Source: Myxococcales bacterium (GTDB lineage Bacteria; Myxococcota_A; UBA9160; UBA4427). From it: a DNA stretch of 36,745 nucleotides. Positions 1-36,745 of this stretch are shown piece after piece; position 1 is the first letter of the stretch; the number at the start of each line of letters is the position of its first letter. The notes beneath the pieces were generated by a model. The model did not search any database. It worked only from the letters and a program-made list of their open reading frames with translations, and was not told the origin of the DNA. The stretch is from assembly GCA_012959665.1 (NCBI GenBank), contig DUCT01000249.1:1-36745 (forward strand), in the 5' to 3' direction. The position numbers were made by a program, and so were the translations under genes.

Positions 1-597
1 CGTAGTCGCTTCTCCGACAAGATGGTCGACCTCGCCTGTGGACGCTTTACCGAGCACGATTACCAGCGCTGGGGCCGCCTGTGGTGGTGGCGTTTGGGCC
101 AGATTGCCCGCAAATCCGGGGATGTCCGCAAGGAAATCGAGCCGCTGCTCGCGGGTCGACCCAGTGATCTGGCCAAGGACGCTGCTCGCGCGGAGGATGT
201 GCTTGATGTGCCGGCAGAAGTCGCCTACGTGGCGGGCCGAGACTTCAAGCTGATTCACTTTGCGGGTTATTCGATGGTTGTCGTGAACGCTTCTGAGGAG
301 CTTGACCTGCATCTGGCTGCCCGGATTGCTCGCGAGCGCTATGGGGCACAGCTTTCCCTTGCCTACGTGGAGGGGACGGATCTCTTCATCTTTTCAGGAG
401 AAGAGTCCGGTGGGCGGCGAAGCCTCGACTTCGGCGCCTTGGCGGAACATCTCTCCGAGAAGTTGGATTGGGTACGGGCGCTTCCCGATGATGACCATGT
501 GGCAAGATTCCTCGTGGGAGGGCTGGACAGCCACGCCGAGCGGATCGATGAGATCGTCGGCGAGATCGCGATGGGCCGCTCGATCCTTGAGCGGTAG
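1..597 (+). CDS. C-terminal part of a DHH-phosphoesterase-like protein (5' end outside window)
   Basis: The reading frame is open from base 1, so the first ATG at 22 is probably internal and the gene starts upstream of the window. About 198 residues are visible. The middle part alternates beta-strand-like stretches (VVVNASEELD, LSLAYVEGTDLFIFSG) with a conserved-looking DFGALAEHL stretch, which resembles the DHHA1 substrate-binding half of DHH phosphoesterases/exopolyphosphatase-like proteins. The usual GGGHxxAAG signature of DHHA1 is not present; there is only LVGGLDSHAERID near the end. The family call is therefore tentative. The stop lies 5 bases before the GTG of queE, so the two may share a transcript. 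No catalytic DHH motif can be checked because the N-terminus is missing. Confidence 0.5.
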   Translation, partial: RSRFSDKMVDLACGRFTEHDYQRWGRLWWWRLGQIARKSGDVRKEIEPLLAGRPSDLAKDAARAEDVLDVPAEVAYVAGRDFKLIHFAGYSMVVVNASEELDLHLAARIARERYGAQLSLAYVEGTDLFIFSGEESGGRRSLDFGALAEHLSEKLDWVRALPDDDHVARFLVGGLDSHAERIDEIVGEIAMGRSILER

Positions 598-602
598 GCA
601 CA

Positions 603-1397
603 GTGGCGGCCGAGGCTGAATTCAACCTGGTCGAACTCTTCTGGTCGGCGCAAGGCGAGGGGCCTCTCGTCGGGCGCTCGATGCTCTTTCTACGCTTCGG
701 CGGTTGTGATCTCCGGTGTGGATGGTGTGATACGCCGGGAACGTGGCGACCCACCCGTGAGTGTCGGTTCGAGACAGCGCCCGGCACTGGCCTCTTCGTA
801 ACTGCAGCCAATCCCATTTCGAGTGCCAGGCTGGTCGAAGCCATTGGGGCCTTGGCTCCCAAATCAGGAACATTTATCAGCCTGACCGGTGGAGAACCTT
901 TGCTCCAGCCCAAGGCGGTGAACGCCGCAGCGGGGATCGCTCGGGATTTTGGTCTCCGAGTTGTTCTCGAAACCCATGGCCTAGCGGTGACCGCCCTGAC
1001 GGAAGTGATCGAGAACATTGACTTTGTCTCCATGGACTGGAAACTGGAAAGCGATGTTCGTCGAGCCGAGGAGGATCGGGAAGGGAAGGGCGACTCTCGC
1101 CCCTTCGCCGAACTTCATGCCGACTTTCTGGCGCGGGTTAGTCAGGCAGCGATCGATTCGTGCGTCAAGGTGGTGATTACCCAGAACACGACCGTCGACG
1201 AACTGGATGAAGTTTGCCGGGTTCTCGCTGCGACGTCGCCGGATGTCCCCTTGATACTCCAACCGGTGACGCCCTTCGGCAAGGTTCGGGAACAACCCTC
1301 TGCCGAGTTGCTGCTTCAATATCTCCGGCGGTGCGATGAGAAATTGGCCGACGTACGGTTGATTCCCCAAACTCACCGGGTTTACGGAGCCCTCTAG
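603..1397 (+). CDS. queE: 7-carboxy-7-deazaguanine synthase (radical SAM)
   Basis: QueE converts 6-carboxy-tetrahydropterin to 7-carboxy-7-deazaguanine, the radical-SAM step of queuosine/deazapurine synthesis in the cytoplasm. The 264-residue product opens with FNLVELFWSAQGEGP, typical of QueE. The iron-sulfur motif is CDLRCGWC (CX3CX2C), the compact QueE form of the radical SAM cysteines. The SAM-contacting LTGGEPLLQ motif follows. Late residues (ILQPVTPFG) match the C-terminal part of the family. The start is GTG at 603, five bases after the previous stop, with no strong ribosome binding site. No other queuosine genes (queC, queD, queF) are in the window. The downstream gene is convergent, so this is the last gene of its transcript. 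Confidence 0.93.
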   Translation: MAAEAEFNLVELFWSAQGEGPLVGRSMLFLRFGGCDLRCGWCDTPGTWRPTRECRFETAPGTGLFVTAANPISSARLVEAIGALAPKSGTFISLTGGEPLLQPKAVNAAAGIARDFGLRVVLETHGLAVTALTEVIENIDFVSMDWKLESDVRRAEEDREGKGDSRPFAELHADFLARVSQAAIDSCVKVVITQNTTVDELDEVCRVLAATSPDVPLILQPVTPFGKVREQPSAELLLQYLRRCDEKLADVRLIPQTHRVYGAL

Positions 1398-1406
1398 CCC
1401 TCTAGC

Positions 1407-1427
1407 CCGGGCTGCCTAGGAGCCCGG
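1407..1427. terminator. possible hairpin between convergent queE and response regulator genes
   Basis: A 7-bp GC-rich inverted repeat (CCGGGCT at 1407-1413 and AGCCCGG at 1421-1427) has a 7-base loop and sits between two convergent stop codons. Neither side has a clear T-run, so a Rho-independent terminator is only suggested by position. Confidence 0.3.
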
Positions 1428-1434
1428 AGCCTGC

Positions 1435-2889
1435 TTAGGATGCAGAGGGCACCGAGGTGTTCGCCCCGTCGCGTTCTCCGTGTGCTTCGCGGAGGCGGGT
1501 CAACTGATCCTCCAGGTCGTACTTGTTGATGCGATAGCTCAACGTGCGGCGAGTGACTCCCAGAAGATCGGCGGCTCGCGTCTTGTTAAATTTTGTCTTG
1601 GCCATCGACTGGATGATGCAGCGCATTTCGATCTCTTCCAGGGTTTCTGCCTCGTTGCCCATGGACGGCTCGACTTGCACTCCCACTTCCTCGCCAAGGC
1701 TTCGGGCGAAATCTTGAATGGCGACGGGAAGGTCGATCATTCGGATTTCCTCGTTTTCGGCCAAGACGGTGGCGCTCTCCACGGCGTTGGCAAGTTCCCG
1801 GATATTTCCCGGCCACGGATAGCTTGTGAGTACGCGAATCATGTCATCGGAGAAATGGATTTTCTTGTAGCCGGTATGCTTGCGAGCCGCCTGTGCGATG
1901 AAGTGCTCAAGCAGGTCGGGGAGATCGTCTATCCGGTTGCGCAAAGTGGGAATTTCCAGGGGAACGACATTCAGTCTGTAGTAGAGATCCTCGCGGAAAT
2001 CACCACTCCGAACGGCTTCGACCAGATTTCGATTGGTGGCGGCCACGATGCGGACGTCGACCTTCACGCTGCGTTGGGCATCACCCACGCGGTGGAACTC
2101 GCCATCTTGGAGGACTCTGAGTAGCTTGGGCTGAAATGTTCGAGAGATTTCGCCGATTTCGTCGAGTAGAAGAGTTCCGCCGTCGGCCGCCTTGAACAGG
2201 CCATCGCGGTCGCTGATTGCGCCCGTGAACGATCCTTTGGTGTGCCCGAAGAGTTCACTCTCGAGCAGGGTTTCAGGTAGAGCTGCGCAGTTCACTTTGA
2301 TGAAAGGGCGTTCCGAGCGTCTTGAGAGTTTGTGCAGGAGTCCCGAAACTACTTCCTTGCCCGTGCCGGACTGGCCCTGGAGCAATACGGGTACGTCCGA
2401 GCGCGCGACTTTGGTGACCTTTTTCAGCAGGCTCAAGGTGGCCTCGCCCCTTCCGACGAAGTCGCCCCAGACATCCTGGGTTCGCGACTCCTCGAGATCG
2501 CCGTCCTGCTCATCCTCTTCGGAATCGGAGCCCAAAATTCTTGCCAGCAGAGGCAGGAATTCATCCTCGATATCCATGGGCTTCTCGATGTAGTCGATTG
2601 CCCCGCGTTTCAACGCTTCGCGAGCGGTATCGACAGTCGCGTAGCCGGTCATCATCACAACTTCGCACCCGGGCTGGATCTTGCGTGCTCGTCCCAGTAA
2701 ATCGAGGCCGGTCATGCCGGGCATATTGAGATCGGTTACGAGAAGATCGTAGGACTGTTGCTTGAGCAGGTTGAGCCCGTCCTCCGGATCCGTTGAAGTC
2801 TGGACTTGGTAGCCCTCGCGCTGGAGTATCCGGTCGAGCATGCTGCAAATGTGGGCTTCGTCGTCGACGACCAGTATTTTTGCGCTCAA
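1435..2889 (-). CDS. sigma-54-dependent response regulator (REC-AAA+-Fis)
   Basis: This is an NtrC-family activator that would open sigma-54 promoters after phosphorylation. Three domains are visible in about 484 residues. The receiver has acidic residues near positions 9-11, phosphoacceptor Asp53 in VTDLNMPG and Lys103 in IEKP. An acidic linker (about 121-135) follows. The AAA+ domain has Walker A GQSGTGKE near 172, the sigma-54 contact loop as GSFTGA (219-224) and Walker B in GGTLLLDEI. The C-terminal Fis-type helix-turn-helix contains TRAADLLGVTRRTLSYRI. I chose a TTG start at 2889 because AGGAG lies 8 bases upstream and the receiver begins directly after it. The frame stays open to a codon at 3048, but that extension looks non-coding. 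No partner kinase is adjacent, so its input is unknown. Confidence 0.92.
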   Translation of the reverse strand: MSAKILVVDDEAHICSMLDRILQREGYQVQTSTDPEDGLNLLKQQSYDLLVTDLNMPGMTGLDLLGRARKIQPGCEVVMMTGYATVDTAREALKRGAIDYIEKPMDIEDEFLPLLARILGSDSEEDEQDGDLEESRTQDVWGDFVGRGEATLSLLKKVTKVARSDVPVLLQGQSGTGKEVVSGLLHKLSRRSERPFIKVNCAALPETLLESELFGHTKGSFTGAISDRDGLFKAADGGTLLLDEIGEISRTFQPKLLRVLQDGEFHRVGDAQRSVKVDVRIVAATNRNLVEAVRSGDFREDLYYRLNVVPLEIPTLRNRIDDLPDLLEHFIAQAARKHTGYKKIHFSDDMIRVLTSYPWPGNIRELANAVESATVLAENEEIRMIDLPVAIQDFARSLGEEVGVQVEPSMGNEAETLEEIEMRCIIQSMAKTKFNKTRAADLLGVTRRTLSYRINKYDLEDQLTRLREAHGERDGANTSVPSAS

Positions 2890-3123
2890 GTGCAAAACTC
2901 CTGAAAGCGGGGGCGCGGAGCGGATAGCGTTCTCTAAAACGCGTTTCACTATAGCCGATCCGACTGAGCTCTCGGCGGTCACCCGGGAATCTTGTGGGAT
3001 TTCCTGTCTCGGAAGGGTTTGGGAATCACACCTGGCCCGTGAATCCACCCCGTCGACGCGGAATTATGGGATTTATCAAATCGGCGGGTTTTTCAGCGGA
3101 GTCCGTGGGGGAGCGGGAGTATT

Positions 3124-4722
3124 TCAGGGAAAGCTGTACTTGAGTTTGGCGAAGGCCCGACCATTTTTCTGCCACGAGTCGAAGGGCACCTGATCGGTAC
3201 CGAAATAGTGGATGTAGCCCCCGGTCACAAATAGGGCTTCGATGAGTTCATAGTCCCCCCAGAGCCGAAGTATTCCCCCCTGGAAGCCCTTTTCGTTGGC
3301 GAGGACAAGGCCCAGCGCGTTTAGGCGAAGCCGGGCGTTCAAATGTTCGGAGCCCAGGCGCAGGGCTGCTTCAAAGCTGTTTTGGTAGACATAATTGGGG
3401 AGGTATTGCAGCCCGGGGTCGTAATTCAGAACGTGGCGGTGGGCAAAGTCCAGGGCGATGGTGGTGTCACCCAACCCGTAGTATTCAAAGCCGGCCATCC
3501 AGTCGAGCCTCGCCAGCCGAACTGAAGAGACGATATAGGGTGCGTCCTGGCTGGGGGGGGAAAAAGCCGGGTTCGGTTGTAGAAATGCGTAATCGAGTTC
3601 ATCCAGATAGGCCAGCTCAGCCTTCAAGAGCCAACTTCCACGGGTGTAGTTCAGGCCCGCTCCGAGCAGGGTGATGCGGTCGGCGTAAGTATCCAGCCTG
3701 TAGGCCGAGGCCAGGCTTGGATCGGGCAGGCCCACCACGCTTGTGGTCTGGTTCTGATAGACCCGGGCCGCGTAGAGGGAAATGTCCCAGCCGCTGAAGA
3801 TGCCCGTGAGCGCGGCTCCGAATTCTGGCGTTGCGCCCCACTGAGCGACTTCGTTTGCGGGGCCCGCGTTGGCGAGAAGGGCCTGCCCGATGATTTCCTT
3901 CGAGGGAGCGCCCGGAGGAGGATGAGGAAGGGCATTGAAGTCAAAAAAGGGGAAGAAATCCGATCCTGGTGGCGGGTTGTAGTCGTAGCGGATTTCCGGG
4001 ACCACCAAAGCCGTGAGCTGCCATCGTCCCAGGTAGGCGTCGATCCGGGCCATTGTGCTGGGAAGGCGAAGTTCTTCGATGTCCACCATGCCCGGTTCGC
4101 GATTATTCAGGGCATTCCATACGTCGGTGACCCGGAGCGTGTCCGAGCGTCCCCAGTTGACAACCTGCCGTCCGAGTTTCAAATCAAGCCACGAGTTCAG
4201 GCTGCCCTCGAGCCAGAAGTCAAGAATTTCGACGTCAAACTCGTAATCATCGAGGACATCCACGGTGTAGTGATTCTTCCCATGGATCAAATAGGCGAAA
4301 TCGTAGAAGGCAAAGGCTTGGATTCGTGCCTTCCAACTCCTCGGGAGGAAGGCGTCGGCTTGGAGGTCCAGGCGGGTTCGCAGGCGTTGAGTGCCAGAGT
4401 AGTCGGTGCCCGGTGCGGGTGGGGGCTCCGGTCCGAGAGAGGCCCGATGGTCGGTGACGTTGTAGGAGGCGCCGAGGCTCAGGGACCCCGTGAGGTCGAA
4501 ATAGCGTCCCAGGCTACCCACGCCCTCGGACTCTTCTTCTGAAAGGGTTTCGCTGGATTCTTCGATCTCATCGTCAAAACCCGCCAAGATTTCTTCCAGA
4601 GAAGGATCCTCGGAATCGCCTCGGGCCGAAACTGCACCGAACAGGGCGACGCTGGTGACTCCGAGGGCGAGGGCGAGAGTGCGATTGCGGGTGGGCTTGA
4701 GGGCGAACTGAGCTCGAGTCAC
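3124..4722 (-). CDS. DUF1302 family outer-membrane beta-barrel protein
   Basis: The 532-residue product has an N-terminal signal region (hydrophobic LALALGVTSVALFGAVSA) and an acidic segment rich in Glu/Ser at about 40-65. Many alternating strands typical of an outer-membrane barrel follow. The diagnostic DUF1302 block is LKLGRQVVNWGRSDTLRVTD followed by NNREPGMVDIEELRLP. The C-terminus ends in KLKYSFP, with a terminal aromatic residue as barrels often have. The GTG start at 4722 follows the stop of the upstream LolA-like gene by 6 bases, so the two form an operon. DUF1302 proteins usually occur with a LolA-like protein and often an RND (MMPL) exporter. They are inferred to act in envelope lipid or hydrophobic-compound transport, but the substrate is unknown. 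No RND gene is adjacent here. Confidence 0.85.
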   Translation of the reverse strand: MTRAQFALKPTRNRTLALALGVTSVALFGAVSARGDSEDPSLEEILAGFDDEIEESSETLSEEESEGVGSLGRYFDLTGSLSLGASYNVTDHRASLGPEPPPAPGTDYSGTQRLRTRLDLQADAFLPRSWKARIQAFAFYDFAYLIHGKNHYTVDVLDDYEFDVEILDFWLEGSLNSWLDLKLGRQVVNWGRSDTLRVTDVWNALNNREPGMVDIEELRLPSTMARIDAYLGRWQLTALVVPEIRYDYNPPPGSDFFPFFDFNALPHPPPGAPSKEIIGQALLANAGPANEVAQWGATPEFGAALTGIFSGWDISLYAARVYQNQTTSVVGLPDPSLASAYRLDTYADRITLLGAGLNYTRGSWLLKAELAYLDELDYAFLQPNPAFSPPSQDAPYIVSSVRLARLDWMAGFEYYGLGDTTIALDFAHRHVLNYDPGLQYLPNYVYQNSFEAALRLGSEHLNARLRLNALGLVLANEKGFQGGILRLWGDYELIEALFVTGGYIHYFGTDQVPFDSWQKNGRAFAKLKYSFP

Positions 4723-4728
4723 CTTGCC

Positions 4729-5571
4729 CTAGAGGCCTTTCTCGAGTTGACGCACGCTAAACATGTCCTCCTCAAGGGGTTGGTTGAACTTGATATTGGA
4801 CACCTCGATTCGAGTTTTGTGGAGTGTTTTTTTGCCTTTGCGGGTGCTCATGGTGATTTGAGTAGGGACCCAGATGCCGTCGATCAACTCGAGTTTTTCG
4901 ACGTTCATGTACTTGAGGCGCTTGCCTTTCTTGAGCCAGATGACGCTCCGAGTCACCACGTGATTGTCCTTGCGGACGAAGGCAATCGACTTCGTGTAGC
5001 CCGTCTGCTTGCTTTCCTTCGGACTGGGGATGGCCTCGACCTGCCATACCGGTACGCCGTCGACTTCGGTTTCCCCCATCAAGGTGTAGCTGTAGCGATC
5101 CAGAGGGGGTGAGGACATGTCCGCATAGCTAAAATCAGAACCCATGAAACTGCCGCTCTTGTCGCCCCCGGCGATCCGCTTCGTTTTCTTCAGAGCCGGT
5201 AAGTAGAGCCATTGGTCGTCGTCGAGGTCCGCGTCGTCGTAGTCGTAGTTGAGAAAACCAGTGTTTTTGACGTCTGCCGGAGAGAGGAAGAAGATCATGG
5301 AAAGGGTGTCCTTGCCCCGATCTTTGGTGATGTTTCGCATCTTTCGCGTTCGCTCTTTACCCCGCTTGTCGATGAGGACCATCTCGAGGTCCGAAATGCC
5401 ATTGTCTCCATCATCCCTTTCGTCGGCCCACTCCATGATCTGGCGCCCGGTGGGCTGTTCTTTCGGGGTGGGCTGTTCTTTCGGGGTGGGCGGGTCGGAA
5501 GAGGCCGCCACAGAGGCCAGGAGAAGGAGTGGGATTCCTACGGCAGACGCACTTTTGATGAATTCGAACAT
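4729..5571 (-). CDS. outer membrane lipoprotein-sorting (LolA-like) protein
   Basis: The 280-residue exported protein has the signal peptide FIKSASAVGIPLLLLASVAAS. It belongs by its pattern to the LolA_like family annotated as outer membrane lipoprotein-sorting protein. The signature runs from RKMRNITKDRGKDTLSMIFF through DDDQWLYLPALKKTKRI to GSDFSYADMS. The fold would be a half-barrel that carries lipid-like ligands in the periplasm. Right after the signal peptide is a duplicated PTPKEQ unit, encoded by an 18-bp direct repeat near 5454-5490. This gene is first in a two-gene minus-strand operon with the DUF1302 barrel, 6 bases apart. The ATG at 5571 has GGGAG about 12 bases upstream, which is loose spacing. 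It is divergent from the exonuclease gene across about 137 bases. Confidence 0.85.
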   Translation of the reverse strand: MFEFIKSASAVGIPLLLLASVAASSDPPTPKEQPTPKEQPTGRQIMEWADERDDGDNGISDLEMVLIDKRGKERTRKMRNITKDRGKDTLSMIFFLSPADVKNTGFLNYDYDDADLDDDQWLYLPALKKTKRIAGGDKSGSFMGSDFSYADMSSPPLDRYSYTLMGETEVDGVPVWQVEAIPSPKESKQTGYTKSIAFVRKDNHVVTRSVIWLKKGKRLKYMNVEKLELIDGIWVPTQITMSTRKGKKTLHKTRIEVSNIKFNQPLEEDMFSVRQLEKGL

Positions 5572-5708
5572 CGAGATGGATTTCTCCCAATAGACGGGAC
5601 GAGTTTTCCGGTTGAGTGCCCGAATGAGTAAACCCCATCACGGAGAGCGAGAAAAGTGCTAATCCCCTTGTGGGTGCATGGGATCCTTTCACTGGGGAGG
5701 GAGAGGCC

Positions 5709-6293
5709 GTGAGAGCAATGATTTTCGATACAGAAACAACGGGGATGGTCGTGCGGGGCCGGCCGCCGGAGGATCCGGGGCAGCCCGATCTCGTGCAGCT
5801 CGGAATGCTTCTTGTTGAAACCGATGATTGGACGCCTCGCGCACGTCATTCGACGCTCGTGAAACTCCCGGAGGGAGCGTCCATCGAAGAGGGCGCGAAG
5901 AAAGCCCACGGAATCAGCGAGGACGACTGTCGAAGCTATGGGGTTCCCCTGATGGTTGCGGGCTCCCTCTTCAATCAACTCTGCATTCAGGCCGACTTGA
6001 TCGTCGCACACAACATGGCCTTCGATCGTTCGATTATGCAGACGGCATTGCATCGACTGGGGGGGAAACCCGATCGGATGAGCGGCGTCCGACAGGTGTG
6101 CACCATGGAGGAGTCGACGGAACTCTTGAAGATCCCCGGTCGTTTCAACTCCTACAAGTGGCCCTCACTGGCTGAAGCCTACAAATACTTTGCCCAGGAA
6201 GAATTGGAAGGCGCTCACGACGCGCTGGTGGATAGCGAAGCCTGCCTGAAAGTCTTCCGGGGATTGGTCGATCAGGGGACTGTTGTCCTCTAA
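5709..6293 (+). CDS. DEDDh-family 3'-5' exonuclease (DnaQ-like)
   Basis: All DEDDh exonuclease motifs are visible. Motif I is FDTETTG at the N-terminus, motif II is VAHNMAFDRSIM, and motif III is AHDALVDSEACLKVF. The product is 194 residues, the size of a free-standing exonuclease domain, so it could be a proofreading subunit or a stand-alone RNase/DNase; sequence alone does not decide. I chose GTG 5709 because AGGGAG ends five bases before it and motif I should lie near the N-terminus. The frame is open back to 5670. The gene is divergent from the LolA-like gene. Its TAA overlaps the stop of the convergent peptidase gene by 4 bases (6290-6293). Confidence 0.88.
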   Translation: MRAMIFDTETTGMVVRGRPPEDPGQPDLVQLGMLLVETDDWTPRARHSTLVKLPEGASIEEGAKKAHGISEDDCRSYGVPLMVAGSLFNQLCIQADLIVAHNMAFDRSIMQTALHRLGGKPDRMSGVRQVCTMEESTELLKIPGRFNSYKWPSLAEAYKYFAQEELEGAHDALVDSEACLKVFRGLVDQGTVVL

Positions 6294-7471
6294 TCGGTCT
6301 GGCGGCCAGGTCGGCTTGGCTGCAAGGAAAGTCCCGACCCGGCCCCGGAGTCGGTGAAGAAACTCGCCGGAGGATCCTCGCTGGCCTCCGCGTTTCGGAG
6401 CCGACGGATCAGGGCCGGAAGGTCTCCGTCGAGCGCGTCCAGGACTGTCTCGAAGCGAGGGATCTCCTCGGAGTAGGCTCCTCGAAGGGCCAGGCAAGCA
6501 TCATTCAGCGTAATAGCGTCGGCGAGTTTTTCGTTTTGATAGTGGGTGAGGGGTAGGGTCCGCAATCGGTCGCGGGCACGATTCTCGGCGTCTTGACGTA
6601 GCCGTAGGGCTTCCTGAACGCCCGTGGCTCCGGCATAGAGAGTTCGGACTTCCTCTCTGTATTCCAGAAGGAAGCGCGCGAGGCTGCGGGCATCTTCGAC
6701 TTCCTGACGCCTGCGCTCGGCTTTCGGGGGATCGGCGGCGAAGAATCGCACCGAGGCCTCCTGGCCAATAAAGCTGGCTGCGGCCTCGTTGAAATTGGGA
6801 CGACTCTTGAGAAATACGGTCGAGTGGACGAGTTCGTGGAGAATGGTTTCGATCAGTCGACCCTCCCGGGCGGCCAGCATGGGATCGCTCACCGGGTCAT
6901 CGAAGAAGCCCAGGGTCGAATAGGCATTGACGGGCACCAGGCACACATCCATCCCGCGGTTGCGAAATTTGTCCGCCTCGGCTTCGGCCATCGCGATGTC
7001 GAAGAAGCCCTTGTAGGGGACCGCCCCGATCAGGGGGAAGCGGAAGGGGACGGCTTCGAACTCGCCGGGCCGGGTGACGATCAGGCTGGTGACAATGCGG
7101 TCGCCTGGCCACGGGAGGTAGCTCGTGTACTGTCCGTCCACCTCCAAGCCGATCTGCCGGGCGAAGTCGCGCGTTTGCAACACCGTTGTCAGGCGCTCTG
7201 CCAGCAGGGGGGGCGTGTCCCGGTCGGCGAGAACATCGGAGATGTTCAACCGGCCCCAAAGAACGCGAGTTTGGCCCTGGGCAAGGTGGGTGTAATAGCA
7301 GCCCCAGGCACTCTGCAGCGCGAAGAGGATCAGGATGAAGAGCGCAGATTTACGATGGCCCGTCCGTGTCGATTCACAGGCGGTGGCCGATCGGGTGTTG
7401 GCCGAAGTCTGGGCGGCCGGAGCCCTTGGGGTGGAGGAGAGGGCCGAGCCCGATTCCGTCGAATTGATCAT
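6290..7471 (-). CDS. predicted lipoprotein aminopeptidase (zinc HExxH, aminopeptidase-like family)
   Basis: The product matches the bacterial predicted aminopeptidase family (PF10023 type). The zinc motif is HELVH at 212-216 with the third ligand probably Glu229 in FNEAAASF. Characteristic neighbours are YKGFFD, NAYSTLGFFDDPV and DRDTPPLLAERL. A lipobox is visible: hydrophobic LFILILFALQ followed by SAWGC, with Cys58 as the acylation site, so the enzyme would be membrane-anchored facing the periplasm. The start is odd. The only ATG, GTG or TTG upstream of the hydrophobic stretch in this frame is ATG 7471, which gives a 40-residue leader before the signal peptide and places 137 bases inside prmA. 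GGAAGG lies 9 bases before that ATG. Peptide specificity is unknown. Confidence 0.82.
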   Translation of the reverse strand: MINSTESGSALSSTPRAPAAQTSANTRSATACESTRTGHRKSALFILILFALQSAWGCYYTHLAQGQTRVLWGRLNISDVLADRDTPPLLAERLTTVLQTRDFARQIGLEVDGQYTSYLPWPGDRIVTSLIVTRPGEFEAVPFRFPLIGAVPYKGFFDIAMAEAEADKFRNRGMDVCLVPVNAYSTLGFFDDPVSDPMLAAREGRLIETILHELVHSTVFLKSRPNFNEAAASFIGQEASVRFFAADPPKAERRRQEVEDARSLARFLLEYREEVRTLYAGATGVQEALRLRQDAENRARDRLRTLPLTHYQNEKLADAITLNDACLALRGAYSEEIPRFETVLDALDGDLPALIRRLRNAEASEDPPASFFTDSGAGSGLSLQPSRPGRQTD

Positions 7472-8210
7472 CTATCTGAACCTTCCGAGCGAATCTGCGG
7501 TTCGCGAAGCGCTTGCTCCGTTTACCGGATACGGCCTTGTGGTCGGCGAGCAAGAGGCCGTGAGCGACCTCGATTGGAGCCAGGCCTGGAAGGAGGGCCT
7601 GGTCGCGATTGAGATTTCGCCCCGACTCGTGGTGCGTCCTTCCTTCGTGGAACATGCTCTTGGTCCCGGGCAGCGCGAGGTCGTTGTCGATCCAGGCCAG
7701 GCGTTTGGCACCGGAGGCCACGAGTCCACTCGCCTGATTCTGGAGTGGCTGGACGTGCTCGTCGAGGAGGGGGCCGAAACCTGCCGCGTGCTCGATGTGG
7801 GGACGGGATCGGGCATCCTAGCCCTGGCGGCCCTGAAGCTGGGGGCAGGAAGTGCCCTGGGTTTTGACTTGGACCTGGATGCCATCCGAGAAGCGCGGGG
7901 TGTCGTCCACAGCAACGGAATGACCGAGCGGTTTGAGTTGTTTGCGGGGTCTATCCGTTGCCTGTCTTCGGGAACCTTTGACTTGGTTCTGGTCAACCTC
8001 TTGCGGACCGAGATGCTTCCGATTGCCTCGGAGATCGCCGAAACACTTGGGCCCGGGGCAAATCTTGTTCTTTCGGGTTTGCTGGAGGAGGACCGATCCT
8101 CGGTTCTGGAAGTTTTCGCTGAGTTGGGGCTCGAGGAACGGTCCGAGCGGCGCTCTTTGGACGCATCGGGCGGTGTCTGGATCTCCCCGCTTCTGGGGTT
8201 CCCGGACTGA
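7335..8210 (+). CDS. prmA: ribosomal protein L11 methyltransferase
   Basis: PrmA trimethylates ribosomal protein L11 using S-adenosylmethionine in the cytoplasm. The 291-residue product has the PrmA N-terminal substrate-recognition domain including DWSQAWKEG. The VDPGQAFGTGGHESTR motif follows, then the SAM-binding LDVGTGSGILALAALKLGA. DLVLVNLL occupies the position of the catalytic-pocket motif. The ATG at 7335 has AGAGG about 6 bases upstream. The first 137 bases overlap, head to head, the 5' end of the lipoprotein peptidase gene on the other strand. The gene ends 13 bases before the stop of the convergent sugar reductase gene, so it is probably a single-gene transcript. Confidence 0.92.
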   Translation: MKSADLRWPVRVDSQAVADRVLAEVWAAGALGVEERAEPDSVELIIYLNLPSESAVREALAPFTGYGLVVGEQEAVSDLDWSQAWKEGLVAIEISPRLVVRPSFVEHALGPGQREVVVDPGQAFGTGGHESTRLILEWLDVLVEEGAETCRVLDVGTGSGILALAALKLGAGSALGFDLDLDAIREARGVVHSNGMTERFELFAGSIRCLSSGTFDLVLVNLLRTEMLPIASEIAETLGPGANLVLSGLLEEDRSSVLEVFAELGLEERSERRSLDASGGVWISPLLGFPD

Positions 8211-8223
8211 ATTCTTCGGGGAC

Positions 8224-9126
8224 TCAGCGGACTCGCTCCTGAATCTGCCTTCGCCAGTAGGCCAGCAACTCCGAGAGGAGCCCTTCCAAGGAATGCGAGG
8301 CCTGCCAGCCTGTGGCTCTCTTCAGGCGTTCGGAATCGCCCACTCGAGCATCGGCGGGTCGCCAGCGTTTTTCGTCGCGCTCGATCTCGGGGGTAACTCC
8401 CGCGAGTCGAGCCAGGCTTTCTAGAAGGTTCCCGATGCGGGTGCCCACACCGCTGGCGATATTGTAGGTATCGGCCGGGACGGCCCGGTCCAGTAGCCGG
8501 ATGTAAGCGTCCACGACGTCGTCGACGTGGAGGAAGTCGCGAACACTGTCGAGATTACCGACGCGCATGGTCGGGGGATTGCCGGCCTCGATGAGCGCGA
8601 TCTGGCGGGCGAAGTCCGGCGCGACGAAGATCGGGGCTTGGCCGGGACCCGTGTGATTGAAGGCCCGAATCGTCACGACGTCCAAGCCGCGCCCTGCGGC
8701 TTCGAGGCCCAGACGTTCGGCGGCTGCCTTGGTCTCCGCATAGACACCTTGGGGCTCAAGGCGCGCGGCTTCGGTGAGCGCTGGCGCTCCGGGTTCCACC
8801 GGGGCGTATTGCTCGCTGGAGCCCACGAGCAGCAGGCGCGCTTCGGGGGCGTCGCGCTCGAGCGCTTCAATGACATTTTGCGTGCCCTGGACGTTGACGC
8901 GATGGGCCAGATTCGGGTCCCGGGAGGCCGCGGGAACGAAGGCCACTGCCGCCAGGTGGACCACCGCGTCCGGAGTGGCTTTCTCGACTACACCCCGAAC
9001 CATCGAGGCATCGCTGACATCGACGGAATCGACGTCGAATCCCGTTACCCGATGGCCGGCGGCCTCCAGGCGCGGAATGAGCCGGGTTCCCACAAACCCG
9101 CGCGAGCCGCTGACAAGGATTCTCAT
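8224..9126 (-). CDS. NAD(P)-dependent sugar epimerase/reductase, GDP-4-keto-6-deoxymannose reductase-like
   Basis: This is a short-chain dehydrogenase/epimerase of about 300 residues. The nucleotide-binding Rossmann motif is SGSRGFVG at the N-terminus. The catalytic residues are in SSEQY and YAETK. Residues RAFNHTGPGQAP, FVAPDFARQIALIE and VGNLDSVRDFLHVDDVV closely follow the Rmd type, which reduces GDP-4-keto-6-deoxy-mannose to GDP-rhamnose during surface polysaccharide synthesis. I chose ATG 9126 because the Rossmann strand begins there. A GTG at 9144 would add six residues, and neither start has a strong ribosome binding site. No GDP-mannose 4,6-dehydratase gene lies next to it, so the substrate is inferred from similarity only. 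The next gene starts divergently 86 bases away. Confidence 0.82.
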   Translation of the reverse strand: MRILVSGSRGFVGTRLIPRLEAAGHRVTGFDVDSVDVSDASMVRGVVEKATPDAVVHLAAVAFVPAASRDPNLAHRVNVQGTQNVIEALERDAPEARLLLVGSSEQYAPVEPGAPALTEAARLEPQGVYAETKAAAERLGLEAAGRGLDVVTIRAFNHTGPGQAPIFVAPDFARQIALIEAGNPPTMRVGNLDSVRDFLHVDDVVDAYIRLLDRAVPADTYNIASGVGTRIGNLLESLARLAGVTPEIERDEKRWRPADARVGDSERLKRATGWQASHSLEGLLSELLAYWRRQIQERVR

Positions 9127-9212
9127 TGGGGCGCAGCGTTCCACAGGAAACCATTGGGCGCAAACGCCGACCCGGAGGCAGGCTGCTACCTTTGGCCCTC
9201 AACGGGGGGCTT

Positions 9213-10217
9213 ATGATTATCGGTGTGAGTGGACGCAATGGGGCAGGGAAGGGCGCTGTCGTCGAGTTCCTGGCCGAGCGCAGCTTCTATGTATTTTCTC
9301 TGTCCGACGTGGTTCGCGACGAGTTGAAACGCCAAGGGGTCGATGAGACCCGGGAGCGAATGATCGAGGCCGGTCGTGGGCTGAGAGAGCGCCGAGGGCC
9401 CGGAGCCCTTGCCGAAGGACTGATCTCGCAGCTGTTGCCCGATCGGAATTACGTCATCGATTCGATTCGGCATCCCGCCGAGGTCGAGGCCTTGCGCCGG
9501 TTCTCGCCGGAGTTTCGGCTCGTCTGGGTGGACGCCAGCGAAACACGTCGGTTTGAGCGGATCCGTCAACGCGGCCGCCCGGGTGACCCCACGGACATCG
9601 AGGCATTGCGGGCCTTGGAGGCGCGCGAACTGAGCAACGCTGACGTGGCGGGTCAGCAACTCCTGGCGGTGGAAGAGATGGCCGATTTCGTCGTGCCCAA
9701 CGAAGCGGGCTTCGAAGAATTGCATCGGGCAGTTCGGGAGGTCTTTCGTGAGAGCCTTTTTTTTGAGCGGCCGACCTGGGACCAATATTTCATGAGCATC
9801 GCCCAGGTCGTGGCCTCCCGAAGCAATTGTGTGAAGCGCAAGGTTGCGGCGGTGGTGACGCGAGATCGCCGGATCGTTTCTACGGGTTACAACGGTACGC
9901 CTCGCGGGACTCGGAACTGCAACGAGGGGGGTTGTCCTCGTTGCAACGATCTCGCGCCGGGGGGGACCGGGTTGCTCGATTGTCTTTGCTCCCACGGCGA
10001 GGAAAACGCAATCACCCAGGCCTCCTACCACGGGGCAAGCCTTCGGGACGCCACGCTCTACACCACATTTTCCCCGTGCCTGCAGTGCACCAAGATGATC
10101 ATCAACTCCGGACTCAGCGAGGTGGTCTACAATTCGGGCTACCCCCTCGGGGATAGATCACTTGAGTTGCTCCAGGAGGCGGGTGTAAAACTCCGAAAAG
10201 TGGGCCCAACGGCCTGA
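9213..10217 (+). CDS. P-loop kinase-like / dCMP (dCTP) deaminase fusion
   Basis: The 334-residue product has two domains. Residues 1-180 resemble a nucleotide or dephospho-CoA kinase: P-loop GRNGAGKG (7-14), VIDSIRHPAEVEAL and a lid-like region VDASETRRFERIRQRG. Residues 188-334 are a zinc-dependent deoxycytidylate deaminase. The markers are STGYNGTPRG, a cysteine-rich insert NCNEGGCPRCND, the zinc/catalytic HGEEN (His261, Glu263) and SPCLQC (Cys289, Cys292). The expected reaction is dCMP to dUMP, feeding dTMP synthesis. The common HAE is HGE here. The same arrangement of kinase-like and deaminase domains is known in fungal Dcd1 and in anti-phage dCTP deaminases. I chose ATG 9213, just before the P-loop strand, because upstream codons overlap the divergent reductase gene and look non-coding. 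Confidence 0.85.
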   Translation: MIIGVSGRNGAGKGAVVEFLAERSFYVFSLSDVVRDELKRQGVDETRERMIEAGRGLRERRGPGALAEGLISQLLPDRNYVIDSIRHPAEVEALRRFSPEFRLVWVDASETRRFERIRQRGRPGDPTDIEALRALEARELSNADVAGQQLLAVEEMADFVVPNEAGFEELHRAVREVFRESLFFERPTWDQYFMSIAQVVASRSNCVKRKVAAVVTRDRRIVSTGYNGTPRGTRNCNEGGCPRCNDLAPGGTGLLDCLCSHGEENAITQASYHGASLRDATLYTTFSPCLQCTKMIINSGLSEVVYNSGYPLGDRSLELLQEAGVKLRKVGPTA

Positions 10218-10337
10218 ATCCTGCCCCGGGCTCCGACTCATCCCACGCGCAGGAGCGATTCCCCTAAATCCTCGGACCCAAGAGGACGAAATGAGGGGAC
10301 GCGCAGGAATTTGTTCCGGCGCTCTTCGGAGGCGAGT

Positions 10338-12008
10338 GTGCGACCCAGGCCGGTACAACTCCTTGATCAGCGTGCGTTTCCTATCCTCTACGTCGATGAC
10401 GAGCCCGACAATCTTCGGGTGTTCGAGCTGACATTTCGGAGGGACTTTTCCGTTCTTACCGCGACCTCCGCCGATGAGGGGATGGAGATCCTGAACGCCA
10501 ATCCCGTCGCTGTGGTGCTCTCCGATCAACGTATGCCGGGTGTCACTGGGGTCGAATTTCTGTCCCGGGTTAGGGATCTGGACCCGGACACTCTGCGGAT
10601 CCTTGTGACGGCCTATGGCGACGCCGAAATTCTCGGAGATGCGATCAACGACGGCAGCATTTATCGCTACATCCCCAAGCCTTGGGAGCCCGAGGACATG
10701 CGGATCACCCTGCGTCGGGCGATCGAGGTCTATGCCCTCGAGCGCGAGCGCACCGCGCTTTTGCAGGAACTGAGCACGATCAATCGTCTCTCTCGCAATC
10801 TTCATCAGGAGACGGAGATGGGCCGCTTGGTGGATCTGCTGCTGAATTCGATACACAAGGATCTGGGTTTCGACGGTGGCGCGTTGTTCTTCTTCGACGA
10901 AACGGGCGACCACCTGGCTTGGAAGGGACTATTCCCGGCCGAATCCGAGGTTTCATCGCGCCTCAGGGAAATCGATTTCTGCCGACCTCAAGCCAGCAAT
11001 TTTATGGATCAGATTCTGCTCGGGCGCACCCAACATCTGTCGATCGCCGATGCCACGGACTACGAGGGACCGGTGCGGTCGTGGTTGACCGAGGTGTCCG
11101 CGGACGAGATTCTGATTGTGCCTCTGACGGGCAAGAAGGGTGTGATCGGTGCATTGGCGGTGGACAATCGTTCGGGCAGTCGCCGGTTTGTGCCTGAGGA
11201 CTCGGGCCTTTTGGACGGCCTGGCAACCCAGGCCGTGATTGCCCTGGAAAACGCTCGTCTGGTCCAGGCACTGAGGGAATCACGCGCCCAAGTCCAACGA
11301 GCGGATCGGCTGGGTACCTTGGGCACACTGGCTGCCGGACTGGCGCACGAGATCAACAATCCCCTGGTTTCGGTGAATACTTTTTTGAACCTGGTCCCCG
11401 AGATGCGAAACCAGTCCGATGAATCATTTTGGGTTGAGTACCACCGGTTGGCTCTCGGCGAACTCGATCGTATCCGGGGCTTGGTGGGCACCATGTCCAG
11501 ACTGGGTGGGTCCGAAGGAGGCAGTGAGCCGTCACTCTGCCAGCCCGTGAATCTGGCCGAGGTGGTCCGTGAGGGGGCTCGCTTGATGGATCGACAGGTG
11601 GCCGGCGCCGGGGTGGACCTCGTGCTCAAAGTCGACGAAGAAGCCTCCGTGGTTCTGGGCGTACGAGATCAACTGCATCAGGTATTTCTCAACCTCGTAC
11701 TCAACGCCGTGGACGCGACGGAGCCAGGCGGGAGCGTCGAGGTGGAAGTGTCAAGGGATCCCTCAAATCCGGGCGAATGGGTGCTGATTCACTTTCGGGA
11801 CCATGGCCAGGGCATATCGCCCGAGCATCTGGAGCGGATATTTGACCCCTTCTTTACGACCAAGGGACCGAACAAGGGCAGCGGGCTCGGGTTGATGATT
11901 GTCCACCAGATCGTGTCCGAGCATGGCGGAAGCATCCAACTGAGCAGTGAATTGAGTGGCGGGACGATTTTTCAGGTTCGATTGCCGTTGGCCGGCGAAG
12001 CGGAATAG
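10338..12008 (+). CDS. soluble REC-GAF-histidine kinase
   Basis: This 556-residue signalling protein has no membrane segment. An N-terminal receiver (about 14-135) has the DDE acidic cluster, phosphoacceptor Asp63 in LSDQRMPG and Lys113 in YIPKPWEP, the pattern of RpfG/HD-GYP-type receivers. A GAF-like sensor domain (about 160-305) follows, ending in GALAVDNRSG and ATQAVIALENARL. The kinase has phosphoacceptor His337 in AAGLAHEINNP, an N-box VFLNLVLNAVDAT, and G-boxes DHGQGI and GSGLGLMIVHQI. GTG 10338 is chosen because GGAGG lies 5 bases upstream. The frame is also open from TTG 10311. The receiver in front suggests it is itself controlled by another kinase. No output regulator adjoins it on this strand. 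Confidence 0.9.
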   Translation: MRPRPVQLLDQRAFPILYVDDEPDNLRVFELTFRRDFSVLTATSADEGMEILNANPVAVVLSDQRMPGVTGVEFLSRVRDLDPDTLRILVTAYGDAEILGDAINDGSIYRYIPKPWEPEDMRITLRRAIEVYALERERTALLQELSTINRLSRNLHQETEMGRLVDLLLNSIHKDLGFDGGALFFFDETGDHLAWKGLFPAESEVSSRLREIDFCRPQASNFMDQILLGRTQHLSIADATDYEGPVRSWLTEVSADEILIVPLTGKKGVIGALAVDNRSGSRRFVPEDSGLLDGLATQAVIALENARLVQALRESRAQVQRADRLGTLGTLAAGLAHEINNPLVSVNTFLNLVPEMRNQSDESFWVEYHRLALGELDRIRGLVGTMSRLGGSEGGSEPSLCQPVNLAEVVREGARLMDRQVAGAGVDLVLKVDEEASVVLGVRDQLHQVFLNLVLNAVDATEPGGSVEVEVSRDPSNPGEWVLIHFRDHGQGISPEHLERIFDPFFTTKGPNKGSGLGLMIVHQIVSEHGGSIQLSSELSGGTIFQVRLPLAGEAE

Positions 12009-12171
12009 CCTGGGGGACTGCTTGACGCGTCGAGATTGATTCAAGACACTGGGACGGCCTATGCCCTCGGAAGCGGGGAGCCGCCGGCAGCCTGGGAGTC
12101 TCTACCGGGAAGCGTCGTTGGCGATCCGCGGGGGGGGCGCTGCACCCATCGGAGTCTTGAATTTGTCCCAT

Positions 12172-12855
12172 ATGCTGCTGCGATCCCAAAGAGTCAGTCC
12201 CCGAACTCCCGGCCGGGAAAAAGCGCGCCGGGAGGCGACCCGGACGAATAGGATCGCTTGGGTCTGTCGCGTCCTCGTGCCCGTGTGGCTCGCGGTCTTG
12301 GGCATTCCCCAAGTGGCTTGGAGCCAGCAGAAACCGAGCATCCTCCTCCTCCCCATGGTCGTTCACAGTTCCGAGAGCCCCGGCTATCTCCGCCGAGGCC
12401 TGTCGGACATGTTGATGGCGCGTTTTCAGCAGGCCGACCAATTCGTGTTGATTCAAGTCGAAGATCCCGCGATGGCGACCACCCAGCTCGATCAGGCAGT
12501 TGAAGCGGGCCGGGCCGCGGATGCCGATTTTGTTCTCTTCGGATCGTTTACCCGGTTCGGAGAGGGAGCGAGCCTGGACATGCACGTGGCCTCTACTTCG
12601 CCGAAGAGCGAAGGGGAGAACCTCCGGGAAATTTTCGTCCACTCGGGGCAGATCGGCGAGGTCATCCCCGATCTCGAAGGTCTGGTGGGCAAGGTGACTC
12701 GGTTCGCCATCGAGGATTTTTCTCCGGCTGCACCCGGCGAGGATGCGGCTCCCCCTCCAGTACCCGGCTCGCGGGCGGATCTACTCTTGCGCGTTCAGAG
12801 TCTGGAACAGGCGCTGGAACAGTTGAAGAAGACGGACGGAGGCGAAGTTCGTTGA
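12172..12855 (+). CDS. exported protein of unknown function (FlgO/CsgG-like N-terminal fold)
   Basis: The protein has a hydrophobic export signal (VCRVLVPVWLAVLGIPQVAWS, ending before QQKP) after a basic leader. The mature part starts SILLLPMVVHSSESPGYLRRGL, then DMLMARFQQADQFVLIQ, ADADFVLFGSFTRFGEG and VASTSPKSEGE. This resembles periplasmic proteins such as FlgO/CsgG/TolB-N that build a small alpha/beta domain, but I cannot assign a family firmly. The C-terminal 20 residues (RADLLLRVQSLEQALEQL) look like a short coiled coil. The start is uncertain: ATG 12172 is used, a TTG at 12163 has GGAG 8 bases upstream, and the frame is open back to 12061. The gene follows the REC-GAF-kinase by about 160 bases. 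Confidence 0.6.
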   Translation: MLLRSQRVSPRTPGREKARREATRTNRIAWVCRVLVPVWLAVLGIPQVAWSQQKPSILLLPMVVHSSESPGYLRRGLSDMLMARFQQADQFVLIQVEDPAMATTQLDQAVEAGRAADADFVLFGSFTRFGEGASLDMHVASTSPKSEGENLREIFVHSGQIGEVIPDLEGLVGKVTRFAIEDFSPAAPGEDAAPPPVPGSRADLLLRVQSLEQALEQLKKTDGGEVR

Positions 12856-12943
12856 GGCCTCGCTCATGCCTGGGATTGCGCTAAATTGCGCGGCCCCGAG
12901 GCTGTGTGATGGGCCTCCCCTGCGGCGAAGATTCGAAGACCGG

Positions 12944-13020
12944 GGCGGTGTAGCTCAGTCGGTTAGAGCGGCGGCTTCATAAGCCGTAGGTCGGTGGTTC
13001 AAGTCCACTCACCGCTACCA
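12944..13020 (+). tRNA. tRNA-Met (anticodon CAT), CCA encoded
   Basis: A complete cloverleaf can be drawn. The 7-bp acceptor stem is GGCGGTG with CACCGCT, where the first pair is G-U, followed by discriminator A and encoded CCA. The D-arm is GCTCAGTCGGTTAGAGC. The anticodon stem GCGGC/GCCGT encloses loop TTCATAA with anticodon CAT. The T-loop is GTTCAAGTC. The body resembles elongator tRNA-Met. A tRNA-Ile(CAT) that is modified to lysidine has the same anticodon and cannot be fully excluded. The presence of tilS in this genome does not decide this, because every bacterium with TilS also has Met tRNAs. There is no obvious T-run terminator after it. Confidence 0.93.
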
Positions 13021-13163
13021 GTCTTTGGATGAGATCGGCCCTGTTGCTTCCTAAAAGCCAAGTTGGGGGGCGTGGGGCGTCCCCCGCTCTGAAAGGCCAT
13101 CCCCAAGGTGCTACTCTGATCGATACCGCCGTACGATTCCGGGGCCGCGGGGAGAAAACGAGT

Positions 13164-14087
13164 ATGGCTAGCCGGGGGGAGAGAGGCATCTTGAGACAAG
13201 CGGTTGGAATGGCCGCGAGCTTGGCCCTCGTCTTAGCGGCTTGCGGACCCGCTGAAGAATCTACTCCGCCTATGGGATTGGCGGATGACCTCGATAAATC
13301 GGGCCCGGTTCGTGAACTGGTCTTTGGCCTCTACACATCGGACGCGGCCACTGAGATGGTCAAGCAATTCGCTCCAATACTGGCAGTACTCGACAGCAAC
13401 CTGAGCGAGTTCCTAGGCGAGTCAGTGAAGACGAAGCTCAGAGTGGCTTCGACCTACGAAGGGGGAGTCGATGACCTCGTTTCGGGCCGAGTCGATTTTG
13501 CTCGCATGGGCCCAGCCTCCTATGTCGTGGCCAAGGAGTTGAACGAGTCCATTCGGATCATTGCGATGGAAAGTAAGAAAGGGTCGAAGATTTTTCAGGG
13601 CGTAATTTGTGTCCACCAGGACAGCTCGATCCAGAACATTGGCGAACTCAAAGGAAAAAAATTCGCCTTCGGGGACTCCCGTTCCACAATTGGCCGCTTT
13701 CTTGCGCAGGAGCTGCTTGTTGGGAATGGAATCTATGCGAGCGATCTTGGCGGCTTCGATTTTCTGGGTCGGCACGATAAAGTTGGAATGGCGGTTGGCC
13801 GAAAAAAGTATGCAGCGGGTGCGTTAAAGGAGAGCACCTTCAAGAAACTTGTGGCTGCAGGCGAGCCGATTCGAGCGATCGTGGCATTTCCGAATGTCAC
13901 GAAACCGTGGATCGCGCGTTCGGGGATGTCCCCGGAACTGTTTGAGGCAATTCGACTAACTCTTCTTGGAATGACGGATGCAGATGCTCTCAAAGCCCTC
14001 AAGAAAGATGGGTTCCTGCCGGGTTTCGATGAGGACTATGACGCCATTCGTCAGGCCATTGAGTCGAGTCGGTCGTTTGACTCCTAG
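13164..14087 (+). CDS. PhnD-like phosphate/phosphonate substrate-binding lipoprotein
   Basis: The 307-residue product has a lipoprotein signal with lipobox LAAC (Cys27), so it would be anchored on the periplasmic face. The mature protein follows the PhnD/phosphite-phosphonate binding-protein pattern: LVFGLYTSDAATEMVKQFAP, VDDLVSGRVDFARMGPASYV, SIQNIGELKGKKFAFGDSRS and VGRKKYAAGALKESTFKKL. ATG 13164 is chosen because GGAG sits 9 bases upstream and the signal peptide follows directly; the frame is open back to 13029. No permease or ATPase gene is adjacent. Instead a membrane hybrid kinase starts 51 bases downstream, so it more likely serves as a sensory binding protein than as part of an importer. 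The ligand cannot be read from the sequence. Confidence 0.85.
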   Translation: MASRGERGILRQAVGMAASLALVLAACGPAEESTPPMGLADDLDKSGPVRELVFGLYTSDAATEMVKQFAPILAVLDSNLSEFLGESVKTKLRVASTYEGGVDDLVSGRVDFARMGPASYVVAKELNESIRIIAMESKKGSKIFQGVICVHQDSSIQNIGELKGKKFAFGDSRSTIGRFLAQELLVGNGIYASDLGGFDFLGRHDKVGMAVGRKKYAAGALKESTFKKLVAAGEPIRAIVAFPNVTKPWIARSGMSPELFEAIRLTLLGMTDADALKALKKDGFLPGFDEDYDAIRQAIESSRSFDS

Positions 14088-14104
14088 CCGAAGAATTCTT
14101 CGGC
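14087..14104. promoter_or_regulatory. perfect 18-bp palindrome between PhnD-like gene and hybrid kinase
   Basis: GCCGAAGAATTCTTCGGC is a perfect 18-bp palindrome that begins on the last base of the PhnD-like stop codon. It ends 35 bases before the kinase start. It has no loop and no T-run, so it could be a dimer-binding operator or an mRNA stem that sets the ratio of the two products. Which one cannot be told from the sequence. Confidence 0.45.
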
Positions 14105-14138
14105 CAATGTCTGTCGAGTTTGCTTTCAATCTTTTGGT

Positions 14139-16028
14139 GTGCTCCCGTCGAAAAAATCGCACCCTATTGGCGCTGTGACTGTGACTGTGAGTGCCCGATC
14201 CGAAGCTTGGTCCATTCGACGCCGTGTGTTGACCACCTTGGCCGTGGTTTCAGGGGTCCTGATTCTGGTGAGCGGTGAGCCGGTTCGACGGCTAGAAACC
14301 GCCGCCATGGTAAATATCATTCGGGAGCAGTACGCGAGTTCTCTTGAGTCGCTGGTTCCCGCGCTTCAAGATCACGTGATTACCCGGGATGCTGACATGG
14401 ATCTGCCCGTGCTTCAGCGGATTGCTTCAGATTTTCGTCGAACTCACCCGGCGGTGCTCAGTATGCGGATCCAGGATTCGGATGGGAACTCGCTGGTGGA
14501 AGAATCCGTGTCCGGCTCTTTTGAGCAGGACAGAACCTTTGAAGTTAGCCGGGAACTCATGGCGGGGGAATTTGCTGTGGGAAGTGTAGGACTTGTCATC
14601 GATCTCCGGCCCATTGAAGCCCAGGCTGGACGACATGCCCTGAAGTTGCAGGCGGTTTTTGCGGCGCTGATTCTTCTGGTCGCGTTCATTCTTGTTGGCT
14701 TGTTTTATCGGCTTGCGGTTCATCCATTACGCAAGATCGACGACAAACTTAAGAAACTGGTTTCGGGAGAGGATATTTCGAGTGAGGAGTTCAGGGGAGC
14801 GGAGGAATTTCTGCGCTTGAACGATTCGGTGGACGCTTTGGCCTCGGCGGTTCAACTGCAGGAACGGCAGCAGGAACTGGAGCAGCAGTTGCAGCAATCC
14901 CAGAAGCTGGAGGCAATTGGAAGGCTTGCGGGGGGCGTAGCTCATGATTTCAACAATCTACTGACGGTCATCCTGGGCTATGCCGAGACCCTTATGGAGG
15001 ATCCGGGCCTGGGCAAGAGCGGCCGAAATAGTGCGAGTCAGATTGTTTCCGCCGGTGAGCGCGCCGCGGCCCTAACCCGGCAATTGTTGGCCTTCAGCCG
15101 AAAGCAGGTCATGCGGTCGAGTTTGGTCGACCCGGTCGAAGTGCTGAAGAAAATGGAGCAGATGCTGGATCGACTGATCGGCGAACTGGTCGAAATCAAG
15201 GTCGATGTACGGGGGGAAGTGGGGTTGGTGAGTATCGACCCGACTCAGTTCGAGCAGGTCATTTTGAATCTTGCCGTGAATGCTCGGGATGCCATGAGGC
15301 AAGGCGGTGTTTTGAAATTCGCCCTCTACCCAGAGACCGTCGAGGTCGGTGTCTCTTCTGCAACGAGCGTCTCGCCGATCGTTCCACCGGGTAATTACAT
15401 TGTGCTGTCGGTGCAAGACAATGGTTCCGGCATGGATAGGGAGACCCAGGGGCGAATATTTGAACCGTTCTTTACCACGAAGAAGTCAGGGGAGGGCACT
15501 GGTCTAGGCCTGGCTATGGTCTATGGAATTATCAGTCAGAGCGGCGGATTCATCGACTTGGAGAGCGAAGTGGATGAGGGGACGACCTTCCTGGTCTATC
15601 TTCTTCAGGTCGATGGGGTTCTGGAGTCGCCGGAACTCAGTGTGGTTCATTCGCATGGAAAGCCCGGCGCGACGATTCTGCTTGTGGAGGATGAGGGTCT
15701 CGTGCGGACCCTAACCCAGGAAATTCTGGAGACTGAGGGATATCGGGTATTGGTCGCAGAGGATTCGGAGAAGGCTCTCCGAGTCTCTGAAGGCCATTCT
15801 GCGCGGATTGATCTGCTGCTGACGGACTTGGTTCTGCCGGGAATGTCGGGGAGCGCTCTCAGTAAGACGATTGAGGAGCACAGGCCTGATATCAAGACCC
15901 TGCTTGTCTCCGGTTACGACAACCAGATGCTAGGCACCGAGTACAGGGAAATGCCCTTTCTTCAGAAACCATTCGATCGAACCTCATTGCTGCGGAAGGT
16001 TTCGGATTTGCTTGACACGGGCGATTGA
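14139..16028 (+). CDS. membrane hybrid histidine kinase with C-terminal receiver
   Basis: The 629-residue protein has two membrane segments (about 29-46 and 171-190) flanking a periplasmic domain of about 120 residues. A HAMP-like linker (HPLRKIDDKLKKL) and a Gln-rich coiled coil (240-256) follow. The kinase core has His269 in GGVAHDFNNLL, N-box LNLAVNARDA, and G-boxes DNGSGM and GTGLGLAMVYGI. A receiver at about 510-629 has the VEDE cluster, phosphoacceptor Asp563 in LTDLVLPGMSG and Lys610 in LQKPF. This HDFNN class with a terminal receiver usually passes phosphate onward to a separate protein. GTG 14139 is used, but GTG codons near 14174 are alternatives. The kinase directly follows the PhnD-like lipoprotein, its probable ligand partner. 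It converges on the acyl-CoA ligase gene. Confidence 0.9.
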   Translation: MLPSKKSHPIGAVTVTVSARSEAWSIRRRVLTTLAVVSGVLILVSGEPVRRLETAAMVNIIREQYASSLESLVPALQDHVITRDADMDLPVLQRIASDFRRTHPAVLSMRIQDSDGNSLVEESVSGSFEQDRTFEVSRELMAGEFAVGSVGLVIDLRPIEAQAGRHALKLQAVFAALILLVAFILVGLFYRLAVHPLRKIDDKLKKLVSGEDISSEEFRGAEEFLRLNDSVDALASAVQLQERQQELEQQLQQSQKLEAIGRLAGGVAHDFNNLLTVILGYAETLMEDPGLGKSGRNSASQIVSAGERAAALTRQLLAFSRKQVMRSSLVDPVEVLKKMEQMLDRLIGELVEIKVDVRGEVGLVSIDPTQFEQVILNLAVNARDAMRQGGVLKFALYPETVEVGVSSATSVSPIVPPGNYIVLSVQDNGSGMDRETQGRIFEPFFTTKKSGEGTGLGLAMVYGIISQSGGFIDLESEVDEGTTFLVYLLQVDGVLESPELSVVHSHGKPGATILLVEDEGLVRTLTQEILETEGYRVLVAEDSEKALRVSEGHSARIDLLLTDLVLPGMSGSALSKTIEEHRPDIKTLLVSGYDNQMLGTEYREMPFLQKPFDRTSLLRKVSDLLDTGD

Positions 16029-16067
16029 GGCTGAGAAGGGTGCCGAGCAACCTGGGGGCGAACCCGG

Positions 16068-17645
16068 CTAACTCGCGCCGCGCAACAGATGCTTCCTGAT
16101 CTTTCCGCTGGCGGTCCGAGGAAGTTCGGCCTCGATGACGACTTCTCGAGGTATTTTGAACGGGGCCAGCCTCTCCCGTGCCCATGCTTCCAAGGACTTG
16201 GGGTCGTGGGTGTATCCTTGCTCAAGGAGGATGTGGGCTCGACCCGTTTCACCCCAGGTGGGATGCGGGATTCCGATGATCGCAATTTCGCGGATGCTGG
16301 GGTGCTCCCGATAGACGGCTTCCACCTCGGCGGGGTAGACGTTTTCGCCACCCGAAATCAGCATTTCCCGGGCTCTCCCTACCAAGGTCACGAACCCCTC
16401 TTGATCCTGTTGGGCGAGATCGCCGGTTCGCAGCCACCCCCCGAGCAGGACCTCCGCCGTGGGGCCGGGCCTTTCCCAGTACCCGACCATGGTGATGGGC
16501 CCCTTGACCACGATTTCACCGGTTTCGCCCACGTCGGCGTTCCGCCACTGCGCCGGGTTTTGGGCGATGCTTTCGGGCCGGATGATTCGAACCTCGCCAT
16601 GGTGCACCGGGCGACCGACACTGCCCGCCTTGCGGAGTGCATCTTCGGGGTCGAGGCAGCACAGGGTGGAGGTCTCCGTCTGGCCGTACCCCTGGATTAC
16701 GATAATCCCCCGGGTCGAGAAGTCGCGGATGAGCTCGGTGGAAATCGCGGAGCCCGCAGTGAAGATAAAACGCAGGTCCGGGAATCCAGATTCGGCCGAA
16801 GTCCCGAGGGCATCAAAGAGGCGCTGGTGCATGGCGGGGACTCCGCCGAAGTAGGTGATTTTCTCATCCGCCACGGCACGCCAGACTCGGGAGGGGTCGA
16901 AGCGATCCTGGAGGAAGAGACTGCCCCCTGCGTAGATGAGCGGGATGGTCAGAATTTGTAATCCCAGAGAATGAAAGAGGGGCGCGACCACCAGCACGCG
17001 GTCTTTCGGGTGAGTCTGGAAATTGAGCACGGCGTTGCGGGCGTTGAACAGGGCTTTGCGGTGGGGGAGAAGGGCGCCCTTGGGATCGCCCGTGGTGCCC
17101 GAGGTGTACATCAGGATGACGGGATCGTCGGCGTGGACCGGGACCGCCTTCTCAAGGGGAGTAGCCCGCTTCAGACCGAGTGCATAGAGATCACTTTCCT
17201 CACCCACCGGGACCTTCAGAGCGGGTTGGTGCCGGGCGATGGCCAGGGCTTCGTGGACTGCTTCACGCAGATCGATCTCGAAAAAAATCGCAGCGGGGCG
17301 GCCGTCGTCGAGTTGGAACGCGATCTCCCTAGGTGTTAGCCGCAGGTTGATGGGAAGGCAGATCCCCCCCATGCGCGCCGTGCCGAACGCGAGTTCGGGG
17401 TAGGCGCTGCGGTTGCGAAGTAATATCGCGACGCGGTCGCCGAAAACGAGCCCCTCTTCGGTGAGCCAGCCGGCCACCCGGGCAACGCGTTGAGCGAACG
17501 TCGACCAGTCCAACTGCGTATCGCCGTCGTGAACGGCCAACTCTCCCGGTTGGATACACGCCCAATGATTTGGCCAGTCTCCGATATTGTGGAGCGACGA
17601 AGCCTCTGCGGCGGGGGGAGAAGGGGGACTATTTGGAAAGGGCAC
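16068..17645 (-). CDS. AMP-dependent acyl-CoA synthetase (ligase)
   Basis: This ANL-superfamily enzyme activates a carboxylic acid to its CoA thioester via an acyl-adenylate. The 525-residue product has the P-loop-like LMYTSGTTGDPKGA, the VVAPLFHSLG block, GYGQTETSTLC, the hinge region GGWLRTGDLAQQ, GRAREMLISGGENVYPAEVE, and the C-terminal catalytic Lys in PRTASGKIRK. The substrate chain length cannot be predicted; the overall pattern resembles medium/long-chain or aromatic acid ligases. The start is GTG 17645, the only standard start codon I find before the domain begins, with a Pro/Ser-rich leader. It is divergent from tilS by 76 bases. No beta-oxidation genes adjoin it, so the pathway is unknown. 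Confidence 0.88.
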   Translation of the reverse strand: MPFPNSPPSPPAAEASSLHNIGDWPNHWACIQPGELAVHDGDTQLDWSTFAQRVARVAGWLTEEGLVFGDRVAILLRNRSAYPELAFGTARMGGICLPINLRLTPREIAFQLDDGRPAAIFFEIDLREAVHEALAIARHQPALKVPVGEESDLYALGLKRATPLEKAVPVHADDPVILMYTSGTTGDPKGALLPHRKALFNARNAVLNFQTHPKDRVLVVAPLFHSLGLQILTIPLIYAGGSLFLQDRFDPSRVWRAVADEKITYFGGVPAMHQRLFDALGTSAESGFPDLRFIFTAGSAISTELIRDFSTRGIIVIQGYGQTETSTLCCLDPEDALRKAGSVGRPVHHGEVRIIRPESIAQNPAQWRNADVGETGEIVVKGPITMVGYWERPGPTAEVLLGGWLRTGDLAQQDQEGFVTLVGRAREMLISGGENVYPAEVEAVYREHPSIREIAIIGIPHPTWGETGRAHILLEQGYTHDPKSLEAWARERLAPFKIPREVVIEAELPRTASGKIRKHLLRGAS

Positions 17646-17721
17646 GGGAGCTAATTACTCCAATCGGTCCGGCGCTGCCAGAAGGGGAGATCCGGGCCTC
17701 GATGCGGGTTATTGTGGGCAG

Positions 17722-18759
17722 ATGCTGGGCGCTCTACTTCATCGAGCCATCACGGAACTCGGCTTGGAAGGCCGCCACCTGCTGGTTGCCGTCTCGGGGG
17801 GCATCGATTCGACGGTCCTGTTGGAGGGCTTGAGCCGGGTGGCCGGCGAGTGCGGGCTCACTCTTTCGGTGGGCCACGTTCATCACGGATTGCGAGGCCA
17901 GGAGGCCGATGCGGATGAGCACGCGGTTTTTGAGCGAGCGGCCCGTCTCGGATTGGATTGTTCGAGCGAGCGCATCAATCCTCAGGCCTTGCGAGAAGGG
18001 ACTTCCAACCGCGAGCGGCCGACCCTTCAGGAGGCAGCCCGAACCCTGCGCTACGAGGCTCTGACGAAAATTGCGCGAAAGGGCTCGGCGGATCATCTCG
18101 TCACCGCACATCATCTGGATGACCAGGCGGAGACGGTCCTGATGCGCCTGTTGCGCGGCACGGGGCCCAGCGGGTTGGGCGGGATTCCCGAGGTGTCGGC
18201 TGATGGCTTCGTGGTTCGGCCCCTGCTGGGGGTGACCCGCCTGGAGATTGAGGCCTACGCCGAGCAACTCGGCCTGGATTGGCGGGAGGATCGGTCCAAC
18301 GCCAGTGATGCCTACACGAGAAACCGACTAAGGCGTCACTGGATTCCCCAACTCGCACAGGAATTCAATCCGCGTCTACTCAGGTCAATCGCTCGCTTGG
18401 CCGAAAGCCAGAGAAGGGATGCCGAGTGGATTGGCGGCCTGGTGGACACGGCCTCGGCGAGGCTCTGGGCCCTGAAGCAGGACGAGATTCCCGGCGGGGC
18501 CTTGGAGGCACCGTATCTGGAAATGACCGAATCGGGGTGGGCGGAGCTTCCCGAGGCCCTGGCGCTTAGGTTGGCGAATCGCGCCATGCAGGAGATGGGG
18601 GCGGGCAGGGATGTGAACCGGGTTCACCTGGGGCGGATTTGGCACTTTCTGAGCCGGAGTGAAGCGGCTTCTGGGGCGACGCTGGAATTGCCGAGGGGGT
18701 TGCGCATCGTCCGCGTGCGCGGAGGATTCAGGATGGGACGCATTGGGGTCGATGAGTAG
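17722..18759 (+). CDS. tilS: tRNA(Ile)-lysidine synthase
   Basis: TilS attaches lysine to C34 of tRNA-Ile(CAU), changing it to read AUA codons. The product has 345 residues. Its PP-loop is SGGIDS (25-30), followed by VGHVHHGLRGQEADADE, the TLQEAARTLRYEAL stretch, and TAHHLDDQAETVLMRLLRGTG, all hallmarks of the family. A C-terminal substrate-binding region follows (to GRIGVDE). I chose ATG 17722, which lies a few residues before the first strand. The frame is open back to 17587, but that part is Gly/Ala-rich and not TilS-like. The gene opens the conserved tilS-ftsH-folP run. Stop to ftsH is 266 bases, larger than the other spacings in the run. Confidence 0.93.
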   Translation: MLGALLHRAITELGLEGRHLLVAVSGGIDSTVLLEGLSRVAGECGLTLSVGHVHHGLRGQEADADEHAVFERAARLGLDCSSERINPQALREGTSNRERPTLQEAARTLRYEALTKIARKGSADHLVTAHHLDDQAETVLMRLLRGTGPSGLGGIPEVSADGFVVRPLLGVTRLEIEAYAEQLGLDWREDRSNASDAYTRNRLRRHWIPQLAQEFNPRLLRSIARLAESQRRDAEWIGGLVDTASARLWALKQDEIPGGALEAPYLEMTESGWAELPEALALRLANRAMQEMGAGRDVNRVHLGRIWHFLSRSEAASGATLELPRGLRIVRVRGGFRMGRIGVDE

Positions 18760-18794
18760 GGTCCATGCTAGGATTCGACTCTTTCGCCAATCGC

Positions 18795-18836
18795 GATCCC
18801 CTTGGGGATCCTGGCCTGGGACCGAACGGGTCCAGG
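18795..18836 (+). other. two adjacent hairpins in the tilS-ftsH gap
   Basis: The 266-base gap between tilS and ftsH holds two strong inverted repeats in a row. The first is GATCCCC/GGGGATC with a 2-base spacer (18795-18810). The second is CCTGGGACC with GGTCCAGG, carrying one bulged G (18815-18836). The next bases are A-rich (CAAAAATAAGAG) rather than T-rich, so a Rho-independent terminator is not shown. Attenuation or end-of-transcript stability before a separate ftsH promoter is possible. The rest of the gap shows no gene I can support. Confidence 0.4.
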
Positions 18837-19025
18837 CAAAAATAAGAGAAAAAGCACGTTAGGAATCACTCTCGGCCGAACCGCGAGCCGGGGGCTGGCG
18901 TCTCTCACCCGGTTGAGTGCAATCCGGTGGGTGGCGGCGGTGGGAAACTACCGCGATGGGGCGCGAGGAGGACCGGAGGCCAGCGGGTTTTCGGCAATTG
19001 GACGAATTAAGCACGAGGATGCACA

Positions 19026-20945
19026 GTGAATCAGCAGTTTTACAAGAATATGGCGCTCTGGGTCGTGATCCTGGTGGGCATGTTGATGCTCTTTACGATG
19101 TTGCGCCAAGATCAGGAGACCCCGCCCGACCTCGCGTATAGCGACTTCGTGATTGCCGTGGAAGATGGGCAGATCGAGGAGATCACCATCGAGGAGGGCA
19201 GCATCAGCGGCATTCAGATCGATGGCGGAGAGTTTACCACCTATGCGCCGACCATCTCCCAGGATCTACTGGCGCTGCTAAAGGAAAAGCAGATCAAGGT
19301 CAAAGCCCAGCCCAAGGACGAGGGCGGCTTCTGGCGGCAGATCATGGTCATGTGGTTTCCCCTCCTGCTTTTCGTCGGAATCTGGATTTTCTTTATTCGG
19401 CAGATGCAGTCCGGGGGCGGCAAGGCGATGAGCTTTGGCAAGTCCAAGGCTCGTCTGCAATCGGAAAACCAGCAGGCTGTGACTTTCAAGGATGTCGCGG
19501 GGATCGAGGAATCCAAGAGGGAACTTGAGGAGATCATCGAGTTCCTGAAGGAGCCCAAGCGCTTTACTCGCCTCGGGGGCCGAATACCCAAGGGCGTTCT
19601 GCTCGTTGGCCCGCCTGGTACGGGCAAGACCCTCCTCGCCCGGGCTGTCGCAGGGGAAGCGTCGGTTCCCTTCTTTTCGATCTCGGGTTCGGACTTTGTC
19701 GAGATGTTCGTTGGCGTCGGTGCGTCGCGCGTTCGAGATCTGTTCCTGCAGGGGAAGAAGCAAGCACCGTGCATTATTTTCATCGATGAGATCGACGCGG
19801 TGGGTCGCCAGCGGGGGGCAGGAATGGGAGGTGGCCACGACGAACGTGAGCAGACTCTCAACCAACTCCTAGTGGAGATGGACGGCTTTGAGGGAAACGA
19901 GGGTGTGATCCTGATTGCGGCGACCAATCGCCCGGACGTGCTGGATGCGGCTCTGCTCCGCCCCGGTCGGTTCGACCGTAGAGTGGTTGTGCCCCGGCCG
20001 GATCTTCGAGGTCGCCTACAGATTCTCAAGATTCACACACGCCGGGTCCCCCTGAGCGACGACGTCGACCTGGAACTCCAGGCGCGTGGCACGCCTGGCT
20101 TTGTGGGGGCGGACCTTCAGAATCTCGTAAACGAAGCCGCGCTGCTGGCGGCGCGGCGCAACGCCGAGCAAGTGGCTCGCTTGGACTTCGAGAATGCGAA
20201 GGACAAGGTGCTCATGGGGGCCGAGCGCCGAAGCATGATCATGAGCGATGAAGACCGGAGGATCACGGCTTTTCATGAGGCCGGTCATGCCCTGGTTGCC
20301 TTGATGACGCCAGAGCACTCGGACCCTGTGCATAAGGTGACCATCATCCCGCGCGGGCTAGCACTGGGGCTTACCCAGACCTTGCCCGTCGAAGACCGGT
20401 TGAACTATACGGAGAACGACATCTTCGCGATCATTCGGTACGCCATGGGCGGGCGAGCGGCGGAGGAACTGGTCTTTGGCCATCTTTCGACCGGAGCGTC
20501 GAATGATCTTGAGCAGGCTACAAGTTGGGCCCGGAGGATGGTGACCGAGTTTGGAATGAATCGGAAGCTCGGTCCGGTGAGTTATGCGAACTCTTCGGGT
20601 GATGTGTTTCTTGGGCGTGACATGATGGCGCGCAAGGACTACAGCGAGGAGAAGGCGAAGCAGATCGATGAAGCGATCAGTTCGACGCTTGTCACCATGT
20701 ACGATGAAGCTCAGGAAATTCTCACTGCCAATCGCGATAAGTTGAATGCGATCGCCGAGTCGCTCCTTGAGAGGGAGACCCTGGAAACCAGCGATCTCGC
20801 GTTGTTGGTGAACGGTCAGGAGCTCCCGCCCATGAGAGCGCCAAGTGTGGACGAGTCCGGGAATTCGACGAATTCCGATGGATCGAATTCCGGTGAGGGG
20901 ATTGAGGACGACGACCTTCCGGATCCCGAGCCCTTTCCCAGTTGA
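19026..20945 (+). CDS. ftsH: ATP-dependent zinc metalloprotease FtsH
   Basis: FtsH is the membrane AAA+ protease that degrades unstable membrane and cytosolic proteins. The 639-residue product has two membrane segments (about 10-26 and 107-124) around a periplasmic part. The AAA+ module has Walker A GPPGTGKT (195-202), Walker [11 protein letters not shown], the pore-loop region [15 protein letters not shown] and the second-region RPGRFDRR. The zinc site is HEAGH (417-421). The C-terminal tail after about 600 is acidic and Ser/Asn-rich, with repeated NS pairs encoded by three GAATTC-containing stretches. The GTG start at 19026 has GAGG about 7 bases upstream. folP follows after 23 bases, as in many relatives. 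Confidence 0.97.
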
Positions 20946-20968
20946 GGCCAAGCGCGAGGAGGGCTTGA

Positions 20969-21829
20969 GTGGGTAGCGACGGAATTTTCCCGCCTGGGCG
21001 AGTGACGCTCGTCGGAGTGTTGAATGTTACACCGGATTCCTTCTCCGACGGAGGGGTCTTGCTGGATGACTCAGGTGCGGTGTCGCTGGATCGAGTGCTG
21101 ACGACAGCCCGGGGGCTGGTTGAGTCCGGGGCCCATGTTCTGGATGTGGGCGGTGAGTCCACACGGCCTGGGGCTTCTGAGATTTCAGCAGAAGAAGAAA
21201 TCGAGCGCACCGCAAGCGCGGTAGAGATGCTAGTTCGTGAATTCGACGTGCCCATTTCCATCGATACGCGTCGAGCCTCGGTCGCGAATTCGGCCCTGAG
21301 TGCCGGTGCCCGCATCGTCAATGACGTTTCGGGCCTTTCTCACGACGTCACGATGGCAGAAGTTGCGGCGCAATACGATGCGGTTCTTATTTTGGGTCAT
21401 AGCCGGGGAACGCCGGCAACCATGCAGGACGAGCCGTATTACGAAGACGTTCTGGCGGAGGTTGCCACCGAACTCGAGGCCTGCATTGGGCTGGCCCGCA
21501 AGTCGGGCGTGCCCAGTCACAACCTCGTGGTGGACCCTGGGATTGGCTTTGGGAAGCGGCTGGAGGATAATCTGCAGCTGATTGCGAATCTAGGCTGGCT
21601 GCGGGGACGTCTGGGGCTTCCCATCATGGTGGGTGCATCGCGCAAGGGCTTTCTCGGATTGGTGACGGGGGATCCTGTGGGCGATCGGGACATCGCAAGT
21701 CACGCAGCGTGTGCTGTGGCGAGTTATGCGGGCGCCGACGCCGTGCGAGTTCACGATGCGGCGGGCGCGCGCCGCGCTGCTGCTGTAGGCCGAGCCCTGA
21801 TGAAGGCGCGTCGGAAAGACCTGTCGTGA
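20969..21829 (+). CDS. folP: dihydropteroate synthase
   Basis: FolP joins para-aminobenzoate to dihydropterin pyrophosphate in folate synthesis. The 286-residue product has the N-terminal VGVLNVTPDSFSDGG motif. LDVGGESTRPGA (pterin-site loop), DVPISIDTRRASVA, ARIVNDVSGL, the LGHSRGTPATMQ stretch, DPGIGFGKRLEDNL and the C-terminal GASRKGFLG follow in the usual order. The Met of the common HMRG motif is Ser here (HSRG). The GTG start at 20969 follows GAGGAGGG by about 7 bases. Its TGA overlaps the GTG of cdaA by 3 bases, so translation of the two is probably coupled. Confidence 0.96.
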   Translation: MGSDGIFPPGRVTLVGVLNVTPDSFSDGGVLLDDSGAVSLDRVLTTARGLVESGAHVLDVGGESTRPGASEISAEEEIERTASAVEMLVREFDVPISIDTRRASVANSALSAGARIVNDVSGLSHDVTMAEVAAQYDAVLILGHSRGTPATMQDEPYYEDVLAEVATELEACIGLARKSGVPSHNLVVDPGIGFGKRLEDNLQLIANLGWLRGRLGLPIMVGASRKGFLGLVTGDPVGDRDIASHAACAVASYAGADAVRVHDAAGARRAAAVGRALMKARRKDLS

Positions 21830-22710
21830 TCCAGGTAATTTGGACCTTCTTGAGTGAGATCGGTGATTTCTTCGCCGCCAACTTCGACCCTTGGCGCGAC
21901 AGTATTGACATCTTTCTTGTGACCATCGGTATCTATTGGCTACTCCTGTTGATCCAGGGCACACGGGCGATTCAGATCCTTGTGGGCCTAATTGTCTTGA
22001 TTGGTCTGAGTCTTGCCTCCGAAGTTTTTCAGCTTCCGACAGTTCGCCTGATCCTTCAGAACTTTTTGGGGTCCGCCGTTCTGATCATCATCGTGCTCTT
22101 TCAGAACGATATTCGACGTGCGCTGGCTCAAGTAGGACGGGGATTTTTTCCGGCGGTTTCTGCTCAGCAGGAATCTCAGATGCTGGAGGAGATCGTTCGG
22201 GCGGCCCAGAGTCTGGTGCAGAAACGGGTAGGTGCGCTGATCGTCTTGGAGCGCGAAAGTGCACTGACAGATCAGATCGAGGCGGGTCGAGTGATTGATT
22301 CAGTGTTGAGTGCTGACCTTCTCGTGGCGCTCTTTTTGCCTGTGTCGCCCTTGCACGATGGAGCGGTTGTCGTGAGGGACGGCCGGGTGGCATCGGCGGG
22401 TTGTATCCTGCCCCTGGCTCAGCGCGACAATCTCCCCGACGGGATCGGGACTCGCCATCGTGCGGCGGTGGGGATCACCGAGGAAACCGACGCGGTGGTT
22501 GTCGTGGTCTCGGAGGAGACCGCCGGGATTTCCGTGGTGATGGCGGGAGAGATGGTCCGGGAGTTGGATGCCCCAAGGCTACGGGTCATGCTGCACGAAA
22601 TCCTGACTGGCGAAACCCAGAAACTTGGCTCGGAGCCGGACGGAGATTCAGAGTCTCGGATTTCGGATGTCGAATCGACGGTGGCCGGCATTTCGGCTTC
22701 CAGGGGTTGA
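21826..22710 (+). CDS. cdaA: diadenylate cyclase CdaA (c-di-AMP synthase)
   Basis: CdaA makes cyclic di-AMP from two ATP at the membrane. The 294-residue product has three N-terminal membrane segments (about 28-43, 48-65 and 76-92). A DAC domain follows, with the DGA motif at 178-180 (SPLHDGAVVV) and the RHR motif at 210-212 (GTRHRAAVG). It starts with GTG 21826 inside the folP stop codon; the frame is open upstream but that part is the folP shadow. The C-terminal 35 residues are polar and probably disordered. The next gene encodes a YbbR-domain protein, the usual CdaA regulator, and GlmM follows, the partner known to bind and restrain CdaA in Firmicutes. Targets of c-di-AMP are not visible here. 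Confidence 0.95.
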   Translation: MIQVIWTFLSEIGDFFAANFDPWRDSIDIFLVTIGIYWLLLLIQGTRAIQILVGLIVLIGLSLASEVFQLPTVRLILQNFLGSAVLIIIVLFQNDIRRALAQVGRGFFPAVSAQQESQMLEEIVRAAQSLVQKRVGALIVLERESALTDQIEAGRVIDSVLSADLLVALFLPVSPLHDGAVVVRDGRVASAGCILPLAQRDNLPDGIGTRHRAAVGITEETDAVVVVVSEETAGISVVMAGEMVRELDAPRLRVMLHEILTGETQKLGSEPDGDSESRISDVESTVAGISASRG

Positions 22711-22750
22711 GTTCGCGGTTTTTTTAACAAGAAAGAGGAAGAATTTCGAG

Positions 22751-23455
22751 ATGCGTCGATATCCTTCAGTGCGTCCCGGCATGTTCGTGCTGGCGCTCGC
22801 CATCGCGGTTGTCCTTTGGGGGATTGCCTCGGGCACCAGTAATGCGGAGAAGGGATTCGATATTCCGGTGGTTCTGGACCGACTTCCTGAGAATCTCGTC
22901 ATCACGGACCAAAGCATCGATAATGTCAATGTGCGGGTGATGGCAAGTCAGGCCGTTTTGCGCAGCGTCAACCCCACCGACTACAGGCTGGAGATCGACG
23001 TCTCCGGCGCGAAGCCCGGGGTCGCGGTGTATGACGTCGATCTCTCGAAGATCGAGTTGCCCCGAGCGGCTCGCTTCGTGAGTCATGCTCCGTCGCGTGT
23101 TCAGGTTCGATTCGAAAAGCGGGGTCGAAAGGCGGTCAAGGTTCGCGCCGATATCCAGGGGAGCCCAGCGGCAGGATTTCACTTTGTCTCGGTCTCCACG
23201 GAGCCCGCCAAAGTGTGGCTTGTTGGGGCACGGAGCCAGGTGATGCGTCTGGACGAGGTGGTGACTGAGAGCGTCAACCTCAGCGGCCTGAACGAAGACC
23301 ACGTGGTCGAAGTACGAGTGAATCCGGGGGTCGGGACGGTTTGGATGGAAGACGACCGACCCGTGCAGGTGCGGATTAAAATCCAACCGGATACGCCCCC
23401 GGAGGCGCCAGCCGAGGCCGATGGAGTCGGGATTCAACCGAATGAAATACCGTAA
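22751..23455 (+). CDS. ybbR: YbbR-domain protein (CdaR-like regulator of CdaA)
   Basis: The 234-residue product has one N-terminal membrane segment (MFVLALAIAVVLWGIASG), preceded by a basic stretch. YbbR-like repeats then face the periplasm: FDIPVVLDRLPENLVI, VNVRVMASQAVLRSV, VKVRADIQGSPAAGFHFVSV and VKVWLVGARSQVMRLDEV-like segments ending in VQVRIKIQ. In Firmicutes this protein (CdaR) modulates CdaA across the membrane; the same role here is an inference from the gene order. ATG 22751 follows GAGGAAG by about 10 bases. The gene lies 40 bases after cdaA and 64 bases before glmM, all on one strand. Confidence 0.88.
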   Translation: MRRYPSVRPGMFVLALAIAVVLWGIASGTSNAEKGFDIPVVLDRLPENLVITDQSIDNVNVRVMASQAVLRSVNPTDYRLEIDVSGAKPGVAVYDVDLSKIELPRAARFVSHAPSRVQVRFEKRGRKAVKVRADIQGSPAAGFHFVSVSTEPAKVWLVGARSQVMRLDEVVTESVNLSGLNEDHVVEVRVNPGVGTVWMEDDRPVQVRIKIQPDTPPEAPAEADGVGIQPNEIP

Positions 23456-23519
23456 ACAGGAGCCCCGGTCCTTCTCATTGAAGAATCGAACGGGGAATTC
23501 TAGGGGTTGAAACAATAAT

Positions 23520-24887
23520 ATGAAGAGCGTCAACCGAAAACTTTTTGGGACTGACGGTGTTAGAGGGACGGCGAACGTTCATCCGATGACCGCTGAAGTT
23601 GCCCTGGCCCTGGGCCAGGCGATTGCGCATATTTTTCGTCGGGAGGGGGACCGACAGCGCCGTATCCTAATTGGTAAGGACACTCGGCTCTCGGGCTACA
23701 TGTTTGAGGACGCACTGGCCGCGGGAATTTCATCTATGGGGGTGGATGTTCTGCACGTCGGCCCCATGCCGACGCCCGCGATCGCATTCCTGACCCGGGA
23801 TATGCGGTGCGATGCGGGGGTAATGATCACCGCCAGCCATAATCCTTACCAGGATAATGGAATCAAGTTCTTTGGGAGCGATGGTTTCAAACTTGCCGAC
23901 GAAATCGAACACGAGATCGAGGAACTGATCGAATCGGGTCGCCTGGCGGAATTCCGAGCGAAGGCTCACGAAGTGGGGCAAGCCGCCCGAATTGATGACG
24001 CGGCCGGCCGCTATGTCGTCTTCCTGAAGAATACCTTTCCACGAGACCTGACTCTGGACGGGATGCGGGTCGTGCTTGATTGCGCGAACGGGGCTGCCTA
24101 CAAAGTAGGTCCCATCGTCATGAGAGAGCTGGGGGCAGAGTTGTTTACTCTCGGTGTGGATCCCACAGGTCGAAATATCAACGAGAATTGTGGGTCATTG
24201 CATCCCCAAGGCATGGCAGACCTTGTTCGGGAAGTGGGCGCAGATATCGGGATCGCGGTCGATGGCGACAGTGACCGGCTCATGGTCGTGAACGAGAAGG
24301 GCGACCTTCTGGATGGTGATGTTTTGATCGCGATGTGCGGGTACGCCCTGGCCGAAAGTGGAAAGCTGAAAGGGGGTGGGGTGGTGACCACCGTCCTGAG
24401 TAATCTCGGGCTCGAGGAATCCCTGGCTGCAAACGGTCTCGACCTAGTGCGCGCTCAGGTGGGTGATCGGCACGTGGTCGAATCCATGCGAGAGGGCGGG
24501 TACAACCTGGGTGGCGAGCAGTCGGGCCACGTGATTTTCTTGGATCACGGGACCACTGGGGATGGGCTGCTCACGGCGCTTCAGGTATTGGCCATCATGG
24601 CCGAGAAAAAGGTGCCCCTCTCGGAATTGGCAACGGGATTCAAGCACTATCCCCAAGTCATGGTGAATGTCCCGGTGTCCCAGAAAAGAGATCTGGACGA
24701 GCTGCCTTCGCTGACTGCCGCGATTGCCGAGGTGGAAGAGAAGCTCGCTGGAAAGGGGCGGGTTCTGATTCGCTTCAGCGGGACGGAGTTGAAGGCCCGA
24801 GTGATGGTGGAGGGCGACGACGAAACCCAGGTCTCGGAGTTTGCGAACCACCTGGCCCGTGTCTTGGCGGATGCGCTGGCGAACTGA
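23520..24887 (+). CDS. glmM: phosphoglucosamine mutase
   Basis: GlmM converts glucosamine-6-phosphate to glucosamine-1-phosphate for peptidoglycan and LPS precursors. The 455-residue product begins LFGTDGVRGTAN. The phosphoserine is Ser106 in MITASHNPYQDNGIKFFG, the metal loop is DGDSDRLM, the sugar loop is GGEQSGHVIF, and the phosphate-binding region is RFSGTELKARVMVEG. Length and motif order are normal. The start is ATG 23520, with no strong Shine-Dalgarno. It closes the cdaA-ybbR-glmM set. The next gene (nnr) starts 120 bases later; in Geobacter-type clusters pdxJ and acpS lie between, and they are absent here. Confidence 0.97.
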   Translation: MKSVNRKLFGTDGVRGTANVHPMTAEVALALGQAIAHIFRREGDRQRRILIGKDTRLSGYMFEDALAAGISSMGVDVLHVGPMPTPAIAFLTRDMRCDAGVMITASHNPYQDNGIKFFGSDGFKLADEIEHEIEELIESGRLAEFRAKAHEVGQAARIDDAAGRYVVFLKNTFPRDLTLDGMRVVLDCANGAAYKVGPIVMRELGAELFTLGVDPTGRNINENCGSLHPQGMADLVREVGADIGIAVDGDSDRLMVVNEKGDLLDGDVLIAMCGYALAESGKLKGGGVVTTVLSNLGLEESLAANGLDLVRAQVGDRHVVESMREGGYNLGGEQSGHVIFLDHGTTGDGLLTALQVLAIMAEKKVPLSELATGFKHYPQVMVNVPVSQKRDLDELPSLTAAIAEVEEKLAGKGRVLIRFSGTELKARVMVEGDDETQVSEFANHLARVLADALAN

Positions 24888-24934
24888 AGCCAGCCCGGCG
24901 AGGCGAGATCCAGATCGGTTTCGTGTAGCTGGGG

Positions 24935-24958
24935 ATGCCCGGTATCGGGAGCGGGCAT
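24935..24958 (+). other. inverted repeat in the glmM-nnr gap
   Basis: A perfect 7-bp inverted repeat (ATGCCCG and CGGGCAT) with a 10-base loop lies in the 120-base gap between glmM and nnr. The loop itself has CCGGTATCGG-type symmetry. There is no T-run, so a terminator is only possible, not shown. This is the spot where pdxJ and acpS would sit in related clusters. Confidence 0.3.
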
Positions 24959-25007
24959 GTCGTGTTCTGAGGCATCGACCGAAGGTTTTCGCTGGGGAAG
25001 GAGGACG

Positions 25008-26654
25008 GTGCAGAATCGAATCTGGTCGCTGGCATCCGCGGACCGCATGCGGGCCCTGGATCGGTACACCATTGAGGAGTGGGGCATTCCCGGTGCACTG
25101 CTGATGGAGAGTGCAGGTCGCGCGCTGGTGGAATTCGTTCTTGAGCGGGCTGGAGCCCTGCTTGCGCTTCCCGGAGCCGAGACGGTGGTTGTTTGTGGCC
25201 GAGGCAACAACGGGGGCGATGGGTTTGTGGTGGCGAGGCACCTGGCCCTGCTGGGCTTTTCGACCCGGGCGGTGCTCCTGGGTGATCCGGCGGGTCTGGC
25301 TGGAGATGCCGCCGCCAACTACCGGCGCGCCCGCGCTGTTGGGGTCTCGGTTGATGCTGCCTGGCCTTTGGCGCGCCCACTTCCGCGCCGGGGCGTCGTT
25401 GTCGATGCTCTCTATGGCACGGGCTTGAACCGAGCGATTGGGGGCGATTCCGCCGAGCTCATCGGGTGCATCAATGAGCTGGCATCCGTCTCCGAGGTGA
25501 TGGTGATCGCCGCGGACCTTCCCTCGGGCTTGGATGCGGATACGGGACAGCCTTTTGAACACGCGGTGAGGGCCGATGCGACCCTTGCCCTGGGCAGCCC
25601 CAAAATCGGTCTTACTCTGGAGCCGGGGCGGAGCCTTGCGGGAAGCGTGGTGACGGCGCGAATCGGAATTGCCGAGGTGATCGAGGGCGAAGAGCCCAAT
25701 CAAGGGGTTGAAGCGGCCAGTCTTTGGTCGCGTCGAGGGGCTTCGGATGCACTGCCGAGAAGGGGAGCCGGGAGCCATAAAGGAAGCTTTGGCCACATCC
25801 TTGTTGTCGGCGGGGCGCGAGGTATGTCCGGTGCGCCGGCCCTCGCGGCCAATGCGGCCCTCCGCTCCGGGGCGGGTCTGGTGACGATCGCTTGTCCAGG
25901 GGAACTCAACGACGTGGTCGAGGCGCAATGCACCGAGGCGATGACCGCGCCCTTGCCGGGGACGTCGGCGGGGGGCTTGGCCCTTTCGGGCTTGGCTGAA
26001 GCCAGGGGGCTGGCCTCGGAGCGGGATGTGGTGGCAATGGGCCCAGGGGCGGGGCGCGACCCCGAGACCCAGACATTGTTGCGGGATTTGGCCGTAGAAC
26101 TCGACCTTCCCCTGGTCATCGATGCGGACGGGTTGAATGCCTTTGAGGGCAACCCCGAACGCTTGAAAGCACGTTGCGAATCGACGCTGCTCACGCCCCA
26201 TCCCGGCGAGGCCGGACGCCTGCTCGGCCGGTCGGCGGCCCAGGTCAACCGGGACCGTGTGGGGGCGGCTCGCGAATTGGCTCATATCACGGGCGCCGTC
26301 GTTCTTTTGAAGGGAGCGGCCAGCATCTCGGCGAGCCCGGATGGGCGTGTGATTGTGAATCCGACCGGGGGGCCGAACTTGGCGACGGGGGGGAGTGGCG
26401 ATGTTCTCACCGGATTGGTGGCTGCCCTGGTCGCCCAAGGGCTGGAGGCCTTGCCCGCTGCGGCGCTGGGGGCCTATGTCCACGGGCTAGCGGGGGATCG
26501 CATCGCGCTTCGCCGAGGGGATGCGGGTCTGCTGGCGGGAGAACTCGCCGACGAACTGCCCGGGACAATGCAGGAATTGCGCGAAGAAGGGAGGAGGGGT
26601 GCTCAATCAAAAGGAGATCGACTTTCGACTCTGCTTCCGTTCCCAGGCTCCTGA
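25008..26654 (+). CDS. nnr: bifunctional NAD(P)HX epimerase / ADP-dependent dehydratase
   Basis: Nnr repairs hydrated NAD(P)H. An N-terminal YjeF epimerase domain (about 1-210) carries ALLMESAGRALVEF, the GRGNNGGDGFVVARHL motif and DALYGTGLNRAI. The C-terminal ribokinase-like dehydratase (about 240-530) carries KGSFGHILVVGGARGMSG, VMIDADGL-type DADGLNAF, LTPHPGEAGRLLG, NPTGGPNLATGGSGDVLTG and AAALGAYVHGLAG. The product is about 548 residues, normal for the fused form. I chose GTG 25008, preceded by AAGGAGG with short spacing; ATG 25050 is the alternative. Its 3' end overlaps the start of tsaE by 56 bases, so its last residues (from about RGAQSKG) share DNA with tsaE. Confidence 0.94.
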   Translation: MQNRIWSLASADRMRALDRYTIEEWGIPGALLMESAGRALVEFVLERAGALLALPGAETVVVCGRGNNGGDGFVVARHLALLGFSTRAVLLGDPAGLAGDAAANYRRARAVGVSVDAAWPLARPLPRRGVVVDALYGTGLNRAIGGDSAELIGCINELASVSEVMVIAADLPSGLDADTGQPFEHAVRADATLALGSPKIGLTLEPGRSLAGSVVTARIGIAEVIEGEEPNQGVEAASLWSRRGASDALPRRGAGSHKGSFGHILVVGGARGMSGAPALAANAALRSGAGLVTIACPGELNDVVEAQCTEAMTAPLPGTSAGGLALSGLAEARGLASERDVVAMGPGAGRDPETQTLLRDLAVELDLPLVIDADGLNAFEGNPERLKARCESTLLTPHPGEAGRLLGRSAAQVNRDRVGAARELAHITGAVVLLKGAASISASPDGRVIVNPTGGPNLATGGSGDVLTGLVAALVAQGLEALPAAALGAYVHGLAGDRIALRRGDAGLLAGELADELPGTMQELREEGRRGAQSKGDRLSTLLPFPGS

Positions 26655-27261
26655 GGATACCCGGGAGGTTGGGGAATTTCTCTCCCGGGGATGGGTCGAG
26701 GGGCGGGGACCCCGGGCCGGCGAGTCTGGGTCGGGTGCCCGGGCTGGGCTCGTGATTTCACTCTGTGGCGAACTCGGCGCGGGCAAAACGGTCTTCGTGA
26801 AGGGACTCGCCCGGGGCATGGGGGTGGACGAGGAACTGGTTTCGAGTCCAACCTTCGTGCTGGCGAATCAATACCTGTCGCCCGGCAATGGCCTTGTGCT
26901 TCACCACGTGGACTTCTATCGGCTGGAGGCCGCCGGGGAACTCGAATCCATGGGTTTTTTCGACATGATGGGACCCGGGACTCTGCTGGTCGTGGAGTGG
27001 GGTTCAAAGTTCCTGGAGGAAATGCCTGAGGATCGCCTCGAGGTGACCATCGACGTCGAGCCCGGCCGCGGACCCGAAGAACGCATTTTTCGTGCTCGGG
27101 GAACTGGGCCCGAGTCCCGGGGCGTGGCGGAGGAATGGGGGCGACGGCTGAGCGCGGTCCCGGGGCGGACCCTACTCGACGCCAATCTCGACGCCAATCC
27201 CGCCCCGGACCCGAATCCCGACGCCGACTCGTCGCCCGGCGAGGGGCTGATTGGAAAGTGA
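26599..27261 (+). CDS. tsaE: tRNA t6A biosynthesis ATPase TsaE
   Basis: TsaE is the ATPase of the TsaB-TsaD-TsaE complex that makes t6A37 in ANN-decoding tRNAs. The P-loop is GELGAGKT (57-64). VSSPTFVLANQYL, HHVDFYRLEAAGELESMGFF and LLVVEWGSKF follow in the usual order. The normal protein is about 150-160 residues, while this one has about 220. The excess is in the N-terminal Gly/Arg-rich stretch before the P-loop and in a C-terminal tail of DANLDANPAPDPNPDAD type, a low-complexity repeat. GTG 26599 is preceded by GGGAGGAGGG. The gene overlaps nnr by 56 bases. Neither tsaB nor tsaD is in the window. Confidence 0.9.
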   Translation: MLNQKEIDFRLCFRSQAPEDTREVGEFLSRGWVEGRGPRAGESGSGARAGLVISLCGELGAGKTVFVKGLARGMGVDEELVSSPTFVLANQYLSPGNGLVLHHVDFYRLEAAGELESMGFFDMMGPGTLLVVEWGSKFLEEMPEDRLEVTIDVEPGRGPEERIFRARGTGPESRGVAEEWGRRLSAVPGRTLLDANLDANPAPDPNPDADSSPGEGLIGK

Positions 27262-27383
27262 GGGTCGGGCTCCAGGAGGACAGCGGTGAACTGCCCGATA
27301 CCCTTACCCGACTCCACGGGACAGGCTAAAGTCAGCGCGCCCTGGCCGGCTAAGCGTGGTCGGGCAACCTTATGCAGGTCGAG

Positions 27384-28607
27384 ATGGCACTGATTGTCCA
27401 GAAATTTGGCGGAACCAGTGTGGGGGACGTGGACCGGATTCGGAACGTCGCTCGCCGGGTTGTCGCATGCCAGGAAGAGGGTCACCAGGTGGTGGTCTGC
27501 GTCTCTGCTATGGCGGGGGAGACCAACAGCTTGGATGCGCTCGCCCGAGCGATCTGCGACGACGCGAGCCCGGAGCCCAGGGAGTTCGATGCTCTGGTTT
27601 CCACGGGTGAGCAGAAAACCATTGCCTTGCTCGCCATGGCGATCCAGCAAATGGGCCACCCGGCGAGATCGTTCACCGGCGCGCAGATGGGTATGGAGAC
27701 CGACTCCTCCCACACCCGCGCTCGGATTCTAAGCATCGACACCGACCGTCTGCGCTCTTTCCTCGAGCGGGGCTTTGTCTGTGTCATCGCCGGCTTTCAG
27801 GGGGTCGATGCCGAGGGGAGTATTACAACCCTGGGCCGGGGCGGATCCGATACCTCGGCGGTGGCGGTGGCGGCAGCTCTGGGCGCGGATGTCTGCGAGA
27901 TTTATACAGACGTCGATGGCGTGTATACCGCCGATCCCCGGGTTGCCGAAGATGCGCGAAAACTCTCGAAGATTTCTTTTGAGGAAATGCTCGAGTTGGC
28001 GAGTCTGGGCGCGAAAGTGCTCCAGACGCGTTCGGTCAAGTTTGCCATGCGATACGGGGTGCCGATTCATGTGCGCTCGAGTTTCGTATCGGATGAGGGG
28101 ACCTGGATAGTGCCCGAGGAGGATGTCATGGAGCGTCTGGTCGTCTCTGGAGTGACCTGCAATGCGAACGAGGCCAAGATTCGAGTCGGCCATGTACCCG
28201 ACCAGCCCGGAATTGCGGCTCGATTGTTTACGCCCCTGGGCGAGGCCGGCATTGTGGTCGACATGATCGTGCAGAATTTTGCCAGCGACGGAACGACGGA
28301 CATGACCTTTACAGTCCCGCGGGCCGATTATCGCCGGGCTCTTGAGATCGCCGAACGCGTGGGCGGAGAGTTGAACTCGGCGTCGGTGGAGGGGGACGAC
28401 TCCATCGCCAAGGTATCCATTGTGGGGCTCGGGATGAAGGATCACGCCGGTGTCGCCACCAAGATGTTCGATGTCCTGGCCCGTGAGAACATCAATATTC
28501 AAATGATCAGCACCAGCGAGATCAAGATTTCCGTGGTGATCGACGAGGCGTTCGCCGACGGCGCCGTGAAGGCGCTTCACGAAGCCCTGGTGAGGGAGTC
28601 CGCCTAG
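27384..28607 (+). CDS. lysC: aspartate kinase
   Basis: Aspartokinase phosphorylates aspartate at the head of lysine, methionine, threonine and diaminopimelate synthesis. The 407-residue monofunctional enzyme has the N-terminal substrate motif [26 protein letters not shown], and the [20 protein letters not shown] and [11 protein letters not shown] stretches. Two C-terminal ACT domains follow (from about 265), beginning at [20 protein letters not shown] and [22 protein letters not shown]. They are the expected sites of lysine/threonine feedback control. I chose ATG 27384, although ATG 27372 would add four residues. No lysine riboswitch is evident in the 122-base gap upstream of lysC. The ComEA-like frame starts 3 bases after the stop. 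Confidence 0.95.
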
Positions 28608-28609
28608 GA

Positions 28610-29284
28610 TTGACCGGGCTTTGGTGGAGGGGCGAGCCCGTCCTGGGCCCAAGGCGGATCGCTTCTTGCCACGTCCCCCGCGCCGCCATCACGCCCACTG
28701 CCGATAATTCCCAACGCCCATTACCCGCTGCTGCCCATCAGCGCCCCTTTAAGTCCCCCGCCCAGGGTTCCCGGTCAGGCACTTTCCTGCGTTCCATTGA
28801 TCGGCCGAAGACTGAATCCTCAAGCGGCGAGCGTGGCGCAAGCCGCGCTGGCTCCGGCTTGTTTGTAGCCCTGGTGCTCTGGGGGATGGCGTTTTTCTTC
28901 GGTCCCCAGTGCGGCACGGGCTGTGTGCAGGAATCGGCTTGCGCATTTCCGGGCCATGGCACTCGGCGAGCCGGGGGCCTCGTTGAGGTGACGTGTTTCG
29001 AGGCGCACGGTCAGGCCCCGGCGCTGGAGGGCGCGGCTCGATTGCTCTTCGGCTTGCCTCTGGATCTGAACCGCGCGGATTCGATCGCGCTGGAGAGCCT
29101 GCCCAGCATTGGGCCCGCCCGGGCCGGGGCGATCGTGGGTGAGCGGTGCAGGGACGGATTCGAGAACCTCGAGGCGTTGGTCCGAGTCCACGGGATCGGG
29201 CGGCGCACGGTGGAGGGGCTGAGGGGCTGGGCGGTGGCCGAGTCTGCACCCGTCTGCCCCCGGGCGGATTCGAGGCCCGAATGA
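28610..29284 (+). CDS. ComEA-like helix-hairpin-helix protein (start uncertain)
   Basis: The C-terminal third is clear: DLNRADSIALESLPSIGPARAGAIVGERCRDGFENLEALVRVHGIGRRTVEGLRGW carries two HhH motifs (LPSIGPARA, VHGIGRRT) of the ComEA type, which bind DNA non-specifically. A single hydrophobic segment (LFVALVLWGMAFFFG, about residues 84-98) suggests a membrane anchor with the HhH domain outside. The region between them is Cys-containing (QCGTGCVQESAC) and unlike standard ComEA. The start is doubtful. TTG 28610 lies just after lysC and the first 80 residues are Arg/Pro/Ser-rich with a C-rich coding strand. A TTG at 28859 directly before the hydrophobic segment is a possible later start. Nothing else points to competence here. 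Confidence 0.6.
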   Translation: MTGLWWRGEPVLGPRRIASCHVPRAAITPTADNSQRPLPAAAHQRPFKSPAQGSRSGTFLRSIDRPKTESSSGERGASRAGSGLFVALVLWGMAFFFGPQCGTGCVQESACAFPGHGTRRAGGLVEVTCFEAHGQAPALEGAARLLFGLPLDLNRADSIALESLPSIGPARAGAIVGERCRDGFENLEALVRVHGIGRRTVEGLRGWAVAESAPVCPRADSRPE

Positions 29285-29367
29285 CGAGGGGGCTCGGTTT
29301 GCGCTTCCTCTTTCGTTGCTCCGTCCTGGGCTAGAGCAAGCGTTGCCCGGAGCGCGAGGGCTCGCTT

Positions 29368-29389
29368 GACCCCCGTCGGACCGGGGGGT
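29368..29389 (+). other. inverted repeat in the gap before the cysteine desulfurase
   Basis: In the 210-base gap between the HhH gene and the desulfurase, CCCCCG (29370-29375) pairs with CGGGGG (29382-29387) across a 6-base loop, with GACCC and GGGTC extending the symmetry outward. There is no T-run. It could end the upstream transcript or affect the downstream operon. The rest of the gap shows no gene. Confidence 0.3.
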
Positions 29390-29494
29390 AGGGTCATCGA
29401 ACTTTCCCGGCGCGATGAGGCGCGGATTTCGAGCTGGCTCTTCCAGGGGCCTTATGCGGCCTCATGACCCCAGCGAGGAACAGCTTTCGTCCCG

Positions 29495-30634
29495 ATGCGT
29501 ATTTATCTCGATCACAATGCGACGACTCCCGTGCGGGCCGAGGTGGTCCAGGCGATGACCCAGACACTGACCGACGTCTACGGGAATCCCTCGAGCGGTC
29601 ATGCCGAGGGGGATGCGGCGCGTGCGCGGATCGAGGCTGCTCGAGACGCGGTGGCGCGCTGCCTGGGCGCGTCGCCTTCGTGGGTTTACTTCACCGCCGG
29701 CGCCAGTGAAGCCAATAATGCAGTTCTGATGGGATTGCTCGAGGAGGGGCCCGGCCACCTGGTCACGAGCAACGTCGAACACCCTTCGGTGGAGGAACCC
29801 GCTGCACGCCTGGAAAGCGCCGGCATGCAGGTGACCCGCGTTCCCGTGGACGAAGAAGGCCTGCTGACCCCTGAGGCAATCTTCGCGGCGCTCCGTCCCG
29901 ATACACGACTGGTCTCGTTAATCTGGGCAAACAATGAAACCGGGGTGGTTCAGCCCATGGAGGCGATTGCCGAGGGTCTGGCATCTCGAGGCGTACGGTT
30001 GCACGTGGACGCGACCCAGGCCTTGGGAAAGTGGCCCGTCGATCTCAGCCGGGTGCCCGCGGACTACCTCTCCTGTTCGGCCCACAAACTGGGCGGACCC
30101 AAGGGAAGCGGTTGTCTGGTGGCCCGGGCAGGAACTCCCCTCCACCCGTTGATTCGAGGCGGGCCCCAGGAGCGGCGGGTGCGTGGAGGAACCGAGAATG
30201 TGGCCGGGATCGTGGGCTTCGGTCGGGCGTGTGCTCTGGTCTCGGAGGAACTCGCCGAGCGCATGCTCGAGTACGCTCGTCTCCGGGACCGTCTTTGGGA
30301 GGGCCTGGAGGCCAAGGTGGGTGAGGTGCGTCGCAATGGATCCGTCGAGCACATGCTGCCCAACACCCTGAACGTTGAATTCCTGGGGACGGCCGGCGAG
30401 GTGCTGCTCCAGGCGCTGGATCTCGAAGGCGTGGCCGTCTCGGCCGGTGCTGCGTGCCACTCGGGATCCATTTCGCCCTCTCACGTGCTCTCCGCCATGG
30501 GGCTGAGTCCGGAACAGGCACGCAGCAGCCTGCGGATCTCCGTGGGGCACGGGGTGGACACCGGGCAGATCGACGCGGCGGTCGACTTGTTCGGCGAACT
30601 CGTGGCTCGGATTCGCCGGGCTGGACCGGCGTGA
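29495..30634 (+). CDS. cysteine desulfurase (NifS/IscS family)
   Basis: This PLP enzyme frees sulfur from cysteine as a persulfide. The 379-residue product has YLDHNATTPV at the N-terminus, NPSSGHAEG, FTAGASEANN, the PLP lysine Lys198 in SCSAHKLGGPKGSG, GGPQERRVRGGTENV, and the active cysteine Cys321 in GAACHSGSISPSHVL with a class I loop. ATG 29495 starts directly before the motif RIYLDHN. The stop overlaps the mnmA ATG as TGATG, so the pair is coupled. This suggests it supplies sulfur for MnmA thiolation of tRNA. No iscU, iscA or fdx genes adjoin it, so a general Fe-S role is less supported by context. Confidence 0.93.
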   Translation: MRIYLDHNATTPVRAEVVQAMTQTLTDVYGNPSSGHAEGDAARARIEAARDAVARCLGASPSWVYFTAGASEANNAVLMGLLEEGPGHLVTSNVEHPSVEEPAARLESAGMQVTRVPVDEEGLLTPEAIFAALRPDTRLVSLIWANNETGVVQPMEAIAEGLASRGVRLHVDATQALGKWPVDLSRVPADYLSCSAHKLGGPKGSGCLVARAGTPLHPLIRGGPQERRVRGGTENVAGIVGFGRACALVSEELAERMLEYARLRDRLWEGLEAKVGEVRRNGSVEHMLPNTLNVEFLGTAGEVLLQALDLEGVAVSAGAACHSGSISPSHVLSAMGLSPEQARSSLRISVGHGVDTGQIDAAVDLFGELVARIRRAGPA

Positions 30635-31770
30635 TGACAGTGCTTGAACCGGCCAGGGAAGAGGCCCGAGACGAGGCTGGGGCGCCCGCCTCGCCCCGGA
30701 TCATCGTCGCGATGTCTGGGGGGGTGGATTCGTCATTGGCTGCGGCCCTGTTGACCGAGGAAAGCTTCGAGGTTGTCGGAGTCACCATGCATCTGGCGGG
30801 GGATGCCTCCCGCTGTTGCTCGCTTGAGGACGCCGACGATGCCCGTCGGGTCGCCGAGAACCTGGGGATCCGGTTTTATGTGGCGAACTACACCAGTGAG
30901 TTTCAGCGCGAGGTGATCGATGTTTTTGCCGACGAGTACCTGGCCGGCCGAACCCCGATTCCGTGCGTGGCCTGCAACAAGCGTTTCAAATTTGACTATC
31001 TGATGGAGCGTGCCGAAATTTTCCAGGCGAAGGGGGTGGCCACGGGTCATTACGCTCGTATCTCCCGGGATCCGGCCAGCGGACTCTTTGAACTCCGTCG
31101 TCCCCGGGATCTTCAAAAGGATCAGACTTATTTCCTCTTTCAACTCGATCAGGCGCAGCTGTCGAAGACGTTCTTTCCACTGGGCGAACTGACCAAGGAG
31201 GAGGTTCGGGAGCGCGCCAGAGGTCTCGGGCTGGGCACCGCGGATAAACCCGAGAGCCAGGAGATCTGCTTCGTGCCCGGGGGGGATTACGCCGAGGTGG
31301 TCGAAACGATTCGTCCGGAAGCCGCCCAGAGGGGTGGCGAGATCGTCAACGGTCAGGGGCTCGTGATGGGGCGCCATCCCGGGATTCATCGTTTCACCGT
31401 GGGCCAGCGGCATGGCCTCGGGATCAGTTCGAGCGAACGTCTCTACGTAATTAGGCTCGACGCCGAAGCCCGCCAGGTAGTAGTTGGCCCCGAGTCGGAA
31501 CTGGCGGCGGAGGGTGCCGAGGTTTCCGAGGTGCACTGGATTGCGGGTGCGCCGCCCAGGCAACCGATTCGCGCCAAGGTGCAGATCCGTTATCGCCACG
31601 GGGGGGCTCTGGCGACCCTTTATCCCTTGCCCCAGGACACCGTGCGTGTCGAATTCGACGAGCCCGTCAAAGCGGTGTCGCCGGGCCAGGCCGCAGTATT
31701 CTACGAGGCACCCCCGAGCGATGGCGATCGAGGGGAACGCGTCCTGGGTGGCGGATGGATTCGGGGGTGA
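30634..31770 (+). CDS. mnmA: tRNA-specific 2-thiouridylase
   Basis: MnmA adds sulfur to U34 of tRNA-Glu, -Gln and -Lys. The 378-residue product has the PP-loop SGGVDSS (28-34) preceded by a 21-residue leader. The CVACN site carries the first catalytic Cys (Cys111, in RTPIPCVACNKRFKF), and the second catalytic Cys212 is in SQEICFVPGGDY. GHYARI, DQTYFLFQL and FTVGQRHGLGI are the other standard blocks. ATG 30634 overlaps the desulfurase TGA by one base. Its 3' end overlaps rnc by about 16 bases. The Cys61-Cys62 pair in DASRCCSLEDA is also seen in related MnmA proteins; I would not assign it a role. Confidence 0.95.
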   Translation: MTVLEPAREEARDEAGAPASPRIIVAMSGGVDSSLAAALLTEESFEVVGVTMHLAGDASRCCSLEDADDARRVAENLGIRFYVANYTSEFQREVIDVFADEYLAGRTPIPCVACNKRFKFDYLMERAEIFQAKGVATGHYARISRDPASGLFELRRPRDLQKDQTYFLFQLDQAQLSKTFFPLGELTKEEVRERARGLGLGTADKPESQEICFVPGGDYAEVVETIRPEAAQRGGEIVNGQGLVMGRHPGIHRFTVGQRHGLGISSSERLYVIRLDAEARQVVVGPESELAAEGAEVSEVHWIAGAPPRQPIRAKVQIRYRHGGALATLYPLPQDTVRVEFDEPVKAVSPGQAAVFYEAPPSDGDRGERVLGGGWIRG

Positions 31771-32495
31771 GCGTGGATCAGCGAGAGAGCGCCGCTCTCG
31801 ATTTGGGACTCTTTGAGGTCCAACTGGGCTACCGGTTCAAGGATCGCACGCACCTGGAAAACGCCCTGTGTCACGCCTCCAGCGCCAACGAAACCGCGGG
31901 GGCCGAGAGCAACGAGCGCCTGGAATTTCTCGGCGATGCGGTGATGGCGCTGGTGGTCGCGCACCTGCTCTATGAAGCGCATCCCGATTGGCAGGAGGGC
32001 GATCTCAGCCGAGCGCTTCAGACGTTGGTGGATCGTCCGGCCTTCGCCGCACTGGCCCGCCGTCTTGGCTTGGCGCCGCATCTTCGGCTGGGGCGCACCG
32101 AACAACAATCCGGGGGAATCGCCAAGGATTCAATTCTCTCCAACGCCATGGAGGCCGTGGTGGGGGCGATCTATCTCGACGGAGGATTGGATGCGGCCAG
32201 GGGCTTCGTGCAGCGGGTGTACGCCAAATTCCTGCGCGAGAGCACGCCCCGGGTCGAAGGTGACTCTAAGACGCGCTTTCAGGAGTCGATCATGGCGCTG
32301 CGCGGCGAATTTCCGAGCTACGAACTGGAGAGCGATAGCGGCGTCGAAGGCGACGAGGCCCGCTTTGCCACGGTTGCCCGGGTCGGGGGCGAGTGTTGGG
32401 GGGCGGGATCCGGGCGAACCAAGCAGGCCGCCGAATTTGCTGCGGCTGTCGAGGGCTTGAGGCGCGTGGAGGAGGAGGTGGGCAAAAGTGGCTGA
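31755..32495 (+). CDS. rnc: ribonuclease III
   Basis: RNase III cleaves double-stranded RNA in rRNA processing and mRNA decay. The 246-residue product has the nuclease signature NERLEFLGDAVMALVVAHLLY, SNAMEAVVGAIYLDGG (second catalytic acidic cluster) and a C-terminal dsRNA-binding domain from about 165 (KTRFQESIMALRG to RTKQAAEFAAAVEGL). ATG 31755 lies inside the mnmA end. GTG 31767, which overlaps the mnmA stop as GTGA, is an equally good start. The era gene begins 8 bases before its stop, the usual rnc-era arrangement of many bacteria. Confidence 0.94.
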   Translation: MDSGVSVDQRESAALDLGLFEVQLGYRFKDRTHLENALCHASSANETAGAESNERLEFLGDAVMALVVAHLLYEAHPDWQEGDLSRALQTLVDRPAFAALARRLGLAPHLRLGRTEQQSGGIAKDSILSNAMEAVVGAIYLDGGLDAARGFVQRVYAKFLRESTPRVEGDSKTRFQESIMALRGEFPSYELESDSGVEGDEARFATVARVGGECWGAGSGRTKQAAEFAAAVEGLRRVEEEVGKSG

Positions 32496-33396
32496 ACTGC
32501 GTTCCAACGATTCTTCGGCGGTTGCCCATCGGGCGGGTTTTGTCGCGCTGCTCGGGCCACCCAACGCGGGTAAGTCCACTCTGCTCAACCGTCTGCTGGG
32601 GGAGAAGCTGGCGATTGTGACCCACAAACCCCAGACCACACGGAGCCGAATCCTCGGCATCCTGACTCTTCCCCACGCCCAACTCTTGCTCCAGGATACC
32701 CCCGGCCTGCACGAGAGCGGCTCGCGGCTCAATAGTGTGATGAACGAAAGCGTCGCCGAGGCGCTTCGCACCTGTGATCTAGGGGTTCTGCTGGTGGATC
32801 GCGCGCAGGGCTGGATACCGGTTCACGAGCGGCTCCTGAAGGATCTCCGGGCGAGTCGAAAGCCCTTCGTGGTACTCGGGACAAAGTCCGATCTGCACGA
32901 TCATGTCGAACTGGTCTGGCCCCCGGCGGCGTTGAGTGCCGAAGAGATCTCGGTTTCCATTTCGGGGCTGACGGGGGAGGGCGTGCCCGCGTTGCTCGAG
33001 ACCTTGGTCGCCGCTCTTCCCGAATCGCCCGCCCTCTATCCCAAAGATGAACTGACCGATCGGCCGGTGCGCTGGCTCTGTGCCGAGTTGATCCGGGAAT
33101 CGGTTTTCCAATGTCTTGAGCAGGAACTCCCCTACGCGATGGCGGTGGAAGTCGTGCGCTTCGATGAGGAAAATCCGGACCGGGTGATGATTTACGCCAA
33201 CCTCCTGGTCGGGCGCGAAAGCCAGAAGCGGATTGTGGTGGGGGCGGGCGGTCGCACCATCAAGGGCATCGGGATTCGGGCAAGGAAGTCCATCGAAGCG
33301 CTACTCGGGACGGGGACCTATCTGGAACTCTTCGTGAAAGTCGATCCGAAGTGGCTCAAGAGCGCCAAGCGGATCCACGAACTGGGCTACCGCTAG
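32488..33396 (+). CDS. era: GTPase Era (ribosome assembly)
   Basis: Era binds 16S rRNA and the small subunit during assembly. The 302-residue product has Walker A GPPNAGKS (23-30), switch motif HKPQTTRSR, G3 DTPG (70-73), G4 as TKSD (132-135) and G5-like VSISGLTGEG. A C-terminal KH domain contains GAGGRTIKGIGIRARKSIE. The G4 motif has Thr in place of the usual Asn of NKxD. Translation starts with GTG 32488 within the end of rnc (8-base overlap). A divergence in codon use is not evident. It is the last gene of the desulfurase-mnmA-rnc-era set. Confidence 0.95.
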   Translation: MAELRSNDSSAVAHRAGFVALLGPPNAGKSTLLNRLLGEKLAIVTHKPQTTRSRILGILTLPHAQLLLQDTPGLHESGSRLNSVMNESVAEALRTCDLGVLLVDRAQGWIPVHERLLKDLRASRKPFVVLGTKSDLHDHVELVWPPAALSAEEISVSISGLTGEGVPALLETLVAALPESPALYPKDELTDRPVRWLCAELIRESVFQCLEQELPYAMAVEVVRFDEENPDRVMIYANLLVGRESQKRIVVGAGGRTIKGIGIRARKSIEALLGTGTYLELFVKVDPKWLKSAKRIHELGYR

Positions 33397-33501
33397 GCGC
33401 GACTCGGGCGGCTGGCGGACCGAATACGGCCTCCTCCCCTCTTTCTCGTTCCCCGGGGGAAAGAATGAACCCCGAATCCGTCGGTGATCCTCGGGATGTG
33501 G

Positions 33502-33507
33502 TATACA
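33502..33507 (+). promoter_or_regulatory. possible -10 element of the merR-icmF transcript
   Basis: TATACA at 33502-33507 is followed by the palindrome GTTAAC at 33508-33513. If it is a -10 hexamer, transcription would begin near 33514, the GTG chosen as the MerR start, which would give a leaderless mRNA. No convincing -35 hexamer is seen. The GTTAAC overlap would suit autoregulation. This is weak and is reported for position only. Confidence 0.2.
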
Positions 33508-33513
33508 GTTAAC

Positions 33514-33966
33514 GTGAACTGGCAACCTTCTGATTCTAAAGACGATCTGGCTATCGGGGAAGTCGGTGCGCTGATTGGCTTGTCCGCCCGAACCATCCGC
33601 TATTACGAAGAACTGGGGCTCCTGCCCGGCGTTCGTCGCAGGGTGGCCGGGCGCCGTGTCTACGGCGCCGACCAATTGGAGCGACTGCGCTTCATCGAAC
33701 GGCTGAAGAAACTCGGGCTGTCCCTGGGCGAGATCAAACAGCTCAATGCCCTTTACGCGATCAAGGGATCGACGGCGGCCATGCTCGCCTACCTGGGCGG
33801 GTTGCTCGATACCCATCTCAAAAAATTAGACGGCCGAATCGCCGAGTTGATCGATCTACGCGATGAGATGGGGAGCTACCGGGAACACGTGGGAAGCCGC
33901 ATTGAAATTCTGGAAGCCAAGGCCAGCGCGGCGCCGAAGCCGCATCCATCGGAGGACGATTCGTGA
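33514..33966 (+). CDS. MerR-family transcriptional regulator
   Basis: The product is about 150 residues. The N-terminal winged HTH is AIGEVGALIGLSARTIRYYEELGLLP, followed by RRVYGADQLERLRFIERLKKLG and LSLGEIKQLN, the standard MerR DNA-binding order. The C-terminal half is an alpha-helical dimerisation coil (LLDTHLKKLDGRIAELIDL). No Cys-rich metal site is present, so the sensed signal is not a metal by this evidence. GTG 33514 is used because the recognisable domain starts 12 residues later; ATG 33496 and GTG 33484 are alternatives and none has a clear ribosome binding site. Its TGA overlaps the GTG of icmF, so it is likely to control that gene, probably in response to a CoA ester or related metabolite (inference). 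Confidence 0.88.
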   Translation: MNWQPSDSKDDLAIGEVGALIGLSARTIRYYEELGLLPGVRRRVAGRRVYGADQLERLRFIERLKKLGLSLGEIKQLNALYAIKGSTAAMLAYLGGLLDTHLKKLDGRIAELIDLRDEMGSYREHVGSRIEILEAKASAAPKPHPSEDDS

Positions 33967-36745
33967 GTACAGCGGTGAAGACCTCAATCGCAGAGTCTAT
34001 GGGTGGGGCGCGGGTTCGCGTGGTGACCGCCGCTTCGCTCTTTGACGGACACGATGCGGCCATCAATATCATGCGCCGCATTCTCCAGGCCGAGGGAGCC
34101 GAGGTCATTCATCTGGGGCACGACCGCTCGGTGGATGAAATCGTCGAAGCGGCGATCTGTGAAGGCGCCCATGCGGTGGCGGTTTCGTCCTACCAGGGCG
34201 GGCACATGGAATTTTTTCGCTATCTGGTGGATCGGCTCGCGGCTCGGGGGGCGGGTTGGGTGCGGGTGTTCGGAGGGGGCGGAGGCACGATCACGCCGTC
34301 CGAAATCGAAGAACTCCACGCCTACGGGGTGGCACGAATCTTCAGTCCCGACGACGGTCGGGATCACGGTCTCCTGGGCATGATCCGGATTATTCTGGAG
34401 GATTGCGCGTCCGAGTCGGTGCAAGCCGCTCGCCGAGCCGGGACCGATGAACTCGACGACCTCGTGGACGGCTTGGAGCCGGACCAGGAGGCCCGGATTT
34501 CTCGCCTGATTACCTTTCTCGAGGAGGAATCGGGGGAGCCCACCGCCCCGGGTGCAGCCTTGCGCGCACGCTTGGACCAACGGGCTCGGGAAAGAGCACC
34601 CACGGCGGTGGTGGGCTTTACCGGGACCGGCGGTGCGGGCAAGTCCAGCGTGGTGGACGAACTGGTGCGCCGATTTCGGGAGGAGTTCCCCCGTCGCTCG
34701 GTCGGTATGTTGCTGATCGATCCGACTCGCAGGCGCTCGGGAGGAGCGCTACTGGGCGACCGGATCCGCATGAATGCAATCCACGGCAGCGGCGTTTTTG
34801 TACGGTCCATGGCGACTCGCCGGGCCAATCTCGCCCTGTCCAATTCGGTGCGCGATGGATTGAGGGTTCTCCAGGCGGCAGGCTTCGATCTGATTCTGAT
34901 AGAGACCGCCGGGATAGGCCAAAGCGATTCGGAGATTGTGGACCTGGTGGATCTCTCGCTCTACGTCATGACGCCGGAGTTCGGTGCGCCGTCTCAGTTG
35001 GAAAAAATCGACATGTTGGATCTCGCCGATCTGGTGGTGCTCAACAAGTGCGACAAGCAGGGCGCTCGTGATGCTTTGCGCGATGTGCGCAAACAGTGGC
35101 GACGCAATCACGAGCAGTTTGATCTCGACGAGGGAGATATTCCCGTCTTTCCGACTCTGGCGCGGAACTGGAACGATTCCGGAACCGATCGCCTGTACTC
35201 AGTACTGCGCCAACGGGTCTCGGATCTCACGGGAGGGCGCTTTGAGGGTGAAGCCTTCGCCGGTGTGGCCGATCCGGATGAAGCCTTCGATCTGCCTGGG
35301 GCGATTCCCCCGGCGCGTAGCCGTTATCTTGCGGAAATTGCCGAGTGCGTTCGGGGCTACAAGGCCCGGACCGCGGAATCGGCTCGTCAGGCTTCCGAGG
35401 CGGATGGGATTGCCCGGGCCCTGGGAGCCATGGGTCACAAGACGCCAGGGATGGCCCAGGCCTTCACCGTGGGAACTGAAGCGGGGCAGGGCGAAGCCCA
35501 AGATACCGCCAGTGAACTCAGGAGGCTCTATAACGCACGCCTGGAGGCTCTGCCCGGGGATCTGCGGCGTGGCTTGGCAGCCTGGCCGGATATCCGTGAG
35601 CGCTATAGGGCCGAGTCCCAGACCTATTCCATTCGCGGTGCGTCCATCGAGGTGGCCAACCACGTCTCGAGCCTTTCGGAAACGCCCGTCCCGAAGGTAT
35701 CGGTTCCGGCCACCGAGGATTGGGGAGAAATCGCTCGCTTCCTGGGCCTCGAGAACCTGCCCGGTTATTTCCCATTCACCGCGGGCGTCTTTCCCTTCAA
35801 ACGGGAGGGAGAGGATCCCACACGCATGTTTGCGGGTGAGGGGGGTCCCGAGCGAACCAATCGGCGGTTTCACTTCCTTGCGTCGGATCAAGGCGCCGCT
35901 CGGCTATCGACGGCCTTCGACAGCGTGACCCTCTATGGCCGAGACCCTGAGGATCGGCCCGACATCTATGGCAAGGTGGGAAACTCGGGCGTTTCTGTCT
36001 GTACCCTGGACGATGCAAAGATCCTCTACTCGGGCTTTGACCTGTGTCGGCCCTCCACTTCGGTTTCGCTCACCATCAACGGCCCGGCCCCCATGGTGCT
36101 GGCCTTCTTTCTGAACGCCGCCATCGATCAACAGGTGGAGAGACACCTGCGCGAGGCGGGGCAATTGGATGCGGTGCGCCGGAGCATGGCGGCCGAGTTT
36201 GCCGAGCGCGCAGCCCCGCTGCCCGAGGGTCCCGAGGAACTTCCCCCGAGTCACGACGGACTGGGTCTCGGACTATTGGGCATTCCCGGCCGGCGCGCGG
36301 TCGACCCCGAAACCTACGAACGCATCAAGGCCGAGGTCCTGGGACGAGTTCGGGGGACTGTCCAGGCGGATATTCTGAAGGAGGACCAGGCCCAGAATAC
36401 GTGCATCTTCTCCACAGATTTCGCGTTGAAACTCCAGGGAGATATTCAAGAGTACTTCTCCGAGCATTCGGTTCGAAATTTCTACTCGGTGTCGATTTCG
36501 GGATATCACATGGCGGAGGCGGGTGCGAATCCGATTACGCAACTGGCGTTTACGCTCGCGAACGGGCTGACATTCTGCGAGTACTACCTGGCTCGGGGCA
36601 TGGACATCGACGACTTCGCGGCCAATTTTTCATTCTTCTTCAGCAATGGCCTGGAGGCGGAATACGACGTGATCGGTCGGGTGGCTCGGCGAATCTGGGC
36701 CATAGCTATGCGCGACAGGTATGAGGCCTCCGAGCGCAGTCAAAA
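33963..36745 (+). CDS. icmF: fused isobutyryl-CoA mutase IcmF (3' end outside window)
   Basis: IcmF is the coenzyme B12-dependent mutase that interconverts isobutyryl-CoA and butyryl-CoA and carries its own G-protein chaperone. About 927 residues are visible and the frame is open to the edge, against about 1080-1100 for full proteins. The N-terminal B12 domain has DGHDAAIN (Asp28, His30) and SSYQGGHMEF. The MeaB-like GTPase has Walker A GTGGAGKS (221-228), ETAGIGQSDSEI and NKCD (361-364). The mutase domain follows. In it Phe623 (MFAGEG) and Gln811 (AQNTCIF) occupy the places of the methylmalonyl-CoA mutase Tyr and Arg, the isobutyryl-CoA type by my eye alignment. SISGYHMAEAGAN follows. The GTG start overlaps the merR stop by 4 bases. 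Confidence 0.95.
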   Translation, partial: MSTAVKTSIAESMGGARVRVVTAASLFDGHDAAINIMRRILQAEGAEVIHLGHDRSVDEIVEAAICEGAHAVAVSSYQGGHMEFFRYLVDRLAARGAGWVRVFGGGGGTITPSEIEELHAYGVARIFSPDDGRDHGLLGMIRIILEDCASESVQAARRAGTDELDDLVDGLEPDQEARISRLITFLEEESGEPTAPGAALRARLDQRARERAPTAVVGFTGTGGAGKSSVVDELVRRFREEFPRRSVGMLLIDPTRRRSGGALLGDRIRMNAIHGSGVFVRSMATRRANLALSNSVRDGLRVLQAAGFDLILIETAGIGQSDSEIVDLVDLSLYVMTPEFGAPSQLEKIDMLDLADLVVLNKCDKQGARDALRDVRKQWRRNHEQFDLDEGDIPVFPTLARNWNDSGTDRLYSVLRQRVSDLTGGRFEGEAFAGVADPDEAFDLPGAIPPARSRYLAEIAECVRGYKARTAESARQASEADGIARALGAMGHKTPGMAQAFTVGTEAGQGEAQDTASELRRLYNARLEALPGDLRRGLAAWPDIRERYRAESQTYSIRGASIEVANHVSSLSETPVPKVSVPATEDWGEIARFLGLENLPGYFPFTAGVFPFKREGEDPTRMFAGEGGPERTNRRFHFLASDQGAARLSTAFDSVTLYGRDPEDRPDIYGKVGNSGVSVCTLDDAKILYSGFDLCRPSTSVSLTINGPAPMVLAFFLNAAIDQQVERHLREAGQLDAVRRSMAAEFAERAAPLPEGPEELPPSHDGLGLGLLGIPGRRAVDPETYERIKAEVLGRVRGTVQADILKEDQAQNTCIFSTDFALKLQGDIQEYFSEHSVRNFYSVSISGYHMAEAGANPITQLAFTLANGLTFCEYYLARGMDIDDFAANFSFFFSNGLEAEYDVIGRVARRIWAIAMRDRYEASERSQ

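Follow-up and report, generated by a model that had tools for sequence, protein, structure and literature searches.

A kinase–dCMP deaminase fusion of Myxococcota whose kinase half may stand in for canonical CMP kinase

INTRODUCTION

Fungal Dcd1 deaminases have an N-terminal extension, a Cys-rich insert and a degenerate P-loop, and dCMP deaminases in general are allosterically controlled. Free-standing dCMP deaminases (S. mutans 2hvw, T4 1vq2, human 2w4l, ComEB) lack a kinase half. PMC10733785 deals with the Dcd1 of Dictyostelium, a dCTP deaminase, rather than with fungal Dcd1. Anti-phage dCTP deaminases (NF041025, AvcD, DcdV) place a P-loop domain before the deaminase and carry HxE and PCxxC zinc motifs; AvcD acts on both dCTP and dCMP, as an excerpt of PMC10511110 states.

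On the kinase side, an excerpt of PMC3603445 describes bacterial CMP kinase (Cmk) as near-universal in bacteria, as phosphorylating both CMP and dCMP, and as a proposed drug target. Cmk (PF02224, TIGR00017) is a member of the P-loop NMP kinase superfamily. To this fold also belongs the AdkA-related UPF0200 protein SSO1041 (3lw7, 3h0k), a stand-alone archaeal protein without a deaminase.

The window, by which we mean the whole stretch of 36,745 nucleotides analysed here, carries a gene that joins a kinase half to a deaminase half. The kinase half shares its fold with SSO1041, at 30% identity, and is proposed to carry out the (d)CMP plus ATP reaction of Cmk although it belongs to another sequence family. 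The deaminase half shares fold, zinc motif and GYNG motif with the free-standing dCMP deaminases but has in addition a GGCPRC/CxC Cys insert. Among open-licence PMC papers, searches on fused kinase–dCMP deaminases, UPF0200 and missing CMP kinase found nothing on this protein.

RESULTS

One gene with two enzyme halves

The features of the gene are collected in Table 1. A scan of genome contigs gave 393 candidate stretches and 343 relatives, of which the best 80 are used below as the 80-locus set; alignment A1 has 61 members, 53–85% identical to the window protein. An in-frame TTG lies upstream at 9126, yet relatives begin at the residue equivalent to the ATG, which upholds the start as annotated. 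Pfam searches find AAA_18 over residues 3–123 (E 2e-8, above cut-off) and PF00383 over residues 188–306 (E 3e-24, 85.3 bits against a cut-off of 25).

In an AlphaFold model of the 334-aa fusion (pLDDT 89, pTM 0.70), both halves match solved structures in the PDB. Residues 1–182 of this predicted model align with the AMP-bound Sulfolobus AdkA-related protein 3lw7 (Z 22.7, rmsd 1.9, 167 residues aligned), and residues 185–334 with the S. mutans dCMP deaminase 2hvw (Z 22.2, rmsd 1.7, 142 aligned). The initial annotation had proposed a one-gene fusion, and at the level of predicted structure a P-loop kinase joined to a dCMP deaminase is confirmed: the N-terminal part does have a P-loop fold, and the gene does not begin at the deaminase domain.

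Comparison with the nearest congener (G004) indicates purifying selection on the kinase half (dN/dS 0.10); the value for the deaminase half is 0.015, with dS near saturation. Among the best 80 of the 343 relatives, the closest named ones are Myxococcales/Myxococcota MAGs, at 81–90% identity.

Table 1. Position of the fusion gene, its motifs and its neighbours in the window
Feature	Coordinates	Strand	Remarks
Divergent neighbour, NAD-dependent epimerase/dehydratase	8224..9144	-	PF01370 E 3.6e-48
Kinase–deaminase fusion gene	9213..10217	+	334 aa, stop included in coordinates; ATG 9213
Kinase half, residues 1–182, AdkA-like NMP-kinase fold	9213..9758	+	AAA_18/AAA_17; 3lw7 Z 22.7
Walker A GRNGAGKG, residues 7–14	9231..9254	+	G7, G12, K13 invariant in A1 (n=61)
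SLSDVVR, residues 29–35, likely nucleoside monophosphate site	9297..9317	+	S29, L30, S31, R35 invariant (A1)
DSIR, residues 83–86, likely phosphate-binding Arg	9459..9470	+	D83, S84, R86 invariant (A1)
Lid arginines R113, R116, R120, R122	9549..9578	+	all invariant (A1)
Deaminase half, residues 185–334	9765..10214	+	PF00383 E 3e-24; 2hvw Z 22.2
GYNGTPRG, residues 225–232, motif of dCMP deaminases	9885..9908	+	residues 225–231 invariant (A1)
NCNEGGCPRCN Cys insert, residues 235–245	9915..9947	+	C236, C241, C244 invariant (A1)
CLCSHGEEN, residues 257–265; catalytic H261, E263	9981..10007	+	C257, C259, H261, E263 invariant (A1); middle residue G/A
PCLQC, residues 288–292; catalytic zinc ligands Cys289, Cys292	10074..10088	+	P288, C289, C292 invariant (A1)
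Downstream neighbour, response regulator-GAF-histidine kinase	10311..12008	+	

The deaminase half

We hold with high confidence that the C-terminal half is a dCMP deaminase. PF00383 scores above its cut-off and the HxE and PCxxC zinc ligands are in place, together with the GYNGTPRG motif, which we take to bind dCTP/dTTP. The nearest structures to the predicted model are dCMP deaminases (2hvw, Z 22.2; 5c2o, 20.8; 4p9c, 20.7), with the bifunctional dCMP/dCTP enzyme 7fh4 at Z 19.2. The score against the ComEB model TIGR02571 is 109.4 bits, below the curated cut-off of 219.45. Deaminase tree and predicted fold lean towards dCMP, rather than dCTP, as the substrate.

The NCNEGGCPRCN insert and CLCSHGEEN block noted in the initial annotation are read directly from the sequence, but its label ‘eukaryote-like’ is unneeded, since the pattern NC..GGC.RC...C.C.H.E is present in 79 loci of the prokaryotic 80-locus set (best 80 of 343) and the remaining locus is frame-broken. 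Judged by this pattern, the Cys insert is a hallmark of the fusion family, and together with C257 and C259 it likely forms a second, structural zinc site.

Two further letters had been singled out, Gly in place of Ala in HAE and the GKG form of the P-loop. Both are present, and neither is an oddity. The best 80 of the 343 loci comprise 52 with HGEEN, 27 with HAEEN and one with a broken frame (L049), and on a tree of 38 fusions the Gly/Ala switch requires at least seven changes; in the same 80 loci the P-loop Lys is followed by Gly in 67, Thr in nine and Ser in four. As signs of odd chemistry HGE and GKG were both rejected, each being common within the fusion family.

The kinase half

The kinase half combines the SSO1041 fold of UPF0200 (Z 22.7 over 167 residues) with an intact P-loop, Walker A being read directly. 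We take SLSDVVR, by analogy, to be the likely nucleoside monophosphate site and the Arg of DSIR, again by analogy, as likely to bind phosphate. The lid arginines are retained in eight relatives that have the kinase half alone and partly missing from four defence proteins.

The score against NF006226 (PRK08356) is 72.7 bits, below the cut-off of 189, and that of the window protein against TIGR02173 is 15.4 bits (cut-off 102); the Cmk models PF02224 and TIGR00017 give no match to the protein at E≤1.

Comparison with anti-phage dCTP deaminases

The initial annotation took a metabolic role as its default and left an anti-phage one as an option. It was right that the domain order, P-loop domain then deaminase, is that of the anti-phage dCTP deaminases, and the PADLOC-DB model PDLC02373 (dCTPase) does match the window protein (193 bits, E 2e-57), which probably reflects the domains and order in common. 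Against the curated model for anti-phage dCTP deaminase, NF041025, the protein scores 131.6 bits, below the cut-off of 400. A deaminase tree with 58 rows puts the five defence rows in one clade (100/99) and the window protein among 38 fusions (92/79); we use only this defence/fusion separation, as the tree carries a long-branch warning among the free-standing deaminases.

The defence proteins differ in other respects. Their frames run to about 500–710 aa, their deaminases lie in another clade, and a canonical Walker A is present in none of the 35 examined (four from plasmids and a genome, 31 from viral contigs), but intact in all loci of the 80-locus set (best 80 of 343). The 31 come from 32 loci, the frame at L252 being too short; 19 of 51 viral loci lay outside the count as partial matches. 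One genome (G029) carries both the fusion and a separate, true NF041025 protein at 431 bits. The neighbours of the fusion, namely PrmA, the epimerase, the histidine kinase, an aminopeptidase and a phosphonate-binding protein, are housekeeping genes, as the initial annotation had said, and metabolism is better supported than defence. An anti-phage role was rejected on the NF041025 score, the genome carrying both proteins, the tree and Walker A, against the PADLOC match.

PDLC02373 thus matches a housekeeping gene, and defence screens that use it may overcount. Phage origin was also rejected: only two places among 50,697 phage records cover at least 80% of the query, at 24–25% identity. Viral contigs with a relative number 13, and only one of these (L171, residues 73–329) reaches well into the kinase half.

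Complementarity with canonical Cmk

The most interesting part of the case, missed by the initial annotation, is that the kinase half and Cmk are complementary. By absence of Cmk we mean absence of the canonical family, to which the CMP-kinase searches were confined. Among 40 relatives (own genome included), with all or nearly all candidates scored, TIGR00017 is above cut-off in none; the single match has an E-value of 7.7e-4, and all 14 controls were positive.

We then consider 151 genomes of the phylum, at least 85% complete except for the window's own at 80.5%, for which Cmk was called at E<1e-10 with the best 18 candidates per genome scored. Cmk without the kinase is found in 91, the kinase (fused or alone) without Cmk in 54, both in none, and neither in six, the last identified by elimination. 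The Fisher p-value for this exclusion, 1e-34, ignores shared ancestry, by which the complementarity can be inflated; the kinase occurs in twelve families among these genomes. Among the six, G132 holds a fusion broken by a contig end. The five others include some below 90% completeness, and G008, given as 98% complete, has no Cmk, no window-type kinase and no matching deaminase, so that it must rely on a different CMP kinase or do without one.

Thirty genomes were reached through the fusion loci L080–L110 without L085. They are all fusion-bearing, their completeness is not given, and most belong to other phyla, among them Acidobacteriota, Omnitrophota and Nitrospinota as well as Micrarchaeota bins. 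With all or nearly all candidates scored, Cmk is missing from 28 of them, clear in one (G192, which has both fusion and Cmk) and ambiguous in one (G178, 5e-5, partial). In G192, an Omnitrophica bin, the Cmk domain lies inside a giant protein (L221 1268-5998, G192:C154, frame of 4351 aa). A one-contig genome (G025) has the fusion and no Cmk, with an estimated completeness of just 68%. The full fusion also occurs in five bins labelled as Micrarchaeota (L087, L091, L098, L107, L108), where binning errors are possible; L087, L091 and L107 cluster in the deaminase tree (91/85).

Split and decayed genes

The 40 relatives (own genome included) comprise 26 with the full fusion, eight with the kinase half alone, two with the deaminase alone and four with nothing. 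The eight kinase-only genes end at about residue 180–200 and retain all 22 of the 22 invariant kinase residues, and dN/dS is 0.15 in the two close pairs measured. The epimerase family of the window locus is found at seven of the eight loci, and four (L141, L142, L146, L147) have the window's order of epimerase, kinase, response regulator/histidine kinase and next gene. In a kinase tree the kinase-only genes fall inside the fusions, which implies one or two losses of the deaminase half: those of the window's family, f1, occupy two places, and a single clade is compatible with the data (p-AU 0.27). All eight genomes encode, at another locus, a free-standing deaminase belonging to either of two other kinds. 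These replacement dCMP deaminases (L149–L158) have either HAE with WSKDPST or HSE with ANRSTC.

A further 14 stand-alone kinases also keep 22 of the 22 invariant residues, except for one with 21; their tree has a very long outgroup branch and unsettled bootstrap, and its rooting is unused. A possible deaminase remnant past the stop of the kinase-only gene of G005, with an alignment to residue 207, was too weak to claim.

Two genomes are the mirror image, with Cmk and the deaminase kept and the kinase half decayed. Both G120 and G144 have Cmk (E 5e-68 in G120; 6e-19, a partial match, in G144), and their deaminase, which shares 62% identity with that of the window, belongs to the fusion type. 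The N-terminal 125–140 residues have no kinase-profile match (E 0.25 and 0.83), and the P-loop is gone. Profile comparison still detects a kinase remnant in G120, with a score of 30.5 against a maximum of 19.6 over 30 shuffles; in G144 the signal hardly exceeds the shuffled maximum (20.7 against 18.6). In G120 the catalytic DSIR position aligns with LTGG.

Nucleotide pathway context

Thymidylate kinase (tmk) is present in 39 of the 40 relatives, and the kinase half was rejected as its substitute on that count. Within the window's genus, the dCTP deaminase Dcd is above cut-off in none of five genomes and dUTPase is found in four of the five, so the dUMP needed for thymidylate should come from dCMP. 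Twelve of the 40 relatives, same-order genomes within G026–G039, have a tandem double ThyX, with two PF02511 matches per open frame (for example G039:C206:25507-26862); ThyX is absent from family f1 among these relatives.

DISCUSSION

An intact AdkA-like kinase found just where Cmk is missing is best read as a Cmk stand-in. We give a probability of about 60% to the gene encoding a bifunctional (d)CMP kinase–dCMP deaminase whose kinase replaces Cmk. It would be a chromosomal housekeeping enzyme with both halves active. The C-terminal half would convert dCMP to dUMP, feeding dTTP synthesis, and the N-terminal half would be a nucleoside monophosphate kinase acting, most likely, on CMP and dCMP in place of Cmk. 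Running in reverse, from dCDP to dCMP, the kinase could feed the deaminase, and the fusion would couple two enzymes that have dCMP in common. From motifs, models and gene distribution we infer the catalytic activity itself, CMP and dCMP as the kinase substrates, the reverse step and whatever channelling there may be. The uncertainty lies in calling the kinase half a CMP/dCMP kinase: it matches no Cmk family, and its solved relative 3lw7 was crystallised with AMP. As a further counterpoint, some bacteria can live without Cmk: according to the excerpt of PMC3603445, B. subtilis and S. pneumoniae are reported to require it, whereas E. coli can dispense with it at a cost.

The kinase may instead be an active NMP kinase for another substrate (AMP, dTMP or several dNMPs), with Cmk lost for unrelated reasons or its role taken over by a different family. 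AMP in the closest solved relative would fit this, as would weak matches to the phage kinase families phrog_139 (dNMP kinase) and phrog_10255, and retention of the kinase as a stand-alone gene suits any useful kinase. We think this reading unlikely, though far from negligible, since it leaves unexplained why none of the 151 genomes has both proteins and 54 and 91 have one or the other, and why the kinase half has decayed in two genomes that bear Cmk; tmk is present anyway. It is improbable that the kinase half binds nucleotides for regulation and catalyses nothing, as the corresponding domain of the anti-phage proteins seems to do. The lack of a canonical Walker A in all 35 defence-type proteins does imply that the same domain can persist without one, and the allosteric control of dCMP deaminases would fit such a domain, but the P-loop Lys and lid arginines are invariant in A1 (n=61) and the kinase is kept at 22 of 22 residues in genomes without an attached deaminase. 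An anti-phage dCTP deaminase of the AvcD/DcdV type, suggested by the shared domain order and the PADLOC score, is very improbable given the low NF041025 score, the placement outside the defence clade, the housekeeping and syntenic setting and the genome that has both proteins.

Beyond the preferred reading as a (d)CMP kinase–dCMP deaminase, a broader scenario, to which we would give somewhat less than even odds, is that an AdkA-like kinase for (d)CMP, so far unrecognised, has displaced Cmk in several bacterial phyla. In most cases this kinase would be joined to dCMP deaminase, making a branch-point enzyme that works both ways (dCDP to dCMP to dUMP), and the anti-phage dCTP deaminases would derive from the same architecture after loss of kinase activity. 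With its Walker A missing, the ‘P-loop kinase’ portion of those defence proteins would seem to be a kinase that no longer works.

The distribution described here names lineages without Cmk together with a likely stand-in, which would fill a metabolic gap, and gives the AdkA-like/UPF0200 kinase family a testable function. It also tells a housekeeping fusion apart from look-alike anti-phage dCTP deaminases where one defence database model does not, the PADLOC dCTPase match being a trap that would mislead defence annotation.

Follow-up and report, generated by a model that had tools for sequence, protein, structure and literature searches.

A PhnD-like lipoprotein gene-paired with a membrane hybrid kinase in Myxococcota: a probable two-part receptor whose sensor recurs with different outputs

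The window, i.e. the whole stretch of 36,745 nucleotides that was analysed, belongs to a Myxococcota MAG (3.57 Mb, 80.5% complete) and includes two consecutive genes encoding a solute-binding protein (SBP) and a hybrid histidine kinase (Table 1). A preliminary description had recognised there a PhnD-like lipoprotein beside a hybrid kinase with two transmembrane segments and a small periplasmic domain, with no adjacent permease or ATPase. This picture was recovered in full, namely a PF12974 domain and a lipobox in the former, HisKA, HATPase_c and receiver domains together with two hydrophobic segments in the latter, and no ABC transporter gene among their neighbours in the window. Upstream of the pair lie a tRNA-Met gene (12944-13020), an ORF without Pfam match and a REC-GAF-histidine kinase gene, and downstream an acyl-CoA ligase gene on the opposite strand; neither an arsenic enzyme nor a separate response regulator is encoded beside it. 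The two upstream protein-coding genes (10311-12855) are syntenic in the genus where the contig extends that far and are not beside the pair in G023, a genome from another genus. Also conserved in the genus is a gene for a P-loop kinase and cytidine/dCMP deaminase (9126-10217), with a sub-threshold match to an anti-phage dCTP deaminase (131 bits vs. 400).

Table 1. Coordinates in the window of the gene pair and of the features of its products.
Feature	Position	Strand	Basis
PhnD/PtxB-type solute-binding lipoprotein, 307 aa, proposed ligand sensor	13164..14087	+	PF12974, AF2 model, conservation
Lipobox L24-A25-A26-C27 (L-A-A-C), lipid anchor site	13233..13244	+	Read from sequence
Hybrid histidine kinase, 629 aa (likely true start 14175-14187)	14139..16028	+	HisKA, HATPase_c, Response_reg in Pfam; orthologue alignment
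First transmembrane helix (approximate)	14220..14282	+	Hydropathy; model helix 5-61 of sensor construct
Periplasmic sensor domain of ~117 aa, Cache/PDC- or LapD-like, proposed lipoprotein docking surface	14283..14633	+	Model; homology across paired proteins
Second transmembrane helix (approximate), then HAMP-like linker and signalling helix	14634..14708	+	Hydropathy; HAMP in relatives
HisKA dimerisation/phosphoacceptor domain, His269 in AHDFNN	14919..15107	+	PF00512, 39.2 bits
HATPase_c catalytic domain, CckA-like core	15237..15602	+	PF02518; NCBIfam CckA
C-terminal receiver domain, Asp563	15675..16001	+	PF00072, 66.2 bits

The SBP gene starts with an ATG at 13164 and its product has a single Pfam domain, PF12974 (Phosphonate-bd), matched over its full length (positions 1-242 of 242) with 155.9 bits against a cut-off of 27; no other PF12974 match occurs in the same genome. 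At finer resolution, the protein scores below the cut-off of the NCBIfam PhnD equivalog TIGR03431 (109.7 vs. 261.1 bits) and narrowly under that of the NCBIfam phosphate/phosphite/phosphonate SBP subfamily (106.9 vs. 112). Its AF2 model (pLDDT 87) matches the structures of PtxB, ArrX, AioX and XAC2383, and by sequence PtxB is a better match than AioX or ArrX. The codon for Cys27 lies at 13242, and each of the six closest relatives has a Cys behind its signal segment, in four of them with an Asp at +2. While the lipobox is common to the Myxococcota members, the SBPs from an unclassified proteobacterium (L036), Sulfuritalea (L039) and the roseobacters apparently have plain signal peptides, so that lipid anchoring is, from these signal segments, probably a lineage feature. 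Directly past the stop codon lies a perfect 18-base palindrome (GCCGAAGAATTCTTCGGC, 14087-14104), which was dismissed as a terminator or regulator site for having no counterpart in the gaps of relatives; a promoter scan found none.

Counted from the first GTG of the kinase, the gap between the two genes is 51 nt, the figure of the preliminary description, but orthologue alignment suggests a start nearer 14175-14187, in which case the gap may be 87-99 nt; in relatives, the SBP and sensor genes are separated by 6-53 nt or their ORFs overlap. The hydrophobic segments of the kinase fall near residues 26-49 and 163-198 by hydropathy, and HAMP exceeds the Pfam cut-off in some of its relatives. Its best NCBIfam match is CckA, with 352 bits over the catalytic core only and a full-length equivalog cut-off of 1000 bits; identity with this cell-cycle kinase was rejected on that score and on the failure to find a ChpT-type domain in its own genome (80.5% complete). 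The terminal receiver noted in the preliminary description is present. Its prediction of a separate output protein encoded elsewhere is borne out only in part, the sole Hpt match of that genome, at the same 80.5% completeness, lying within an 852-aa ORF of CheA-like length; in two relatives, a short ORF with an Hpt domain was found. As for the sensor domain, no convincing match was obtained in Pfam or among PDB sequences, and its model, of modest confidence (pLDDT 76.5), shows a long initial helix and, after it, a small alpha/beta domain similar to the sensor domains of the LapD orthologue CdgS9 (4u64), KinD and WalK. The signalling protein of the XAC2383-XAC2382 pair reportedly has a LapD-like periplasmic domain.

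Each of the five genus genomes contains both genes, and their surroundings are also shared up to the contig ends; in G023, the pair is kept at a different chromosomal place with no other neighbour in common. A genome-wide scan retrieved orthologous SBPs in L036, in Sulfuritalea and in Dechloromonas (L038), and the best matches on plasmids all belong to Rhodobacterales; SBP identity amounts to 50-55% for L036, 39-43% for L039 and 46-54% for the roseobacter plasmids. In L036, L039, the roseobacter plasmids and the genomes G257 and G177, the gene directly downstream of the SBP gene encodes a membrane protein whose periplasmic part matches that of the window kinase (48-276 bits with a sensor profile). 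In the kinases of L036 and L039, this part aligns with the window kinase (E-values of 7e-14 and 1e-8) and the cytoplasmic part is of another type. On the Rhodobacterales plasmids, the next gene encodes a hybrid kinase in each of the five loci opened and the profile confirmed the shared sensor in every one; a direct sensor query against plasmids returned no match, these sensors having been reached via the SBP and then the sensor profile. Searched against 379 Myxococcota genomes, the profile gave 13 near-full-length matches, 12 of them with a PhnD-like gene directly upstream. The weak near-full-length match in G133 has no detectable SBP and, conversely, no sensor gene was detected beside the SBP gene of Dechloromonas.

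The SBP is conserved in all relatives of the pair and the periplasmic domain is homologous in all paired proteins. The two genes are found together in otherwise unrelated surroundings, which shows that their association is not fortuitous. In the characterised SBP-kinase couples, 10 out of 11 are gene neighbours, and neighbourhood does not always reflect a functional link, as AgtB/AgtS and PA4985/AruS showed no interaction (PMC11113362). With one representative per lineage, the divergences of SBP and sensor are weakly correlated (r = 0.38, with 60 of 5000 permutations as high), and this putative co-divergence is not counted as strong support. In all five of the opened Rhodobacterales plasmid loci (L075, L076, L077, L126, L128), the pair is divergent from a gene for a protein of 1280-1350 aa annotated as PEP/pyruvate-binding, which may be a target of the sensor, and zinc ABC transporter genes lie convergent to the pair; the L075 copy of the large protein contains two rhodanese domains, a 60KD_IMP-like segment, PPDK_N and PEP-utilizer domains.

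Behind the shared sensor, the outputs differ, namely CckA-like hybrid kinase, BarA-like hybrid kinase, kinase with PAS and Hpt, plain kinase, class III cyclase and GGDEF. Myxococcota have CckA-like hybrid kinases, a plain kinase, class III cyclases and GGDEF, and Pseudomonadota BarA-like kinases with receivers, in one case with Hpt. In the SBP tree, the window protein falls in a clade of 16 rows (support 98/92), which includes the unlinked Dechloromonas protein as well as SBPs partnered by a cyclase, a kinase or a hybrid kinase. Three cyclase pairs and the GGDEF pair have SBPs that fall outside this clade, so that members of one sensor family are combined with different types of SBP. Besides, many PhnD-like genes of Myxococcota adjoin GGDEF genes (L086, L087, L090, L091, L093, L100, L101, L104, L106), an arrangement that resembles XAC2383-XAC2382, with a weak sCache_3_2 match in three of the GGDEF proteins scanned. 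In three other Myxococcota proteins (L098, L103 and L107, in G114, G324 and G377 respectively), a Ser/Thr protein kinase domain at the N-terminus and a Phosphonate-bd domain at the C-terminus are joined in a single polypeptide, which suggests receptor kinases whose outer domain is PhnD-like.

That the lipoprotein would be the binding component of an ordinary ABC importer encoded elsewhere, its adjacency to the kinase being incidental or the kinase merely regulating uptake, has the general habit of the family in its favour: SBPs with PF12974 normally work with ABC importers, the best structural matches of the model are PtxB proteins of transporters, and genuine PhnC-linked SBPs are found elsewhere in this bacterial family (L023, L027). 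Against this stand the genomes and the tree. PhnE, as scored in the five genus genomes, is nowhere near the family cut-off (22-37 bits vs. 216.7), and neither phnC nor phnE adjoins the pair in the genus, G023, L036, L039, the roseobacter plasmids, G257 or G177. None of the 16 rows of the window clade is an ABC-linked protein, the PtxB proteins linked to PhnC/PhnE forming a separate clade (support 100/99), and the plasmid SBP matches of at most 34% identity that were opened and annotated lie in phnC-phnD-phnE operons, most of them also with phosphonate (phosphite) dehydrogenase or C-P lyase genes. Finally, the pair is retained among unrelated neighbours, and its outputs differ behind a common sensor. 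The importer explanation is consequently improbable, and the binding-protein-dependent receptor put forward in the preliminary description is supported instead, the two checks proposed there (repeated co-occurrence of the genes and absence of phnC/phnE beside them) having both turned out in its favour: retention of SBP and sensor through changes of both neighbourhood and output is the pattern that a two-part receptor of this type predicts.

The binding pocket was mapped on PtxB and AioX and compared among the 16 clade members. The oxyanion core, i.e. Y98, S174, T175 and H204, is invariant in all of them, as are three basic residues, R114, R178 and R203, which differ in the PtxB controls. The third serine position is Ile176 and the second tyrosine position (Tyr100-type) Phe144; the position of the phosphite-capping Tyr208 is Lys247 (Lys in 14 of the 16) and that of Asp22 is Ser59 or Ala. 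A PtxB-like phosphite-binding identity was discarded on these four positions, although S174, T175 and H204 are kept, and phosphite or arsenic sensing as a direct transfer of function was ruled out on the pocket residues. The same departures from characterised sites (Ile176 for the third Ser, Phe144 for Tyr, Lys247 for the cap Tyr) could be read as the mark of a lipoprotein without a ligand in its cleft, which would still share the module with the kinase, for instance as a constitutive periplasmic stabiliser or an envelope-stress probe; the invariance of the core and of the three arginines suggests selection on the binding cleft, and such a ligand-free role is about as implausible as that of an importer component. 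Least credible of all is membership of the AioX/ArxX/ArrX group of arsenic-oxyanion sensors, which has the same SBP and kinase architecture and the structure matches to AioX and ArrX on its side and, against it, a Gly116 in 16 of 16 members where AioX has Cys106 (located by residue count from the conserved Tyr), no oxidoreductase gene seen beside the pair in annotated loci, no response regulator gene after the pair in the window and the better sequence match to PtxB. From its residues (core kept, arginines invariant), the pocket is predicted to accommodate an oxyanion with extra negative charge rather than phosphite or arsenite.

With a probability of about 0.86, the two genes are considered to encode a two-part transmembrane receptor in which the lipoprotein acts as ligand sensor for the kinase; by its pairing, the absence of transporter genes and its conservation across lineages, the couple would rank among binding-protein-dependent receptor kinases. 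Held at a membrane by its lipid, the lipoprotein would close around a small oxyanion-type ligand and, loaded (or empty), press against the short Cache-like domain that the kinase dimer exposes to the periplasm. Autophosphorylation of His269 would change as a result, as would the transfer of the phosphoryl group to the receiver of the kinase itself and then on to a putative downstream partner. A bolder reading, offered tentatively and judged rather doubtful, is that the clade represents an unrecognised receptor front end, in which a basic-pocket SBP (R114, R178, R203 and usually K247) and a Cache-like sensor would be interchangeable before hybrid kinases, class III cyclases and possibly diguanylate cyclases, and would sense a multiply charged anion without known bacterial receptor, e.g. 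an acidic organophosphate.

PhnD-like genes are usually read as genes of phosphorus uptake. Here, the comparative evidence marks a clade as sensor and its signature separates it from the transporters, which opens such genes to re-annotation. One front end on different cytoplasmic outputs is also a natural domain-swap series for the study of binding-protein signalling through a short Cache-like domain, and the clade makes a clear target for ligand hunting in Myxococcota and on marine roseobacter plasmids.

The use of PhnD-type proteins as sensors is a principle already known from AioX-AioS, XAC2383-XAC2382 and the fused TtrS; the window pair is of the same kind and, on the features tested, outside those families. 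With AioX-AioS-AioR, ArxXSR and ArrXSR (PMC5908839), it has in common a gene for a PhnD-fold binding protein beside that of a membrane kinase, for sensing and not transport, but it has no linked cognate response regulator or arsenic enzyme gene, its kinase bears its own receiver and Gly116 replaces the arsenite Cys. In XAC2383-XAC2382, as far as the account cited in PMC10380989 goes, a separate PhnD-fold protein is likewise gene-paired with a membrane signalling protein, and 5ub3 is among the structure matches of the window SBP; on the same account, the output there is GGDEF, as opposed to a CckA-like hybrid kinase here. The SBPs of the two systems are distant (45 bits to 5ub3 vs. 135 for the best PtxB). 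The tetrathionate and thiosulfate kinases TtrS and ThsS (PMC5408782) are also controlled by a PhnD-like domain, which is fused to the kinase whereas the window pair has a separate lipoprotein. With PtxB and PhnD of PhnCDE ABC importers (PMC5700983), the window SBP shares the fold and, in part, the oxyanion pocket (Y, S, T, H); it differs by having no permease or ATPase, by Lys247 and Ser59 in place of the phosphite cap Tyr208 and Asp22, and by its separate clade. A literature search for PhnD-type SBPs with cyclases or for the roseobacter pairs returned nothing relevant, an absence that is no proof of novelty. Set against these systems, what looks to be new is an SBP clade, apparently undescribed, that combines a basic pocket signature with exchangeable outputs.
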